Source: Nostoc sp. ATCC 43529
GTDB taxonomy: Bacteria > Cyanobacteriota > Cyanobacteriia > Cyanobacteriales > Nostocaceae
Direction: 5' to 3'
Length of the DNA: 64,000 nucleotides
Assembly: GCA_003326205.1 (NCBI GenBank)
Contig: LWTK01000032.1
Location: 122,707-186,706, forward strand
This document shows positions 1 through 64,000 of this stretch, piece after piece (within the stretch, counting starts at the first letter, position 1; each line of letters starts with the position of its first letter). A program made the translations under genes and the position numbers. The notes beneath the pieces were generated by a model. The model searched no databases. It was given only the letters and a program-made list of their open reading frames with translations, and was not told the DNA's origin.

Positions 1-1
1 T

Positions 2-259
2 GACTTAAAAAGCCTAGCTGTTACTCACCGAGAATATCAAACTAGAGCAAATCCACCAATTTTGCATCGGAAAGAAACATTTGTTACCACCACATACCTG
101 CGTTACGAAGAATTTGCTAAACTCACCCAACAAGAAGAAGAATTAGGATTGCTCAAAGCCAAAAGCGATATCGGCACTCGTGAAGGTTGGGAAAAATGCC
201 TCGCCGCACACAAAGTAGAAATTAGAGGGCATGAGGTTTATCCAATTCAAGAAAGTTAA
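2..259 (+). CDS. C-terminal fragment, DNA phosphorothioation-associated methyltransferase-like
   Basis: An open frame runs in from the left edge without a stop and ends at the TAA at 257-259, so only about 85 C-terminal residues are visible. The stretch NPPILHRKETFV, followed by KLTQQEEELGLL and IGTREGWE, resembles what I remember of the C-terminus of the putative methyltransferases associated with DNA phosphorothioation (dnd) loci in cyanobacteria. The catalytic SAM-binding part lies outside the window. An internal TTG at 62 could be mistaken for a start, but the frame clearly continues upstream. The family call rests on recall of motif style only. Confidence 0.5.
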   Translation, partial: DLKSLAVTHREYQTRANPPILHRKETFVTTTYLRYEEFAKLTQQEEELGLLKAKSDIGTREGWEKCLAAHKVEIRGHEVYPIQES

Positions 260-507
260 GCGCTATAAAGGTATCCTGAATTTGGATTTAGACCAAGTAA
301 ATCTTGGTGAGTTGGTGTGTTTGCAGGAAACTAGAGACAACCTCTGCTAAGGATTAATACTCAATTAGTGCTGTTGCGATGGCGCAAATTCTTATAGGTA
401 TTAGTTTAGATGATACATTTTTTCTTTGTCTTGTTGTACTTTATCCAAACTCCAATTACCATAGCTGAGATTTGCTCAAAAGAGGCAAGAGGCAAAAAGT
501 TGAAAAC

Positions 508-1800
508 ATGAGGAAAATTGAATCGCTGTTGCAAGTTTTCGGTAGTCGCAAGATGGCGGCTTTGTTATTTTTGGGCTTTGCATCAGGTTTACCGTTATTG
601 TTAATCGGTAATACCTTGAAAGCTTGGATGACTGTGGAGAAGGTAGATTTAGCCGCTATAGGGTGGTTTAGCCTCGCCGGGTTGCCTTATTCCTTGAAGT
701 TTCTCTGGTCGCCGTTAATAGATAGGTTCACCCTGCCAGTTTTGGGACGGCGACGAGGTTGGTTAATTTTGACACAGGTTGGCTTGATTGTAGCGATCGC
801 CATCATGGCCTTTCAACAACCCAAACAAGCATTACAACTTTTAGCCATCAACGCCATAGTCATTGCTTTTATCAGTGCAACTCAAGATATCGCTGCTGAT
901 GCTTACCGCACCGATGTTTTGGAAAAACTAGAAATGGGTGCTGGTGCAGCGGTTTTTATCTTAGGTTATCGAATTGCTTTGTTAGTCGCAGGTGCTTTAG
1001 CTTTGATACTTGCTGATAAAATGCCTTGGTCATCAGTTTACTTATTGATGGCAGGAGTGATGTTAATTGGTATTTTTGCCACCTTGTTAGCACCAGAACC
1101 CAAGGAAATTAGTCCTCCCGCTTCCTTAGCTGATGCTGTCATCTTACCTTTTGGTGAATTTTTTCGGCGTCAAGGTATCTTATACGCTATTTTAATTCTT
1201 GTGTTCATTACCCTATATAAACTGGGAGATGCTTTATTGAGCAATATGACCACACCCTTTTTGCTGCAAACAGGTTTTACCAAAACCGATATTGGAGCAA
1301 TTCAAGTTGGTATGGGATTAATTGCAACGATTGTCGGCGCCCTAGCAGGTGGTTCAATTTTGAGCGCTATAGGCATCAATCGATCGCTTTGGGTTTTTGG
1401 TATTCTACAAGCAGTAAGTAATTTAGCTTACTTTTTCCTAGCATATATCGGTAAAAATTACCAAGCTATGGTACTTGCCATCAACATAGAACAATTTTGT
1501 GGTGGATTGGGGACAGCAGCCTTTGTTGCCTTTTTGATGAGTCTTTGTAACCAACGGTTTTCAGCAACTCAATATGCTTTGCTCTCCAGCTTAATGGCTG
1601 TCAGCCGCGATATTCTCTCAGCCCCTGGAGGTGCGATCGCTCAAAGTACAGGTTGGCCTATATTTTTCTTAATAACTATCGCCGCCGCTGTCCCCGGACT
1701 ACTTTTATTGCCAATATTTGCCCCTTGGAACCCTCAGCCAGCGGCAGTATCCAGACCAGGACTTGACGACGAAGAAGAGGATATATGGGGAATCAAGTAG
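508..1800 (+). CDS. AmpG-like MFS transporter
   Basis: A 430-residue integral membrane protein with about 12 hydrophobic segments. The first loop and helix read LGFASGLPLLLIGNTLKAWM, then SLKFLWSPLIDR and LGRRRGW, which is the AmpG (muropeptide/1,6-anhydro-sugar permease) branch of the major facilitator superfamily. It is likely an inner-membrane importer of cell-wall turnover products or a related solute; the substrate is not shown by sequence. A TTG at 472 would add 12 residues, but ATG 508 begins the conserved part and is preceded by purine-rich sequence. It overlaps the next gene by 16 nt, suggesting co-transcription. Confidence 0.8.
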   Translation: MRKIESLLQVFGSRKMAALLFLGFASGLPLLLIGNTLKAWMTVEKVDLAAIGWFSLAGLPYSLKFLWSPLIDRFTLPVLGRRRGWLILTQVGLIVAIAIMAFQQPKQALQLLAINAIVIAFISATQDIAADAYRTDVLEKLEMGAGAAVFILGYRIALLVAGALALILADKMPWSSVYLLMAGVMLIGIFATLLAPEPKEISPPASLADAVILPFGEFFRRQGILYAILILVFITLYKLGDALLSNMTTPFLLQTGFTKTDIGAIQVGMGLIATIVGALAGGSILSAIGINRSLWVFGILQAVSNLAYFFLAYIGKNYQAMVLAINIEQFCGGLGTAAFVAFLMSLCNQRFSATQYALLSSLMAVSRDILSAPGGAIAQSTGWPIFFLITIAAAVPGLLLLPIFAPWNPQPAAVSRPGLDDEEEDIWGIK

Positions 1801-2201
1801 TTATTGCTGTCGGCACATTCATCCTCTTGCTTACTGGTTTATTACTTGGGTATGTTCTCTCACAGTTAGTTCTAGGATATCTAGCGTTTAACCTCCTAAC
1901 TTTTTTTGGAACACTCAGCTTAATTTTAATTTTTGGTACGCTTTATTACGTTTTATTTTGGCAACTGCGGAGAGAACAGTCTCGGTCATCACCATCATCA
2001 CTAAATCGCCCAATACCAAACCAAGCAGAAGATGATGTATCTGATAGCTATCTCAAAAACAGGCTAATTGCTAGGTTATCTGGTGATACCGCCGCTGCCG
2101 AAAGGTTAATTGAACAGGCAAGAGAAACTTATCCTGGAATGCCGGAAAATTGGTATTGCGAGAGAGTACTTGATGACTTGGAGGGCGATCGGCAATCTTA
2201 G
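1785..2201 (+). CDS. Two-helix membrane protein of unknown function
   Basis: A 138-residue protein whose ATG overlaps the 3' end of the AmpG-like gene in another frame, indicating translational coupling. Residues about 5-60 form two strongly hydrophobic helices. A low-complexity Ser/Pro linker follows, then a soluble, charged C-terminal segment of about 45 residues (RLIARLSGDTAAAERLIEQA), probably a helical hairpin on the cytosolic side. I recall similar C-terminal segments in cyanobacterial hypothetical proteins but know no function. Confidence 0.65.
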   Translation: MGNQVVIAVGTFILLLTGLLLGYVLSQLVLGYLAFNLLTFFGTLSLILIFGTLYYVLFWQLRREQSRSSPSSLNRPIPNQAEDDVSDSYLKNRLIARLSGDTAAAERLIEQARETYPGMPENWYCERVLDDLEGDRQS

Positions 2202-2202
2202 T

Positions 2203-2300
2203 GGGGCATGGGGAGATAGGGAGATGGGGAGATGAGGAAGACGCTCTTACGCGGAGAATAACCAATGCCCAATGCCCAATGCCCCATTCCCCATTCCCAA
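2203..2300. repeat. STRR with opposed arms
   Basis: Purine-rich GGGGAGAT-type units (2203-2235) are followed by pyrimidine-rich CAATGCC/CATTCCC units (2264-2298). This is the first of many Nostocales-type short tandem repeat blocks in the window, between a stop codon and the next small gene. Confidence 0.8.
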
Positions 2301-2384
2301 AAACTCGCTAAAATAAACAAGAATACTTTACAAATCTTCAGCTACATTCTCATAAAAGTTTGTAGCTCTCCTTGCAATTAAAAT

Positions 2385-2573
2385 ATGGCTATTTTTCGTC
2401 AATACATCGCCCCACTCCTAGTTGTTTTAGTATTTGTCTTTGCCCTAGTGGCGGTCAGCGCCCGCATATTTTTACCTTCCGATATGGCAGCACCAGCACC
2501 AATTGAAGAGGTAGGGATAAGTTCTCAACCAACTCCCGCTGATTTATCACCAGCGCATAAGTCAGCTAGCTAA
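2385..2573 (+). CDS. Small single-pass membrane protein
   Basis: A 62-residue protein starting with MAIFRQYIAPLLVVLVFVFA. One hydrophobic helix (residues 8-30) precedes a short Pro/Ala/Ser-rich tail, probably outside the membrane or in the lumen. The ATG has no clear Shine-Dalgarno sequence. Codon use and the sharp helix-plus-tail layout suggest a real gene. It resembles small photosynthetic-membrane proteins in size, but I recognise no Psb or Psa subunit. Confidence 0.5.
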   Translation: MAIFRQYIAPLLVVLVFVFALVAVSARIFLPSDMAAPAPIEEVGISSQPTPADLSPAHKSAS

Positions 2574-2590
2574 ATTAATAAACTTTAGAA

Positions 2591-3130
2591 GTGTCTGAGC
2601 AATTACTACCTGGATATTTCATTCGCCGTGGCTCAACTCTAGACCGATCGCTGCTGCTAAAATTCATGCAGCGGACTTACCAGGATCTTTTTCCCGATCA
2701 AGATTTTTCCCACCTAGAACAAACAGTTAAGCAATACTTCTCCAGCGACACACCCTTGTGGTGGGTCGAGCAAGACGCGGAGAGTGGGAGACACGGAGAC
2801 GCGGAGAAATTAATCTCCGCGTCCCCTTGTCCCCCCGTCCCCGCGTCTTCTAACCCCATCGCTTGCCTCTGGGTGGGCAACGCCATAGACCAAGTACAGG
2901 GTAACCGTCATGCTCATATCTTTGTCCTGTATGTTGCGCCAGAACATCGGCGGCGAGGTATTGGTACAGCTTTGATGCAATATGTAGAAAATTGGGCGAT
3001 TCAAAGAGGCGATCGCCAAATTGGCTTACAAGTTTTTCAATCAAACAAACCCGCATTAAATCTTTACGACCGATTAGGTTATCAAACCCAATCCCTATGG
3101 ATGGTAAAATTCCTGAATGCACAAAAATAA
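2591..3130 (+). CDS. GNAT N-acetyltransferase with in-frame repeat insertion
   Basis: A 179-residue GCN5-related acetyltransferase with a GTG start, so it transfers acetyl from acetyl-CoA to an unidentified amine. The acetyl-CoA loop is APEHRRRGIGTALM (R/Q-x-x-G-x-G/A type), followed by GLQVFQSNKPALNLYDRLGY, the canonical motif B region. Residues about 61-87 (QDAESGRHGDAEKLISASP and onwards) are encoded by a GC-rich STRR of the same family seen in non-coding DNA. They fall in a loop between the early beta strands. The frame stays open through the insert, so the enzyme is probably still made; whether it is active is unknown. Confidence 0.8.
   Translation: MSEQLLPGYFIRRGSTLDRSLLLKFMQRTYQDLFPDQDFSHLEQTVKQYFSSDTPLWWVEQDAESGRHGDAEKLISASPCPPVPASSNPIACLWVGNAIDQVQGNRHAHIFVLYVAPEHRRRGIGTALMQYVENWAIQRGDRQIGLQVFQSNKPALNLYDRLGYQTQSLWMVKFLNAQK
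2772..2850. repeat. GACGCGGAGA-type inverted repeat inside the GNAT gene
   Basis: The block begins AGACGCGGAGAG and ends CCCGCGTCT. Its centre is a perfect inverted repeat GCGGAGA-AATTAA-TCTCCGC (2811-2830). The same unit appears in non-coding STRRs near 59860 and 61700. Here it is in frame within coding sequence. Confidence 0.8.
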
Positions 3131-3263
3131 ATTAGAGGATAGCGATAAAATACTTTAGTGTCTTTTGTGACGGTGGTTCTCGTTTGGATTAAACTCAACG
3201 AAGGACAACCGAAAGTGTACAATAACGCAACTGATATATATAAAGCTTTAAATTATTGGCGTA

Positions 3264-3285
3264 GGGGATTATTGTGTTAATCCCC
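3264..3285. promoter_or_regulatory. Hairpin in 5' leader of HEAT-repeat gene
   Basis: GGGGATTA-TTGTGT-TAATCCCC is a perfect 8-bp stem with a 6-nt loop, 21 nt before the ATG at 3307. It could be an RNA leader hairpin or an operator; no poly-T follows, so an intrinsic terminator is unlikely. Confidence 0.4.
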
Positions 3286-3306
3286 AAAACGGATTGAAAT
3301 GAAATT

Positions 3307-4065
3307 ATGTATGACGAAGACGATCTAAGCCTACTTGATGCAGAGGAGGAGCTAGAAAGCCCCTTAGATAAATTACAGCCGCTAACTACCTCCTCAGAAG
3401 TGCCCAAGCCCGATCCAGAATTAATGTTAGCCCTGCTAAACAATCCCCAGCCCCAGCAAAGAATGTTAGCGGCGCGTGCTTTTTGCGATCTGGAAGATGC
3501 TCGTGCTACTCCCCATTTGATTCGCTTGTTAAGTGATACCTGTCCCTTAGTGCGGGTGAGCGCAGCTTATGGCATCGGACGCAATCCTAGTTCTGAGGCA
3601 GTGACTCCGTTAATTGCTCAATTGAACCAGGACTGGAATGGCTATGTGCGTAAAGGCGTTGTTTGGGCTTTAGGAAACTGTCGCGATCGCCGTTCTTTAG
3701 CACCCCTAGCAGACGCCCTAAAAACTGACATTTCCGCAGTGCGTTTGTGGGCTGCTAGCGCCCTAGCACAAATGGCAGAAGTAAGTTATGAAGCAATTAT
3801 TGGGGCGATACCACCCTTGATAGGAGCCTTAGTCAATGACCCAGTAGCAGCTGTACGAAGTAACAGTGCTTGGGCAATTGGTCAACTGTGCCGCGAACTC
3901 CCTTCTAACGTAGTTTATGCTACAGCGATCGACGCTCTGATTCAAGCCTTTGCTGAAGACGAAGATTTGGGAGTACGGGAAGACGCCAGAGCCTCACTCT
4001 TGGGAGTTGGCGATCCGCGTGGCTTACAGTTGATTGAAACCCTAGAACAAGAAGGGTGGTTTTGA
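3307..4065 (+). CDS. HEAT-repeat (PBS lyase-type) protein
   Basis: A 252-residue protein with an acidic N-terminal 50 residues, then about five to six 30-residue HEAT-like repeats (MLAARAFCDLEDARATPHL, VRVSAAYGIGRNPSSEAV, VRKGVVWALGNCRDRRSL, VRLWAASALAQM, VRSNSAWAIGQL, VREDARASLLGVG). Such repeats occur in phycobilin lyases of the CpcE/F type and in general scaffold proteins. No phycobiliprotein genes are nearby, so a protein-protein interaction role is the safer reading. Confidence 0.75.
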   Translation: MYDEDDLSLLDAEEELESPLDKLQPLTTSSEVPKPDPELMLALLNNPQPQQRMLAARAFCDLEDARATPHLIRLLSDTCPLVRVSAAYGIGRNPSSEAVTPLIAQLNQDWNGYVRKGVVWALGNCRDRRSLAPLADALKTDISAVRLWAASALAQMAEVSYEAIIGAIPPLIGALVNDPVAAVRSNSAWAIGQLCRELPSNVVYATAIDALIQAFAEDEDLGVREDARASLLGVGDPRGLQLIETLEQEGWF

Positions 4066-4084
4066 ATTGGGTATTGGCCAAACA

Positions 4085-4201
4085 GGGCAAGCAGGGAGTT
4101 TGGGGTGGTGGGGTGATGGGGAGGTGAGGTTTAATTCTCTCCCCATCTCCCCATCTCCCCATCTCCCCTGCTTCCTGCTCCCATGCCCCATGCCCCATGC
4201 C
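4085..4201. repeat. STRR with purine arm and complementary pyrimidine arm
   Basis: GGGGTGATGGGGAGGTGAGG faces CTCCCCATC units repeated three times and then CCCCATGC units. The arms can fold into a long hairpin between the convergent HEAT and cupin genes, so it could also act as a bidirectional transcription terminator. Confidence 0.75.
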
Positions 4202-4612
4202 CTACTCATTTTCACTTACAGACTTGACCAAATTTAGTTCATAGGGGCGTTCTGTATCGTCCTCTCCTAAGTACTCGCCATTTTGAATTTCTAAAATAAC
4301 TAATGGAATATGACCGGGGTTTTCTACCTTATGGAGTGTTGCTGCGGGAACATAAGTTGACTGGTTGCGATTGAGTAGGATTTCTTGTTCCCCACAAGTG
4401 ACTTTAGCTACACCTGAGACTACAACCCAGTGTTCGTTACGATGATAATGGATTTGTGGTTTAATACCGTGTCTGGGTTTAATTTCAACCCGACTAATTC
4501 TATAAGTTTCTCCCTCTTCAATCACCTCGACATTACCCCAATATCGTGCACCTGAATGTGATGACACTTCATTAATATTATTAGACTGAGTATTATTTTC
4601 ATTCAGAGTCAT
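4202..4612 (-). CDS. Cupin, mannose-6-phosphate isomerase type II-like
   Basis: A 136-residue stand-alone cupin matching the C-terminal half of bifunctional GDP-mannose pyrophosphorylase/phosphomannose isomerase. RYWGNVEVIEEG and RISRVEIKPRHGIKPQIHYH give the metal-binding motif, followed by NEHWVVVSGVAKVTCG and TYVPAATLHKVENPG. Expected activity is Man-6-P/Fru-6-P interconversion feeding GDP-mannose synthesis; no pyrophosphorylase partner is adjacent. The N-terminal 20 residues are Asn/Ser-rich and not conserved in style. The stop abuts the repeat block. Confidence 0.75.
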   Translation of the reverse strand: MTLNENNTQSNNINEVSSHSGARYWGNVEVIEEGETYRISRVEIKPRHGIKPQIHYHRNEHWVVVSGVAKVTCGEQEILLNRNQSTYVPAATLHKVENPGHIPLVILEIQNGEYLGEDDTERPYELNLVKSVSENE

Positions 4613-4712
4613 AACTAATCTCTCAACTCAATGATTATTAATATTTGTCAATAATCTAGCCTAAAGGAAGTAAATCCGGATAAGAATTCCCAATAAAAAA
4701 AGAACTTAAGGC

Positions 4713-4772
4713 ATGGGGAGTGTGGGAGGAGAGGGAAGCATAAATTCTCTTTGTGCCCACACTCCCCATTTT
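4713..4772. repeat. Inverted STRR (GGGGAGTGTGGG / CCCACACTCCCC)
   Basis: GCATGGGGAGTGTGGGAGGA is answered by TGCCCACACTCCCCATT about 40 nt on, giving a hairpin of about 13 bp in the 263-nt gap between the cupin start and the sugar dehydrogenase stop. Confidence 0.7.
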
Positions 4773-4875
4773 CAAACTAGTACAGCACGGCGAAATAAAC
4801 CATCCATTCCAAATCAACGAAACGCTTACGTTGTATTAATTTTGAATTTTGAATTTTCAATTCCGCCTTGCGGTA

Positions 4876-6219
4876 CTAGCCTCCTGTATACTGAATCCTA
4901 TAAATCCGATTATTGGCTTCTTCTGTTACTAGTAAACTGCCGTCTGGTAAGACAAGTAAACCTACGGGTCGTCCCCAAGTACTTGGTACAGAGGGATTGA
5001 GCAAAAATCCGGTGAGAAAATCTTCGTAGTAGCCTTGCGGTTCTCCTTTTGCATCAAAAGGAACAAACACGACTTTGTAGCCAGTACCGCGATCGCGATT
5101 CCAAGAACCACGAAAAGCAGAAAAAGCACCGTTACGGTACTTTTGTGGAAATGTCTTACCATCATAAAACTGCAAACCCAATGCTGCTGAGTGTGCCTGA
5201 AACAGCACATCCGGTGTTTTGGTAAGGGCTGCTAAGTCAGGGCGTTTGCTTCGATCATTGGTTTTTTGACGCGGATCGAGGTTATTTGGCGTCAGGTAAG
5301 CATAAGGCCAGCCGTAGAATTCTCCTTGTCGGATGCGCGTCAAATAATCTGGCACCAAATCATCACCAATTCCATCCCGTTCGTTAACTGTAGTGTAAAG
5401 TTCCTTAGTTAGAGGATGAAAATCCAGACCAACAGGGTTACGTAAACCGGAAGCGAAGGTTTGCTGTTGGGAACCATCTAAATTCATCACCTGCACCGAA
5501 GCCCGTGGTAAAGGTTCTTCATCTACGTTGGTTCCCGAACCAATTGATACATATAATTTATTACCATCAGGAGAGACAACAACATTGCGTGTCCAATGAT
5601 TGTTATAACCTTCAGCAGGCAAGTCAGCAATTTTTTGCCCATTACCTGTAATTTTGTTTTCACCTTCAGTATAGGGAAAACGCAATAGAGCATCTGTGTT
5701 TCCCAGAAAGAAGGAATCACCAGTAAAGGCCATACCAAAGGGTCGATTGAGTCCGTTTTCCCTGGCTGCAAAGGTTTCTCGGATATCGGCTACCCCATCG
5801 CCGTTGCTGTCACGCAACAGACGAATACGATTTTGCCCGGTTTCAGTCACCAGTACATCACCACTAGGGGTTAAAGCCAGCCAGCGTGGGGCATTTAGAT
5901 CCTCTGCAAAGACATTAACTGTAAAACCTGGTGGTACGCGTAGTACTGGGTTTTGAGGAATGGGCACAACCTCAGGGCGCTTAGATACACTTTCTGTTGC
6001 GAAGGGTGCTGGTAAGTTCTTGAGATTAATTCGGATAGGTTTAGGTGAAAATACTTCAGTGCGAATGATATTTTTCGACTGTGTAGTATTTTGTGCCAGT
6101 TCGGTAGCAGGTACAGATGTTTGCGGTGGTGGATTATCTGAAGAGGCGCGAGTCTGATTACACGCTGCTACCAAAACGAGTAGAAAAACTGGCAGCAAGA
6201 AACGTGCAGGAGCTTTCAT
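4876..6219 (-). CDS. PQQ-type sugar dehydrogenase-like lipoprotein
   Basis: A 447-residue protein of the soluble glucose/sorbosone dehydrogenase beta-propeller family. The N-terminus (MKAPARFLLPVFLLVLVAAC) is a lipoprotein signal peptide with lipobox LVAAC. Propeller blades carry WLALTPSGDVLVTETGQNRI, LNRPFGMAF, NHWTRNVVVSPDGNKLYVSI, FASGLRNPVGLDFHP and WGRPVGLLVLPDGSLLVTEE. Family members oxidise sugars or polyols, often with pyrroloquinoline quinone. The cofactor cannot be confirmed here, and many cyanobacterial homologues are uncharacterised. A TTG at 6240 would add seven residues, but ATG 6219 gives the proper signal peptide. Confidence 0.8.
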   Translation of the reverse strand: MKAPARFLLPVFLLVLVAACNQTRASSDNPPPQTSVPATELAQNTTQSKNIIRTEVFSPKPIRINLKNLPAPFATESVSKRPEVVPIPQNPVLRVPPGFTVNVFAEDLNAPRWLALTPSGDVLVTETGQNRIRLLRDSNGDGVADIRETFAARENGLNRPFGMAFTGDSFFLGNTDALLRFPYTEGENKITGNGQKIADLPAEGYNNHWTRNVVVSPDGNKLYVSIGSGTNVDEEPLPRASVQVMNLDGSQQQTFASGLRNPVGLDFHPLTKELYTTVNERDGIGDDLVPDYLTRIRQGEFYGWPYAYLTPNNLDPRQKTNDRSKRPDLAALTKTPDVLFQAHSAALGLQFYDGKTFPQKYRNGAFSAFRGSWNRDRGTGYKVVFVPFDAKGEPQGYYEDFLTGFLLNPSVPSTWGRPVGLLVLPDGSLLVTEEANNRIYRIQYTGG

Positions 6220-6342
6220 GGCGGTAAACACTATACACAATTTTTATACTTTAAACTTGAAACTTAATAATTGTCGCCAGTCTAAAGTCCGATTTTTCTT
6301 AGCAGCTGGCTCTCAACAGTTAAAACTCGCAATGCGCCATGT

Positions 6343-7557
6343 TCATGCATATAAACATTTATTTGTCAATAAAAATTTTTCAAATTCGGCTGCTGGTAAT
6401 GGACGACTAAATAGAAAGCCTTGCATGGAATTACATTTGTGTTGCCGCAAAAAAGCTAGTTCGGCTTCGGCTTCTACACCTTCAGCAACTACATTGAGGT
6501 TGAGATTGTGAGCCATTTGAATTAGTGCCTTAGTAATGGCTGATTTTTGGAGGTCGTTGGCAACATTATGGATAAAGTAACGGTCAATTTTTAAAGTATT
6601 AATTGGTAAATTTTTCAGATAAATTAAAGAAGAGTAGCCTGTACCAAAATCATCGATCGCTATTTTCACACCTAGAGAACGCAATTTATTCATAGTGGCG
6701 ATCGCGCTATTCACATCTTGCATAATCATGCTTTCAGTGAGTTCTAATTCTAAGCAATCTGCTTGCAAATTATTGGTTTCTATAAAATTTATTATTTTAT
6801 GAATAAAATCTGGTTGATTAAATTCAATCACCGATAAATTCACAGCAATCTTCAATGAAGAAATTCCTGCATCATCTCGCCAGCTTTTAATTTGCTGGCA
6901 CACTCTTTTTAAGACCCATTTGCCAATCGGAACAATTAAACCTGTAGACTCAGCGATCGGAATAAATTCTGTCGGATAAATTATCCCCAATTCTGGGCTT
7001 TGCCAGCGCAACAAACTTTCAGCGGCTACTATCTTCCCAGAAGCAATATCCACTATTGGTTGATAATAAATCTCAAATTCTTGAAAATTATGTTGTTTAA
7101 TTGCCCGATGCAAGCTAATTTCTAACAACTGCATTTTTGGAGACAAGTTGTGAGTTGCATTCTGGGCAGATAAATATCTTTTTAAAGTAGCGTATTTTTC
7201 TAACCTATTCATGATAGCACTTAATAACTCAGACCGAGTGAATGGCTTAGTTATATAGTCATCTGCACCCAGATCCATACCTCGACGAAAGTCAGATTTG
7301 GCAGATTTGGCAGTGAGAAAAATGAAGGGAATTGTTGCCGTAGTTGGGTCTTGACGTAATGCTGTGAGCACGCCATAACCATCAATTTCTGGCATCATCA
7401 TATCGCATAAAATTAAATCAGGAACTTCGGAAATCGCCAAATCTAGCCCGATTCTGCCATTGGCGGCGGCAATAGTTTCAAAATCTTCAGCTTCTAATAA
7501 ATCTAATATGTTTTCCCGAACTGATTCTTCATCTTCAATTATTAAAATTTTGGGCAT
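6343..7557 (-). CDS. Response regulator with EAL (c-di-GMP phosphodiesterase) domain
   Basis: A 404-residue protein. Receiver domain 1-120 has the acidic pocket (E8, D9), phospho-acceptor D52 in LILCDMMMPEIDG and K104 in ITKPF. The EAL domain (about 155-400) keeps the NLS, ELTES, IAIDDFGTGYSS, LKID and AEGVE catalytic motifs; the signature itself reads ESL (E180-S-L) instead of EAL, with the metal-binding Glu kept. It probably hydrolyses c-di-GMP to pGpG under phosphorelay control. ATG 7557 is preceded by GAGG at good spacing; TTG 7569 would be a worse start. It lies 13 nt downstream of the histidine kinase gene, so the two form a likely cognate pair. Confidence 0.88.
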   Translation of the reverse strand: MPKILIIEDEESVRENILDLLEAEDFETIAAANGRIGLDLAISEVPDLILCDMMMPEIDGYGVLTALRQDPTTATIPFIFLTAKSAKSDFRRGMDLGADDYITKPFTRSELLSAIMNRLEKYATLKRYLSAQNATHNLSPKMQLLEISLHRAIKQHNFQEFEIYYQPIVDIASGKIVAAESLLRWQSPELGIIYPTEFIPIAESTGLIVPIGKWVLKRVCQQIKSWRDDAGISSLKIAVNLSVIEFNQPDFIHKIINFIETNNLQADCLELELTESMIMQDVNSAIATMNKLRSLGVKIAIDDFGTGYSSLIYLKNLPINTLKIDRYFIHNVANDLQKSAITKALIQMAHNLNLNVVAEGVEAEAELAFLRQHKCNSMQGFLFSRPLPAAEFEKFLLTNKCLYA

Positions 7558-7570
7558 AATTGACCTCAAA

Positions 7571-10033
7571 TTATATTTTATTATTTAATGCTATAATCAC
7601 AGTAAATTTAGTTCCTAAACCTTCTGTACTTCTAACAAATATTTCACCTTGATGGATGTCTATACACTTTTTTACAATTGCCATTCCTAATCCAGTACCT
7701 AATATATTGCCCACATTTCTGGCGCGATGGAATGATTCAAATAGAAACGGTAAATCTTCTTCTGGAATGCCAATTCCCCAATCTTGAATTTCAAATAATG
7801 CTCGGCCATTTTGGCAACTGAGACTAAACTTGACAATACTATCATCTGCAGAATATTTAATTGCATTTGATAGTAAATTATTGAAAATGTGGCTCAACAA
7901 TTTATCATCCATACAGCAAGGTATAGAGTGATATTGACTAGTGAAAGAAATCAAACGTTGATTGTTGAGATTCATCTGCATTTCTTCCACTAGCTGTTGG
8001 CAGTATTTGACTAAATCAAAGGATGTTGGTCTATACTCTAATTTACCGGTTCCTGCTTTACCAATAACTAACACGTCATTTAACATCTCAGTCATCCGCT
8101 TGACGGCAGTTTGAATACGATGCAAATGAGTAAGTTGTTTTTCTTGCGTCCATTTTTGGCGATAGTGTTCTAGTAACTCACAAGAAGAAAGGATAGTAGT
8201 TAACGGCGTGCGGAATTCATGAGAAGTCATGGAAACAAAGCGAGATTTAAGTTCGTTGAGTTGTTTTTCTTTTTCTAGTGCTACTCTAAGTTCTTGTTCT
8301 GATAGCTTACGTTCTGTAATATCTACCCAATAACCAACTATTTCCATAGGGTTGCCAGTTCGATCTCGGACTAACTTTCCTTGGTCGTATATCCAACGAT
8401 AGATGCCGTCTTGGTGTAAAAATCGGTATTCTATTGTGTAGTTTCCTCGCTCCAATATCTCTGAAAGTTGACCAAATACTTGGGTTATGTCTTCTGGATG
8501 AATATGACTAGCCCAAAAATCAGAATTTTCGACAAATTGTTGTGCTTCATAGCCCGTGATTGTTGTGACATTTTCACTAACAAATGTCGCGCCGTAGTCT
8601 CCAGAAATTTTGCAGGTATAGACAACAGCTGGGCTAAAAGAAAGTAAATATTGTAGCTTTTGTTGACTCCCAAATAGTGGAGTTTCTGATTGCTTACCCT
8701 CTGTAATATCTCGATCTATACCGCGATACCCACGGAATTGGCCCTCAGCATTGAAGACTGGAACTGCGCTGCTTTCGAGAAAAACTAAATGACCATCTTG
8801 ATGAATATTAATGTTCTTAAGACATTGAAATGGTTGTTGTGCAGCAGCTATCGGAGTGAAAATCTTAATCACACGTTCAGCTTCTTCAGGTGACATTAAA
8901 TCAAAGGGTGTTTTACCTAAAATTTCCGTTGGTTCATAACCCAAAATGTCACGTATTTTCGGACTGACATAGGTATAGACTGTATTTTCATCAATTTCCC
9001 ATATCCAATCGCTGCTGGCTTCAACTAAATTGCGGAATTTTTCTTCACTATGTTTGAGTGTTTCTTGAGCAAGTTTACATTTTTGTAGCGCCGCTTGCTG
9101 GGATTGCCACAGTTGTTCCTCTTTTGCCTGTACATGGGAGGTAATATCCACAGAAACTCCAATGAGGCGGGTAGGTTTGCCTGTCGTGTCTTTAGGTACT
9201 ATAGCGCGTCTGGGTAACCATTTGTACTTAGGCCATTGCCTCTGAGGGAAAATCAGATGTTCTACCTCAAAAGAACTAATAATAGCGATATGGCTTTGGA
9301 CATCTTTTGAATCAATACCTTGGCTGCAAGTGCAACCTAATTTCTGTTCTAGAGTTCCTTCAGTGAACTCTAGCCAAGATTGATTAAAAATATTACCCAA
9401 AGCGTCACTATCTGATATGCAAATCAGCATAGGTACTGTATCAGCTATGATACAATAGCACTGTTCACTTTCACGTAGTGCCTTAAAAGCCGTGGTATCC
9501 TCGTCAATCTCGGCGCATTCGTGAATTTTTTGAGATTCATTTTGACCCAGCGTCGCATTCACTACTGCTGACTCTAGCAAATACCGTTGTTCTTCAGTTT
9601 GCTGGTAGTTATCTGTAGTTTTATCTATTTCTTGTGCCAGCGCTTGACAAATACTCTCAGGAGTGATTGCGCCGACGACTTGACCTTGGTTATCCACAAC
9701 TGGCACTATATCCAACTGCTGCTGGCATAGTAGTGACAAGACACAGGAAGTTTCCTGAAATTCTGACACTTTCAGTGTTTTCACTAAGGTATGCATCACC
9801 TCAGAAATCTTAGCTGTTTTCAAGTCAGTCCCGGAAGCTATGAGCTGTACAATATCATGCTTGGTAAAGCATCCCGCTAATTGCGAACAAGACCCAACTA
9901 AGATACTTTTGCTCTGTGTTGCCATCAGAGCGATCGCATCCGATAGTGGTGTTTCTGGCGCAACTATTAGCGGCGAACAGTCTATTATTGACTCTAAGCT
10001 TTCTAGCCTGAGAAACTTAGATAAAGCTTGCAT
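7571..10033 (-). CDS. CBS-PAS-PAS-PAS histidine kinase
   Basis: An 820-residue predicted cytoplasmic sensor kinase with no membrane helix. A CBS pair (residues about 15-140) may bind adenylates. Three PAS/PAC units follow (about 180-310, 330-445 and 455-575, each ending in a VDIT/DRDITE-type PAC). Next is HisKA with the phospho-His in SMTSHEFRTPLTT and HATPase_c with N box (NNLLSNAIKYS), G1 (DWGIGIPEEDL) and G2 (GTGLGMAIVKK). It probably phosphorylates the adjacent receiver-EAL protein. CBS plus PAS input suggests energy, redox or light sensing; no bilin-binding GAF domain is present. Confidence 0.88.
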   Translation of the reverse strand: MQALSKFLRLESLESIIDCSPLIVAPETPLSDAIALMATQSKSILVGSCSQLAGCFTKHDIVQLIASGTDLKTAKISEVMHTLVKTLKVSEFQETSCVLSLLCQQQLDIVPVVDNQGQVVGAITPESICQALAQEIDKTTDNYQQTEEQRYLLESAVVNATLGQNESQKIHECAEIDEDTTAFKALRESEQCYCIIADTVPMLICISDSDALGNIFNQSWLEFTEGTLEQKLGCTCSQGIDSKDVQSHIAIISSFEVEHLIFPQRQWPKYKWLPRRAIVPKDTTGKPTRLIGVSVDITSHVQAKEEQLWQSQQAALQKCKLAQETLKHSEEKFRNLVEASSDWIWEIDENTVYTYVSPKIRDILGYEPTEILGKTPFDLMSPEEAERVIKIFTPIAAAQQPFQCLKNINIHQDGHLVFLESSAVPVFNAEGQFRGYRGIDRDITEGKQSETPLFGSQQKLQYLLSFSPAVVYTCKISGDYGATFVSENVTTITGYEAQQFVENSDFWASHIHPEDITQVFGQLSEILERGNYTIEYRFLHQDGIYRWIYDQGKLVRDRTGNPMEIVGYWVDITERKLSEQELRVALEKEKQLNELKSRFVSMTSHEFRTPLTTILSSCELLEHYRQKWTQEKQLTHLHRIQTAVKRMTEMLNDVLVIGKAGTGKLEYRPTSFDLVKYCQQLVEEMQMNLNNQRLISFTSQYHSIPCCMDDKLLSHIFNNLLSNAIKYSADDSIVKFSLSCQNGRALFEIQDWGIGIPEEDLPFLFESFHRARNVGNILGTGLGMAIVKKCIDIHQGEIFVRSTEGLGTKFTVIIALNNKI

Positions 10034-10184
10034 AGATTATTACTATAGCTATTATCAAAGGATAGTTATCTAAAGCTGTTCACTTAAGCATTTTCTAATA
10101 TTTTGACCACAAACAATTAGTAATCTTTGAAGTATAAACACTGGAAAAATAGTTTTAAGGAATACAACGCAGTTTCTACGTTGA

Positions 10185-10341
10185 TTGGGTATGGGGGATG
10201 GGGGATGGGGAATAACAACTCTTGTGTCAATCGAAGGCAGGAGGCAGAAGGCAGAAGGCAGAAGGAGGAGAAAGCCACGCCACTTGCGGGTGGGGCTTAA
10301 ACCCAACAAGCATTTTTCTTCCCTTCTGCCCTCTGCCTTTC
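10185..10341. repeat. STRR hairpin (GGCAGAA / TTCTGCC)
   Basis: GGGGGAT units (10190-10210) and AGGCAGAAGGCAGAAGGCAG (10229-10265) face CCCTTCTGCCCTCTGCCTTTC (10321-10341), able to fold into a stem of over 15 bp around a central segment. With the following block this fills the 427-nt gap upstream of the kinase gene; I see no gene there. Confidence 0.7.
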
Positions 10342-10359
10342 TTTGTCAACCTTCAGTCA

Positions 10360-10441
10360 ACAGGAGCCAGTGCGTTGGACGGGTTAAGAGGCTCGTACCG
10401 CTAACGCGGAACCCGCTTTCTTAGCAACTGGCTCTCAACAC
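10360..10441. repeat. Dispersed inverted repeat (GAGCCAGT...ACTGGCTC)
   Basis: AGGAGCCAGTGCGTTG is mirrored by TTAGCAACTGGCTCTCAAC about 60 nt later. The right arm recurs almost exactly at 6299-6320 and in inverse near 38399-38413, so this is a dispersed Nostocales-type repeat. Confidence 0.6.
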
Positions 10442-10460
10442 TCATCCTCCCAACGCCCAA

Positions 10461-13289
10461 CTAACGCAACTCTATCCGCTTTTCGCCATAACGCAATAGC
10501 CTTTCTATGGTTGCAAGCCGATTTTCCCAGACTCTGACCTGATAGGAATTTGACTTGATTTCTTCCTTCATTAATACTCGAAATTGAGACTGGAAGCGAG
10601 TCAGAGAGGCTCTGGCTACTAGTAATTTACTAGCAGAAGGCGCAGTGGCAAGCTGATTTAAAGCAGTACGTAAAACTTCTGCCTGGTTGTTAAAATCTGA
10701 AATTGTTTGAGCAGGCATTGGCAATTGCTGATTTTGCAAAACAAATTTCCATTCCCGTTGCAACGCAGTGTAACGAATAGCAGCAGTTTGAAAAGGCTGG
10801 CGATGAGGAATAGGTTCAGTTGTTGTGGATTGAACTCTACCTTGGGTACTAATAAAAAGTTTTTGGAGTTCGTTATTAAAATTCTCTGCGGCAAACAGAG
10901 CATAACCACTAACTGGCAAATCTCTTACCAATTGGAGTTGGTCGAATGCTCCAATTGTTGGCAAAGAAAGTAAGCGGATTCCTGGTACTAACAAAGCAGA
11001 TCCTAATTGTTTGGAGGCAATCCAAGGTTGAGCCAGTCGTTGAAACCGAGATGTATCGAGAGCATAAGTCATGGGAACAATTAAATCTACATCCCCTCGC
11101 CTTGCCCAAATTTCCCAGTTTTGTTGAATTTTATCGACCCGTTCTGTTTGTGGTAAAGGAAAAACAGCAACTGACAAAATTAAATTTCCTCGCTTTTGTC
11201 GCAACTGCTTTGATAATTGGGCAACAAAGCTATCAACTTGTTCGGTGCGAAATGTCGTCCATTTTTGCCACAGTTCTGGTTGACTGGGAGAAATATTCAT
11301 TGGATCTACACCAATGAGTTGCTGAAACTGCGCTCTTGCAGCTTTCCCATAACCGTATGTTCGACCTGCCAGGGGGTCTTGGAAGGGGTAACGAATGTAA
11401 TCTAGCTGTAGACCATCCACGTCATAACGGGTGACAATTTCCTCATACAGCTTGAGTAAATACTGTCGCACTTCGGGGTTAGCTGGGTCTAGGAATGGCT
11501 TGTTTTGCCCAACTGGAATCATGTTGCCCTGGTTATCGTAGTTTGCCCAATCGGGGTGAGCAGCCAGTACTGGCCCTGGGTAATTAGGATTAACGTTGAT
11601 AATTTCATTGTGGCGTTGGTTACCAGCGGCAAAAGTCCAAACCCAAGCGTGTAATTCCATATCCCGCTCATGGGCTAGTTTGACTGCATCTGCCAAGGGA
11701 TCCCAACCGCGAATTAATGGGTTTTGTTGTTTGGCAACTTGGCTGGGATAAATTGTGTACCCAGCGTTAACAGTTTCAAAAAAGATGGTATTAATTCCGG
11801 TTGCTGACAGTCGGTCAAAAATCTCGGCTAGTTTTGCTTTGCTACCGGCACGGACAATTGTCCCCCGGTCTAACCAAACTGCGCGGATTTCTGGCTGAGC
11901 TATTCTGCGATCCACAGGAAACTGCTGCCACAAAATTCTCTTAGCAATTAGCCACTGCTGACGAGCCAAGGCGTAATTTTTTTGGGCAATCAGTTGGGGG
12001 AAGTTTTTAGCAATTACTTTGGCCTGTTCCAAGGCTTGCTCTTTGCTGGTGACTAGTGCGCCTGGCCTGGTTGAGGTAACTAAAGTTTGTTGTTTGAGAG
12101 ACTCGACATCTATCTTTCCTAAATTTTCAGAAGCTTCCCTAAGTTCAACAGCATTAGCTGATACCGCTAAATTGGCGCTTTGTACTCGACCAATGAGATT
12201 TTCTAACTCTTGTTGGAGAGCGATCGCTTCGTTTTGATTAATCGGCTCATTGGAATTGGGTACTACATCTAAACGCACCGCTTCTTCTAATCGATCGATG
12301 GCCTCTTGGGAAGCAGGCGGTTTGACTACAGGAAGCGGCCTTGGTTGGGGAGCAGTGGCAGATAAGGAAACGCGGGGAGGGGGGGACGCGGGGACACGGG
12401 GAGGGGGAGACGCGGGGACGCGGGGAGAGGGGGAAGTTGCAGTGAGTTTTTCTCCTCTGCCCCCCTGCTCCCCTGCCCCCCTGCCCCCCTGCCCACCCGC
12501 CGCCACCACACTGGTAGAGCAGCTTTGGGAAGCTCCTTCTATTTTTTTCATGCGATTTGATGGTGCTGGTGCTGTCAAATAGTAATTGACGGTGGTTTTT
12601 AACCAAGCACTGTCTAATTCTGCTGCTGAGGCTGTATCGGTTCCCCAGCGCCAGCCCAAAAATGTGGAACGTTCTGTGGTGACTACTGCGGCGGGATTAT
12701 CTTTGGAATCCCAAATGGCAGGAGATTGGGTGCCCATGTCGTTGGCAATGACAACACCACCGCGCACTTTACCGAAGAGTGCAGTTTCATTTGCCCATCC
12801 TGGAAGTTTGGTTTTTGCAGGTTTGATTTCTTCGGTGCCACTGAGGCTGAATCCCCAATAACCTCCTAAGAGCGATCGCAATAATTGGCGGACTCCTGGT
12901 GCTGACAAACTACCCGCAGGGCCGCTGGCAATTAAGCGCCCTCCTTTACTCATCCATTCTTCTAAGGCGATAGCTTGGGTTGGGGTTAATGTTTCGACGT
13001 TTGGCAAAAATAATATCCGGCGATCGCCCCAGTCTGCCAAGCTCCTTACATTATCTAGAGAAATTACACAATATTTCACACCTATTGTTTGTAGGCGATC
13101 GCTTATCCCTGTCCATTGATTTGCATTTTCTTGGCTATGGACTACGCTCAATACAGGTTCTTCTGTTGCCGCCTTTACTGGTAAAATATTAAATAAATTT
13201 AAAATTAAAATTTCTAGACCTAAAATTAATAACTTTTTTGTTTCTTTAATTTCTAAATTTAGATCTTTTCGGTTTTCCGGATGCTTCAC
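10461..13289 (-). CDS. GHL10-type glycosyl hydrolase, exported or membrane-anchored
   Basis: A 942-residue protein. GTG 13289 has GGGAG at 6-nt spacing. A hydrophobic N-terminal helix (about 19-40) is a signal or anchor. Residues 45-230 resemble a Rossmann-like ThuA/DUF4350-type module (ILFLPNVETLTPTQ, GGRLIASGPAG). Residues about 450-790 match the glycosyl-hydrolase-like 10 family: EIRAVWLDRGT, FFETVNAGYTIYPS, LHAWVWTFAAGN, DGLQLDYIRYPFQDPLAG and DLIVPMTYALD. Known relatives act on cell-wall or surface glycans; substrate unknown. Residues about 262-307 are an STRR-encoded low-complexity linker. A helical C-terminal tail of about 130 residues completes it. Confidence 0.82.
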   Translation of the reverse strand: MKHPENRKDLNLEIKETKKLLILGLEILILNLFNILPVKAATEEPVLSVVHSQENANQWTGISDRLQTIGVKYCVISLDNVRSLADWGDRRILFLPNVETLTPTQAIALEEWMSKGGRLIASGPAGSLSAPGVRQLLRSLLGGYWGFSLSGTEEIKPAKTKLPGWANETALFGKVRGGVVIANDMGTQSPAIWDSKDNPAAVVTTERSTFLGWRWGTDTASAAELDSAWLKTTVNYYLTAPAPSNRMKKIEGASQSCSTSVVAAGGQGGRGAGEQGGRGEKLTATSPSPRVPASPPPRVPASPPPRVSLSATAPQPRPLPVVKPPASQEAIDRLEEAVRLDVVPNSNEPINQNEAIALQQELENLIGRVQSANLAVSANAVELREASENLGKIDVESLKQQTLVTSTRPGALVTSKEQALEQAKVIAKNFPQLIAQKNYALARQQWLIAKRILWQQFPVDRRIAQPEIRAVWLDRGTIVRAGSKAKLAEIFDRLSATGINTIFFETVNAGYTIYPSQVAKQQNPLIRGWDPLADAVKLAHERDMELHAWVWTFAAGNQRHNEIINVNPNYPGPVLAAHPDWANYDNQGNMIPVGQNKPFLDPANPEVRQYLLKLYEEIVTRYDVDGLQLDYIRYPFQDPLAGRTYGYGKAARAQFQQLIGVDPMNISPSQPELWQKWTTFRTEQVDSFVAQLSKQLRQKRGNLILSVAVFPLPQTERVDKIQQNWEIWARRGDVDLIVPMTYALDTSRFQRLAQPWIASKQLGSALLVPGIRLLSLPTIGAFDQLQLVRDLPVSGYALFAAENFNNELQKLFISTQGRVQSTTTEPIPHRQPFQTAAIRYTALQREWKFVLQNQQLPMPAQTISDFNNQAEVLRTALNQLATAPSASKLLVARASLTRFQSQFRVLMKEEIKSNSYQVRVWENRLATIERLLRYGEKRIELR
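12369..12503. repeat. GC-rich STRR inside the GHL10 gene
   Basis: Tandem ACGCGGGGAGG/GACGCGGGGAC units (12369-12431) and CCCCCCTGC units (12456-12497) encode repeated VPASPPPR and Gly/Arg-rich residues on the minus strand. The frame stays open. The block joins the N-terminal module to the catalytic half. Confidence 0.8.
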
Positions 13290-13433
13290 TAGTCACTCCC
13301 TACCTAATTATTGATTAATTCACTTATTAATCATAATTCATTAGTAAGTAACAGAGTATTCGTAAAGCTACTTAGTGAATAAGCCTAATCAATCTAGTGT
13401 ATCAAAAAGGATAAAAAGTGCCAATAGAAATAT

Positions 13434-14567
13434 TCAAATAGTTACAGGCGATTCCACATAAATTGTCGGCTCTTGCATTGTGAATTTAATTCCATTCTTA
13501 ACTAGCTGTTTAGAAATTTTTTCATTTGCTAATTCTAATAAGCGCTTGCGTAATTGCAGAGAATTTTCGCTAGAACCCAAAATAAAGAATGTTATTCTTG
13601 TGCGAGTGATTTGCTTTTCTTCATTATGGTTTAAAAAACTAATATTAGTGCTGCCTGGATCGATACCAAATAGAGAGTTAGTACTTTCAATAATTACCTG
13701 CTCAACTAAAGCCTGTTCTCGTTCTTGCAGTAGCTCTAAAAAATCGAGGTAAAGTAAAACCATAACTTTTTTCCCGCGGGTAATATTTTCAATTTCTAAG
13801 TTTGCCAATATTGAATTGGGAATAATAGACAAAGTACTTTTAGCAGCAGTACGAATTTTAGTTGAACGAATACCAATTGATTCAACTCTCCCAAACAAAC
13901 CTTCAGGAATTTGTTGGGATTTCTGTAAACGAATATATTCTCCTGGAACAAACGGACGATCTAAATATAAAACTATTGTTCCTAACAACTGTTCTAGAGT
14001 TTTTTGAGCAGCAAAAGCTACTGCTAAACCCCCAATTCCTAACCCAGTCAATAGCCCAATTAAATTAAATTCTTGACTTTGAGCAAAAGCCAAAACAGCA
14101 ATAAATCCAATAATCACATTTGCAAGAGTTTCAAATACTAAAAGTAATTCATCTACTTCTCTCCCAAACTTACGCACTAACTCAATTCCATAGGCTCGAA
14201 TAAACTGTCGGAATAAGCGAGAGGATAGCCAAGCTAAGCTGACAATCACAGCTAAATCCATAATTGTCGAAAGAAATCTATGGATAGATTTATATTCGAT
14301 AATCCAGGCTAAAGAAAATGAAATGAGAATTAAACTACCTGTGATTCTAAATAGATTTCTAATTGGATCGATTAAATTGTTATAAATACTAGCAACTTGC
14401 TGCGGTGCGAAACGTCGAATGATAATTCGCAAAAATGTCGGAGTATATCGTCCTATCAGTAAAGACAGGAGAATAAAAATTAGAAATACTCCAAAACTGA
14501 ACAGTGCTGATATTGTGCTGCCACGTTGTAAAAATTCCAGAATTATCTGTGAAATGTTTTTCATCAC
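13434..14567 (-). CDS. MscS-family mechanosensitive channel, copy B
   Basis: A 377-residue membrane protein. About four to five helices precede the MscS pore signature GLGIGGLAVAFAAQKTLEQL, then LYLDRPFVPGEYI and GRVESIGIRSTKIRT of the beta domain. The C-terminus ends EPTIYVESPVTI. Function is likely tension-gated ion/osmolyte efflux or a related conductance. The ATG lies 2 nt after the stop of its paralogue, so the pair is one operon. Confidence 0.88.
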   Translation of the reverse strand: MMKNISQIILEFLQRGSTISALFSFGVFLIFILLSLLIGRYTPTFLRIIIRRFAPQQVASIYNNLIDPIRNLFRITGSLILISFSLAWIIEYKSIHRFLSTIMDLAVIVSLAWLSSRLFRQFIRAYGIELVRKFGREVDELLLVFETLANVIIGFIAVLAFAQSQEFNLIGLLTGLGIGGLAVAFAAQKTLEQLLGTIVLYLDRPFVPGEYIRLQKSQQIPEGLFGRVESIGIRSTKIRTAAKSTLSIIPNSILANLEIENITRGKKVMVLLYLDFLELLQEREQALVEQVIIESTNSLFGIDPGSTNISFLNHNEEKQITRTRITFFILGSSENSLQLRKRLLELANEKISKQLVKNGIKFTMQEPTIYVESPVTI

Positions 14568-14569
14568 TT

Positions 14570-15712
14570 TTAAATGGTAATGGGTGAGTCTACATAAATT
14601 GTTGGTTCTTCGATATCAAAAGCGATACCATATTGTTGTAAACACTCAGTGATGCTTTGAGTTGCCATATTTAGCAGTTGACGGCGTAATTCCATCGACA
14701 CATCTCCAGAACCTAAGATAAAGAAAGTAACTTGTGCTTGGGTTGCATCTATATCTGATAAATGATTAATAGCTTTAAAAGTCACTTCTGTATTCCGGGA
14801 ATCAATGCCAAAGATACCATTTGTACTGTCTAGAATAACCTGACGAATTAAAGCTCGTTCTTCACTGCTAAGTGTTTGCTGAAAAGTCAAATAAAGAATT
14901 GACATGACTTTTTTAGCACCAGTAAAGTTCTCAATATTCACTTGAGTCAGAGAACTATTAGGAACTATCATTACAGTTCCCTTACCAGATGTTCTAATCC
15001 TAGTAGACCTTAAGCCTATTGATTCAACTCGCCCAAAAGTACCATCAGGAAGACCAATATAATCATCAATGACAAAGGGGCGATCTAAATATAGAACAAT
15101 ACCACCTAAAATTTGTTCTAAGGTTTTTTGAGCAGCAAAGGCTACTGCTAAACCACCGATTCCTAAACTTGCTAATAGTCCTAAAAGGTTAATTTGATGT
15201 GTTTGAGCATAAATAAGAATTGCTAAAAAGATAATGATGAGATTGGCAACCCATTTAAAGAGGATAAGTAGCTCACCACTGATTTTTTGTCCACTCTTAA
15301 AAGCAGCATTTAATAAATAAAAATCAAAGAATTTTTGAAAGATTTGTGAGGCTAACCAACTAATGGCGATCGCCAAAGCTAAGCTAACAATAATTTCTAG
15401 GGGATTTGTCCAGCGATTTTTGGGTAAGAACGATACAAATAACTCAAAATTTGCAATTACAACTACCACAATTAATAAGTCTTGATTTGGCTTAAATAAT
15501 TTTTGGTATACATCAGTAATTGGCAAAAAATTCAATTTCTTACCCAGGAAAATTGTTAACGAAATCATGAGACGACCAAATATGAATATGCAAAATCCAA
15601 CTAACAAACCTATGAACCAAATTTGTAGTTCTCTGTTTGTAATAATTTCTGGTAAAAAACTCAACATTTTTTCAGTTGTTGTAGAAAGCATCCCAAACTT
15701 GTAAATTTGCAC
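14570..15712 (-). CDS. MscS-family mechanosensitive channel, copy A
   Basis: A 380-residue paralogue of the downstream gene, with SLGIGGLAVAFAAQKTLEQI, LYLDRPFVIDDYI, GRVESIGLRSTRIRTSGKGT and the end EPTIYVDSPITI. The same domain order and C-terminal motif indicate tandem duplication. The GTG at 15712 gives the longest product; ATG codons at 15691 and 15667 are alternatives, and none has a clear Shine-Dalgarno sequence. Confidence 0.88.
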   Translation of the reverse strand: MQIYKFGMLSTTTEKMLSFLPEIITNRELQIWFIGLLVGFCIFIFGRLMISLTIFLGKKLNFLPITDVYQKLFKPNQDLLIVVVVIANFELFVSFLPKNRWTNPLEIIVSLALAIAISWLASQIFQKFFDFYLLNAAFKSGQKISGELLILFKWVANLIIIFLAILIYAQTHQINLLGLLASLGIGGLAVAFAAQKTLEQILGGIVLYLDRPFVIDDYIGLPDGTFGRVESIGLRSTRIRTSGKGTVMIVPNSSLTQVNIENFTGAKKVMSILYLTFQQTLSSEERALIRQVILDSTNGIFGIDSRNTEVTFKAINHLSDIDATQAQVTFFILGSGDVSMELRRQLLNMATQSITECLQQYGIAFDIEEPTIYVDSPITI

Positions 15713-16309
15713 TCATAGTGCTATTGCTGAGCAACAAATGAAAACACATGATTACTCAACATATCTAGCTTAACTCTTGACCAGACAATTACTAATTCGT
15801 AATTCTTAATTAAATAGGTACAAGCCTCTTGGTTCATCAATGAAAACATAAAAATGTGTAGTGTCATTATTCCAAGCCCGCGACTAAAGTCGTGGGGAAA
15901 AAATTACGTTATTGCAGCCTAAAGCCTTCTCATAACGGAGACGGTAAGCTAATGCTTAGAGTGCTTCTCCTGTCAGAGACGCTGCACGAACAAGCATCAT
16001 TATCAATTACGAATTATTGGGAAGCAGTCAGAATCCAGAATACTGAATTGAGACGACTTTGAGATTTAAGCCTAATAATCACCAAGAAAATTGAGAATTC
16101 ATATCACCCTTGATTTTTCAATTTAAAGCTGGATTCTAACTGCTTACTTCTGAATTTTTGCGGTTGTTGTATCTATCAAATTAGTCATTTGAGTTTTGAG
16201 AAAACTCTATCCACAGATAAATACTAGATAGATAAACTACCGCTACAATACAGATAGTTAAGATGAAGTTAAAATCAGTCATCACATTCAATCCAACGTA
16301 AAAGTGTGC

Positions 16310-16343
16310 AGCAAGTATACAAATTTAAATTTGTATACTTGCT
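16310..16343. other. 34-bp perfect palindrome
   Basis: AGCAAGTATACAAATTT is followed immediately by its exact reverse complement AAATTTGTATACTTGCT. Outer GTGTG (16304-16308) and CACAC pair beyond a small bulge. It could be a dimeric-protein operator, a cruciform or a long RNA hairpin. Confidence 0.85.
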
Positions 16344-16382
16344 ATTTCACACCCAAATTCTTGGATGCAAAAAAGGAGTTTT

Positions 16383-16724
16383 TAGTCCAAAAGCTTGGAC
16401 TAGGTAAACTTAATGAGGTCACTCAATCGATGAAACTTCGTATTTAGAGGGATAGCCTAAAGATGACTAACCAAAGAAGCTATCTATTTAAAAATTGACC
16501 ACACAAACACGTACAGTTTGTGAACTGCTTGCTCTCAATTCTATTGAGGCAAGTGGCTTAAAAGGGGTAATGAATTAAGCTCGTTTTGCTTTTGATTAGG
16601 AATTTTAGATTTTAGATTGGCTATTTTAGATTTTTTTGGCTGAGAATTGACCCTGGTGAGTGAAAAAAGTCCAAAATCCAAAATCCAAAATCATCAACTA
16701 GTTAGCTTTGTTTAGCTGACTAGT
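16383..16724. ncRNA. Candidate structured non-coding RNA region
   Basis: Consecutive hairpins: TAGTCCAA-AAGC-TTGGACTA (16383-16402), GATAGC/GCTATC (16451-16484), CAGTT-TGTG-AACTG (16514-16527), CTTGC-T-CTCAA/TTGAGGCAAG (16528-16553), GCTTAA/TTAAGC (16555-16579) and a 28-nt ACTAGTTAGCT/AGCTGACTAGT stem-loop (16697-16724). The spacing and density in a gene-free gap suggest a transcribed RNA. Strand and boundaries are unknown, and it matches no RNA family I can name. Confidence 0.3.
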
Positions 16725-16883
16725 CTAATTATCTGCACGCGATTATTGTATTTACTTACTGAATCCCAGTCTACACCACAAGGGATCAAAAAACTAGGCA
16801 AAAAATTATTTTTTTTAACGCTAACTAATAGAAGTTGCAGAATGTTGTTAAATTGTATAGGGTAAAAGATTGACAAAAATAAA

Positions 16884-18209
16884 TTAAGCAATACAGGTAT
16901 TAATTAAATCTTCAACCCCTGCTACTGGTAAGATATTTGTCTTCAATTTACTTGCTAATTCTTCAACGCTCATATCATCTAGAAATACCAATTCACCATG
17001 CTTTAACATCACCTTGGGCAGCAAAATTCCGTCGCCTAAATCTTCCCCTGCTAAATTTAAAAGCAAGTCATGGCCAGTTAGTAATCCTGTGACACTAATA
17101 TCTTGACCCCAGTAGTCACTAGATAAAGCACGCATATTTACTTCTAAACCTTCAACCAAATTTAAACGCTTCAAAATCGGTTGAAATGCTTTTTCTACAG
17201 TGTTACCTACTACCCAAGTAAACTTCCTCTGAGGATATACTTTCGGCGGTAGCAATTCTGCTGCGGCGGTGGCAAATTCTTTGATAAATAACTGAATTGA
17301 ACCAACACCGTTATCAATTTGGGGATATTCTTCGTATTCCGATTCGCTTGGTAATTCTTCACCTGCAATCAAAAACCACTCATCAGCTAACCAAGCAACG
17401 CTGGAACCGAATTTTTCGCGAAATTGTTGCGAAAGTATTTTGACTTGGGAAATCACTTCTTGAGCTTTTTCCCTAGTTACAGGTGTGAGTTCATCTTCTT
17501 GGGGACGAAACCGTGTCAACCCAACCGGTACAACAGCCACTGATGCCACCGTAGGCACTTCACCAATATGAAACGAAGCTAAATCTTTGAGAGTTCGTTC
17601 GAGATGTTCGCCATCATTAATGCCGGGACAAACAACGACTTGGGCGTGAATTTGTAGTCGCCTTTCTTGAAACCACTTGAGTTGTTGCAAGATTTGTCCA
17701 GCACGGGGATTTTTCAGCAATCTAATTCTGACTTCAGCCTCTGTAGCATGAACGGAAACATACAACGGAGATAAACGCATTTGTTCAATGCGCCGCCATT
17801 CTTTTTCTGGTAAATTGGTCAGAGTAAGATAAGAACCGTACAAAAAACTTAGACGATAATCGTCGTCTTTCAAATACAAACTAGAACGCTTACCTGGTGG
17901 CTGTTGGTCGATAAAGCAAAACGGACAGCGGTTATTGCACTGAATTAAGCCATCAAAAAGGGCAGTTTCAAATTCTAGCCCCAAGTCTTCGTCATAGTCT
18001 TTTTCGATTTCAATGTGATGTGTTTTTCCGGCAGCGTCTAAAACTTCTAGTTCTAAAACTTCATCAGCACATAAAAATTGATAATCAATTAAATCACGAG
18101 GATGCGTACCGTTAATTGCAACGATCGCATCCCCCGCTTCAAAACCAATCTCTGAAGCTATAGAATCGGGTAGTACTCTGGTAATGCGGGCAGGTTGAAT
18201 AGTAGACAT
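16884..18209 (-). CDS. PDZ/FeS DUF512 protein (cyanobacterial conserved)
   Basis: A 441-residue protein beginning MSTIQPARITRVLPDSIASE. The N-terminal PDZ-like segment (about 5-65) is followed by a radical-SAM-like cluster motif CNNRCPFCFIDQQPPGKR and then the DUF512 region (TRFRPQEDELTPVT, WLADEWFLIAGEELPSESEY). It fits the putative FeS oxidoreductase family found throughout cyanobacteria; the reaction is unknown. The frame is open further upstream to 18293, but those residues (MPDAQCPMPHAPCPMPM) are translated STRR, so ATG 18209 is the sensible start. It sits directly against the repeat. Confidence 0.85.
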   Translation of the reverse strand: MSTIQPARITRVLPDSIASEIGFEAGDAIVAINGTHPRDLIDYQFLCADEVLELEVLDAAGKTHHIEIEKDYDEDLGLEFETALFDGLIQCNNRCPFCFIDQQPPGKRSSLYLKDDDYRLSFLYGSYLTLTNLPEKEWRRIEQMRLSPLYVSVHATEAEVRIRLLKNPRAGQILQQLKWFQERRLQIHAQVVVCPGINDGEHLERTLKDLASFHIGEVPTVASVAVVPVGLTRFRPQEDELTPVTREKAQEVISQVKILSQQFREKFGSSVAWLADEWFLIAGEELPSESEYEEYPQIDNGVGSIQLFIKEFATAAAELLPPKVYPQRKFTWVVGNTVEKAFQPILKRLNLVEGLEVNMRALSSDYWGQDISVTGLLTGHDLLLNLAGEDLGDGILLPKVMLKHGELVFLDDMSVEELASKLKTNILPVAGVEDLINTCIA

Positions 18210-18302
18210 GGGCATGGGGCATGGGGCATGGGGCATGGGGCATTGGGCATCGGGCATTGGACTAATGACTAATGACCAATGACTAATGACCAATGACTAA
18301 TG
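18210..18302. repeat. STRR (GGGGCAT and AATGACT/AATGACC heptamers)
   Basis: Four or more GGGGCAT units adjoin the start of the FeS protein, then TGACTAA/TGACCAA heptamers run toward uppP. Confidence 0.9.
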
Positions 18303-18315
18303 ACTATTATCTAAT

Positions 18316-19140
18316 TTATCCCTGCCAACCTGCTGCGATCGCTAATAAAATAGCACTACCGAATGCTAATCTATACCAAACAAAAATCATTGTATTTTTA
18401 GTTGCTAAGTATTTGATTAAGAATGCAATTGATAGGTAGGAAAATATAAAGGTTGAAATAATTCCTACAATTAACAGCGCAACAATGTTATCTGGTAACT
18501 GTTGGGCTTGAAATAATTTGAAAATTTTCAGACTTTTATATAAGGTTGCAATAGTCAAAGTGGGAAAGCCTAATAAAAATGAAAATTTTGCCGCTGTTGC
18601 GCGTTCTAATCCTAAAAATAACGCAGTTGTCAACGTCGAGCCAGAACGAGAAACACCAGGAATCAAAGCAAGTGTTTGTCCTAATCCCACTAAAATTCCA
18701 TCGCGAATCTGCAATGATTCAAAACCTCGCTTGCGAGTACCGATTTTTTCTGCCAAACCCAGTAAAAGTGCCATAATAATCGACATGATGGCAATAATTA
18801 AGGCACTCTCAGGAAGAATATCTTTCAAAACAAAGCCGACAATTAAAGCAGGCAGTGTTCCGACTGCAATACCTACAATAATTTTCCATTCCTCGCGTTC
18901 CCAATCTTTCTGTTTTAGTGCTGCAATTCCACCTTTGACAACACTAGAAATCAACGACCAAAAATAACCTAAAATTGCGATAACGCTGCCAAATTGAATT
19001 GCATCGACAAAATCTTTAGAACCTAGCTCTTTCCACCCAAATACTTTTGTAACAATCAGCAAATGTGCAGTACTACTAATTGGTAAAAACTCTGTCACAC
19101 CTTGAACAATACCTAAAATAAAAGCTTGGATAAACTCCAT
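18316..19140 (-). CDS. uppP: Undecaprenyl-diphosphatase
   Basis: A 274-residue polytopic membrane enzyme (BacA/UppP) that recycles undecaprenyl pyrophosphate to the monophosphate carrier used for peptidoglycan and surface glycans. Diagnostic motifs are GIVQGVTEFLPISSTAHLLI near the N-terminus and PGVSRSGSTLTTALFLGLER in the middle, with about eight helices. Length and motif order are normal. The carrier also serves polysaccharide clusters like the one at 44-62 kb. Confidence 0.95.
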   Translation of the reverse strand: MEFIQAFILGIVQGVTEFLPISSTAHLLIVTKVFGWKELGSKDFVDAIQFGSVIAILGYFWSLISSVVKGGIAALKQKDWEREEWKIIVGIAVGTLPALIVGFVLKDILPESALIIAIMSIIMALLLGLAEKIGTRKRGFESLQIRDGILVGLGQTLALIPGVSRSGSTLTTALFLGLERATAAKFSFLLGFPTLTIATLYKSLKIFKLFQAQQLPDNIVALLIVGIISTFIFSYLSIAFLIKYLATKNTMIFVWYRLAFGSAILLAIAAGWQG

Positions 19141-19390
19141 AATATCTTTTTCCTATTCTAAAAAAGAGAATGACATTTTTAAGTAGCGTTGTTACTTTAT
19201 ATACTTTTAGCTGCACCCAATCTTGTAGAAAATTCAATTTTAGCGATCGCTAACATCATCCAAGACGCTGACCATGTTCTTACACCCATCTCAATAAGTC
19301 AACGCAATTTCCGGAATTCATCAAACTTTAATATTTATAGCGGTTTTCAATTGAATTGAATGGAATACACCTATGAAAATCAAATCATTG

Positions 19391-19620
19391 TAGGGGCGCA
19401 CAGCTGTGCATCGGTGTCAACTTAAGCCCAAAGCTATATCGGACAGACGTTTTGCAAATCCCTCACGCCCTCATCCCCTAACCCCTTCTCCCACAGGAGA
19501 AGGGGAATATAATTTCTGGCTCCCCTCTCCCAAAGGGAGAGGGGCTGGGGGTGAGGGCAAAACCTTGTCACAAAGCGGGTTTCACGTTAAGTTGACACCA
19601 ATGACAGCTGTGCGCCCCTA
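19391..19620. mobile_element. MITE-like element with about 34-bp terminal inverted repeats
   Basis: Left end TAGGGGCGCACAGCTGTGCA...GGTGTCAACTTAA (19391-19425) matches the reverse complement of the right end TTAAGTTGACACCAATGACA...CGCCCCTA (19587-19620) with one substitution and one indel. The 230-bp unit encodes no protein. Inside is a second inverted repeat. No obvious long target-site duplication. Confidence 0.6.
19460..19557. repeat. Nested CCCTCA...TGAGGG inverted repeat
   Basis: CCCTCATCCCCTAACCCCTT (19469-19488, continuing CTCCC) opposes GGGAGAGGGGCTGGGGGTGA (19535-19554, continuing GGG). This hairpin element is widespread in Nostocales and sits within the larger 19391-19620 element. 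Confidence 0.7.
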
Positions 19621-19826
19621 CTGTAGTCTATTCAACTGCAAATTGCTATAGCTGAACGGGGGGAGACAAGGGAGACAAGGAAAAAAGATTACTACCTTGT
19701 TCCCCTCGTCCTCTTCCATGACGGCAGCTTTTGCCGAAATTTGAGTATAATCTAAATGCCCTGGGGGGGGATTTTAAAGTGTGATATCTTAAATAAGGTA
19801 AAGTTTAGTAACAAATATTAAAAACG

Positions 19827-20606
19827 TTGGTTAATAATACATTGTCTTCATACACCGCTTCTATACCTCCCCTGGATGCCGAGTTGGATGTGTCTAATAT
19901 CAAGCACAGGGATCTCAAAAAATTGGAATCTACACTCTCATCTTCTCCCTCTCTGCCTTTATCTATCTCTGCTCGACAAACATGGTTGGTATTTGCCGCA
20001 GCAGTATTTTTAGTATCAGTGCCCGTATTTATAGAAGCACCAATAGTGCGATCGCTACCTAGTTTGAGTTTAGCGCTGACAGGATTTTGGGTATGGCTAA
20101 GTTTTAGATTAATGTCACGTCCTGCAACATATGTCTGGGGGGATTTGCTGTTCGGGTTTAGCTGGAGTTGGTTAGCAGGAGCAATTTACTGGGGTTGGTT
20201 GCGTTGGGAACCTCTATGGCATCTACCGGTGGAGTCTATCGGCTTACCATTTGCTTGTTGGTGTTTGGTAAAAAATTGGGGCAAGGTGGGTAACTGGTTT
20301 TATTTAGGTTCCTTACTTGGTACAGTTTTAACTGATGTATATTTTTATATTGCGGATTTGATGCCCTATTGGCGGCAAATCATGATAGCAGATGCAAATA
20401 GCACGTCAAAAATTTTACAAAACGCTTTATTACAAGTACAAACACCTTGGGGACAAGCTTGGGCAATAATTCTCGCCCTAGTGCTGTTAACAGTGGGAAT
20501 TTTATCTTTAGGTCGAACTCACAGACACTGGTATGCCTTTGGCGGCGCAGTTTTAAGCACAATTTTGGTAGACAGCTTATTTTTGCTAGCGGCGATCGCA
20601 GCCTAA
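19827..20606 (+). CDS. DUF3120-like membrane protein
   Basis: A 259-residue cyanobacterial membrane protein with a Ser/Leu-rich polar N-terminus of about 50 residues and then six or so helices (ARQTWLVFAAAVFLVSVPVF, RSLPSLSLALTGFWVWLSF, WGDLLFGFSWSWLAGAIYWG). Tryptophan-rich loops (WGWLRWEPLWHLPVES) are characteristic. I place it in DUF3120 from memory of that family; function unknown. The start is TTG 19827, with GTG 19890 as an alternative. No ATG occurs before the first helix. Confidence 0.7.
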   Translation: MVNNTLSSYTASIPPLDAELDVSNIKHRDLKKLESTLSSSPSLPLSISARQTWLVFAAAVFLVSVPVFIEAPIVRSLPSLSLALTGFWVWLSFRLMSRPATYVWGDLLFGFSWSWLAGAIYWGWLRWEPLWHLPVESIGLPFACWCLVKNWGKVGNWFYLGSLLGTVLTDVYFYIADLMPYWRQIMIADANSTSKILQNALLQVQTPWGQAWAIILALVLLTVGILSLGRTHRHWYAFGGAVLSTILVDSLFLLAAIAA

Positions 20607-20702
20607 AAATCACAAAACTGTTTCCTAAGAAATCTACGGTACAGCAGTGATGATGCTGTAGAACATTGTTTAGTTAAGAAATATTACAATAATTGACCAA
20701 CA

Positions 20703-20946
20703 GCCGAAGTTGCCCGAACTGGAGTTTACGGTATTGGACATGCCAAAATCTCCTATCTGCTAGGGATGTAGAACCAGCCAGCCGGAAGATTTTGTACAGC
20801 CAGGAATAATAGCGTATTCTGTAGCTGCAACGCTATTGCGGCTGGAGCAGGCACTCTTACCACTGGGAAAATTTTTAGCAAAAGTACAGTCAAACCCAGT
20901 AACAGTAAATATTGTGGATATTAATACGCTGTATATTAGTTTCTGA
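20703..20946 (+). pseudogene. Possible frame-shifted gene relic
   Basis: The phase starting at 20703 reads AEVARTGVYGIGHAKISYLL and stops at a TAG (20766-20768). The +1 phase from 20785 reads EDFVQPGIIAYSVAATLLRL, then EQALLPLGKFLAKVQSNPVT and a short tail to TGA 20944-20946. Both pieces have protein-like composition but lie in different frames, as expected of a decayed gene. No start codon and no family recognised. Confidence 0.3.
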
Positions 20947-20980
20947 TGACTGCTGTGTTGATTAAGCTATCAAGTTTTGG

Positions 20981-21108
20981 CCTTTGTCCTTCGTCCTTTG
21001 TCCCTTGTCAGTTGTCCTTTGTCCCTTGTCAGTTGTCCTTTACAAATGACCAATGACCAATGACCAATGACCAATGACTAATGACTAATGACTAATGACT
21101 AATAACTG
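20981..21108. repeat. STRR upstream of psbU
   Basis: CCTTTGTCC/CCTTGTCAGTTGT units, then at least nine ACCAATG/ACTAATG heptamers, ending about 50 nt before psbU. The psbU promoter must lie in or next to this block. Confidence 0.9.
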
Positions 21109-21160
21109 TTGTTAGCTTAAAAATTTTATTTCTGTTTTGATGGAAAGAGGTAGAAAAATC

Positions 21161-21589
21161 GTGAAAGGATTGGTGCGTTTATTAACAGTGTTTAGTTTGG
21201 TACTTGGTTGCTGGGGATGGTTGGGAACAACTCAGATAGCCCAAGCTGCTAGTTTCAACAGCTTTGCTTTTCCCCAAGTACCAGTTCTGGCAATTGAGCG
21301 GCAGAATAGCGCAGACAGGAAGCTAGCAACGGAATTTGGTAAAAAAATTGATTTGAATAATACCAACGTCCGAGCTTTTCAACAGTATCCAGGCCTTTAT
21401 CCCACCCTTGCGAAGCTCATCATCAAAAATGCTCCCTACCAAAGCGTAGATGATGTATTGAATATTGAAGGATTGAGCGATCGCCAAAAACAAATCCTGC
21501 AAGCCAACTTCGATAACTTTGCCGTCACAGAACCAGAGTCTGCCTTCAACGAGGGAGACGATCGGTTTAACAACGGCATCTACAGATAA
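21161..21589 (+). CDS. psbU: Photosystem II 12-kDa extrinsic protein
   Basis: PsbU precursor, 142 residues from GTG 21161. A Sec-type signal peptide ([20 protein letters not shown], ending TTQIAQA) directs it to the thylakoid lumen, where it stabilises the oxygen-evolving Mn4CaO5 cluster. The mature part has [20 protein letters not shown], a helix-hairpin-helix-like core ([20 protein letters not shown]) and the conserved end [16 protein letters not shown] lies 10 nt upstream of the GTG; ATG 21140 in the same frame would add seven residues and is the alternative start. Confidence 0.95.
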
Positions 21590-21621
21590 CTGTAAATTGC
21601 AGTTAACGTAACAAATAGCAG

Positions 21622-21646
21622 CCCACTCCTGATTCTAGGGAGTGGG
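21622..21646 (+). terminator. Terminator-like hairpin after psbU
   Basis: CCCACTCC-TGATTCTAG-GGAGTGGG forms an 8-bp GC-rich stem 32 nt after the psbU stop. It is followed by an A-rich rather than T-rich stretch, so it may be an RNA 3'-end stabiliser or a factor-assisted terminator. Confidence 0.55.
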
Positions 21647-21655
21647 ACAAAATTA

Positions 21656-21828
21656 TGAGTTAGGAGTTAGGAGTTAGAAGTTGTGAGTTAAGAGTTAGGA
21701 GTTAAGAGTTAAGAGTTAGGAGTTATGAGTTATGAGTTGAAAACACAAAACTCCTCACTCCTCACTGCTGACTCCTCACTCTTCACTCCTCACTCTTCAC
21801 TCCTCACTCTTCACTCCTTACTTCTAAC
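21656..21828. repeat. STRR (GAGTTAG / CTCCTCACT)
   Basis: GAGTTAG-type units (21657-21738) face ACTCCTCACTCTTC units (21750-21822), ending just before the TTG start of nadB. Confidence 0.9.
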
Positions 21829-21840
21829 TTATTTATTACC

Positions 21841-23532
21841 TTGCCTCAAATAGATATTCCTAGCCAATTTGATGTTTTAGTAGTCGGTGCTGGTGCTGCT
21901 GGACTCTACACAGCGCTGTGTCTACCAGAGTCCTTGCGAGTCGGCTTGATTACTAAAGAAACTGTGGCTTTATCCGCCAGTGATTGGGCACAAGGTGGTA
22001 TTGCCGCAGCAGTCGCCCCAGAAGATTCTCCGACGCTGCATATTGAAGATACAATCCGGGCAGGTGCGGGTTTATGCGATCGCGCCGCTGTGGAATTTCT
22101 CGCCCAACACGCCCCTAGCTGCATTCAGTCTTTAGTTAACTTGGGGGTTGCTTTTGACCGTCACGGTCAAGCTTTGGCTTTAACTTTGGAAGCCGCCCAT
22201 TCTCGCCACCGGGTTCTCCACGCCGCCGACACCACAGGACGAGAAGTTACCACCACCCTCACCGCCCAAGTTCTTCGCCGCCAAAATATTCAAGTCATCC
22301 AGCAAGCTTTGGCTTTGAGTTTGTGGATTGAACCCCAAAGCCAGCGGTGTCAGGGAATTAGCCTATTTTATCAAGGTAACATCGCATGGGTAAGAGCTGG
22401 TGCCGTGGTATTGGCAACTGGTGGGGGCGGTCAGGTATTTGCTCAAACCACTAACCCAGCTGTGAGTACAGGTGATGGCGTAGCGATCGCGGCTCGTGCT
22501 GGCGCTATCCTCCGCGATTTAGAATTTGTCCAATTCCATCCCACTGCCCTCACCAAACCTGGTGCCGATCGCTTTTTGATTAGCGAAGCTGTACGCGGTG
22601 AAGGGGCACACCTCATCGATAACGAAGGGCGGCGTTTTGCCTTTGACTACGACCCAGCCGGCGAACTTGCCCCCAGAGATGTGGTCAGTAGAGCGATTTT
22701 TAGCCATTTACAACGTACCGCCCTCGATCCCGCCACTGCTCATGTTTGGTTGGATATGCGCCCCATTCCCGCCGACAAGATTCGTCATCGCTTTCCTAAC
22801 ATCATCAAAGTTTGTCAGCATTGGGGCATTGATGTCTTCAACGAACCAATTCCTGTAGCCCCTGCCGCCCATTACTGGATGGGTGGGATTGTTACGGATT
22901 TAATGAATCGCACGAATATTCCTGGTTTATACGCAGTCGGTGAAACTGCCAGTACTGGGGTGCATGGAGCAAATCGCCTTGCCAGTAATTCGCTACTAGA
23001 ATGTATTGTGTTCGGCGCTCAGATGGCTAATATTGAGTTGGCAGATATTGGGCAACCCTTAGAAACACCAGTACTCCCATTACAGAAATTTACTGCTAGT
23101 GCCAGCGAGTGGCAGACTCAGCAAACACAGCTAGAAACCCTCAGGGAAAAGTTACCGCGCCTAGTGTGGCAACAAGCTGGTATTTGTCGCGAACAGTCAG
23201 GATTAGAAAGTGCGATCGCCACTGTAGAGTCTTGGCAGCAAGATTTCGCTGCTTTGCCCTTAACTCAATTCTTGCTAGCCTTACGTCCAGCAGAACCAGC
23301 TAGTATTGACCTACCAGATGTTGAAGCCCGATTGCGACTCTGGGCAGAAACCCGCAATTTATTGGATGTAGCCCATTTAATTCTCAAAAGTGCCGCCTTT
23401 AGAACCGAAAGCCGCGGCGGGCACTATCGCCTAGACTATCCTCAACCAAATTCAAATTGGCAACTCCACACACTTGTACAAACAAACCGCTGGTGGAAAT
23501 CTCCAGTGTTGCATGATGGGCATAGGGCATAG
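21841..23532 (+). CDS. nadB: L-aspartate oxidase
   Basis: A 563-residue FAD enzyme that oxidises L-aspartate to iminoaspartate, the first step of NAD biosynthesis. FAD-binding DVLVVGAGAAGLYTA is at the N-terminus, then SDWAQGGIAAAV, HSRHRVLHAADTTGREV, the active-site region FVQFHPTAL, and MGGIVTD / GLYAVGETASTGVHGANRL of the succinate dehydrogenase/fumarate reductase flavoprotein family. The start is TTG 21841; no ATG is near. The last residues (DGHRA) and the stop come from the downstream STRR. Confidence 0.93.
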   Translation: MPQIDIPSQFDVLVVGAGAAGLYTALCLPESLRVGLITKETVALSASDWAQGGIAAAVAPEDSPTLHIEDTIRAGAGLCDRAAVEFLAQHAPSCIQSLVNLGVAFDRHGQALALTLEAAHSRHRVLHAADTTGREVTTTLTAQVLRRQNIQVIQQALALSLWIEPQSQRCQGISLFYQGNIAWVRAGAVVLATGGGGQVFAQTTNPAVSTGDGVAIAARAGAILRDLEFVQFHPTALTKPGADRFLISEAVRGEGAHLIDNEGRRFAFDYDPAGELAPRDVVSRAIFSHLQRTALDPATAHVWLDMRPIPADKIRHRFPNIIKVCQHWGIDVFNEPIPVAPAAHYWMGGIVTDLMNRTNIPGLYAVGETASTGVHGANRLASNSLLECIVFGAQMANIELADIGQPLETPVLPLQKFTASASEWQTQQTQLETLREKLPRLVWQQAGICREQSGLESAIATVESWQQDFAALPLTQFLLALRPAEPASIDLPDVEARLRLWAETRNLLDVAHLILKSAAFRTESRGGHYRLDYPQPNSNWQLHTLVQTNRWWKSPVLHDGHRA

Positions 23533-23643
23533 GGCATGGGGCATTGGGCATCGGGCATGAAAAAAGGCTCCAGGGACAGAGGAAAAATCTAAAGCTTCTC
23601 TGCTCCCCATTCCCCCATCCCCCGATGCCCCCTGCCCCCTGCC
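23516..23643. repeat. STRR overlapping the nadB 3' end
   Basis: GGGCATA/GGGGCAT units (23519-23558) and, further on, CCCCATTCCCCCATCCCCCG and CCCCTG units (23605-23641). The first units supply the nadB stop codon. Confidence 0.8.
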
Positions 23644-23647
23644 TTAT

Positions 23648-23884
23648 TTAACGAGTACCACTACCATGCTGGCTGTCAGGGCCGCCATAATTTGGCGGGA
23701 TATATGTGTCTTTGAAATCTGGAGAATTGACTTTGCGGGCAATTAAGGTGTTGCTGTCATTAGAGTTAAGACTACTAGCACTTGCAGCACTGAATACGCC
23801 TACGTAACCCACAATTTTTGGTATTAGGATGTAAGCTCCTATACAAAATATCATAAATTTTGTGATTCCCAAGTTGATTTTCAT
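23648..23884 (-). CDS. Small exported protein with GGPDSQHGSGTR tail
   Basis: A 78-residue protein with an N-terminal hydrophobic segment (about 8-35), a probable signal peptide, and a short polar mature region ending PPNYGGPDSQHGSGTR. I recall this Gly/Pro tail with terminal GSGTR in several small Nostocales secreted proteins, but no function. It probably has its own promoter in the AT-rich region upstream. Confidence 0.55.
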   Translation of the reverse strand: MKINLGITKFMIFCIGAYILIPKIVGYVGVFSAASASSLNSNDSNTLIARKVNSPDFKDTYIPPNYGGPDSQHGSGTR

Positions 23885-24637
23885 AATCTTCAGTAAATCT
23901 ACTAGTTTTTTCCTGAGAAAAGTATTTTTTTAAAATTTTAGGTAAATATACGTAAATTTCCTTGAGAATATTCCAAATTATTAATTTCTGCTGCTAATAG
24001 ACAAGTAATTGCCCTATTTGTTTGCAGTCCAGCGTTAATTTGCCGGTATTAAATAGTCTTAACACTTAAGGAATATTCTTAAATGTCCTGTTTCTGCATC
24101 AGTCTAAGGTTAGATCTGGGGATGAATTTCCATAGACAGTTTGACCAGTTCATTATTTATTAATAATATCTTAATAGTTTTAAGTATAAACACTAAGTTT
24201 AAAAAATATATAAGCTGAAAAAATTATAAAATAATACTTTAAATTTTGTATAGTCAAAACTTCACAAAAGTAAATATATATGAAGAAAAATCCTATAAGT
24301 CTTATATTACATGGGTTATAAAAATTATTTACTTTTTATTTTCGTAATTATTTGCCTAAGCATAAGTAAATATTCTTTAGTAAAAATATTTACTTACTTA
24401 AACTATATTTTTTAATTACTGATAAAGGCTATTTTTTTTATTTGCTCTTCGAGCGGGTTTAGGTTTCACATCCCAAAGCCTTGCTAGATTTGAATTTTAG
24501 TTAAAAAGCTACCTCTATGGCTCTAGAAAAAGCTTTTGCAAAACAGTGCTTTGCACGTGTCTAAAGTGCAAAAGTCTCATTTGATGGTAAAAATATTTAC
24601 TTTATATCCAATGAATCGGAAGTAAAATCGTGATTAA
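23885..24637. other. 753-bp AT-rich intergenic region
   Basis: No gene seen. A perfect 11-bp inverted repeat AAGTAAATATT/AATATTTACTT lies at 24364-24395. Related GTAAATA/TATTTAC words occur near 24270, 24326 and 24590. It is upstream of the small exported protein and downstream of the GGDEF gene. Confidence 0.5.
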
Positions 24638-26842
24638 TTAAGCAAATTCGTAGCGATTTTTACCCAAACGCTTGGCACGGTACATTGCTGCATCTGCTTG
24701 TTTCATCAAAGTTTCACTGTCTTGACTGTTGTATGGATAAACACTAATCCCAATACTGGCAGAGACTCGGATTGCATACCCATCCAAAACAATTGGCCTG
24801 GTAATGCTGCTTAAAATTTTTTCAGCGACTTTAGCAGCTATCTGTACATTGGGAATTGCTCGTAAAATGACAGTAAATTCATCGCCACCCAAACGAGAAA
24901 CTGTATCACTAGCGCGTAAAGAATTGCTCAGTCGCCCAGCGATAGTCATCAGCAGGCGATCGCCCATCTCATGCCCTAAAGTATCATTAACTTGTTTGAA
25001 GCCGTCTAAATCGATAAACAAAAGTCCCAGCAACAAGTTATGGTGTTGCGCCCAGTGCAAGGACTCATAAAGTTGTTCGGCAAAAAATTTGCGATTGGAT
25101 AACCCTGTCAGGGGATCGTGATATGCTAAATAACGCAAATGGTCTTCTTTAAGTTTTAATTCATTGTTAGAGCGAAATAACTCAGCAGCAGTACGCTTGA
25201 GTTCTTCCTCCATCAACTTGCGCTGAGTAATATCTCGAATTACCCCAACTAAAAAGAAATTGCCAGCTGAGTCTTTGTGAAGCGATCGCTTAGTGGCAAT
25301 TTGATGAGTTTGACCGTCTGCATTTGTAAATTCTTCTTCGTTTTCGTGGGGTTGCTGAGTCCGAAAAACCAACTCATCCTGTTGTCGAAACACATCAGCT
25401 TCATGTTTAGGGAAAAAATCATAGTCTGACTTTTCAATTAACAACTTATTTGGATAACCGATAAATCGACAATACGCCTCATTTAAAACAATCCATTGAT
25501 GTTGTTCATTTTTAACAAAAATTGGATCGGGAATCGTATTAATTACGTGATGTAAAAACTCTTTAGAGCGTTTCCACTCTTCCTGCATATGGGCGATATG
25601 ACTCGTCATCCAAATAGCTGAAATCCCAAAAGTAAACAGTCCAGGAATCAGCGGTATCCACCAACCGGATAAAAAAGCTACATAACCACTGAGGGCCAAT
25701 ACAAAGCAACAAACCAGAATACTAAGAAAGCTTTTAGTTGAGTCTCGTATCCGCCATGTGGTAACAGCCCCCACATAAGACCAAACAAAAATCCACAAGT
25801 ATTCTATTAATTCAGACCAGACTTTGAGTAATGGTCTTCCTTCAATAGCAGCAGAAATTAACTCACTAATAAAATAAGCTTGTAATTGAATACCAGCTAC
25901 AGGCTTCGCCGTACCCATCAAACCGCTGGAATAAGGAATAAATACAAAATCTTGTAGACTGGGTGCAGTAGAGCCTACAAGTATAACCCGATCTTTAATT
26001 AAATTTTCTTGCACTTTATCAGCGAGTACATCACTCATCGACACTTGGCGAAAATGAGAAAATTCTACAGATGGATTTTGAGATTTGGGTTTGGGAAAAT
26101 TCGATAAAATTTGGTAGCCTCTAGCATCAGCTCCGACATAAGCACCATCATTAACTTCAAAACGAGTAAATACTGCCTTACCCAATTGCAAATACTCAGG
26201 GTTGCTTTTTGCTTGGGTAGGAGTAATGCCTTCTGATTTTAAATACAATAAAGCCAACTTCAAGGCAAAACTTTCGTGTACTTTATCCTCAACGTGCCAA
26301 TACAACAAGCTGCGACGTACTTTTCCATCAGGGTCGTACAGCACATTGTTAAAACCCACTTGATCCTTGTTAAGTCCCAGGGGAGGTAAAACAGTGAGGT
26401 TTTTATTTTTTTCATTTGCCAGTAGTTCAATACCAATCAAGTTTGGCATTGACTTATAAACATTACGTAATTCCTCATTACCAGGCTCCACTGGCAAATT
26501 TCGGTAGATATCCAACCCAATGGCACGGGGTTTATGGACGTTTAATTTTTGCAACAATTCGGCAATATTCCGATCTGGAATCGGCCACGAACCTACTTGA
26601 TCTAAATAGGACTCATCAATCACGACGATAGTGATACGTTCTTCTGGCGATTCATTTGGACGTAAACGAAAAAATTGATCCAAACCTGCCAACTCTAAGG
26701 ATTGTAATAATCCGATGGAGCGCAAAAACAGGACGCAAACTGCAACGCCAGCAGCAGTCATCAATTCTTTGTGTTCTCGACTAAGCGATTGTTTGAGTCC
26801 AAAGATTAAGCTTATAAAACGCTTGCCTAGCTGTTGATTCAT
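24638..26842 (-). CDS. CHASE2-PAS-GGDEF diguanylate cyclase
   Basis: A 734-residue membrane sensor. After an N-terminal helix (about 27-47), the CHASE2 extracytoplasmic domain spans about 50-330 (ITIVVIDESYLDQVGSWPIP, AIGLDIYRNLP, KDRVILVGSTAPSLQDF). Three helices (about 340-415) lead to PAS/PAC (about 425-545, VGVIRDITQRKL) and GGDEF (about 570-730) with DPLTGLSNRKFF, LLFIDLDGFKQVND and intact RLGGDEF. It should synthesise c-di-GMP in response to an external signal. Its ATG overlaps the stop of the small upstream ORF (TAATG). Confidence 0.92.
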   Translation of the reverse strand: MNQQLGKRFISLIFGLKQSLSREHKELMTAAGVAVCVLFLRSIGLLQSLELAGLDQFFRLRPNESPEERITIVVIDESYLDQVGSWPIPDRNIAELLQKLNVHKPRAIGLDIYRNLPVEPGNEELRNVYKSMPNLIGIELLANEKNKNLTVLPPLGLNKDQVGFNNVLYDPDGKVRRSLLYWHVEDKVHESFALKLALLYLKSEGITPTQAKSNPEYLQLGKAVFTRFEVNDGAYVGADARGYQILSNFPKPKSQNPSVEFSHFRQVSMSDVLADKVQENLIKDRVILVGSTAPSLQDFVFIPYSSGLMGTAKPVAGIQLQAYFISELISAAIEGRPLLKVWSELIEYLWIFVWSYVGAVTTWRIRDSTKSFLSILVCCFVLALSGYVAFLSGWWIPLIPGLFTFGISAIWMTSHIAHMQEEWKRSKEFLHHVINTIPDPIFVKNEQHQWIVLNEAYCRFIGYPNKLLIEKSDYDFFPKHEADVFRQQDELVFRTQQPHENEEEFTNADGQTHQIATKRSLHKDSAGNFFLVGVIRDITQRKLMEEELKRTAAELFRSNNELKLKEDHLRYLAYHDPLTGLSNRKFFAEQLYESLHWAQHHNLLLGLLFIDLDGFKQVNDTLGHEMGDRLLMTIAGRLSNSLRASDTVSRLGGDEFTVILRAIPNVQIAAKVAEKILSSITRPIVLDGYAIRVSASIGISVYPYNSQDSETLMKQADAAMYRAKRLGKNRYEFA

Positions 26843-27066
26843 TAAGCCGCTCCCAAAGTTCTGAAACTCGGCTTGTAACTCACCTTTCCTAAAGTCCCAA
26901 AAACATCTGGAAACTGTTCATGGCATCTACACAAAGGTTGAGGAAGGAGATTTTGCTCTTTGAACTCGCGTTTTTTTACTAATAACAAAAGCATATTGAG
27001 AGTAACTTCAACAAACACACTTTCGCGTTTGACGCTGACATAATTACACTCGAAGGTGGCTTCCAT
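26842..27066 (-). CDS. Small ORF translationally coupled to the GGDEF gene
   Basis: A 74-residue ORF from ATG 27066 (a longer form could start at 27093). Its TAA overlaps the ATG of the CHASE2-GGDEF gene in the sequence TAATG, a classic coupling arrangement and the main reason to believe it. The product has a short hydrophobic patch (VEVTLNMLLLLV) and two Cys residues in LCRCHEQFPD. No family recognised; a leader-peptide role is possible. Confidence 0.4.
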   Translation of the reverse strand: MEATFECNYVSVKRESVFVEVTLNMLLLLVKKREFKEQNLLPQPLCRCHEQFPDVFGTLGKVSYKPSFRTLGAA

Positions 27067-27093
27067 GTGCTGCAAAAATAAATTAAAATACAC

Positions 27094-27607
27094 ACTGCAT
27101 GAGAGCCAGTATACTTAATCAACTTCCTTCAGCTTCAGATGTTTGTAAGTAAAAGCCGCAAGAAAATTGATACAGGGTATTTTTAGTTGGTGAAATACAC
27201 CAATGTAGTCTTAAAGCTAGGCATTAAGCCTATTTTACTTACAAATACCCAATGGGGAATATAGGTATTGAACAACACTTATTATTTTCACTAATATTAC
27301 CAAAAATAAAAAAGTCAACTGGAAAGAGACTTGCTGTCTTTATCCAGTTAACTATACTAATCCACTTTGATATTTAACTTATTTCCGTGGTGCGCGTTGG
27401 CGTTGGCGTTGGCGTTGGCGTTGGCGAAGCCTCTCGTAGAGTAGAGAAGCCTCTGGCACCAGAAGCACAGCCCAAGCCTTATCGGCAGGGAGTAGGCAGT
27501 TGGCAATCAGACTTTTCCAGTTACAGGCGAGTTTTTTCACGCAATCAAATAGGAGTCTAAGAACAGATCTAAAAGCCAAATGACCAAAAACAGGCTTATG
27601 TTAGCAA
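27094..27607. other. 514-bp intergenic region with repeats
   Basis: No credible gene. It contains a GCGTTG hexamer run and an adjoining GCGAAGCCTCTCGTAGAG-type element common in Nostocales. The rest is unremarkable. Confidence 0.5.
27394..27426. repeat. GCGTTG hexanucleotide microsatellite
   Basis: Five perfect GCGTTG units plus GCG, running into GAAGCCTCTCGTAGAGTAGA. Perfect short-unit arrays of this type are prone to slippage. Confidence 0.9.
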
Positions 27608-28600
27608 TTATTTGAAATATTTGAAGTTACGAGGGCCTGTGTAACCAGAAGCTTTGGCTAGTTCCTCTAAGTTTTGCACTCCACTATAGCTTTTCCCATT
27701 GATAATCCAAGTCGGGAAGCCTCCAATTTTTGCTGCTTTACACAGTTCTGGTTGAGCTTTGAGTCCTTCTGGGGCGCACTCTACCTTAATATTATTGTTG
27801 TCGATTTCTTGATAAGCTTCTTTACCAAAGATCAGCTTTTGTTCGTGGCAGTGAGGACACCAATAGGCGACGTATTCCTTAGCACCTATCTTCGCCAGAT
27901 GTCGTGCTAGGGCTATTTCTGCCTCGCCAGAGGTGGTAGTGATTTGCCACCCCCCTATTGCGGGGTTAGGATCTTCTTTGGGAACAAAGGAAATTTTTAC
28001 AGGTTGTCCGGGAGTTCCGGGTGTAACATCTGATTGATTGACACCAGCATAAATGCCTAAAGTACCAATCAGTGTCACCATACCCACAATCAACGCGGTA
28101 AACAAGATTTGTCCAATATCTTCCCAAGTACGACCAATAATTGTCAGTACCAAAAGACTAGTGGAGAACAAAGCTGAGCCGATACAGTAAGGACAAAAAG
28201 CTCTGATTTGGAATGCCAGCAGGTACATTAAGTAACCGCTAAACACAGACATAGCGATCGCACCCACTAATAATAGCCACCACGTCAAGTTTTCCAGTTG
28301 CTTGCGACTATTATTATTGTCTGGTGAGGAAAATACCAAAGGAGCCAAAGCAAATATCAGCATACTGGTGTATGCTAAAAACCCAAACAAAGCTAATGGC
28401 TGACCAAAAACTGTTGCCCAAGGACTGGAAAGCACATCATTACAGCCTTTGACACCAGCCTGTGCCACGCAAGCTGTACTGCCTCCTGTCAACTTTTCTA
28501 TGGTGAGATAACCTGTCGTCAGGGCACCACATCCAGCGATCGCGGCAATCAATGGACGTGACCATTTATGAATCCAAGGAGTAGAACGGCGGCGAATCAT
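27608..28600 (-). CDS. VKOR-thioredoxin fusion, disulfide-forming quinone reductase
   Basis: A 330-residue membrane protein that makes disulfide bonds in periplasmic or lumenal proteins and passes electrons to quinone. The VKOR part has four or five helices with the loop cysteine pair C44/C53 (TACVAQAGVKGC) and the quinone-side CPYC at 136-139. A linker follows, then a thioredoxin-like domain with CPHC at 248-251 (AYWCPHCHEQ). Domain order matches cyanobacterial homologues, including the structurally solved Synechococcus VKOR. All key cysteines are present. Confidence 0.93.
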   Translation of the reverse strand: MIRRRSTPWIHKWSRPLIAAIAGCGALTTGYLTIEKLTGGSTACVAQAGVKGCNDVLSSPWATVFGQPLALFGFLAYTSMLIFALAPLVFSSPDNNNSRKQLENLTWWLLLVGAIAMSVFSGYLMYLLAFQIRAFCPYCIGSALFSTSLLVLTIIGRTWEDIGQILFTALIVGMVTLIGTLGIYAGVNQSDVTPGTPGQPVKISFVPKEDPNPAIGGWQITTTSGEAEIALARHLAKIGAKEYVAYWCPHCHEQKLIFGKEAYQEIDNNNIKVECAPEGLKAQPELCKAAKIGGFPTWIINGKSYSGVQNLEELAKASGYTGPRNFKYFK

Positions 28601-28607
28601 AAACTGC

Positions 28608-28727
28608 TTTGGGAGTTAGGAGTTAGGAGCTAGGAGTTAAGAATGAGAAGTGAGGAGTTAAGAATGAGGAATTTAGGAACAATCAATTTAAAACTCATAA
28701 CTCATAACTCATAACTCCTCACTCTCT
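28608..28727. repeat. STRR (GAGTTAG / ATAACTC)
   Basis: AGTTAGGAG-type units upstream of the VKOR gene, then CATAACTCATAACTC units reaching the stop of the btpA gene. Confidence 0.85.
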
Positions 28728-28729
28728 CC

Positions 28730-29578
28730 CTAAGAATGTAATTTCACTTGTCCTGGTGACTTACTTTCACTTTTGGAGTTCCAACTGCGACGTGCGGCTT
28801 CCACAAATTGACTCACGCGAATGGGGTCAATTGGTTGCTCTATCCGTCCGTGACGTTTCAAGGAACTGGAAACTATGACACCATCTGCGGCTTGCATTAA
28901 TGTATCAATATTTTCCCAATTTGCCCCACTACCTATGAACACTGGCGTTCCAGCTGCCGCACCACAAGCTAGTTCCAAATCTTCTAAATTAGGAGGGCTA
29001 CCAGTAGCCCAACCAGACAAAATCACCCCGTCTGCTAAACCCCTTTCAATGGTGTCTTTGACGGCGACTGTGAGATTTGGAGAACTCAAAGGACGGGCGT
29101 GTTTTACCAACACATCGGCCAGGATTTTAACATCGCTGCCCAACTCCCGTCGATAGCGCAGTAGTTGATGGGCTTCTCCCTCAATTAATCCTTGGTCTGT
29201 CGCCATCACTCCTGTGAGGACGTTGACGCGGATAAATTGTGCCTGGACACAGCTGGCGATCGCCATTGCACTTTTGGCGTCGTTTCGCAACACATTTAAG
29301 CCCACTGGCAATGTCACCAAGTTCTGTATCCGCTGCACCACCATCGTCATGGCACTCACAACCACTGGATCTACTTGGTTTTTTGTAAACGGCGCGTCGA
29401 AAAAATTCTCTACAATCATGCCGTCAACACCTCCGCTTGCTAAGGCTGCGGCTTCTTGTTCGGCGCGGTCAATTACCGCTTTGAGGCTACCTCCCCAACG
29501 GGGTGAGGTCGGCAGTGGTAGTAGGTGAACCACGCCAATAATCGGTGAGCGAGTTTTAAACAGCTGATATAAGTCCAC
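28730..29578 (-). CDS. btpA: BtpA family photosystem I biogenesis protein
   Basis: A 282-residue TIM-barrel-like protein of the BtpA/SgcQ family. Motifs are PIIGVVHLLPLPTSPRWGG, GGVDGMIVENFFDAPF, FIRVNVLTGVMATDQGLIEG and DGVILSGWATGSPPN. In Synechocystis, BtpA is needed to accumulate photosystem I reaction-centre proteins and is a peripheral thylakoid protein; the mechanism is unknown. GTG 29578 lacks an obvious ribosome-binding site. The C-terminal 25 residues are polar and variable. Confidence 0.87.
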   Translation of the reverse strand: MDLYQLFKTRSPIIGVVHLLPLPTSPRWGGSLKAVIDRAEQEAAALASGGVDGMIVENFFDAPFTKNQVDPVVVSAMTMVVQRIQNLVTLPVGLNVLRNDAKSAMAIASCVQAQFIRVNVLTGVMATDQGLIEGEAHQLLRYRRELGSDVKILADVLVKHARPLSSPNLTVAVKDTIERGLADGVILSGWATGSPPNLEDLELACGAAAGTPVFIGSGANWENIDTLMQAADGVIVSSSLKRHGRIEQPIDPIRVSQFVEAARRSWNSKSESKSPGQVKLHS

Positions 29579-30420
29579 GTCTTTTAATTATTGCGAGGGA
29601 TTAGGGTATACAGACTAGAGATTAGAGGCTAGTACTACAACACCCAAATATACCTACAATTCAAAATACCCGAAAAGCTTGACTCATCAGCTTCTTGAAT
29701 TTTGAATAATTTTGCATAAGTCAATTTTACAAAATTCAGCACTCAGAATTCATAATTGAGCATTGGCTCAACGCCCCAAAGAAAGCTAACATAATTCAGT
29801 ATTTCCAATACCCCATCCCTTTGTACCCTTGTCCCCTTGTCTGTTTTTTTAACTTGGTCGGTTTACTGCCTCCTTCCGAAGAAGGAAATTGGCGTCAAAC
29901 TTGTCATAAGATATGTTAAGATAAAACCTGGCTACAAGAGGAGTTTGCCACTCACAACACGCAAGGCAGCTTTCCGTGGTTTAGGCGTCTCGTCCGCGCA
30001 CAATCGTAGGACTAGGCGATCGCCAAGGTACCATTACTGCTTTATCGGCGTAGTCGCGAAGGCGATTTCCCTGAGGGTAGCGACTTCTCACAACAAGCCC
30101 TTTGGGCGGCTTCCCGATGGGGTAGGTTAACAACGCACACGCTGTGGTAATGTAAAATACCAATAGGCCAATTGTTAAAAAACATTACAAGTGTCAAATG
30201 TACCCAAAGACACTTCAATTTACCCTGGGGAACAAATTGATAGAAGTATCATAACATGACCTCTATTTTTATTAGAGATGGGGTCATAGGTCAACGGGCA
30301 TTTGCTGACAGTGGGAATTTACCGCTGTAGATATTCTCATGAGGATGCTGATAAAAAAAGCTTGCGTTAGTGCTGGAATGAATTTGATTACAAGAAAAAA
30401 ACTGAAAATTTTTTCAAAAT
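29579..30420. other. 842-bp intergenic region upstream of rimO
   Basis: It contains a mosaic of Nostocales dispersed repeats (about 29960-30130: GGCGATCGCC, CCCTGAGGGTAGCGACTTCTC, CCCTTTGGGCGGCTTCCCGA). A bulged stem-loop ATGACCTCT...AGATGGGGTCAT lies at 30256-30287. A 97-codon ORF across the repeat mosaic looks spurious. I see no gene. Confidence 0.5.
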
Positions 30421-31740
30421 ATGGGTGACAAGCCAACAATTGCCATTTCTCACCTGGGCTGCGAGAAAAATCGAATAGATACAGAACACATGTTAGGAAT
30501 GCTCACAGAAGCAGGCTATGGTGTAGATACAAATGAAGAATTAGCAGATTACGTTATTGTTAATACGTGTAGTTTTATAGAAGCTGCGAGGCAAGAATCT
30601 GTCAGGACTTTGGTAGAACTGGCAGAAGCAAACAAAAAAATCGTGATTACTGGCTGTATGGCGCAACATTTCCAAGAACAACTTTTGGATGAGTTGCCGG
30701 AAGCAGTAGCGGTAGTAGGTACAGGTGATTATCACAAAATTGTAAATGTAATTGAGCGTGTAGAACAAGGCGAACGGGTCAAACAGGTTAGTATCGAACC
30801 AACCTACATTGCCGACGAAACTACACCGCGCTATCGCACTACAACAGAAGGCGTAGCTTACCTCAGGGTTGCCGAAGGATGTGATTATCGTTGTGCATTT
30901 TGTATAATTCCTCATTTAAGAGGGAACCAGCGATCGCGTACTATAGAATCGATAGTCGCTGAAGCCGAGCAGTTAGTTAGTGAGGGAGTGCAGGAAATTA
31001 TTTTAATTTCCCAAATCACGACTAATTACGGTTTAGATATTTATGGTCAGCCAAAGCTAGCGGAATTACTCCGCGCTTTGGGGAACGTGAATATACCGTG
31101 GATTAGAATGCACTACGCTTATCCCACGGGATTGACACAAGATGTAATAGCGGCAATCAAAGAAACCCCCAACGTCTTGCCTTATCTCGATTTGCCTTTG
31201 CAACATTCTCATGGAGAGATTCTCCGTGCCATGAACCGTCCCTGGCAAGGGCGTGTAAATGATGGAATTATAGATCGCATCAAAACGGCACTACCAACAG
31301 CCGTATTGCGGACAACATTCATTGTTGGTTTCCCAGGAGAAACAAGCGAGCATTTTGAGCATCTACTAGAATTCGTCCGGCGGCATGAATTTGACCATGT
31401 TGGCGTCTTCACCTTTTCACCAGAAGAAGGAACCCCCGCCTACAACCTGCCAAATCAGTTATCTCAAGAAGTGATGGACAACCGCCGAGATCGACTGATG
31501 GAACTCCAGCAACCGATTTCCCAAAAGAAAAATCAACAGGAAGTAGGCAAAATCGTCGATGTCCTGATTGAGCAAGAAAATCCTGAAAGTGGTGAATTAA
31601 TCGGTCGTTCAGGTAGATTTTCTCCAGAGGTCGATGGCCAAGTATATGTCCAAGGACAGGCAAAGTTAGGAACCATCGTGCCAGTAGCGATTCACCACGC
31701 TGATGCTTATGACCTATACGGTCAAGTTGTCAATAACTAA
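30421..31740 (+). CDS. rimO: Ribosomal protein uS12 methylthiotransferase
   Basis: A 439-residue radical SAM enzyme that adds a methylthio group to the conserved Asp of ribosomal protein S12. The N-terminal UPF0004 domain has [26 protein letters not shown] and ITGCMAQ, giving three cluster cysteines. The radical SAM motif is [15 protein letters not shown], and a C-terminal TRAM domain starts near residue 370. Start ATG 30421 gives the standard length. [10 protein letters not shown] separates RimO from MiaB. Confidence 0.93.
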
Positions 31741-31815
31741 TTAGTCATTAGTCATTAGTCATTAGTGAATAACCAATGCCCCATGACCAATGCCCTGTTT
31801 GGCCAATGACCAATC
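31741..31815. repeat. STRR (TTAGTCA / CCAATG)
   Basis: TTAGTCA heptamers start right after the rimO stop, followed by AATGCCCCATGACC-type units up to 25-30 nt before the helicase start. Confidence 0.9.
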
Positions 31816-31847
31816 GAAAAATCCTTAGATAAAATTTAGGAGAATTG

Positions 31848-33386
31848 ATGAATCTTTCGTTTCAAGAATTAGGTATTTCCCAAGAACGCGTCGAGCAATT
31901 AGAAAAAATTGGCTTTACCACACCTACTAGTATTCAAACCCAAGCAATTCCCCAACTATTGGCGGGTCGCGATGTAGTGGGTCAATCTCAAACTGGGACG
32001 GGTAAAACAGCAGCATTTTCACTGCCAATTTTAGAACGGCTGGATATTAATCAAAAAGCTGTGCAGGCCTTGATTTTAACGCCAACTCGTGAATTAGCCA
32101 TGCAAGTTCACGATGCGATCGCCCAGTTTATCGGCAATGACGGATTGCGGGTTTTAGCAATCTATGGCGGTCAATCAATTGAACGGCAAATGTTACAGCT
32201 CAAACGTGGCGTTCACATCGTTGTCGGCACCCCAGGACGAGTAATAGATTTACTCGATCGCGGCTGTTTGAAGCTCGACCAAGTAAAATGGTTTGTTTTG
32301 GATGAAGCCGATGAAATGTTGAGTATGGGCTTTATTGATGATGTCATCAAAATCCTCTCCCAAGCACCTACAGATCGCCAAACAGCTTTATTTTCGGCAA
32401 CAATGCCACCCTCGATTCGTTCTTTGGTGAACAAGTTTTTGCGCTCCCCTGCGACAGTCACCGTCGAACAACCAAAAGCCGCACCTAACAAAATCAATCA
32501 GGTAGCTTACCTAATCCCTCGCCACTGGACAAAAGCCAAAGCCTTACAGCCAATTCTGGAAATGGAAGATCCAGAAACAGCTTTAATCTTTGTTCGCACC
32601 AGACGCACCGCCGCCGAACTCACCAATCAACTACAATCTGCTGGGCATAGTGTGGATGAATACCACGGTGACTTGTCCCAACAAGCACGAGAACGGTTAT
32701 TGAGCAGATTCCGGAATCGTCAAGTACGTTGGGTGGTAGCAACTGATATTGCGGCACGCGGATTAGATGTCGATCAACTCTCCCATGTGATCAACTACGA
32801 CCTACCTGATAGCGTAGAAACTTACGTTCACCGCATTGGTCGTACTGGTCGTGCTGGTAAAGAAGGAACCGCAATTTCTCTAGTACAACCATTTGAACGG
32901 CGCAAGCAGCAAACATTTGAACGTCATAACCGCCAAGCTTGGCAAGTATTGTCAATTCCCACACGGGCGCAAATTGAAGCACGGCACATCTTGAAATTAC
33001 AAGAACAAGTGCGCGAAGCTTTAGCTGGCGAACGTTTGGCTTCATTCTTGCCCATCGTCAGCGAATTAATTGAAAAATATGATGCTCAGGCGATCGCTGC
33101 TGCTGCATTGCAAATCGCTTACGACCAAACTCGTCCTGCTTGGTTGCAATCCGAAGTAGAAATTCCCCAAGAGGAACCCGCCACTCCCAAACCCAGACTT
33201 GCCCACGGCAAGCGTCGGGAATCTTCTGGCGATCGCCCCCGTTCTAGCTGGAAATCAGATAGCAGCACAACAGACGAAGAAAGAAGTGGTACTCCCAAGC
33301 CCAAACTGCGGACAAGCCGTCGCGATGCTTCAGTGTCACCCACTCAAAAGTTAGGTTCGCCTACAGCTAGGGAATCTGCTTCTTAG
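31848..33386 (+). CDS. DEAD-box ATP-dependent RNA helicase
   Basis: A 512-residue helicase with all core motifs: Q motif (GFTTPTSIQTQAIP), I (SQTGTGKT), Ia (PTRELAMQV), GTPGRV, II (DEAD), III (SAT), IV (LIFVRTRR), V (TDIAARGLD) and VI (HRIGRTGRAG). Residues about 435-512 form a Lys/Arg/Ser/Pro-rich tail suited to RNA binding. It resembles the cold- and redox-responsive CrhR/CsdA type that unwinds and remodels mRNA and rRNA. AGGAG precedes ATG 31848 at 6-nt spacing; TTG 31845 is less likely. Confidence 0.92.
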   Translation: MNLSFQELGISQERVEQLEKIGFTTPTSIQTQAIPQLLAGRDVVGQSQTGTGKTAAFSLPILERLDINQKAVQALILTPTRELAMQVHDAIAQFIGNDGLRVLAIYGGQSIERQMLQLKRGVHIVVGTPGRVIDLLDRGCLKLDQVKWFVLDEADEMLSMGFIDDVIKILSQAPTDRQTALFSATMPPSIRSLVNKFLRSPATVTVEQPKAAPNKINQVAYLIPRHWTKAKALQPILEMEDPETALIFVRTRRTAAELTNQLQSAGHSVDEYHGDLSQQARERLLSRFRNRQVRWVVATDIAARGLDVDQLSHVINYDLPDSVETYVHRIGRTGRAGKEGTAISLVQPFERRKQQTFERHNRQAWQVLSIPTRAQIEARHILKLQEQVREALAGERLASFLPIVSELIEKYDAQAIAAAALQIAYDQTRPAWLQSEVEIPQEEPATPKPRLAHGKRRESSGDRPRSSWKSDSSTTDEERSGTPKPKLRTSRRDASVSPTQKLGSPTARESAS

Positions 33387-33397
33387 TTAGAAGTTAA

Positions 33398-33535
33398 TGA
33401 ATTTTGGGTTTTAGATTTCTAATTTTTACTTCAATCCAAAATTCAAAATTCAAAATCTAAAATTGAGAGAGTTAAGAGTTGAGAGTTAGGAGTTAAGATT
33501 TTGACTTTGGACTCTTGACTTTTTGACTTTTTGGG
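33398..33535. repeat. STRR (TTTTAGATTT / CAAAATTCAAAAT and GAGTTAG)
   Basis: TTTTGGGTTTTAGATTTC faces CCAAAATTCAAAATTCAAAA and TCTAAAATTG, an AT-rich inverted repeat. AGAGTTGAGAGTTAGGAG units and TTTGACTTTTTGAC units follow. Confidence 0.75.
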
Positions 33536-33592
33536 TAACTTCTTCTACAAGTTTGTAGGAAGATGAATTAAAGATGCATTCTTCCTGGTCTT

Positions 33593-34171
33593 ATGTTCAG
33601 TATTCCAGACTTAGAGCAGCTACAAGCAGAGCATCCAGAATGGCAGATGGAGCTGGTAGACGGAAACATAGTTGTTATGGGGCCATCAGATTATGAATCA
33701 GAAGAAATCGGTGCTGAGTTAATTAGATTACTTGGTAATTGGGTACGCCCACGAAAATTAGGACGGGTGACTGGTTCCAGCGCTGGTTTTATTTTGCCTA
33801 CCTTAGAAACGGAAAACGGCAAAGAAGCTGATAACGAAAAACGAAATCTCCGCGCTCCCGATGTGTCTTTTGTTCGTGCAGATCGACTTAAAATCAGCAA
33901 GCGCGACTTTGTGGAACTCGTGCCTGACTTGATGGTAGAAATAAAATCCAAGTCAGACCGAATTAAACCATTGGTAGAAAAGATTCAGCTATTTTTACAA
34001 CTGGGATGTACAGTTGGTATTCTGATAGATCCTGACAAATTGACGCTCACAGTTTATCGCCTCAACCAAGAACCGATAGTTTTGCAGGACAACGACAAAC
34101 TGACACTACCAGAATTATTACCAGGTTGGGAACTAGTAGTGTCAGAACTTTGGCCTTTGGTGTTTGAGTAG
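33593..34171 (+). CDS. Uma2 family (DUF820) PD-(D/E)XK nuclease-like protein
   Basis: A 192-residue protein of the Uma2 family, which is greatly expanded in cyanobacteria. MELVDGNIVVMGPSDYESEE at the N-terminus, RAPDVSFVRADRL (active-site Asp), LVPDLMVEIKSKSDR (Glu-x-Lys of a PD-(D/E)XK fold), and YRLNQEPIVLQDND near the end. Endonuclease activity is inferred from the fold; biological role unknown, often linked to mobile DNA. Its stop codon lies at the edge of a palindromic repeat shared with the convergent gene. Confidence 0.88.
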   Translation: MFSIPDLEQLQAEHPEWQMELVDGNIVVMGPSDYESEEIGAELIRLLGNWVRPRKLGRVTGSSAGFILPTLETENGKEADNEKRNLRAPDVSFVRADRLKISKRDFVELVPDLMVEIKSKSDRIKPLVEKIQLFLQLGCTVGILIDPDKLTLTVYRLNQEPIVLQDNDKLTLPELLPGWELVVSELWPLVFE

Positions 34172-34197
34172 AGAGACGTTGCAATGCAACGTCTCTA
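34169..34197. repeat. Palindromic repeat supplying both convergent stop codons
   Basis: AGAGACGTTGCA-A-TGCAACGTCTCT (34172-34196) is a near-perfect palindrome of a type common in Nostoc. TAG at 34169-34171 ends the Uma2 gene, and the reverse-strand TAG at 34195-34197 ends the aldo/keto reductase. It can also act as a bidirectional terminator hairpin. Confidence 0.75.
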
Positions 34198-35142
34198 CAG
34201 CCAGGGACGGCTAACTTTTTCTAACTCTTGAATTTCATCTTCGTTCAATCTCCAACCCAAAGCGCCGGCATTTTGACGTACATGTTCGGCTGTCTTCACG
34301 CCAGCAATGGGAATGACGTTACCCTGGCAAATTAACCAATTGAGAGCAACTTGGGCTGGGGTGCGATCGTATTTTTCTCCCAAACTGCGTAACAAAGATA
34401 TTACTGGTGCAATTTTTTGTAAGCCTTCTTTAGTAAATTTTGGGTCTATTTTTCTTGCACCAGTGGGAGTCTCAGCACTATCAATAGTGTATTTGCCTGT
34501 GAGTAATCCCTGAGCTAAAGGACTATAAGCCAACAAAGTCACACCCAACTCACGGGCAGTTGCTACAATACCCTTACTTTCAACTTGGCGAGTGAGTAAA
34601 GAATAGCGTACTTGGTTCACAGCCAAAGGTACTCCACGGTCTGCCAAGATTTGATGCGCGTCTCGCATTTGCTCTGCTGAGTAATTACTTACGCCGATCG
34701 CAGCAATTCTACCGCGTTTAACTTCATCGGCTAAAGCATTCATCAGAGTTTTTTGGCTTAAAAAGAAAGCAAAAGGCCAATGTACTTGGTAGAGGGCGAT
34801 TTGCTCTACTTGTAAGCGTTTAAGACTCTGTGTTAAAGCATCAGAGACAGATTGGCCTGTAAATCGCCACGGTAGAGGGCCAAATTTTGTGGCAATTTGC
34901 ACAGGTTGTTGTGTCTGTTGCATAAATTCGCCCAAAAATTTCTCTGATAATCCCATTCCGTAGACTTCGGCAGTGTCGAAGAAGTTAACACCAGCTTGTA
35001 GTGCTGCGGTGAAGGCTTCTTGTAACTGTTCTGGGCCGTAGCCATTGCCATAATTCCAAAAGAGTTTATCACCCCAAGCCCAAGTACCTATGCACAAAGG
35101 TGTAACAACTGGGCCGTTTTGCCCCAATGTGATGGTTTCCAC
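34195..35142 (-). CDS. Aldo/keto reductase
   Basis: A 315-residue NADP(H)-dependent (beta/alpha)8 oxidoreductase. Catalytic tetrad regions are visible: FFDTAEVYG (Asp, Tyr), IATKFGPLPW (Lys) and YQVHWPF (His). IGVSNYSAEQM and the cofactor segment AYSPLAQGLLTGKY, then GNVIPIAGVKTAEHVRQNAG, complete the family pattern. Substrate unknown; general carbonyl detoxification is typical. The coding end abuts the palindromic repeat. Confidence 0.92.
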   Translation of the reverse strand: METITLGQNGPVVTPLCIGTWAWGDKLFWNYGNGYGPEQLQEAFTAALQAGVNFFDTAEVYGMGLSEKFLGEFMQQTQQPVQIATKFGPLPWRFTGQSVSDALTQSLKRLQVEQIALYQVHWPFAFFLSQKTLMNALADEVKRGRIAAIGVSNYSAEQMRDAHQILADRGVPLAVNQVRYSLLTRQVESKGIVATARELGVTLLAYSPLAQGLLTGKYTIDSAETPTGARKIDPKFTKEGLQKIAPVISLLRSLGEKYDRTPAQVALNWLICQGNVIPIAGVKTAEHVRQNAGALGWRLNEDEIQELEKVSRPWL

Positions 35143-35191
35143 GGTTGCAAAATTTAATTTATTTACATTTCTTTACCTTTTTAGTGTAGCG

Positions 35192-35473
35192 TTACAGACA
35201 AGATTGGGTATGGGGCATTAGACGCGATCGCTCAAACTGACAATGTTTCAAATTAACTTCAGCAGCGATGAAATAGTCCTCATTAACTGAAGCATCTGTA
35301 GGAGCATTTTCTAGGATTCCTGCCAATGATAGTAGCCTTGAACCATTTTTGGGGCGTAAATTTTCCGCCAGTGCTGCCTGTACAACACTTGATGGGTTTT
35401 GCTCTGGGTGATCTTTTAAGTATTGGTCAAGTTCTGTCCACAACTCATCAGGAATATAGAGTGTGCGTTTCAT
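35192..35473 (-). CDS. RHH (CopG-type) antitoxin-like protein, altered C-terminus
   Basis: A 93-residue protein. MKRTLYIPDELWTELDQYLK begins with a beta strand and helix of a ribbon-helix-helix DNA-binding domain, then SSVVQAALAENLRP. GILENAPTDASVNEDYF resembles the linker of PIN-toxin partner antitoxins. The last 10-15 residues (RLMPHTQSCL) are encoded by an STRR-like GGGTATGGGGCATT sequence, so the natural end seems to have been replaced. No toxin gene follows; it is an orphan or relic. Confidence 0.55.
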   Translation of the reverse strand: MKRTLYIPDELWTELDQYLKDHPEQNPSSVVQAALAENLRPKNGSRLLSLAGILENAPTDASVNEDYFIAAEVNLKHCQFERSRLMPHTQSCL

Positions 35474-35815
35474 TTTATTAGCCTGTGGAGGTACAACACT
35501 AGTTGCACTCTCATTGTAGTTGCTGGGGTGCGATCGCTATTTCTTAGCTAGTTTCTGCTCAATGTTGTGATAAGTCTTTGTTCAGTTTAAAAATTTGATA
35601 GTAAATGGAATCTCGTTTCACTAGTTCATCCTAAAATTCTTTTGTTATCCGTAGGTGTAGCCCGTCGTAGACATCGCCAATTTCAACCAAGCTATAAAAA
35701 CTCATCCTAAATTCTGGAGATAAGTAGGGTGCGATCGCTCCTTTGCAGCGAGTAGGGTTTATCTTTATTTAAAGAGAGAGAGATTAAATCCTATAAAGCA
35801 TACGAAAAAGTAGCT
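35474..35815. other. 342-bp intergenic region between divergent genes
   Basis: No gene seen. It holds two HIP1 octamers and a few short words but no convincing operator. It must contain promoters for the RHH gene and the BCD transporter. Confidence 0.5.
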
Positions 35816-37300
35816 ATGGCCACCAGCGATATTTCACCGAATCCGGAATCAAATCCTTCGGTATCTTTGCAATCATTACCCAGGCTTAATTTATTCACAA
35901 TGTTCCGACTGGGTTTGTTTCAGATGGGATTAGGCATCATGTCGCTTCTCACCTTGGGTGTACTGAATCGAGTGATGATTGACGAGTTAAAAGTCTTGCC
36001 ATTAATCACAGCTGCTGCTATAGCTATGCACCAATTTGTTAGCCCTGCACGAATTTGGTTTGGGCAGATGTCCGATGCCAAGCCATTGTTGGGCTATCAT
36101 CGCACTAGCTATGTCTGGATTGGCGCAATCTTATTTACAACCATATCTTTCTTGGCTCTCCAAGTAGTCTGGCAATTAGGTAGCAGTTTGCAAACTACTG
36201 GCTGGAGTTTCCAAACTTATAGTTGGGCGGGAGTACTGGCATTAATTTTTGCCGGATATGGTTTAGCCTTAAGTGCTAGTTCCACACCTTTTACTGCTCT
36301 TTTGGTAGATGTTACCGATGAAGATAACCGTTCTAAATTGATTGGCATTGTCTGGTCAATGCTGATGATTGGTATTGTAATTGGAGCAGTGGTAAGTTCC
36401 AGGTTGCTAGAAAGACCAGAAATTTGTGGGACGGCTCTTTTAACGTACAACCCCTCTGAGGCAAACAAAGTTGTTGACATAGCTAAACTCCAATCCACAA
36501 TCAACCCAGTTTTTATAATCATGCCTGCCATCGTCTTTGGACTATCGCTGCTGGCAACTTTCGGTGTGGAAAAAAAGTATTCTCGTTTCACAACACGTTC
36601 TTCTTTAGTAGGTAGAGAAGACCAGATAACTTTGGGTACAGCTTTACGAGTGCTGACTGCTAATCGCCAAACAGGAGTATTTTTTGGCTTTCTGTTGGTG
36701 TTGACTATTAGTATTTTTATGCAGGATGCAGTTTTAGAACCTTATGGTGGAGAAGTTTTTGGGATGTGTATTTCCCAAACCACCAGACTCAACATTCCTT
36801 TTGGCATAGGTACTCTCATTGGAATTTGCTCTACTGGTTTTGCACTTTTGCCGCGCTTAGGTAAGAAACAGACTACTAAAATTGGATGTATCAGCGCCGC
36901 CGTCTGCTTTGGCTTAATCATTATGTCCGGATTTAGCGCTAACCCAGGTTTACTAATGGGTAGTCTATTTTTCTTCGGTCTCTCATCTGGAGTGATTACA
37001 GCTGGTGCTACTAGTTTGATGTTGGATTTAACTGCTGCGGAAACGGCGGGTACATTTATTGGGGCTTGGGGATTATCTCAAGCAATGGCTAGGGGACTGG
37101 CTACAATACTTGGTGGAGCAGTATTAAATTTAGGTAAAATGCTGTTTCCTTTGCCAGTGTTAGCATACAGTACAGTGTTTGCGGTGCAAGCAATAGGAAT
37201 GCTGATCGCTGTTTCGTTACTGTGGCGGGTGAATGTCAAAGAATTTCAGACGAACGCCAAAACTGCGATCGCCTCTATCTTATCAAATGAACTCGATTGA
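35816..37300 (+). CDS. BCD/PucC family MFS transporter
   Basis: A 494-residue membrane protein with 12 predicted helices. RLNLFTMFRLGLFQMGLGIM, LNRVMIDELKVLPLITAAAI, SPARIWFGQMSDAKPLLGYH and RTSYVWIG match the bacteriochlorophyll delivery (PucC/LhaA) branch of the MFS. Relatives assist assembly of pigment-protein complexes, perhaps by handling (bacterio)chlorophyll; the cyanobacterial role is not settled. chlG lies 3.7 kb away, in keeping with a pigment theme. Confidence 0.87.
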   Translation: MATSDISPNPESNPSVSLQSLPRLNLFTMFRLGLFQMGLGIMSLLTLGVLNRVMIDELKVLPLITAAAIAMHQFVSPARIWFGQMSDAKPLLGYHRTSYVWIGAILFTTISFLALQVVWQLGSSLQTTGWSFQTYSWAGVLALIFAGYGLALSASSTPFTALLVDVTDEDNRSKLIGIVWSMLMIGIVIGAVVSSRLLERPEICGTALLTYNPSEANKVVDIAKLQSTINPVFIIMPAIVFGLSLLATFGVEKKYSRFTTRSSLVGREDQITLGTALRVLTANRQTGVFFGFLLVLTISIFMQDAVLEPYGGEVFGMCISQTTRLNIPFGIGTLIGICSTGFALLPRLGKKQTTKIGCISAAVCFGLIIMSGFSANPGLLMGSLFFFGLSSGVITAGATSLMLDLTAAETAGTFIGAWGLSQAMARGLATILGGAVLNLGKMLFPLPVLAYSTVFAVQAIGMLIAVSLLWRVNVKEFQTNAKTAIASILSNELD

Positions 37301-37368
37301 ACTTTACCCTCCCAAGCAAAAATCCAAAAACCCTTTGCGCCTCTGCGCCTCTGCGTGAGAATTAATTA

Positions 37369-38175
37369 ATGAATGATTTTTGGAATACAGTTATTGATTT
37401 TGCCCAAACAACCACTACCAGAGTGGGCAACCAATTAATGCAAGATTTTGGGCAAGTACAGGCTTCGCAAAAAGCCGATGGTACTTTGGTAACGCGAGCT
37501 GATAAATGGGCAGATCAGGAAATTCGGGATGCGATCGCTTCTAATTTTTCTGGTTACGGTATTTTGACCGAAGAAAGCGATCGCTCTTTTCCGGGTACCG
37601 AGTGGTGCTGGGTAATTGACCCTCTCGATGGTACAACCAACTTCACACGTGGTATTCCCATCTGGTCAATTTCTCTGGGTTTACTGTATCAAGGCACTCC
37701 AATTTTTGGTTATGTTTACGTACCACCCCTGAACCAAGCTTTTCATGGTTTTTGGCCGGGTTCATCTGGGATAACCACACCAACTGGAGCATTTCTCAAC
37801 CATCACCCCATCCACAGCAGTAGCGATAGTCCCAGTAATAATCACTTTTTTAACCTCTGTTCCCGTAGCACCGCAATTATCCGCAACGGTTTTCCCTGTA
37901 AAATCCGCATGTTGGGTGTAGCCAGCTATAACTTTTTAACAGTTGCTACTGGGGCGACTCTCGGCGGAATTGAGGCAACACCAAAAGTTTGGGACTTAGC
38001 AGGTGCTTGGGTAATTGTCCAGGCTGCTGGCGGTGTTTGGTCATCGCTGAATTCTGAGCCGTTTCCTTTGTTACCCAGAGTTGATTATAGCGATCGCTCT
38101 TTTCCTACCCTCGTGGTTAGTCGCCCAGAACTGCTTCCCGTGTTTGAACCTTTTCTCGAAGGCATAAAAATTTAA
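37369..38175 (+). CDS. Inositol monophosphatase family protein
   Basis: A 268-residue Mg-dependent phosphatase. Metal-binding motifs are GILTEESD, then WVIDPLDGTTNFTRG, and the second signature VWDLAGAWVIVQAAGG. Substrates in this family include inositol-1-phosphate, histidinol phosphate, fructose bisphosphate and PAP; sequence alone does not decide. It starts 68 nt after the transporter, over a leader with CGCCTCTGCGCCTCTGCG repeats, so co-transcription is possible. Confidence 0.9.
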   Translation: MNDFWNTVIDFAQTTTTRVGNQLMQDFGQVQASQKADGTLVTRADKWADQEIRDAIASNFSGYGILTEESDRSFPGTEWCWVIDPLDGTTNFTRGIPIWSISLGLLYQGTPIFGYVYVPPLNQAFHGFWPGSSGITTPTGAFLNHHPIHSSSDSPSNNHFFNLCSRSTAIIRNGFPCKIRMLGVASYNFLTVATGATLGGIEATPKVWDLAGAWVIVQAAGGVWSSLNSEPFPLLPRVDYSDRSFPTLVVSRPELLPVFEPFLEGIKI

Positions 38176-38472
38176 GCTGACTGTTGACTGTTAACCATCA
38201 ACAGTCAACATTTAACACTCAACGCTTTCATAGTATCCCTTTTTAGGGGTGGGATGAGCTTAACAAAGAACGCTTTAAGTATAATTAAAACTCTTGTCTA
38301 TTATTTGGCAAGTGACAGTACCAGTATAAATGCTAATTTGCACTGTGTTGGAGCTTGCCTTACACTGGGTCACTGGCTATAGCAAAGTGCTGAGTATAGA
38401 GCCAGTTGCTTGATTGTTTTTTGCAATTAACACCGTCTGAACCCATGTGACTACAGTGATATATAAAAATTT
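38176..38472. other. 297-bp intergenic region
   Basis: No gene seen. AGAGCCAGTTGCTTGATTG (38399-38417) is the inverse of the dispersed repeat arm found near 6300 and 10420. Confidence 0.4.
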
Positions 38473-39015
38473 ATGTTGTCTAATCTAGATTTGATTCGAG
38501 AGTTTATCAAAAACTCTATCCACAAAAAAGATATTTTGTTGTCAAACCCTTCTTTCACAGCGCAAACAGTTTATAAAGCTAACCAGCTGAGTGCAAAATC
38601 TGAAGGTGTGATTGCGATCGCACAAATACATAACACACCATGTCAATTCTCAATTTCTCCAAACTCATCTCATTGGGAATTGATAAATCAGGCATTAGCA
38701 GAATATAGTTATATCCTCAAAGGAGAAATTGATAGTCGAGGTTTCTATCAATATGAATACTGTGAAATTCCCAAAGGCTATCAGATGCAGTGTACTAAAT
38801 CTGTACTGCTATGGCGGGCTTGGTGGAAATATCGCAAGTATACCTCAAGACCAGGTATTCCTTTGGAACTTTTGATTAGGACGCGAGATTCATGGTATCC
38901 AATTAGAGATTTAATTATTAGTGACGGACTTCTTTATATAAAAACCTTAGGAAGCGAGATAGCACTTGATTCAAACGATTTGGTTACTTGGTTAAATAAA
39001 ATTGAAGTGAGTTAA
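38473..39015 (+). CDS. Hypothetical protein, 180 residues
   Basis: A soluble protein with no signal peptide or membrane helix. Its middle (LLWRAWWKYRKYTSRPGIPL) is aromatic and basic, and the C-terminus (DSWYPIRDLIISDGLLYIKT) looks like a small beta domain. Isolated between two long intergenic regions. Codon use is ordinary; I do not recognise a family. Confidence 0.6.
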   Translation: MLSNLDLIREFIKNSIHKKDILLSNPSFTAQTVYKANQLSAKSEGVIAIAQIHNTPCQFSISPNSSHWELINQALAEYSYILKGEIDSRGFYQYEYCEIPKGYQMQCTKSVLLWRAWWKYRKYTSRPGIPLELLIRTRDSWYPIRDLIISDGLLYIKTLGSEIALDSNDLVTWLNKIEVS

Positions 39016-39430
39016 TACGACTTTATACGATTTTAGATTGTCGATTATCTCTGTTTTCAGGAATAAAGGGGGTGGGGAAACAAAGACTAATAAATTAACT
39101 TTTGCAATTTCCAAATCAAGATTATGACTCGTAAATTAAATTATTCTGGATAATTTAGGCAATTTTACACGCACCGTTTTGTATAGCGGTGCGTTACGGC
39201 TTAAGATTTACTTTATAAATGGTTTTTTATTCTGCTGCTTCTAATTTTATCTTTATCCTAGAGAAGTTGTTATACTATATACCGATTAATCCCGCGTATA
39301 TTAAGCTATTACGCTTTGAAATTGCACAGTTACTCATACTGTCGATCGCTTAGAATCAACAGTCAACACAAAAACATGTGCTGTGTTGGATGCATAAAAA
39401 CTTATCTTTTTTATTACCCCTGAAACAGTA
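39016..39430. other. 415-bp intergenic region
   Basis: No gene seen apart from the hairpin at 39169-39194. It presumably carries the promoter of the alcohol dehydrogenase-like gene. Confidence 0.4.
39169..39194. repeat. ACGCACCG/CGGTGCGT hairpin
   Basis: A perfect 8-bp stem with a 10-nt loop TTTTGTATAG. I recall this as a frequent dispersed hairpin in Nostocales genomes. Its position, 150 nt past a stop, makes a terminator role uncertain. Confidence 0.65.
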
Positions 39431-40387
39431 ATGAAAGGACTCTGGCTCGAAAATAACCAATTGCAACTACGCACAGATATCCCCATTCCTGAACCAGCAC
39501 CGGGAGAAGCTTTGGTGCGCGTCTTGCGTGCGGGTATTTGTAATACCGACTTGGAATTACTTAGGGGTTACTATCCTTATACTGGTATTCTAGGTCATGA
39601 ATTTGTCGGTGTTGTCGAACAAGGACCAGAACACTTACTTAAGCAACGTGTGGTGGGAGAAATCAACGCTGTCTGTGGCCATTGTCGTTTTTGTCGCAGC
39701 GGACAACCGACTCACTGCGAAAACCGAACTGTTTTAGGTATTGTCAACCGTCATGGAGCCTTTGCTGATTATCTGTGTTTGCCAGTAGAAAACCTACATT
39801 TAGTACCTGATAATGTGCCAACAGAAGTAGCAACATTTACTGAACCTTTAGCAGCGGCTCTGGAAATTCAACAGCAAGTACCATTACATCCAGACAATCG
39901 CGTGCTGGTGGTTGGAGACGGCAAACTAGGGCAGTTGGTAGCCCAGACACTAGCTTTAACTGGCTGTGAACTCTTGGTTATAGGGCGTCATGCAGACAAA
40001 CTGGCCAACCTGGAGGTACGAGGGATTAAAACGAGTCTTGCTAATGCTGTCAAAGATGGATATTTTGATATTTCAGTAGAATGTACTGGCAATCCAGAAG
40101 GATTTGCGATCGCCCGTCGTGCCCTACGTCCACGTGGTACATTAGTCCTTAAAAGTACCTATGCTGGCAACCTCAGCCTGGATGCTTCTTCTTTAGTGGT
40201 GGATGAAATCACCCTCATCGGTTCTCGTTGCGGCCCCTTTCCCCCAGCACTCCAGTTACTAGCCACAAAACAAGTGGACGTACAACCCCTAATTCATACC
40301 AGCTACCCCCTAATTGAAGGGCTTGCGGCCTTTGAACAAGCCCAAAGTCGTGGAGTTTTAAAGGTTTTGTTAGAAATTAGTCATTAG
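39431..40387 (+). CDS. Zinc-type alcohol dehydrogenase-like (MDR) protein
   Basis: A 318-residue medium-chain dehydrogenase/reductase. Catalytic-zinc ligands are in RAGICNTDLEL and GHEFVGVVEQG; the structural-zinc cysteines are in CGHCRFCRSGQPTHC. The Rossmann motif is VLVVGDGKLGQLVAQ. Substrate unknown (polyol or threonine dehydrogenase-like range). The final residues ISH and the TAG come from the first TTAGTCA repeat unit, so the native C-terminus may have been altered. Confidence 0.88.
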   Translation: MKGLWLENNQLQLRTDIPIPEPAPGEALVRVLRAGICNTDLELLRGYYPYTGILGHEFVGVVEQGPEHLLKQRVVGEINAVCGHCRFCRSGQPTHCENRTVLGIVNRHGAFADYLCLPVENLHLVPDNVPTEVATFTEPLAAALEIQQQVPLHPDNRVLVVGDGKLGQLVAQTLALTGCELLVIGRHADKLANLEVRGIKTSLANAVKDGYFDISVECTGNPEGFAIARRALRPRGTLVLKSTYAGNLSLDASSLVVDEITLIGSRCGPFPPALQLLATKQVDVQPLIHTSYPLIEGLAAFEQAQSRGVLKVLLEISH

Positions 40388-40420
40388 TCATTAGTCATTA
40401 GTCATTGGTCATTGGTTATA
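40378..40420. repeat. STRR (TTAGTCA) covering an alcohol dehydrogenase stop codon
   Basis: About six heptamers of TTAGTCA/TTGGTCA start within the last three codons of the upstream gene. Confidence 0.9.
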
Positions 40421-40495
40421 AGGTATTGAGAGTATAGGAGGTTGGGAAGCTTTTTTATAATCTACCCGCACTCCCCACTCCCGATTCCCTACTTC

Positions 40496-40783
40496 CTAAT
40501 ACAAATAAGGATTCGTCTTCGGTTGATAGTCAGAACAATCAATCGCTTCTTCTGTGTTGGCAATAGATGGGCGGACAGTGCATTTGAGACGGTAATTATC
40601 GGTAAAATATTGGCAACCAGTACAGGGTATTTGATGCATTTGTTTGGCTGTAGCTACACTATCTCGCGCTGCCGCCCAAAAATTCAAAATAGCCAAAATA
40701 ATTACAGCCCAAGCAACGACAAAGCAAATCGGGACTAACAAAGGTTGAATTCCACGAATGAGGAAATAGATCAGTTCTAGCAC
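40496..40783 (-). CDS. Two-helix membrane protein with cysteine-rich tail
   Basis: A 95-residue protein. Residues 3-40 are hydrophobic (LIRGIQPLLVPICFVVAWAV). A short basic turn leads to MHQIPCTGCQYFTDNYRLKC and a later Cys in AIDCSDYQP, so four cysteines could bind a metal on the soluble face. I recall cyanobacterial homologues of the same length but no function. The frame is not explained by any opposite-strand gene. Confidence 0.7.
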   Translation of the reverse strand: MLELIYFLIRGIQPLLVPICFVVAWAVIILAILNFWAAARDSVATAKQMHQIPCTGCQYFTDNYRLKCTVRPSIANTEEAIDCSDYQPKTNPYLY

Positions 40784-40798
40784 GGCATTTCCTGATAG

Positions 40799-41010
40799 AA
40801 ATTAGGAGTTAGAAGTATATTACCTCCTAACTCCTAGTTCTTAACTTCTCACTATAGAAGTATAAGTTTATTGGTTAAGTGCTTAGGAGGTGGGGAGATG
40901 GGGAGGTGGGGAGATGAGGGAAATGAGGGAGAATAATAACTCCTAACTCCTAACTCCTAACTCCTAACTCCTAACTCTTAACTCCTAACTCCTAACTCTT
41001 GACTCGTAAC
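40799..41010. repeat. Long STRR block (TAACTCC)
   Basis: Roughly ten CTAACTC heptamers at 40940-41000 follow GGTGGGGAGATGGGGAGGTG units (40889-40917) and an AGGAGTTAG/CTAACTCC pair (40803-40848). It lies just downstream of chlG. Confidence 0.9.
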
Positions 41011-41017
41011 TGTTTTG

Positions 41018-42064
41018 TTAAATGCCAGCATGACCGAGTGCTAAACCAACAACGAGCATTCCCAAAACTAGGAATGGTTGGGCGCTAGCTTGGTACTTAA
41101 CGTCATTAGCTACAGGATCGCGTAAAAAATAGATATTCTGCAAGATGATTTGCGGGATGATTAACAGTACTAGTATTCCTGCATACAAATTCTCATGGAT
41201 GTAGACGAGATAAGCTGCAATGAATCCTTGAAATACATCAATTGTCAGTACGCAAATCCAGGCGGCGGTGGTGATACCAAACATTACGGGTAGTGAATTT
41301 AACCCTAACTGCCGATCGCCTTCTACACTCTTGAAGTCGTTGACAATGGCAATACCCAATCCAGCTAAGCTGTAGAACATTGTCAAAATCACAATTGTAG
41401 AATTGAGGTCGCCAAATAAAGCGTGTCCTGTAGACCAAGGCAGGGTAATATAGCTTGCACCCAAGGCGTAGCTACCCAGCCAGCCGTTTTGTTTGAGTTT
41501 CAGGGGAGGCGCAGAATAAATATACGCGATGAAAGAACCGATAATGGCGATCGCACCGATGGTGGGGAATTCATGACCAGCCCAGACATCGAGCAAAAAT
41601 GCCAAACCAATACCGCCAATTAATAATACCCAAATCTGCGTAATTACCTGGTTGAGAGAAATTGCTCCAGAGGGAATGGGGCGATAGGGTTCATTGATGG
41701 CATCGATTTCGCGATCGTAGTAATCATTGAGGATTTGAGTATAACCTGTCATCAATGGCCCAGCCAGGAACATACAGGCTGCTACCTTCAAAACATTTTC
41801 TAGCGTCCAGGTATAGTTACCAGAAGAAGCCGCACCACAAACTACACCCCAAATTAAGGGAATCCAGGTGATGGGCTTCATCAATTGCAAACGGATTTTC
41901 CAAATTGAAGTCTCTCCTGGTGATGCACCTTTCATCCCCAGCAATTGCCGAGTTTTGGCAGTGCGATCCTCGGATACTATTGCTTGGTCGCTAGGATTAT
42001 TTGCCACTGAGTCTAATGCCTCAGCCGATTTAGAATCTGGGGTAATGGGAGTTAATTCTGACAT
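41018..42064 (-). CDS. chlG: Chlorophyll a synthase
   Basis: A 348-residue UbiA-family prenyltransferase that esterifies chlorophyllide a with phytyl or geranylgeranyl diphosphate in the thylakoid membrane. The first Asp-rich motif is NDYYDREIDAINEPYRP, and the second region is GIAIVNDFKSVEGDRQLGL; SGAISLNQV follows the first motif as in known ChlG. About eight to nine helices. The N-terminal 45 residues are polar. It lies 132 nt downstream of the Get3-like gene on the same strand, with an STRR between. Confidence 0.95.
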   Translation of the reverse strand: MSELTPITPDSKSAEALDSVANNPSDQAIVSEDRTAKTRQLLGMKGASPGETSIWKIRLQLMKPITWIPLIWGVVCGAASSGNYTWTLENVLKVAACMFLAGPLMTGYTQILNDYYDREIDAINEPYRPIPSGAISLNQVITQIWVLLIGGIGLAFLLDVWAGHEFPTIGAIAIIGSFIAYIYSAPPLKLKQNGWLGSYALGASYITLPWSTGHALFGDLNSTIVILTMFYSLAGLGIAIVNDFKSVEGDRQLGLNSLPVMFGITTAAWICVLTIDVFQGFIAAYLVYIHENLYAGILVLLIIPQIILQNIYFLRDPVANDVKYQASAQPFLVLGMLVVGLALGHAGI

Positions 42065-42079
42065 AAGGCGTATTTTTTT

Positions 42080-42195
42080 AGAGTGAGGAGTGAGGAGTTA
42101 GGAGTTATGAGTTATGAGTTAGGAGTTATGAATTATCATTTTTATTCCTAACTCCCCACTTTTAACTCCTAACTTTGTTCCTAATTCCTAACTAA
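42080..42195. repeat. STRR (GAGTTAG/GAGTTAT)
   Basis: AGTGAGGAGTTAGGAGTTAT units, then TAACTCC units, fill most of the 132-nt gap between chlG and the ATPase gene. Confidence 0.9.
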
Positions 42196-42196
42196 A

Positions 42197-43297
42197 TTAA
42201 AACGAAATTATCAAATAATTATTTTGAAACTTTGCTCCAGCAACGGGTCTACCACTCAAAGCCGGGGGTAGAGAAATATTCCGCCGCTGGTCTCCTGCTT
42301 CCACCGTGACTTCCGGCCCATACTGGGTGAGTTTGACTTGTTTTTTGTCAAATCCTGGTAAGAATAAGCGAACTTGACGATTGTGGATGTCAATTTCAAT
42401 TGGTTTGGGGGCCTGTGCTGCTTGGGCTTCAAAGTTAGGTAGGGCGTCTATGAGTGTTTGCCAGTCACTTGTTGGGGAGTCGGGAATAACGCTCACAGGT
42501 AAAGGTGTAAATTCCTCTGACAGTTGGATGTTTGTCTCGGAAGATACAAGGAGAACACCACCGACAGTTAGACCAATTTGCTGAGCGCTACCCCACAAAT
42601 AACGGGCACTTGCTACCTCAATAGGGTCTTGTGTGGTCACCAAAAAAGCTGCGATACGCTTGGGATCGCTAAGAGCAGCTCTTCCTTGGTCTAAGAAATT
42701 ATTAACTTGGTTAGTGGGGCCTGCAAAGTTGTCTGCTGTCCAATTGACATTGAAAAAGGTGCTAATCAGCGGTTGAATTAACGGCGATTCAGCAATTGTT
42801 TTGCCTAAATCAGAGTTGACAAACAATTGCCGGAATCGCCGGACATACCAACTTAGAGATTCTGGCAATCCCAGCATTCGCAGGGTTGAAGAGTCACCTG
42901 TGCCATCGTAGACGATCGCATCATATTTGCCACTGGCATCATATTCGCGGATAGCATTCAGGGCAAGGGCGCTGTCCATTCCCGGCAATGCTATCAATTC
43001 TTGACCAAAAACGTCTTTGAATATGGGTGTGCGGAGGTATTGCGCCTCAAGTTTCTTTGCTTCTTCCCAGTTGCTCTCTAGTAGTACAGATGCTTGAAAC
43101 TGTACTGCTTGCAAATTGGGTGCGATTTCCTGAGGTTCGGAACCAACAGGAGTACCCAGCAGGATTGGCAGTGCTGGTTCTGCTAGTCCTGCTAAAAGTA
43201 CACGCTTGCCTTGGCTTGCCAATAATTTGGCGGCGGCGATCGCAATTTTGGTACGAGCGGTGCCGCCTTTGCCCAAAAATGTCAATATTAGAGCCAT
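42197..43297 (-). CDS. Get3/ArsA-like ATPase with HSP20-like C-terminal domain
   Basis: A 366-residue protein of the TRC40/Get3/ArsA group. The N-terminal P-loop reads FLGKGGTARTK: the signature Lys of GKGG is kept, but the usual GK[ST] Lys is Arg. A switch-like segment YDAIVYDGTGDSSTLRMLGL follows. From about residue 300 an ArsA_HSP20-like beta-sandwich begins (IEIDIHNRQVRLFLPGFDKK, PALSGRPVAGAKF). It probably handles membrane proteins or another client; arsenite-binding cysteines are absent. ATG 43297 has AGAGG upstream and is preferred over TTG 43348. Confidence 0.82.
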   Translation of the reverse strand: MALILTFLGKGGTARTKIAIAAAKLLASQGKRVLLAGLAEPALPILLGTPVGSEPQEIAPNLQAVQFQASVLLESNWEEAKKLEAQYLRTPIFKDVFGQELIALPGMDSALALNAIREYDASGKYDAIVYDGTGDSSTLRMLGLPESLSWYVRRFRQLFVNSDLGKTIAESPLIQPLISTFFNVNWTADNFAGPTNQVNNFLDQGRAALSDPKRIAAFLVTTQDPIEVASARYLWGSAQQIGLTVGGVLLVSSETNIQLSEEFTPLPVSVIPDSPTSDWQTLIDALPNFEAQAAQAPKPIEIDIHNRQVRLFLPGFDKKQVKLTQYGPEVTVEAGDQRRNISLPPALSGRPVAGAKFQNNYLIISF

Positions 43298-43417
43298 TAT
43301 TTGATTCCTCTTTTCACCGCCGATCTTCAACTCCAACTTAGCATTCAATAAAGATTCTCAACCTGGGCTGTCGGCTTTGAGAATTCAACAGAAAAATCCG
43401 TTTGTGAGTTCTTTTTC

Positions 43418-43609
43418 CTACACAGGCTTAATTTCATCTTCAAAAAACCAAGTCGAAGAATTATCCTCAAACAGCACTACTACACCGATTCCTTTACCAT
43501 CGGTGACTTTGTACCCTTGGATAACACCCACTTGTCCTAATTTTTTCGCAATGGGAGAAGAAACGCGATCGCGCAAACGATAGACTTTAACTTTTTGTCC
43601 GATTTCCAT
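43418..43609 (-). CDS. DUF2862 small protein
   Basis: A 63-residue SH3-like beta protein: MEIGQKVKVYRLRDRV, GQVGVIQGYKVTDGKGIGVV, WFFEDEIKPV. It matches the cyanobacterial and plastid DUF2862 family, for which I know no established function. It is followed by the Get3-like gene after about 120 nt on the same strand. Confidence 0.8.
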   Translation of the reverse strand: MEIGQKVKVYRLRDRVSSPIAKKLGQVGVIQGYKVTDGKGIGVVVLFEDNSSTWFFEDEIKPV

Positions 43610-43677
43610 GCCTGATTACAATTTCAGATAAACCAGTCTCAGTTTAGCTGAATCCGTGACTCAGCTCTCATAAATTC

Positions 43678-43785
43678 AGGGAGAATTGGGCAGATGGGGA
43701 GGTGGGGAGATAGGGAGATGGGGAAGGGGAGGCAAAGAAAAACAAATGACTAATGACCAATGACCAATGACTAATGACTAATGAC
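43678..43785. repeat. STRR (GGGGAGAT and AATGACT)
   Basis: GGGGAGGTGGGGAGATAGGG units then six or so TGACTAA/TGACCAA heptamers, the last of which forms the start of the small Uma2-like remnant. Confidence 0.9.
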
Positions 43786-43902
43786 AAAAAGCTTAAAATT
43801 AAATCAACAACCAAACAGGTACAAGAACAAGAACGCCAACGAGCCGATAGATTGGCAGAGTATTTGCGATCGCTCGTAATCAATCCAGATAGTTTAAGTT
43901 AG
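43774..43902 (+). pseudogene. Uma2-family C-terminal remnant with repeat-derived start
   Basis: A 42-codon frame begins at an ATG inside the heptamer array and reads QEQERQRADRLAEYLRSLVI then NPDSLS and a stop. This is the coiled-coil tail found at the C-terminus of many Uma2 proteins. The nuclease domain is missing; the array takes its place upstream. It may be untranslated. Confidence 0.5.
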
Positions 43903-44214
43903 GCAATGGAATAGCGCCTAAATCTTTAAACAAATAGACATCCTGCAAAGTATGATATTTGACTTTAAAATATTTTTATGGTATGTAAAGCCAGCTGATT
44001 TGTCGAAGACAGTTCTCAGAAATAATTAGATTGATAAATTAATTGCTCTTCCAAGAGGAAGATGCGGTTAAGAGTATAAGAATGGTAACTAGTAGTGTAT
44101 TTTACAGCACTTTTTAAAATAAAGTTTTTAATGGTAGGGTAGTGCCGCAAAGTAGGCTCCGATAGTATAAAATTCGCAAATAACTTCCCTGTGGTGTGTG
44201 GTAGTTTTTAAAGA
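43903..44214. promoter_or_regulatory. Leader of the polysaccharide cluster
   Basis: A 312-bp gene-free stretch before wzm. It must hold the promoter for the first genes of the 18-kb cluster. AGTATAAAATTCG (44164-44176) could serve as a -10-like element, but this is weak. No operator recognised. Confidence 0.35.
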
Positions 44215-45021
44215 ATGATAATTTTGCCTAAAAATAATTCAAATTTATTGCAAGTGCGGCGCTACTGGGAATTGCTGCACGTTTTGGTAGCGCGGAATCT
44301 GAAAGTGCGTTACCGAGGTTCATTCCTGGGGGTTTATTGGTCGCTGTTTAACCCCTTGCTCATGACAGCACTGTACAGTGCAATTTTTGGGACAACTTTT
44401 GCCTCGTATTATGACAACTCAATACTAAATTATGTGTTGGCGGCATTTACTGGGCTAGTGGTAATCAACTTTTTCTCAGCCTCCACATCTCAAGCATTGA
44501 CCAGTGTTGTCAGTAATGGCTCACTTTTGAATAAGATTCGGGTACCAGTTAGCGTTTTTCCTGTATCAATTATTGGTGCGAACGTATTCCAGCTTCTCGT
44601 GGGAACATTTCCGTTGCTGGTATTGATGACTGCGATAAACGCCAAAAATCTAGTCAATGTGTTGTGTCTGGTGTTTCCAGTTCTAGCCTTAATTTTAGTC
44701 TCTACAGGAATTAGTTTTTTAATCAGTGCTTTATACGTATTTTTTAGAGACTTGCCTTATTTTTATGAGTTAGTTGTATTTGTACTTTGGGTCAGTAGTC
44801 CAATATTTTATCCAGCTGCTATTGTTCCACCGCAGGTCAGGCAGTTTTTAGGTTTAAATCCATTATCACCAATTATTGAAAGTCTGCGTCAGATTACATT
44901 ATCTAATTCTCTGCCAGATTTAGGTTTAATCTGGGGTGCTTTGCTCAGTGGAGGAATTATTTTAGCCTTAGGTTGGACTTGTTTCCACATTTGGCGACAT
45001 CAATTTATGGATTTGCTGTAA
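44215..45021 (+). CDS. wzm: ABC-2 polysaccharide exporter, membrane subunit (Wzm type)
   Basis: A 268-residue protein with six helices of the ABC-2/TagG/Wzm family. N-terminal VRRYWELLHVLVARNLKVRY and GSFLGVYWSLFNPLLMTALY are typical of O-antigen or teichoic-acid exporters; NPLSPIIESLRQI near the end is also typical. With the adjoining ATPase it should move lipid-linked glycan across the inner membrane. Its stop is followed directly by the ATG of the ATPase. It is the first gene of the cluster. Confidence 0.9.
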   Translation: MIILPKNNSNLLQVRRYWELLHVLVARNLKVRYRGSFLGVYWSLFNPLLMTALYSAIFGTTFASYYDNSILNYVLAAFTGLVVINFFSASTSQALTSVVSNGSLLNKIRVPVSVFPVSIIGANVFQLLVGTFPLLVLMTAINAKNLVNVLCLVFPVLALILVSTGISFLISALYVFFRDLPYFYELVVFVLWVSSPIFYPAAIVPPQVRQFLGLNPLSPIIESLRQITLSNSLPDLGLIWGALLSGGIILALGWTCFHIWRHQFMDLL

Positions 45022-45762
45022 ATGGAAGTAATACGCCTGGATAATGTTTCGCTATTGCGACGGACACAAGAGGAGTTTTCTTATGACCTTAAGAAAACTA
45101 TGCTATCTATTTTAGAAGGTAAATATCGTCAACCAGTAAAAAAGTTAGTACTGGATAAAGTTGATTTCGTAGTTCAAAAAGGCGAAAAAATTGGTATTAT
45201 CGGTGCGAATGGCTCTGGTAAATCTACTCTTCTAAAGATAATTTCGGGAATTTTGCAACCTACGAGTGGAACAGTACGAGTACGAGGTCAAATTGCGCCT
45301 TTAATTGAATTAGGAGCAGGTTTTGACGCGGAAATTTCTGTAATTGATAATATTGTGCTTTATGGTGTACTGCTGGGATATTCTAGAGCGGAAATGCAAA
45401 GTAGAGCGCCATCAATTTTGGAGTTTGCAGAATTGCAAGATTATGCTTTAGTTCCAGTGAAGGGATTATCTTCAGGTATGGTGGCGAGGCTCGGTTTTTC
45501 CATTGCAACAGAAGTGCAGCCTGACATTCTAATTCTAGATGAGGTTTTATCTGTAGGGGATGAAAGTTTTAAAAATAAGTGCAAGCGAAGAATTGAGAAA
45601 TACTGGGATGATAATGTAACTATTTTAGTAGTGTCTCATGATTTGGAATTTGTGCAGCAGTCTTGTGTTTACGGGGTTTGGTTAGATCGCGGAAAATTAC
45701 GCTTTATAGGTAAGGCTGATGAAACTGTAGATTGCTACTTAAAGGCATTAAAAGAAATTTAA
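45022..45762 (+). CDS. wzt: ABC polysaccharide exporter, ATPase subunit (Wzt type, short)
   Basis: A 246-residue ATPase with Walker A GANGSGKST, signature LSSGM, Walker B ILILDEVLS and an H-loop in VVSHDLEFV. The N-terminal extension (YDLKKTMLSILEGKYRQPVK) is typical of Wzt/TagH. The protein ends soon after the nucleotide-binding domain and lacks the C-terminal carbohydrate-binding domain that in E. coli O8/O9a Wzt recognises the chain cap. Cap-independent export, or recognition by another protein, would follow. Confidence 0.92.
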   Translation: MEVIRLDNVSLLRRTQEEFSYDLKKTMLSILEGKYRQPVKKLVLDKVDFVVQKGEKIGIIGANGSGKSTLLKIISGILQPTSGTVRVRGQIAPLIELGAGFDAEISVIDNIVLYGVLLGYSRAEMQSRAPSILEFAELQDYALVPVKGLSSGMVARLGFSIATEVQPDILILDEVLSVGDESFKNKCKRRIEKYWDDNVTILVVSHDLEFVQQSCVYGVWLDRGKLRFIGKADETVDCYLKALKEI

Positions 45763-45791
45763 AGTAAACTAATCCTAATTAAATACATATT

Positions 45792-48700
45792 ATGAATAAA
45801 AATTGGGAAAAAGATTATCCTTCTAATATAGATTTGAGAGTAGAGACTTTAGATGAAAATCATAGTTTGAAAAAAATGCTACGCTTCATTGGACATGATA
45901 AAAACGTAGTAGACTTTGGTTGTGCAACTGGATATTTTGCTCAGTTACTTAATAGTAATGGATGTACTGTCACAGGAGTTGAAATTAATTCTGATGCTGC
46001 TAAGGTTGCTGAACAGTACTGTGACAAAGTAATAGTTGCTGACTTGGATTTTGTGTCTATCACCGAAATATTAACTAATCAGCATTTCGATGTAGCTATT
46101 TTTGGAGATGTTTTAGAGCATCTCCGCAATCCCTGGAAAGTATTAGAAGAAACAAAACATATCTTGAAGAAAAATGGTTATGTGGTAGCTTCTATCCCGA
46201 ATATTGCTCATGGTGCAATTCGTTTATCTTTGCTTCAAGGTAAATTTGAATATACAGAATTAGGGATTTTAGATAATACTCATCTTAGGTTTTTTACAAG
46301 AAAGACAGTTGAAGATTTATTTGAGAAGTCTGGATATATATTAAATGATATTGACTTCACAAAAATAGGAATATTTTCGGGTAATAATTTAATACCTCAA
46401 ATTACGAAAGAAGATTTTAGTAATGACATTATTGAGCAAATAGAACAGGATAAAAATGCTGACACTTTACAATTTATTGTAAAGGCAGTTCCTTGTTCTT
46501 TAGAAGCAAAATATACTGCCTTAGAGGAAAAATATAATGTTCTGAATGAACTATACCAGAAACAACTTGAAGAATTGCAGCAATTACAGTCTCAAAAAGT
46601 ATCAATTAAAAATAACTTCGATCGATTGCAATCTCAACTCCAATTGACTCAAGTTGAATTAGAGCAATCCGAATCTCAACTCCAATTGACTCAAGTTGAA
46701 TTAGAGCAATCGCAATCTCAACTCCAATTGACTCAAGTTGAATTAGAGCAATCGCAATCTCAACTCCAATTGACTCAAGGGGAATTAGAGCGATCGCAAT
46801 CTCAACTCCAATTGACTCAAGTTGAATTAGAGCAATCGCAATCTCAACTCCAATTGACTCAAGTTGAATTAGAGCAATCGCAATCTCAACTCCAATTGAC
46901 TCAAGTTGAATTAGAGCAATCGCAATCTCAACTCCAATTGACTCAAGGGGAATTAGAGCGATCGCAATCTCAACTCCAATTGACTCAAGGGGAATTGGAG
47001 CGATCGCAATGTCAACTCCAACACACTCAAGTTGAATTAGAGCGCTCGCAATCTCAACTCCAATTGACTCGAATAAAACTGGATTATCAAAAAATCAACA
47101 CTTGTCTCGCATTTTGGAATAATCCACTAATAAAAATTATTACAAAATTTTATAAACGCAATGAAATATTTCCTACTGGAGAGATACAAGGTAATTTAGA
47201 AACACCAAGACCTCAAGAAAATAATATTAATGATAGTTTCTTAATTTCAGGCTGGATTTTCAACAAACAAGCCAAAATTCAGTCTCTCATCTTGGTCAGA
47301 GACAACATACTAGAAGAGCTTGAATACGGATTTCCTCGCCCTGATGTATGTCAAGCATATCCAGATGACGAAAACGCCAGTTTATCAGGATTTGTACATA
47401 ACTTAATTTTAAACACCCAATATTATAAGTACATAGATATTCAAATTTGGGCAATCCTTGAAACCGGAGAAAAAATCTGTTGTTTTGCCAGACGTGTTAA
47501 TTTTCAACTTCCCACTCGAACTAAGTACATAAAAAATAAAGAGAGTCTAAGAAATCTTCTTTTCTTTACGCGTAGCGTGGCAATCAAGGGCATAGCTGCA
47601 TATAAACAAGGAAGATTACCAAATTCTCCAGCTTTATGGATTTATCATCTGCGACGTTATTATAGGCAAATTAAGCATTTTCAAAATACAGATATAAAAT
47701 ACTCCAGCGTAATTCATCCCTGGCAAACCCAAGATTTATATCAAAGATGGCTTGAGACTAATGCATTGTCATCAAATCTTTTAGGCAGGATGAGAGAAGA
47801 TTCTGAAAAATTAGTTTCAAAGGGAGTAAAAATCAGCATTGTTGTACCTGTTTACAATACTCCCCAGAATTTTCTCAAAGAAATGATTGAGTCAGTAAGA
47901 AACCAAATATATACAAATTGGGAATTATGTATTGCTGACGATGCCTCTACCAAACCTCATGTCAAAGAATTGCTGCAACAAGTAATGGCAGAGGACTCAC
48001 GAATTAAAATTGTTTTTCGACAAGAAAATGGTCATATTGTAGAAGCTACGAATTCGGCATTAGAAATTGCCACTGGTGATTATGTTGCCCTACTGGATCA
48101 TGATGACATTTTATCTAGTGATGCACTATTACACATTGCTGAATGTGTAGACCACCATCCTGAAGTGGACTGGATTTACACCGATGAAGACAAAATAAAC
48201 GAATCTGGATACCACTTCGATCCACAAATGAAGGGTGCATGGAGTCCAGAAATGGCAATTACTCACAACTTTACTCATCACCTGACAGTTATCCGCAATA
48301 CTTTGATCGAACAAGTTGGCGGAATGCGAAGAGGGTTTGAGGGAGCGCAAGATTTAGATTTGTTTTTGCGTGTGAGTGAAAAAACAACCTCAGATAAGAT
48401 TCAGCATATCCCCCATGTATGTTATCACTGGCGAACACATGCTGGCAGCACTGCTTCACACGGCACTCAAAAGCAGTATGTATTTGATAGCGCCCAAAAA
48501 GCGATAAAAGATGCAATTCAACGCAGAGGTTTAAAAGCTCAAACACTTTTACCTCCAATTGCTAAACAACATGGCTTATGCCTATACCAAATAAAATGGG
48601 ATAATTCCCTATTAGCCAAAAATCCGATCACAATTGTTATTCCGACAAAAGATAGAGTAGACCTACTACAAAAATGCATTTCTAGTTTAGAAAGAACCGT

Positions 48701-50657
48701 AGATACGCGCTTTATCAAACTATTAATAATTGATGATTGTTCAACAGAGGAATCAACTCATCAATACTTTCAAAAATTACAAGAAAATGGTGTATTGCAA
48801 TGTCGAGTTATTCCATCCAAACGAAAAATAGATGTTTTTAATTATGCCCGTTTAATGAATTTGGCTTGCCAGCATGTAGATACACCATATATGCTTCATC
48901 TAAATAATGATGTACAAGCCATACAGCCGGGTTGGTTAGAAGATATGATTGGTTGGATGTCCATCAATGGTGTCGGCATAGTTGGAGCTAAACTTTTATA
49001 TCCAGATCGGACTATTCAACACGCTGGAGTTGTAGTTGGCCCTCACAATGGACTAGCGGATCACTTATTCCATCGTTTGCATAAAGAGGAAGTTGGCTAT
49101 ATTTGTTTACCTCATGCAGCACGCAACGTTTCAGCAGTAACAGGTGCTTGTATGCTAACTTCAACCAACCTGTATCGCGAACTTGGTGGCTTTGATGAAG
49201 AAAATTTTGCCGTTGAATATAACGATGTTGATTATTGCTTGCGGGTTTTGCAGTCTGGAAAACGCATTGTATATACACCCCAAGCCATACTAATACATGA
49301 AACTAGCGCATCTAGAGGTAAAACTTATAACCCCAAAGAACATATTAACTTTATTGAAAAATACAAGGACTTTAGAGATCCATTTTTTAGTAGAAATTTA
49401 AATATAAATTCTATGCTAATGGCTATTAATCCTTACTTTTATAGCCATACAGACAGAATAAACAAGGGAAAAATTATCTTTATTACTCACAACTTAAATT
49501 TAGAAGGAGCGCCGCTAATTCTTTATAATTACGCTCGCTATTTTGCAACTAAATTTGGCTGTGAAATATGTGTAATCTCTTCTAAAGATGGGATTTTACG
49601 CCAAGAGTATGAAAATCTGAATATCCCGGTAATAATTTTTTCAGAAACATTACCTCTACAGGAAGAAAGTTTAGAAAAATATCATTACCGTCTCCAAGAA
49701 CTCGGCGAAAGTCTGAACTTACAATCTTATGAATTGGTGGTATGTAATACCTTACTTAGCTTTTGGGGTATAGAGTTGGCCAAACTCTTCAAATTGCCAA
49801 CTATCTGGCATATCCACGAAAGTCAAAGTATAGAGATGAGCATGACTAATTTCTTTAGCCATGCATCTGAAAAAATCATGCAGAAAATATTACCTGATTC
49901 TTTTGTTAACGCTACTAGAGTAGTTTATCAGGCTGAAGCTACGCGGAAAATTTTTCATCAATTTGATATCAAAGGTAATTTCCGTACCATACCAGGAGGA
50001 ATTGACTTAGAAAAAATAAAAGCTTTTCGGAACGCCCATAACAAATACGATTTACGGGATAAACATGGAATTAATCAAGAGCATTTGGTAATTTCTATAA
50101 TTGGTACCACCTGTCAGCGCAAAGGCCAGCACATTTTTGTGGAAGCTATTAAAGAATTGGAGAAAATTTGTACTGACAAGTTTGCTAATATATCTTGTCT
50201 TATAGTAGGTGCAAGAAATAGTACATACATAGATAGAAATTATCTAGAAGTATTGAAGAATAAAATACAAGATTTCTCGCTGAGTAATATTTCGATTTAT
50301 TTTGAAACTCAAGATGTTTATGATTTTTATGCGTTGAGTGATATTTTTGTCTGTGCGTCTTTTGAAGAGTCTTTTCCCAGAGTATTGCTAGAAGCAATGG
50401 CATTTGAATTAAAGATTGTCAGCACTGATGTATTTGGCATTCCAGAAATTATAAATGATGGAGGTGAAGGCTATTTAGTAAAGCCAGGGGATGCTAAAGC
50501 TCTAGCTGCTGCAATTCATAAATCTATCATTGAGCCAGATATATCAGATCGTTTGGCACAAAATGGTTACGCAAAATTATGCCGAATGTTTGATAATAAT
50601 CATCTTCTGCAACAGCATTGGTTATTAGCAAAAGAAGTCATTTTGAGCCAGCCTTAA
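45792..50657 (+). CDS. Methyltransferase-coiled coil-GT2-GT2-GT4 fusion protein
   Basis: A 1621-residue multidomain protein. Residues 1-230: class I SAM methyltransferase (VVDFGCATGYFAQLL, VEIN at 63-66, FGDVLEHLRNPW). About 240-435: coiled coil with ten 14-residue repeats at 282-421 (QLQLTQVELEQSQS). About 450-565: beta-rich domain with FLISGWIF, RPDVC and LSGF. 680-900: GT2 with SIVVPVYN, ADDAS and LLDHDD near 770. 943-1170: second GT2 with TIVIPTKDR and HLNND. 1225-1621: GT4 with EESFPRVLLEAM. It could build, cap and measure a glycan at the membrane face. No transmembrane helix. It lies 29 nt after wzt. Confidence 0.9.
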   Translation: MNKNWEKDYPSNIDLRVETLDENHSLKKMLRFIGHDKNVVDFGCATGYFAQLLNSNGCTVTGVEINSDAAKVAEQYCDKVIVADLDFVSITEILTNQHFDVAIFGDVLEHLRNPWKVLEETKHILKKNGYVVASIPNIAHGAIRLSLLQGKFEYTELGILDNTHLRFFTRKTVEDLFEKSGYILNDIDFTKIGIFSGNNLIPQITKEDFSNDIIEQIEQDKNADTLQFIVKAVPCSLEAKYTALEEKYNVLNELYQKQLEELQQLQSQKVSIKNNFDRLQSQLQLTQVELEQSESQLQLTQVELEQSQSQLQLTQVELEQSQSQLQLTQGELERSQSQLQLTQVELEQSQSQLQLTQVELEQSQSQLQLTQVELEQSQSQLQLTQGELERSQSQLQLTQGELERSQCQLQHTQVELERSQSQLQLTRIKLDYQKINTCLAFWNNPLIKIITKFYKRNEIFPTGEIQGNLETPRPQENNINDSFLISGWIFNKQAKIQSLILVRDNILEELEYGFPRPDVCQAYPDDENASLSGFVHNLILNTQYYKYIDIQIWAILETGEKICCFARRVNFQLPTRTKYIKNKESLRNLLFFTRSVAIKGIAAYKQGRLPNSPALWIYHLRRYYRQIKHFQNTDIKYSSVIHPWQTQDLYQRWLETNALSSNLLGRMREDSEKLVSKGVKISIVVPVYNTPQNFLKEMIESVRNQIYTNWELCIADDASTKPHVKELLQQVMAEDSRIKIVFRQENGHIVEATNSALEIATGDYVALLDHDDILSSDALLHIAECVDHHPEVDWIYTDEDKINESGYHFDPQMKGAWSPEMAITHNFTHHLTVIRNTLIEQVGGMRRGFEGAQDLDLFLRVSEKTTSDKIQHIPHVCYHWRTHAGSTASHGTQKQYVFDSAQKAIKDAIQRRGLKAQTLLPPIAKQHGLCLYQIKWDNSLLAKNPITIVIPTKDRVDLLQKCISSLERTVDTRFIKLLIIDDCSTEESTHQYFQKLQENGVLQCRVIPSKRKIDVFNYARLMNLACQHVDTPYMLHLNNDVQAIQPGWLEDMIGWMSINGVGIVGAKLLYPDRTIQHAGVVVGPHNGLADHLFHRLHKEEVGYICLPHAARNVSAVTGACMLTSTNLYRELGGFDEENFAVEYNDVDYCLRVLQSGKRIVYTPQAILIHETSASRGKTYNPKEHINFIEKYKDFRDPFFSRNLNINSMLMAINPYFYSHTDRINKGKIIFITHNLNLEGAPLILYNYARYFATKFGCEICVISSKDGILRQEYENLNIPVIIFSETLPLQEESLEKYHYRLQELGESLNLQSYELVVCNTLLSFWGIELAKLFKLPTIWHIHESQSIEMSMTNFFSHASEKIMQKILPDSFVNATRVVYQAEATRKIFHQFDIKGNFRTIPGGIDLEKIKAFRNAHNKYDLRDKHGINQEHLVISIIGTTCQRKGQHIFVEAIKELEKICTDKFANISCLIVGARNSTYIDRNYLEVLKNKIQDFSLSNISIYFETQDVYDFYALSDIFVCASFEESFPRVLLEAMAFELKIVSTDVFGIPEIINDGGEGYLVKPGDAKALAAAIHKSIIEPDISDRLAQNGYAKLCRMFDNNHLLQQHWLLAKEVILSQP
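46635..47085 (+). repeat. 42-bp coding minisatellite, 10 full units plus a partial
   Basis: The unit CAACTCCAATTGACTCAAGT (first 20 nt) repeats exactly every 42 bp from 46635 to 47054, with a decaying eleventh copy. Units 4, 8 and 9 carry GGG for GTT (Gly for Val) and GCGATCGC for GCAATCGC (Arg for Gln). Each unit encodes two heptads. Confidence 0.97.
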
Positions 50658-50676
50658 AGCAAAGCCCTAATAGATT

Positions 50677-52434
50677 ATGTTGAACAAAGCTCTCCCATCC
50701 CAAAAAATAAATGTACTCTTGTTAGTTATCTATTCCCTACCAGTTATTCTACTTTTCTGGTTTGTGAGTACCTTCAGTGTTAACGTACCCTTTTGGGACG
50801 ATTGGGAATTACTAAAATTATTTGAAAAAATTGATAGTGGTATTGCAAATTTTCAAGATTTTACTGACCAACACAATGAACATCGGATTTTTTTCCCGAA
50901 GATAATATTTGCAATTATCGCATTTTCCTCAAACTGGAACATTAAATTAGAAACTTATTTTAACTTGTTATTAGCTTTAGTGAATTTCGTTTTGCTATAT
51001 AAAATTGCAATTCATAATTCCGAGCAATCTAATAAAAAACTATTTAATTTAGTTAATGTTGCAATTTGTATTCTAACTTTTTCTTTAACTCAGTACGAAA
51101 ATTGGCTCTGGGGATTTCAAATATCTTGGTTCTTAATAAATACCTGCCTAATTATGGCAGTCTTTATTATTACTGTACCTAAAACCTTGCCGCCAAATTT
51201 GAGAATTTTTCTGGCATCTCTATGCTGTTTTATTGCTAGCTTTTCCTTAGCTCATGGATTACTGTGTTGGTTAGCAATGTTACCATCAATATACTCAATT
51301 GAAGGAAACAATAAAGATAAAAGAACTAGGATTTTGGTATGGATAGTACTTTTTATAATTTGTGTTACATTATACTTTATTGATTACGAAAAACCTTCAA
51401 AGCATCCAAGTATAATTTTTGTTTTACAGCAGCCATTAATTGCAGCTGAATATTTCTTCACTATCATAGGATATTCATTTGGGAAAAGAATTTTTAATCC
51501 TGTATTTACTGGTTTAATAATATTCTTTGCTTTTGCATTTTTTAATATCCATTTTTTGAAAAATTACAGATCCGATTTTAGTAACAAAGCAGCGCCGTGG
51601 TTATCCCTAGCTTGGTTTGCCATTCTCTTTGCTTTGATGACAACTGTTGGTAGAGCTGGTTTTGGTGTTGCACAAGCAACTTCCTCAAGATACGTAACTG
51701 TTTTGATATTATTAGTGATATCCTGCTTACAATTATGGCGATTATGGATATTAGACAAATGGCAAGACAGGAGCAAAAATACATATATTTTTTCAGGTGT
51801 TAGATTGTGTTTGGGTTTTTTAATAGCTCTCTTTATTTTCGATTCAACTAATAGTATTGCAGAAGGTAAGATTCTTTACACACAGAGAAATAGTGGTGAA
51901 AAGTGCTTAGAAATTATAAATTTTCTAGATCAATCCAACAGTAATTCACCAGGTAATTGTTTATCTTTTCTTTTCCCAGATGAATTGCAGATCCGAAAAC
52001 TAAGTAAAACTCTTCAAACATTAGAGTTTAGAGATTTTCCTCAAACTATACCGTTTATCGCTAAACCTGAAAAACTTTACGGTCACATTGACGTTCCCCC
52101 AACAACAGGACAAACTTTAAATTTACGTAAGAGCGATACTTTAAAGTTGTTTGGCTGGGCTATTCTCCCTGAAAGCCGAGAACAGCCACCGCTAGTTTTA
52201 TTGTCCTACGGTAATAATCAATCATTTTTTAGCACTGGGCTTGTCAATTTAAATAGACCTGATGTCGCTACAGCATTAAACTCAAGTCTTTACAATACAT
52301 CAGGTTGGGAAGTAAATATTTCTCTAAATTCCATACCACCGGGTGAAACTGTCATTAAGGGTTGGGTTTATGACCGAAAACGTCAAGAATTCATACAGTT
52401 AATTGGTGAACCAAAGATAAAAGTAGTTGAATAA
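50677..52434 (+). CDS. GT-C-like polytopic membrane protein with C-terminal beta domain
   Basis: A 585-residue protein with about ten helices. The first extracytoplasmic loop has NVPFWDDWELLKLF and DQHNEHRIFFPKI, where acidic residues sit as in GT-C transferases. Residues about 465-585 form a soluble domain (LKLFGWAILPES, LVLLSYGNNQ, RPDVATALN, SGWEVNISL) like the middle domain of the preceding protein. Likely a lipid-linked-sugar transferase acting outside the membrane, or another glycan-modifying membrane protein; substrate unknown. It begins 19 nt after the fusion gene. Confidence 0.7.
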   Translation: MLNKALPSQKINVLLLVIYSLPVILLFWFVSTFSVNVPFWDDWELLKLFEKIDSGIANFQDFTDQHNEHRIFFPKIIFAIIAFSSNWNIKLETYFNLLLALVNFVLLYKIAIHNSEQSNKKLFNLVNVAICILTFSLTQYENWLWGFQISWFLINTCLIMAVFIITVPKTLPPNLRIFLASLCCFIASFSLAHGLLCWLAMLPSIYSIEGNNKDKRTRILVWIVLFIICVTLYFIDYEKPSKHPSIIFVLQQPLIAAEYFFTIIGYSFGKRIFNPVFTGLIIFFAFAFFNIHFLKNYRSDFSNKAAPWLSLAWFAILFALMTTVGRAGFGVAQATSSRYVTVLILLVISCLQLWRLWILDKWQDRSKNTYIFSGVRLCLGFLIALFIFDSTNSIAEGKILYTQRNSGEKCLEIINFLDQSNSNSPGNCLSFLFPDELQIRKLSKTLQTLEFRDFPQTIPFIAKPEKLYGHIDVPPTTGQTLNLRKSDTLKLFGWAILPESREQPPLVLLSYGNNQSFFSTGLVNLNRPDVATALNSSLYNTSGWEVNISLNSIPPGETVIKGWVYDRKRQEFIQLIGEPKIKVVE

Positions 52435-52483
52435 TAAAGCAACCTAGTTTAGAAACTTTTCTATCGATGATTGGGAGCAAGAA

Positions 52484-53797
52484 ATGAGTAATAAAATGAG
52501 AATGTTAGAAAAAATACTTAACCCCAAAGTAATCAAGTTTCTACTAGGTGGCGGTTTATCAGCAGTATTCAATGTAGTACTGATTTTTTTAATCATTGAA
52601 AAACTAGGATTTAATACGCCTTTATTACGAAATATTGCCAACGTAGTATCAATTGAACTTTCACTAGTATTCGGTTTCTTTATTTATCGAACTTGGGTTT
52701 GGACTGGCGGTATTTGGACAATTAAAGAAGTATTACTACGACAACTTCCTCTGTATCATGTTTCTGCTGGAGTTGCAGTTATTACTCGCGTTTTCTTGAT
52801 TTTTCCAATTTTAGATTGGTTAAAAGTTAACTATGCCATTAATACTATAATAGGCGCACTTGCGAGCGCATCGATTAATTATTTGATTAGCGATCGCTTT
52901 ATATTTAAAACTCCAAAACAAAAACCATCACTCACATATTATCCAGAATCATTGGCTCCAGCTCTAGCAGTAAATCCTAGCTCAGCAAAAGATGAACCAA
53001 TAACGATAGATACTTCAAATGTTAAAACTTTATCAATAGTGATTCCAGCCTACAATGAAGAAGACTGCATAGTTCCAACTGTTCACACTATTAGGCAAGT
53101 TTTGGAACAAGAAAAAATAGATTACGAAATTTTAGTTGTTAATGATAACAGCAAAGATAACACAGAAGAACTATTACAACAGCTTAATTCTGAAAATAGT
53201 AAGCTGCGTTACATCAATAATTATTATCCTAATGGCTTTGGCTTTGCAGTTCGTTGTGGCTTAGAAAATTTTACAGGAGATGCTGTAGCGGTAGTTATGG
53301 CAGATAGTTCAGATGCACCAGAAGACATCGTATCTTATTATCGTAAACTGCAAGAGGGATACGATTGTGTGTTTGGTTCCCGCTTCATTAAAGGAGGTAA
53401 AGTCATTGACTATCCAAGCCATAAATTAATTGTAAATCGGTTAGCTAACTTATTTATTAAAATTTTATTTGGCTTAAAATTTAACGATACTACTAACGCA
53501 TTTAAAATTTATCGTAAAGACGTTATTGAAGGTATCTCTCCATTAGTATCTCATCATTTCAACTTAACCGTAGAAATGCCACTTAAAGCCATAGTAAGAG
53601 GATATTCTTATACGACTATTCCTATTACTTGGAGAAATAGAACCACAGGAGTTTCTAAGTTAAAGCTAAAAGAAATGGGTAGTCGATATTTGTTTATAGT
53701 CCTCTACATCTGGCTAGAAAAGCATTTATCGCGTGGAGATTATCATCTAAGCAAAAACAGACTGCTAGGAAATCAAAGGTTGAAATCAAATGGCTGA
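52484..53797 (+). CDS. GtrA-GT2 fusion protein
   Basis: A 437-residue protein. The N-terminal 135 residues are a four-helix GtrA module (FLLGGGLSAVFNVVLIFLII, NYLISDRFIFKTP), usually a separate flippase-like protein for undecaprenyl-phosphate sugars. Residues 180-415 are a DPM1/GtrB-like GT2 (LSIVIPAYNEEDCI, EILVVNDNSKDNT, VMADSSDAPEDI, FGSRFIKGG). The fusion suggests a sugar is loaded on lipid phosphate and flipped by one chain, supplying the GT-C-like neighbour. GGGAG precedes ATG 52484. It overlaps the next gene by 8 nt. Confidence 0.88.
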   Translation: MSNKMRMLEKILNPKVIKFLLGGGLSAVFNVVLIFLIIEKLGFNTPLLRNIANVVSIELSLVFGFFIYRTWVWTGGIWTIKEVLLRQLPLYHVSAGVAVITRVFLIFPILDWLKVNYAINTIIGALASASINYLISDRFIFKTPKQKPSLTYYPESLAPALAVNPSSAKDEPITIDTSNVKTLSIVIPAYNEEDCIVPTVHTIRQVLEQEKIDYEILVVNDNSKDNTEELLQQLNSENSKLRYINNYYPNGFGFAVRCGLENFTGDAVAVVMADSSDAPEDIVSYYRKLQEGYDCVFGSRFIKGGKVIDYPSHKLIVNRLANLFIKILFGLKFNDTTNAFKIYRKDVIEGISPLVSHHFNLTVEMPLKAIVRGYSYTTIPITWRNRTTGVSKLKLKEMGSRYLFIVLYIWLEKHLSRGDYHLSKNRLLGNQRLKSNG

Positions 53798-54857
53798 GAA
53801 GATTCTGATTTTAGGAGGGGCTGGTTTCGTTGGTAGTTCCTTAGCGATTAGTCTAAAAAAACATCATCCTCAGTGGAAAGTTATATCTTTTGATAATCTC
53901 CGAAGGCGCGGTTCAGAATTAAATATTCCTAGATTCAAAAATTTAGGAATTGACTTTATTCATGGTGATATTCGTGCTTCTAGTGATTTAGATCCTGGAA
54001 TGTTTCAGGTCGATACTATCATTGATTGTTCTGCGGAACCTTCTGTACTCGCAGGATTTCTTTCTCCACAATACGTCCTGCAAACAAATTTAATAGGGAC
54101 GATAAATGTTCTGGAATTAGCTAGACAAATTCAAGCTCGTTTGCTCTTTTTATCCACCAGTCGTGTTTATCCAATTGAAACACTAAAATCAATTAATTTA
54201 GTAGAAGAATCAACTCGCTTTAGTATTGCTGCTGAACAGACAATACCTGGAGTTTCTCATCTTGGTATTGCAGAGGAATTTCCGCTTCAAAGCTACCGTT
54301 CTCTATATGGTACTACTAAACTTGCCTCGGAAATGCTCATCGAAGAGTATCGACAAGCTTATAATATTCAGGCAATAGTCAATCGTTGTGGTGTAATTAC
54401 AGGGCCTTGGCAAATGGGTAAAGTTGACCAAGGTGTTTTTGTTTTGTGGTTAGCTGCACACTATTTTGAAAAATCTCTAAGTTATATAGGCTATGGCGGT
54501 ACAGGTAAACAAGTTAGAGATTTATTGCATATTGAAGATTTGTTACGGCTAATTGATTACCAGTTAGAACATTTTTCCGAACTAGATGGAGATGTTTTAA
54601 ATGTTGGTGGAGGTGTTGATAATAGTCTATCGCTATTAGAGACTACAAGATTATGTGAGGCAATTACTGGTAAATCTATTTCTATTGCATCAGAAGAAAC
54701 AGCCAGACAAGGTGATATTCCCATTTATATTACAGATTCTTCTAAGATAATTTCTAAGACTGGATGGAAGCCAAGAATCGATCCCGAACAAACTCTTAGA
54801 GATATTTATAATTGGATTCTTGAGTATGAAACAATTCTCAAGGCAGTTTTGTCCTAA
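53790..54857 (+). CDS. NAD-dependent SDR epimerase, CDP-paratose 2-epimerase-like (copy 1)
   Basis: A 355-residue extended SDR with nucleotide-binding GGAGFVGSSLA, STSRVYP (active-site Ser), and YGTTKLASE (Tyr-x3-Lys). FDNLRRRGSELNIPRF and DFIHGDIR resemble RfbE/tyvelose epimerase in the region after beta 2. It likely modifies a nucleotide-sugar for this polysaccharide; substrate unproven. It overlaps the GtrA-GT2 gene, so the two are coupled. Confidence 0.8.
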   Translation: MAEKILILGGAGFVGSSLAISLKKHHPQWKVISFDNLRRRGSELNIPRFKNLGIDFIHGDIRASSDLDPGMFQVDTIIDCSAEPSVLAGFLSPQYVLQTNLIGTINVLELARQIQARLLFLSTSRVYPIETLKSINLVEESTRFSIAAEQTIPGVSHLGIAEEFPLQSYRSLYGTTKLASEMLIEEYRQAYNIQAIVNRCGVITGPWQMGKVDQGVFVLWLAAHYFEKSLSYIGYGGTGKQVRDLLHIEDLLRLIDYQLEHFSELDGDVLNVGGGVDNSLSLLETTRLCEAITGKSISIASEETARQGDIPIYITDSSKIISKTGWKPRIDPEQTLRDIYNWILEYETILKAVLS

Positions 54858-54896
54858 GCTGTTCAGTGAAAACAAAATTTTTGCGCTCGAAAACGT

Positions 54897-55568
54897 ATGA
54901 AACAAGAAGAATATCTAAAAAAACTTTACTCTAACCGTTTTGACCATCAACAGAGAAAAGCTAAAGTAGCGCTGTGGAAAACCTTGATTCAAGAATTCTT
55001 ACAAAAGTATGTGGGAAAAGATTCAATTACTTTAGATATTGGGGGAGGCTATTGTGAGTTTATCAATAATATTCAAGCAAGAAAAAAATATTTAATCGAT
55101 CTCAATCCGGATTCTGAAGCATTTGCCAATCCTGATGTCAAGGTTATGAATTTGGATATTCTGAACTTAACAGAACAGGAGAAAGTGACGGAACGCTTTG
55201 ACAGAATCTTTATTTCCAACTTTTTTGAGCATTTAAGCAATAAGGAAGAGCTAATCGAAGTTTTGTTATTTTGCTTTAACTACCTCAAGCCTGGAGGAGC
55301 AATATTAATCATACAGCCAAACTTCAAGTATTCCATAAAAGAGTATTATGATTTTATCGATCATCAATTACCAATTACCCATCTTTCACTTCAAGAATTA
55401 TTACATACTATTGGATTTAAAATTGATGTTTTAATTCCCAGATTTTTGCCATATTCAACTAAAGGTAGACCAGGATCGCCTAATTTATTGAAGCTTTATC
55501 TCAAGTTACCATTTCTTTGGAATTTTCTAGGAGCACAGATGTTTATCAAAGCAACTAAGCCTTTCTAA
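54897..55568 (+). CDS. Class I SAM-dependent methyltransferase
   Basis: A 223-residue methyltransferase with motif I LDIGGGYCEFI, LIDLNPD (acidic, adenosine-binding), FDRIFISNFFEHL and YLKPGGAILII. The C-terminal lid (residues about 145-223) is unremarkable. It lies between two SDR genes, so it may act on a nucleotide-sugar or a glycan. It is small compared with the methyltransferase module of the fusion protein and not closely similar. Confidence 0.85.
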   Translation: MKQEEYLKKLYSNRFDHQQRKAKVALWKTLIQEFLQKYVGKDSITLDIGGGYCEFINNIQARKKYLIDLNPDSEAFANPDVKVMNLDILNLTEQEKVTERFDRIFISNFFEHLSNKEELIEVLLFCFNYLKPGGAILIIQPNFKYSIKEYYDFIDHQLPITHLSLQELLHTIGFKIDVLIPRFLPYSTKGRPGSPNLLKLYLKLPFLWNFLGAQMFIKATKPF

Positions 55569-55636
55569 TTTAACTCTGGATGAAAGCCCGTTTTATCCTA
55601 AACTGATGATTGTAGTGTGAGGAAATTCAAAATATT

Positions 55637-56722
55637 ATGCCTACCGTTTTAATTACTGGTTCATCCGGTCTAATTGGTTCTGAATCGGTTCATTTTTTTG
55701 CCCAGCACGGTTTTGATATTGTGGGTATCGATAATAATATGCGGGCTGTATTTTTTGGTGAATCTGCATCAACAGACTGGAATCGTCGCATTTTAGAAGA
55801 TAAATACGGTGATAGCTATCGTCATTATGATATTGATATCCGCGATCGCTCTGCAATAGAAAACCTATTTCAAGAATATTCCTCTGATATTTGTCTGATT
55901 ATTCATACAGCAGCACAACCATCTCATGACTGGGCAGCAAAAGACCCTCATACAGATTTTACAGTTAATGCTAACGGCACTTTAGTATTACTAGAAGCAA
56001 CTAGACAATACTGCCCTGATGCAGTTTTTATATTTACTTCAACCAACAAAGTCTATGGTGATACTCCTAACTATCTCCCCTTGCAGGAGTTAGAAACCCG
56101 CTGGGAAATTGAACCAAATCATCAATATAGAGAAGGTATTGATGAGTCAATGACAATTGACAACTCTAAACATTCTCTATTTGGTGCTTCTAAAGTTGCC
56201 GCAGATGTATTAGTTCAAGAATATGGTAGATACTTCGGCATGAGGACTGTTACCTTTAGAGGAGGTTGCTTGACTGGCCCTAACCATTCTGGCGCTCAGT
56301 TACACGGTTTTCTAGCTTACTTAATGAAATGTACTATTACTGGTGACACTTACACCATATTTGGCTATCAAGGTAAACAAGTTAGAGATAATATCCACAG
56401 TTACGATTTAGTCAATGCTTTTTACCATTTCTATCAAAATCCTAGATGTGGCGAAGTTTATAATATCGGAGGTTCTCGACATAGTAATTGCTCTATGTTA
56501 GAAGCAATCTCAATTTGCGAAGACATCGTAGGTAAAAAACTGCAATACACTTATACAGAAGACAATCGTTCTGGCGACCATATTTGGTACATTTCAGATG
56601 TTAGAAAGTTCCGTTCTCACTATCCAACATGGGAATACAAGTATAATTTACGGCAGATACTAGAGGAAATTTATAATGCTCAAGCATCTAGAAAAGAAAC
56701 TAATCTAAAACTCGTAAAATAA
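55637..56722 (+). CDS. NAD-dependent SDR epimerase, CDP-paratose 2-epimerase-like (copy 2)
   Basis: A 361-residue extended SDR with [51 protein letters not shown] and [28 protein letters not shown] followed by ETR and DES elements resembles RfbE (CDP-paratose to CDP-tyvelose). It forms a pair with the gene at 53790. No CDP-glucose synthesis genes are in view, so the true nucleotide may differ. Confidence 0.82.
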
Positions 56723-56826
56723 TCTTGAGAAAATACTAGTTGAATCAATTATTTCTCCCATCGAAAACAAAGCCTTCACTTGGAGTCAAATATATCGTTT
56801 ATGCCAAACTGAGAAATTAAGTTAGA

Positions 56827-57855
56827 ATGCAGGGTAAAGAAAAAATTGGCATTGTTTTAGCTACATATAATCCTCAAATTGAATATTTCCGAAAACAGAT
56901 CCAGTCGATTCAAAACCAAACTTGGGACAATTGGGTTTGTCATATTGTTGACGACTGTTCTCAACTCCAATATCAAACGGAAATTAAAAAAATTGTTGAA
57001 CATGATTCACGATTTATCTGTCATTTTCATAGCGATAATGTAAAGCATTATTATAATTTTGAACGTGGCTTGCAATACTGTGCTCAAGACCCTAGCATCA
57101 TAGCAATTAGCTTCTCAGATCAAGATGATATTTGGCAAGCACAAAAGCTTGAAGTATTGCTCGCAAAATTACGCTCTGAAGGCGCACTATTAGTGCATTC
57201 CGATCTTGAGCTTATCGACAGTCACGACCACACTATCAATCATTCAACTTGGGATTTTGAAGGACGCCAACCGGAAAAAGCTACGGCGGAATTATTGCTA
57301 CTTCGCAACGTCGTCACTGGATGTTCGTTGTTGTTTTGTAGTTCTCTAATTCCTGATATTCTACCCTTTCCTCAACAAAATGAAATTGGTTGGCATCACG
57401 ACTGGTGGGTAGCCTTAGTTGCAATTCAAAAAGGTAAAATTGGACATATTCGGCAACCTTTAGTCCGCTATAGGCTCCATAGTTCCAATACAGTAGGAAC
57501 AATGCAAAATGCTGGGAATTTTTACACTGAATTAATGCTGTGGTTCCGAAAAAAATATCGTATTACAGGTAAAAGCTATTTAATTCACAGTGACTTGAGT
57601 AAAGCATTCCAAGCTAGATTTTGCCAACAATTAGGTTCAAGCTGGTCTAATCCTTTTGACGATCGCCATTTAGATTTTGGTTTAGGTATTCTTAAGCTTT
57701 GTCACCAAAGTTTAAAAGTAGGATATCATTCTGAAGGTATAGCACTACGAATTTGGATTTTTAAAATTTTATTCGATATTCAACAATTGTCAAAATCTAT
57801 TTTTAAGTTGTTGCCAAGATTTCAAGCAACTAAAAGCAATATTCAAAACAAATGA
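56827..57855 (+). CDS. Family 2 glycosyltransferase, rhamnosyltransferase-like
   Basis: A 342-residue GT-A enzyme with IGIVLATYNPQIEYFRKQIQ, CHIVDDCS, the DXD-type SFSDQDDIW, and HHDWWVALVA later. The pattern SDQDDIW...HD-WW is typical of rhamnosyltransferases of O-antigen clusters. Presence of dTDP-rhamnose genes downstream supports a rhamnose donor. Its stop overlaps the next ATG (ATGA). Confidence 0.88.
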   Translation: MQGKEKIGIVLATYNPQIEYFRKQIQSIQNQTWDNWVCHIVDDCSQLQYQTEIKKIVEHDSRFICHFHSDNVKHYYNFERGLQYCAQDPSIIAISFSDQDDIWQAQKLEVLLAKLRSEGALLVHSDLELIDSHDHTINHSTWDFEGRQPEKATAELLLLRNVVTGCSLLFCSSLIPDILPFPQQNEIGWHHDWWVALVAIQKGKIGHIRQPLVRYRLHSSNTVGTMQNAGNFYTELMLWFRKKYRITGKSYLIHSDLSKAFQARFCQQLGSSWSNPFDDRHLDFGLGILKLCHQSLKVGYHSEGIALRIWIFKILFDIQQLSKSIFKLLPRFQATKSNIQNK

Positions 57856-58763
57856 ACCAGCAACAACCTATTTCAGTATCAATTATTTTAGTTAACTATA
57901 ATGGAGCAGAGATTTTACCAGATTGCTTAAATTCTATACAAAAATTTATCGATCTACCAAGCTATGAAATCATTGTTGTAGATAATGCCTCTAGCGATGG
58001 TAGCGTTGAATTAATTGCAGAAAAATTCCCTGATGTTCAGCTAATTAGAGAAACTCAAAATCGCGGTTTTGGAGCAGGAAATAATGCAGGTGCGAAAGTT
58101 GCAAGTGGAGAATTTTTATTCTTATTAAATACTGATACTATAATTACTCATAATATTCTACCCCATCTCATTGATTTGATGCAAGCAGATTCACAAGTAG
58201 GAATTATTGGGCCAAAATTGCTGAATCCAGATGGTAGTTTACAAATTTCTGTTTCGCCAGCCTTAGGAATTAAAGGAGAATATCAAGCTCGTCAGATGCA
58301 TCTAGATTATCTCAATAACTCTGAGCGAAATTTGATTGAGCAGCAATTTCAACAAATTCAAGAAGTAGATATTGTTGTCGGGGCCGCTTTTTTTATTCGC
58401 TCAAGTTTATTTCAGAAATTAAATGGATTTGATGAAAATTTTTTCATGTATTTTGAAGAATCGGATTTATGCCAAAGAGCGCAGTATGAAGGATATAAAA
58501 TTATCTACACACCTGATGTATCTTTGATTCATTTGCAAGGCTATTCAATTCAAAAAGCTGTAAATGCAATGGCTATTGAATATCGACGTAGCCAGATTTA
58601 TTATTATCAAAAACATCGCCCTTGGTGGGAACAATTTGGATTACGAGTCTATCTTTTTTATAAATTTTTTGGCGAATTTATAACTACAGCTAATCCTAAC
58701 AGTCTAAAAATTATTTTTTTGTTATTTAGTATGAAAAAACCTGTAGCTCAAGCAAATATTTAA
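57852..58763 (+). CDS. Family 2 glycosyltransferase, WbbL-like
   Basis: A 303-residue GT2 with VSIILVNYNGAEILPDCLNS, IIVVDNASSDGS, NRGFGAGNNAGAKVASGEF, LLNTDT (DXD) and FFMYFEESDLCQRAQYEGY. The layout fits dTDP-rhamnosyltransferases such as WbbL/RfbF. Four-nt overlap with the upstream gene and 2 nt to the next show tight translational coupling. Confidence 0.88.
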   Translation: MNQQQPISVSIILVNYNGAEILPDCLNSIQKFIDLPSYEIIVVDNASSDGSVELIAEKFPDVQLIRETQNRGFGAGNNAGAKVASGEFLFLLNTDTIITHNILPHLIDLMQADSQVGIIGPKLLNPDGSLQISVSPALGIKGEYQARQMHLDYLNNSERNLIEQQFQQIQEVDIVVGAAFFIRSSLFQKLNGFDENFFMYFEESDLCQRAQYEGYKIIYTPDVSLIHLQGYSIQKAVNAMAIEYRRSQIYYYQKHRPWWEQFGLRVYLFYKFFGEFITTANPNSLKIIFLLFSMKKPVAQANI

Positions 58764-58765
58764 TT

Positions 58766-59836
58766 ATGTCTATTTTAGCAAATTTATGTTTTGCTCCCAC
58801 TCAACCGACAGGGTGGTTAAGTTATAGTTTAAATTTATTACAAGAATTAAAACAGTTAGAAATTGACGTATTAAGTCCCAAAGAATTTTCGGGGTTTAAA
58901 TGCCATAATTCGCCACCAAATATAACAACTGATTTTGGCATCAAGGGGCATTTAAAACGTCTGCTATGGACGCAATTTAAACTGCCGACAGTATATAGTC
59001 AGATGCACTCTAAATTACTATTTTCTCCGATTCCAGAGGCTCCTGTATTTTCTTCATGTTCTTATGTTGTTACTGTTCACGATTTAATTCCTTTAAGATT
59101 TCCCCAGTCGTTTTCGATCGCGCAACAACTTTATTGTAATTATTATATTCGTGCTGTTATCCAACAATCGAAACACGTGATTTGTAATTCTAGGGCAACA
59201 GCCGAAGATTTAAACAAATTTTTGGGAGTTAATCAAGCAAAAATCACTCCGATCGCACTAGGATATGACAGAGAAAATTTTCGTTTTTTAGATTTGCCAA
59301 CCCAAAATTATTTTCTGTATTTAGGAAGGCATAATCCTCACAAAAATCCCGAACGTTTAATTACCGCCTTTGCTGAATTAACTAACTGCAAAGACTACGA
59401 ACTTTGGTTAGCAGGGCCAAGCGATCGCCGTTACACCCCAACATTAAAAGCCCAAGTTGCCCAACTCGGCATCACTAATCGAGTAAAATTCCTGGATTAC
59501 GTTCCTTACAGCGAATTGCCAAAAATCATCAATCAAGCGATCGCCCTTGTCTTCCCTAGTCTCTGGGAAGGCTTTGGTTTACCTGTCCTGGAAGCAATGG
59601 CTTGTGGTACTCCAGTAATTACCTCCAATCTCTCCTCCCTACCAGAAGTAGCTGGGGACGCGGCGATTCTAATTGACCCCTACAACACTAAAGAAATTAC
59701 AGAGGCGATGGACGCGATCGCCACTGATTCTACATTGCGATCGCACCTTTCCAACCAAGGAATTATCCACTGCCAACAATTCAGTTGGCAAAAAACCGGA
59801 CAAGCCACCGCCGAAGTATTATCCCGCTACGTGTAG
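58766..59836 (+). CDS. Family 4 glycosyltransferase, mannosyltransferase-like
   Basis: A 356-residue GT-B enzyme. TVHDLIPLRFPQSFS, then FLYLGRHNPHKNPERLITAF and SLWEGFGLPVLEAMACGTPV with the E-x7-E catalytic pair and SSLPEVAGDAA. It resembles WbdB/WbaZ-type mannosyl or rhamnosyl transferases. The base composition changes within the gene: the first 550 nt are AT-rich without HIP1, the rest has several HIP1-type GCGATCGC sites, suggesting a recombination junction. Confidence 0.9.
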   Translation: MSILANLCFAPTQPTGWLSYSLNLLQELKQLEIDVLSPKEFSGFKCHNSPPNITTDFGIKGHLKRLLWTQFKLPTVYSQMHSKLLFSPIPEAPVFSSCSYVVTVHDLIPLRFPQSFSIAQQLYCNYYIRAVIQQSKHVICNSRATAEDLNKFLGVNQAKITPIALGYDRENFRFLDLPTQNYFLYLGRHNPHKNPERLITAFAELTNCKDYELWLAGPSDRRYTPTLKAQVAQLGITNRVKFLDYVPYSELPKIINQAIALVFPSLWEGFGLPVLEAMACGTPVITSNLSSLPEVAGDAAILIDPYNTKEITEAMDAIATDSTLRSHLSNQGIIHCQQFSWQKTGQATAEVLSRYV

Positions 59837-59849
59837 AATATTACCGTTG

Positions 59850-59945
59850 AGCAGAGGACGCGGGGAAAGAAAATGGGGAGATGGGGAGATGAGGGGACAT
59901 GGAGAATGACAAATGACTAATGACAAATGACTAATGACTAATCCT
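59850..59945. repeat. STRR (GACGCGGGG, GGGGAGAT, AATGACT)
   Basis: AGGACGCGGGGAAAG, GGGGAGATGGGGAGATG and TGACTAATGACAAATGAC units in series run up to the rfbA start. Confidence 0.9.
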
Positions 59946-61022
59946 ATGAAAGCACTAATTCTCTCCGGTGGTAAAGGCACACGTCTGCGTCCCCTCACCT
60001 ACAGTGGTGCAAAACAACTCGTACCAGTCGCTAACAAGCCTGTTTTATGGTATGGCATTGAAGAAATGGTTGCTGCTGGTATTACTGATATTGGTATCAT
60101 CATTAGCCCGGAAACTGGCGCAGAAGTTCAAGCAAAAACGGGAAATGGAGAATACTTTGGAGCGAACATTACCTACATATTACAAGACCAGCCAGCCGGA
60201 CTTGCTCACGCTGTGCAAATCGCCCGTCCGTTTTTAGAAAATTCTCCCTTTGTTATGTACTTGGGTGATAACCTAATTCAATTAGGCGACTTAAGTCACT
60301 TTTTGCAACAATTTAGCCAACAACAGCCTGATGCTTTAATTCTCTTACGTCCTGTTGCCAACCCTACTGCCTTTGGTGTGGCTGAAGTAGATGATACAGG
60401 AAAGGTATTGCAGTTAATTGAAAAACCCAAAATTCCACCTTCAAATCTGGCATTGGTAGGGGTTTATTTCTTTTCTCACATCATCTTTGATGCGATCGCT
60501 AATATCCAACCTTCCGCTAGAGGCGAACTCGAAATTACTGATGCTATTCAATACTTAATTAATCAAAAAAAGCAGGTTGTTGCACATAAACTCCAAGGCT
60601 GGTGGTTAGATACTGGTAAAAAAGATGACTTATTAGAAGCTAATCGTTTAGTTCTCGACACCTATTTGACACCATTGAATCTTGGCGAAGTCGATGCCCA
60701 AAGTCAGATTATTGGGCGAGTGAAAATCGGTGCAAAATCTCAAGTTATTAACTGCACAATTCGCGGGCCAGTAATCATTGGCAACAATTGTCATTTAGAA
60801 AACTGCTTTATTGGGCCATATAGTAGTATTGCTAACAATGCCACACTCATTGATACAGATTTAGAACACAGCGTAATTTTAGAAGGTGCGAAAATTGCTG
60901 GAATCCATCAGCGTATTATCGATAGTGTCATTGGACAACGCGCACAATTGACTCTTGCACCCCGTCGCCCAAAAGCTTTACGATTTCTAATTGGTGATGA
61001 CTGTCAAATTGAACTCACATAA
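59946..61022 (+). CDS. rfbA: Glucose-1-phosphate thymidylyltransferase, long form
   Basis: A 358-residue nucleotidyltransferase that makes dTDP-glucose from dTTP and Glc-1-P. MKALILSGGKGTRLRPLTYS and KQLVPVANKPVLWYGIEEM form the signature; YLGDNLI and QLIEKPKIPPSNLALVGVYF follow. The C-terminal 110 residues form a left-handed beta helix (IGRVKIGAKSQVINCTIRGP), as in the 'long' RmlA type. ATG 59946 starts the conserved sequence; an in-frame ATG at 59934 lies in the repeat. No Shine-Dalgarno sequence is seen. Confidence 0.9.
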   Translation: MKALILSGGKGTRLRPLTYSGAKQLVPVANKPVLWYGIEEMVAAGITDIGIIISPETGAEVQAKTGNGEYFGANITYILQDQPAGLAHAVQIARPFLENSPFVMYLGDNLIQLGDLSHFLQQFSQQQPDALILLRPVANPTAFGVAEVDDTGKVLQLIEKPKIPPSNLALVGVYFFSHIIFDAIANIQPSARGELEITDAIQYLINQKKQVVAHKLQGWWLDTGKKDDLLEANRLVLDTYLTPLNLGEVDAQSQIIGRVKIGAKSQVINCTIRGPVIIGNNCHLENCFIGPYSSIANNATLIDTDLEHSVILEGAKIAGIHQRIIDSVIGQRAQLTLAPRRPKALRFLIGDDCQIELT

Positions 61023-61108
61023 TTTACTCAATTTTGGCACGGTTGAAATGTTATGCTACTACCTGTATTTATTCTGTGATTTATTTCCCAAATAAACATA
61101 ATATATTA

Positions 61109-61654
61109 ATGAGCATTACACGTACCAGAATTCCCGAAGTTATACAAATCGAACCCAAAGTATTTGCAGACGATCGCGGTTTCTTCTTTGAAGCTTATAA
61201 CCAACAAAAATTTACTCAAGAAACTGGTATTGCAGCAAACTTTGTCCAAGATAACCACTCTTTTTCTAAGCAAAACGTCCTGCGTGGATTGCATTACCAA
61301 ATCCAACAACCCCAAGGTAAACTCGTTCGTGTAATTTCCGGCACCATCTTTGACGTAGCCGTAGACATTAGAAAAAGTTCACCGACATTTGGTAAATGGG
61401 TGGGTTATGAACTTAGTGCTGAGAACAAACACCTACTTTGGATACCAATAGGCTTTGCTCATGGCTTTCTCGTGCTTTCAGAAACAGCCGAAGTTTTGTA
61501 TAAAACTACAGATTACTACGCACCCCAGGGCGATCGTACAATCCTCTGGAACGATCCAGATTTAGCTATAGATTGGCCTTTGAATGGTTCACCGATTTTA
61601 TCAGCCAAAGACGAAGCTGGTAAATCTTTGAAAACTGCTGAAATCTTTGATTAA
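61109..61654 (+). CDS. rfbC: dTDP-4-dehydrorhamnose 3,5-epimerase
   Basis: A 181-residue cupin-fold epimerase of standard length. EPKVFADDRGFFFEAYNQQK, FVQDNHSFSKQNVLRGLHYQ with the catalytic His, and FDVAVDIRKSSPTFGKWVG are diagnostic; LLWIPIGFAHGFLVLSE completes the active site. ATG 61109 gives the normal N-terminus; the frame opens 25 codons earlier at a TTG or similar start, but those residues are unlike the family. Confidence 0.93.
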   Translation: MSITRTRIPEVIQIEPKVFADDRGFFFEAYNQQKFTQETGIAANFVQDNHSFSKQNVLRGLHYQIQQPQGKLVRVISGTIFDVAVDIRKSSPTFGKWVGYELSAENKHLLWIPIGFAHGFLVLSETAEVLYKTTDYYAPQGDRTILWNDPDLAIDWPLNGSPILSAKDEAGKSLKTAEIFD

Positions 61655-61675
61655 ATACTCTCAATAAACACAGTG

Positions 61676-61763
61676 GGCAGGTGGGGAGATGGGGGAGACG
61701 CGGGGACGCGGGGACGCGGAGAATGACTAATGACAAATGACTAATGACAAATGACTAATGACT
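61676..61763. repeat. STRR containing the rfbD start codon
   Basis: GGGGAGATGGGGGAGACGCG and GACGCGGGGACGCGG units, then TGACTAATGACAAATGACTA heptamers. The ATG at 61758 used by rfbD is part of a heptamer unit. Confidence 0.9.
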
Positions 61764-62639
61764 AATAGTAAATCAATTCTGCTAATTGGTAGCAACGGTC
61801 AAGTCGGTCAAGAATTGCAACAAATTCTACCATCCCACGGCAATACTATCTCAGTTTCACGCCCAACAGTAGACCTTACCGAGCCTGACACTCTTCGTAG
61901 CATTATCAGAGCAAAGCAACCACAAATCATCATTAATGCCGCTGCTTATACCGCTGTAGACAAAGCCGAAAGCGAATCCGAACAAGCTTGCGCTATTAAT
62001 GCCACTGCACCTTTAATTCTTGCCGAAGAAAGCGAAAAATTGGGGGCTTTTCTAATTCATATTTCCACCGATTACGTTTTTGATGGCAATGGGTGTCGCC
62101 CATATCAGGAAACCGATGCGACAAACCCCTTGAGTGTCTATGGAAAAACCAAACTAGCAGGAGAACAAGCAATTCGAGAAAATTGCACCCATCATCTCAT
62201 ACTCCGCACAGCTTGGGTTTATGGAAACTTTGGCAAAAGTAACTTTGTCAAAACCATGTTGCGACTCGGTGCCCAACGCCCAGAACTGCGTATAGTCGCG
62301 GATCAAATTGGTAGTCCGACTTGGGCAAAAGATATAGCCGCAGTCATAGGCGAGATTATTCCGCATTTGAGCTTAGATATTGCAGGTACATACCATTACA
62401 CAAATAGCGGCGTTGCTAGCTGGTATGACTTTGCGATTGCCATATTTGAAGAAGCCCAACAGCTAGGGTTTCCTCTCAAAGTTGAAAATATCGTCCCCAT
62501 TACAACCCCCGAATATCCCACACCCGCCCGTCGCCCCGCCTATTCCGTCCTTGCTTGTGGCAAAATTTCCGCACTTTTAGGAACCCATCCCCCGCATTGG
62601 CGACAAAGACTCCGGCAAATGCTTAAAGATTGGGGATAG
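61758..62639 (+). CDS. rfbD: dTDP-4-dehydrorhamnose reductase
   Basis: A 293-residue SDR that makes dTDP-L-rhamnose. ILLIGSNGQVGQELQQILP, DLTEPDTL, HISTDYVFDGNG and YGKTKLAGEQAIREN (Tyr-x3-Lys) are diagnostic, and ATPEYPTPARRPAYSVL-type sequence occurs near the end (ITTPEYPTPARRPAYSVL). The only plausible start, ATG 61758, lies in the heptamer array. The ATG one unit upstream (61751) stops after four codons, so repeat slippage would change the reading frame. No rfbB gene is in the cluster. Confidence 0.93.
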   Translation: MTNSKSILLIGSNGQVGQELQQILPSHGNTISVSRPTVDLTEPDTLRSIIRAKQPQIIINAAAYTAVDKAESESEQACAINATAPLILAEESEKLGAFLIHISTDYVFDGNGCRPYQETDATNPLSVYGKTKLAGEQAIRENCTHHLILRTAWVYGNFGKSNFVKTMLRLGAQRPELRIVADQIGSPTWAKDIAAVIGEIIPHLSLDIAGTYHYTNSGVASWYDFAIAIFEEAQQLGFPLKVENIVPITTPEYPTPARRPAYSVLACGKISALLGTHPPHWRQRLRQMLKDWG

Positions 62640-62778
62640 GGCATCGCGGATGGGGCATGGGGCATGAGAAAAGGTTAAAGAGAAAAGGAATAAATTTAAT
62701 CTTTCCTCTTTTCCCCTTACCCTTTTCTCTTTCCCCATACCCTGTTTGTTCAATCCCCAATGCCCAATGCCCAATGCC
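62637..62778. repeat. STRR between rfbD and comB
   Basis: GGGGATAGGGCATC and GGGGCATGGGGCATGAG units face CCCCAATGCCCAATGCCCAA units. The pyrimidine arm ends at the comB stop. The convergent genes may use it as a terminator. Confidence 0.85.
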
Positions 62779-63513
62779 CTATCCCCTTTTCAAAACTCCT
62801 ATTTCTTGTTGTATTGGCAAGACATCTAAAACATCTGTTTGGGAACAATATTTTAAATCTTCTTGACATTCCAGACGTAATAGGCGTTGACCGTGACTAG
62901 CTTGGTGGAATAATCCTAATAAGTTATCTTGCCATTGAGAGTAAAGAGCGATCGCACTAATAACTTCATCGTTACCAGCTAATTCTTCTGGTGACAAATT
63001 AGTTTTTTGTAAAACACTGTGAGCGATCGCACCCGCACAAACTGTATCCTCTAAAGAAAAACTGCCTTCCCAACCTGAGCCGACAATCCACACTGTCTCT
63101 GGTTGCTTTTCTAGAAGAAATTGCACCACTGCTGCTCGGTTGATTAAGGCTGCGGCTAATACATTTGGCGAGTCTTGTACCCGTTGTAAAGCACGAGTGC
63201 CATTTGTAGTACTGATAAATAACCGACGCCCCTGCACCAATTCTGAGGTGCAGTCGAGGGGAGAGTTACCCAACTCAAAGCCCGCTACTTTAGCGCCACC
63301 GCGTTCTCCAGCCCGCAGACGTTTTTCAGGAGGCCATTGTTCACTAACTGCGATTAGTCGATCTAAATCGCTGAATACTTGTACAGCTTCGCCTCCAGCT
63401 GCCAAGACAGTCGCTATAGTGCTAGTGGCTCGCAAGACATCGACTGCGATCGCACATTCTGGCGCTTTATCCGTTGGAGTCAATTCCGGAGTATGGTATA
63501 CAAATAGCTTCAC
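62779..63513 (-). CDS. comB: 2-phosphosulfolactate phosphatase family protein (ComB)
   Basis: A 244-residue protein of the ComB family, which removes phosphate from 2-phosphosulfolactate in coenzyme M synthesis in methanogens. [49 protein letters not shown] and [14 protein letters not shown] are diagnostic. Cyanobacteria are not known to make coenzyme M, so the role may be sulfolactate metabolism or another acid phosphatase activity. Convergent with the rhamnose genes and not part of that cluster by orientation. Confidence 0.88.
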
Positions 63514-64000
63514 GCGCTGGATACACCTGCTTTTATACTAGTGCGGCAAACAAATAACATTCTACCTAGTTAGGGTGACTAACTATAGTCACAATTGCTC
63601 ACACGATATTTTTTAACATCAGAATACACAATGTATCTCATTAGATAGATAAATGAAAATGGGGAAGGGGCAAAGGGCAAAGGGGAAGGGGCAAAAGGCA
63701 AAAGGCAAAGGGGGATGGCGAGGCGGAGTTTTAAGTAAATCTTAAAAGTCTCTTATTTCTAAAATAAATGGTCAAAAAGCTGATTTTTATGTTCTGAGAC
63801 TTTCAGACTTACTCCACGATCTTGTAATCTAAAACAAGAAAGCTAACACTTATTATGCATTGGGTATGGCGAGTACTGTTAACAGTAGAATGACGTTTAG
63901 CCCGTCAGGAGTTCAGAGTCATTCTCCCCACACTCCCCACATCTCCTAATCTCCCTTGCCTTTTGCCCTTTGCCCTTTGCCCTTTCCCCTTTGCCCCTTG
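63514..64000. other. 487-bp intergenic region at the right edge
   Basis: Two opposed STRR blocks, GGGGCAAAGGGCAAAGGGGA (63664-63712) and CCCTTTGCCCTTTGCCCTTT (63963-63998), bracket about 250 nt with no gene. A 14-bp palindrome TACTGTTAACAGTA is at 63874-63887. The upstream neighbour is the comB start. Confidence 0.6.

Follow-up and report, generated by a model that had tools for sequence, protein, structure and literature searches.

A tandem-repeat-encoded coil between a methyltransferase and glycosyltransferase modules in Nostoc: a candidate glycan-length ruler

We report that one gene in a 64,000-nucleotide stretch of the Nostoc sp. ATCC 43529 genome (hereafter the window) encodes a protein, P0001, in which a predicted coil carrying ten tandem 14-residue units separates an N-terminal methyltransferase head from three glycosyltransferase (GT) modules, and that this array-built coil probably acts as a length ruler between a capping head and a polymerase. 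A wider reading, that the minisatellite tunes the rod in whole heptads and that the same repeats are the joint at which heads are exchanged on one polymerase, is put forward more tentatively, at somewhat less than even chances. As far as our literature searches showed, a coil that is repeat-built, heptad-stepped and naturally variable in length, and that is combined with a range of heads, is new.

Proteins, loci and genomes are labelled P, L and G, respectively, and MT-A, MT-B and ST denote head types; the features of P0001 and of the exporter genes that adjoin this putative terminator gene (44215-45762) are listed in Table 1. The domain order in P0001 is methyltransferase, coil, beta-sandwich, GT2, GT2 and GT4, with Wzm/Wzt directly upstream, and the Pfam matches (methyltransferase, residues 29-182; GT2, 682-840 and 946-1174; GT4, 1420-1594) agree with the preliminary description of this DNA, which had placed the array between a methyltransferase and three GT modules downstream of a Wzm/Wzt exporter. 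The head was recognised both by its methyltransferase fold and by its Pfam family, and the GT2, GT2 and GT4 modules fused at the foot of the coil are likely the polymerase. The Pfam scan of P0001 gave no kinase match, and the helix begins already at residue 237.

Table 1. Features of the P0001 gene and the adjoining exporter genes (window coordinates)
Feature	Coordinates	Strand	Basis
Wzm-like ABC-2 permease, 268 aa, CBM-less exporter lineage	44215..45021	+	Pfam ABC2_membrane
Wzt-like ATPase, 246 aa (P0003)	45022..45762	+	Pfam ABC_tran, no Wzt_C
Candidate one-chain ruler gene P0001, 1621 aa	45792..50657	+	ORF, Pfam
N-terminal head of P0001, SAM methyltransferase (MT-A), residues 1-235	45792..46496	+	
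Predicted unbroken helix/coiled coil of P0001, residues 237-434	46500..47093	+	AlphaFold2; hydrophobic period 3.5, p 0.002
Ten tandem 42-bp units of 14 residues (two heptads) each	46629..47048	+	
Hydrophobic-basic segment, foot of the P0001 coil	47097..47156	+	Low-confidence helices in model; hydrophobic moment
Ig/FN3-like beta-sandwich of P0001, residues 464-572	47181..47507	+	
GT2 module 1 of P0001	47835..48311	+	Pfam Glycos_transf_2
GT2 module 2 of P0001	48627..49313	+	Pfam Glyco_tranf_2_3
GT4 module of P0001	50049..50573	+	Pfam Glycos_transf_1

TRF placed the array at 46628-47070 (period 42, 10.5 copies, 93% matches, 0% indels), and read in frame it consists of ten gap-free units of exactly 42 bp each (residues 280-419), a count that depends on a draft assembly of 113 contigs, directly followed by one half-decayed unit. 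The ten perfect-length units of 14 residues described earlier are thereby confirmed; the array is real, while the boundaries given for it (46635..47085) have to be moved, the in-frame start lying 6 bases earlier and the tenth full unit ending at 47048. A typical unit reads QSQLQLTQVELEQS, and all 20 heptads have Leu at one position and Thr or Ser three residues later, the remaining residues being mostly Gln, Glu and Ser. The mean pairwise DNA identity between units is 0.927, compared to 0.708 +/- 0.015 expected when the ten peptides are kept and their codons are redrawn from the gene's synonymous codon usage (0 of 500 draws reached 0.927), and since this is far above the codon-usage expectation the array is likely young, its DNA having been copied recently. 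The gene has three HIP1 octamers, all of them within the array (46790, 46958 and 47000). The arrays of sister genes have been homogenised separately: identity is 0.88-0.97 within the four arrays having several matched units and 0.66-0.84 between arrays. Elsewhere in the window 7-bp tandem arrays are numerous (18210-18306, 20976-21103, 21653-21822, 40937-41011, 61722-61766 and others), which we take to be probably the short repeats frequent in heterocyst-forming cyanobacteria.

For residues 1-470 AlphaFold2 predicted a confident methyltransferase followed by a single unbroken helix of 198 residues (237-434), corresponding to about 30 nm at 0.15 nm per residue, with the array inside it; in this monomer model pLDDT is 84-96 at residues 251-320 and 55-72 in the last 100 array residues. 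The extended coil proposed in the preliminary description is thus present in the model, with low confidence in those last 100 residues, and the prediction points to an extended coil between terminator and polymerase. The P0001 coil has a hydrophobic period of 3.5 (p 0.002), as have 79 of 86 coils, including 18 of the 20 non-repeat coils, at p < 0.05. Its core is weak, with one Leu per heptad and a Thr/Ser partner, and because of this and the model confidence of 55-72 the term "coiled coil" stays a prediction. For residues 433-665 the model gave a beta-sandwich and then helices. With respect to the beta-sandwich, the C-terminus (51991-52431) of the ORF at 50677-52434 has a GW...RPDV...SG pattern in common with it (BLASTP not significant), and proteins of 182-212 aa with a domain resembling it are found near rulers in L087-L091.

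Counts compared among close strains differ by whole units. P0012 (Nostoc sp. 2RC, 1085 aa) and P0032 (Nostoc sp. ZfuVER08, a MAG, 1001 aa) share 990 of their 1001 aligned residues, and the 84 gap residues, equal to six units, fall within the array, where P0012 has about 9 contiguous units and P0032 has 3. Likewise, P0008, P0009 and P0010 (98.7-98.8% identical) have 11, 12 and 11 units. Near-identical proteins thus differ by whole 14-residue units, as a variable-number tandem repeat does, judged on these two sets of relatives. Repeat collapse in draft and MAG assemblies may lie behind some of the unit counts, and assembly gaps (N) within the array or coil in L046, L163 and L181 indicate that such arrays trouble assemblers, so that unit numbers from drafts are unreliable.

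Many MT-A-headed relatives have a conserved aromatic-basic helix (SKFWKLR..WF) at the coil foot, and we measured coil length from the last conserved strand of the head to this SKFWKLR basal helix. Among 121 proteins examined 61 were measured (44 without the left and 16 without the right anchor were dropped); P0001, having a different foot, is one of the 16 and is therefore outside the heptad count. The 61 coils have 33 distinct lengths between 56 and 235 residues, and yet 42 are 1 mod 7 and nine are 5 mod 7, while the control moduli 5, 6, 8-11 and 13 gave no pattern for the same coils. Coil length differs in 25 of 30 disjoint nearest pairs; for 14 of these the difference is divisible by 7 (p 1.4e-6), and for seven others it leaves 3 or 4 mod 7, corresponding to a stammer or stutter. 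In other genomes (23 loci, four without an anchor) 14 of 19 coils belong to the class found previously, or 12 of 17 after removal of two overlaps. Moreover, 10 of 18 coils under ST heads, which are unrelated to MT-A, are 0 mod 7 (corrected p 0.0004; of 51 candidates, 24 without anchors or with a gap and nine repeats of the same protein were dropped), and for MT-B heads, with too few coils for a pattern, the count is 3 of 6. Discrete heptad lengths are a recognised mark of continuous coiled-coil linkers, as stated in PMC6798134. Of the 19 loci measured in other genomes, 13 have a stand-alone ORF that finishes 21-47 residues past the start of the basal helix, giving a WbdD-like head-coil-foot arrangement. 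Unit-wise slippage alone, without selection, could generate heptad stepping; the stepping is weaker in coils with at most one 14-mer (n=20), of which eight are in class 1 (corrected p 0.03) and six in class 5, and in coils with zero 14-mers (n=11) the stepping is not significant. These lengths also bear on the reading that the coil is an oligomerisation stalk, which di- or trimerises the polymerase and has an incidental length: WbdD is described as a trimer formed via its helix (PMC3482155), but a stalk leaves both the stepped variation and its fourfold range between conserved ends unexplained, and we regard it as very improbable.

In P0001 the SKFWKLR helix of most measured relatives is replaced by the segment in Table 1, modelled by AlphaFold2 as two short helices of low confidence. 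Judged by its sequence this segment would be a functional substitute for the basal helix, and the foot of the coil would sit at the membrane. The same type of foot is present in P0005, P0008-P0011, P0013 and L045. The coil lengths of P0001 and P0005, the sole MT-A pair with this foot, differ by 71, which is not a multiple of 7; those of P0008/P0009/P0010 and P0011 differ by 14 and 42, and the four close MT-B proteins with the window-type foot are all 6 mod 7.

Different heads are found on closely related polymerases. The GT2-GT2 module of the window (P0001 residues 641-1215) is 85-88% identical to modules that have non-MT-A heads, namely a pyruvyltransferase (P0013), a sulfotransferase (L045), a GT2 (P0026), another methyltransferase (P0008-P0011) and a GT-B-like head (P0019), while the closest listed module with the window's own head type (P0005) is 78% identical. 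A site flanked by ArsA and UbiA holds the cassette in 11 genomes of the genus and in the window, with MT-A, MT-B, ST or GT2 heads (L051 shows just the ArsA side), and the match of P0001 to the G012 protein starts at residue 295, within the array. The polymerases of P0149 (carbamoyltransferase head) and P0145 (MT-A-like head) are 96% identical, and by sequence comparison head swapping may extend beyond cyanobacteria; the name of P0145 comes from a gammaproteobacterial MAG. A head other than a methyltransferase could also stop a chain: pyruvate addition by WbbZ is reported to have ended polymerisation early in vitro and, like methyl, to be chain-stopping (PMC10629545). Head and polymerase are on separate ORFs in L047. 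In G022 the MT-A head is a coil-less ORF of 242 aa (L052:14688-15416) adjoining a long Wzt, which is either a terminator without a ruler or a truncated terminator, and the coils of the MT-B loci L157-L159 are shorter than about 55 residues; a long ruler is thus not obligatory. Two Microcoleus proteins, P0112 and P0116, appear by eye to be two-headed, with methyltransferase-like and sulfotransferase-like parts in either order, 21-22 tandem 14-mers and no GT module; neither head is named by Pfam at E 1e-5.

The four head types at one site in 12 genomes, the exchange of heads on 85-88% identical polymerases with a match that begins inside the array, and arrays homogenised strain by strain are also what would be expected if the array were a recombination hinge or neutral minisatellite, in which unequal exchange changes the repeats and provides joints for head swaps while coil length has little effect. 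We consider this improbable, since heptad phase is partly retained in coils without recent repeats, 18 of 20 of which keep the 3.5-residue pattern, and since neutral drift should freely allow other indels.

The exporter bears on whether the head acts at the chain end. Pfam found no Wzt_C cap-binding domain in the window's Wzt, in agreement with the preliminary description, and the locus is therefore not filed under terminator-gated ABC export (O8/O9a, O12 and O4); the published terminated O-antigen systems are said in PMC11231755 to carry this domain without exception. Yet the domain is present in 15 of the 19 MT-A loci examined. A short Wzt is present in the other four (window, L049, L081 and L085), and both of those scanned by Pfam lack Wzt_C; the domain was confirmed by Pfam in 7 of 7 long Wzt scanned and assigned by length and alignment in other loci. 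Both Wzm and Wzt are in view (13-20 kb) in 14 of 14 MT-A loci from the order search, and relatives of the window's permease (E 1e-50 or better) are present in 167 of 388 cyanobacterial genomes searched.

In 46 loci with a long Wzt its C-domain tracks the head type, with a mean identity of 0.46 within and 0.17 between types (an association reached in 0 of 2000 label shuffles), and the nearest neighbour shares the head type for all loci (45 of 46) except the sole GT2-headed one. MT-A loci of several families share 0.47-0.95 identity in this domain, compared to 0.20-0.23 when MT-A loci are set against MT-B loci of the genus; within MT-B and within ST the lowest values are 0.06 and 0.15, respectively. 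The NBD also travels with the head, less steeply (0.72 vs 0.60; 45/46), which means that the cap-binding domain is not alone in being inherited with the head; a cap-reading exporter would predict this pattern, and inheritance of the operon as a block would give the same.

A window Wzt without this domain would also fit a coil that is only a tether, holding the methyltransferase near the polymerase so that internal residues are methylated during synthesis, with chain length depending on how polymerisation and export balance, as for CBM-less exporters. Heads found with the short-Wzt exporter are moreover of at least two unrelated kinds, MT-A (window, G014, G169 and G415) and ST (G012), and its lineage serves the sulfotransferase head in L045; this exporter thus need not read the product of the head. 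(G014 is of the same genus as the window, and its ruler protein equals P0006 of Nostoc sp. S4 across the 720 residues compared.) A tether, however, has no need for a heptad-stepped length, and the matching Wzt C-domain that accompanies the MT-A head in most loci is what a terminal cap predicts; we judge the tether unlikely.

In the ruler reading that we prefer, the helix would pair or trimerise, and the polymerase modules at its foot would lengthen a lipid-linked chain whose free end meets the head only after spanning the rod of about 30 nm, at about 2 nm per unit. The head would then cap (methylate) the chain at its non-reducing end and growth would stop, such that the unit number sets glycan length. 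Slippage or unequal recombination would alter the unit number, and each gain or loss would move the stopping point without rotating the head relative to the foot. In relatives with a CBM the cap would also license export; since the window's exporter lacks a cap-binding domain, capping there would end growth without gating export through Wzt. The ruler idea of the preliminary description is thus supported by the unbroken predicted helix, the heptad-stepped relatives and the whole-unit variants; its emphasis on ruler and synthase in one chain as distinctive does not hold, WbbB and Klebsiella O7 ORF6 being described as already so built (PMC11231755).

Should the wider reading hold, a single polymorphic locus would allow the end and the length of the chain to be adjusted independently. 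The family also suggests that chain ends (methyl, sulfate, pyruvate and carbamoyl, going by the head families) and length evolve as separate modules. The near-identical natural proteins, in which coil length is almost the sole difference, make both the link between coil and chain length and the heptad phase testable. Furthermore, a swappable head, a heptad-stepped coil and a SKFWKLR foot provide a signature for terminators in unstudied genomes.

Several known systems share parts of this design. According to published accounts, NeuO of the E. coli K1 prophage (poly-psi VNTR) also has DNA repeats that encode heptads in a glycan-modifying enzyme, with the unit number tuning activity linearly; it is unlike P0001 in that its 7-bp units act as an on/off switch of the reading frame, the crystal structure speaks against a triple coiled coil and it has no length-ruler role. 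The coiled-coil linkers of LOV and phytochrome histidine kinases are likewise reported to have lengths in discrete heptad classes, but they are signalling linkers, and the account we used mentions no tandem DNA repeat. For WbdD of E. coli the ruler role is established: engineered insertions and truncations that lengthen or shorten its coil are reported to move the modal chain length up or down (PMC5082667). WbdD (O9a, O8) is described with a methyltransferase head and an extended coil as in P0001 and with its foot on the membrane side; unlike P0001 it has a separate polymerase (WbdA), a Wzt with a cap-binding module and, in the O9a form, a kinase. With no kinase after its methyltransferase by Pfam, P0001 falls outside the WbdD O9a subfamily. 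The objection raised earlier, that a kinase is lacking, falls nonetheless, the O8 WbdD being described as a simple methyltransferase (PMC3482155). WbbB (Raoultella terrigena/K. pneumoniae O12) resembles P0001 in its N-terminal terminator, coil ruler, C-terminal polymerase GTs and ABC exporter, and differs, as described in PMC11231755, in its Kdo-transferase terminator, other GT families and a Wzt with a cap-binding module; the description given there makes no mention of a tandem repeat. Finally, K. pneumoniae O7 ORF6 is, as described, like P0001 in having an N-terminal methyltransferase, a coil and two GT2 modules in one chain, and cyanobacterial orthologues of its N-terminal part were already noted by its authors (PMC11231755); in ORF6 the coil is preceded by a kinase-like domain and an Ig-like fold, whereas P0001 has no kinase, a beta-sandwich after the coil and an added GT4 module.
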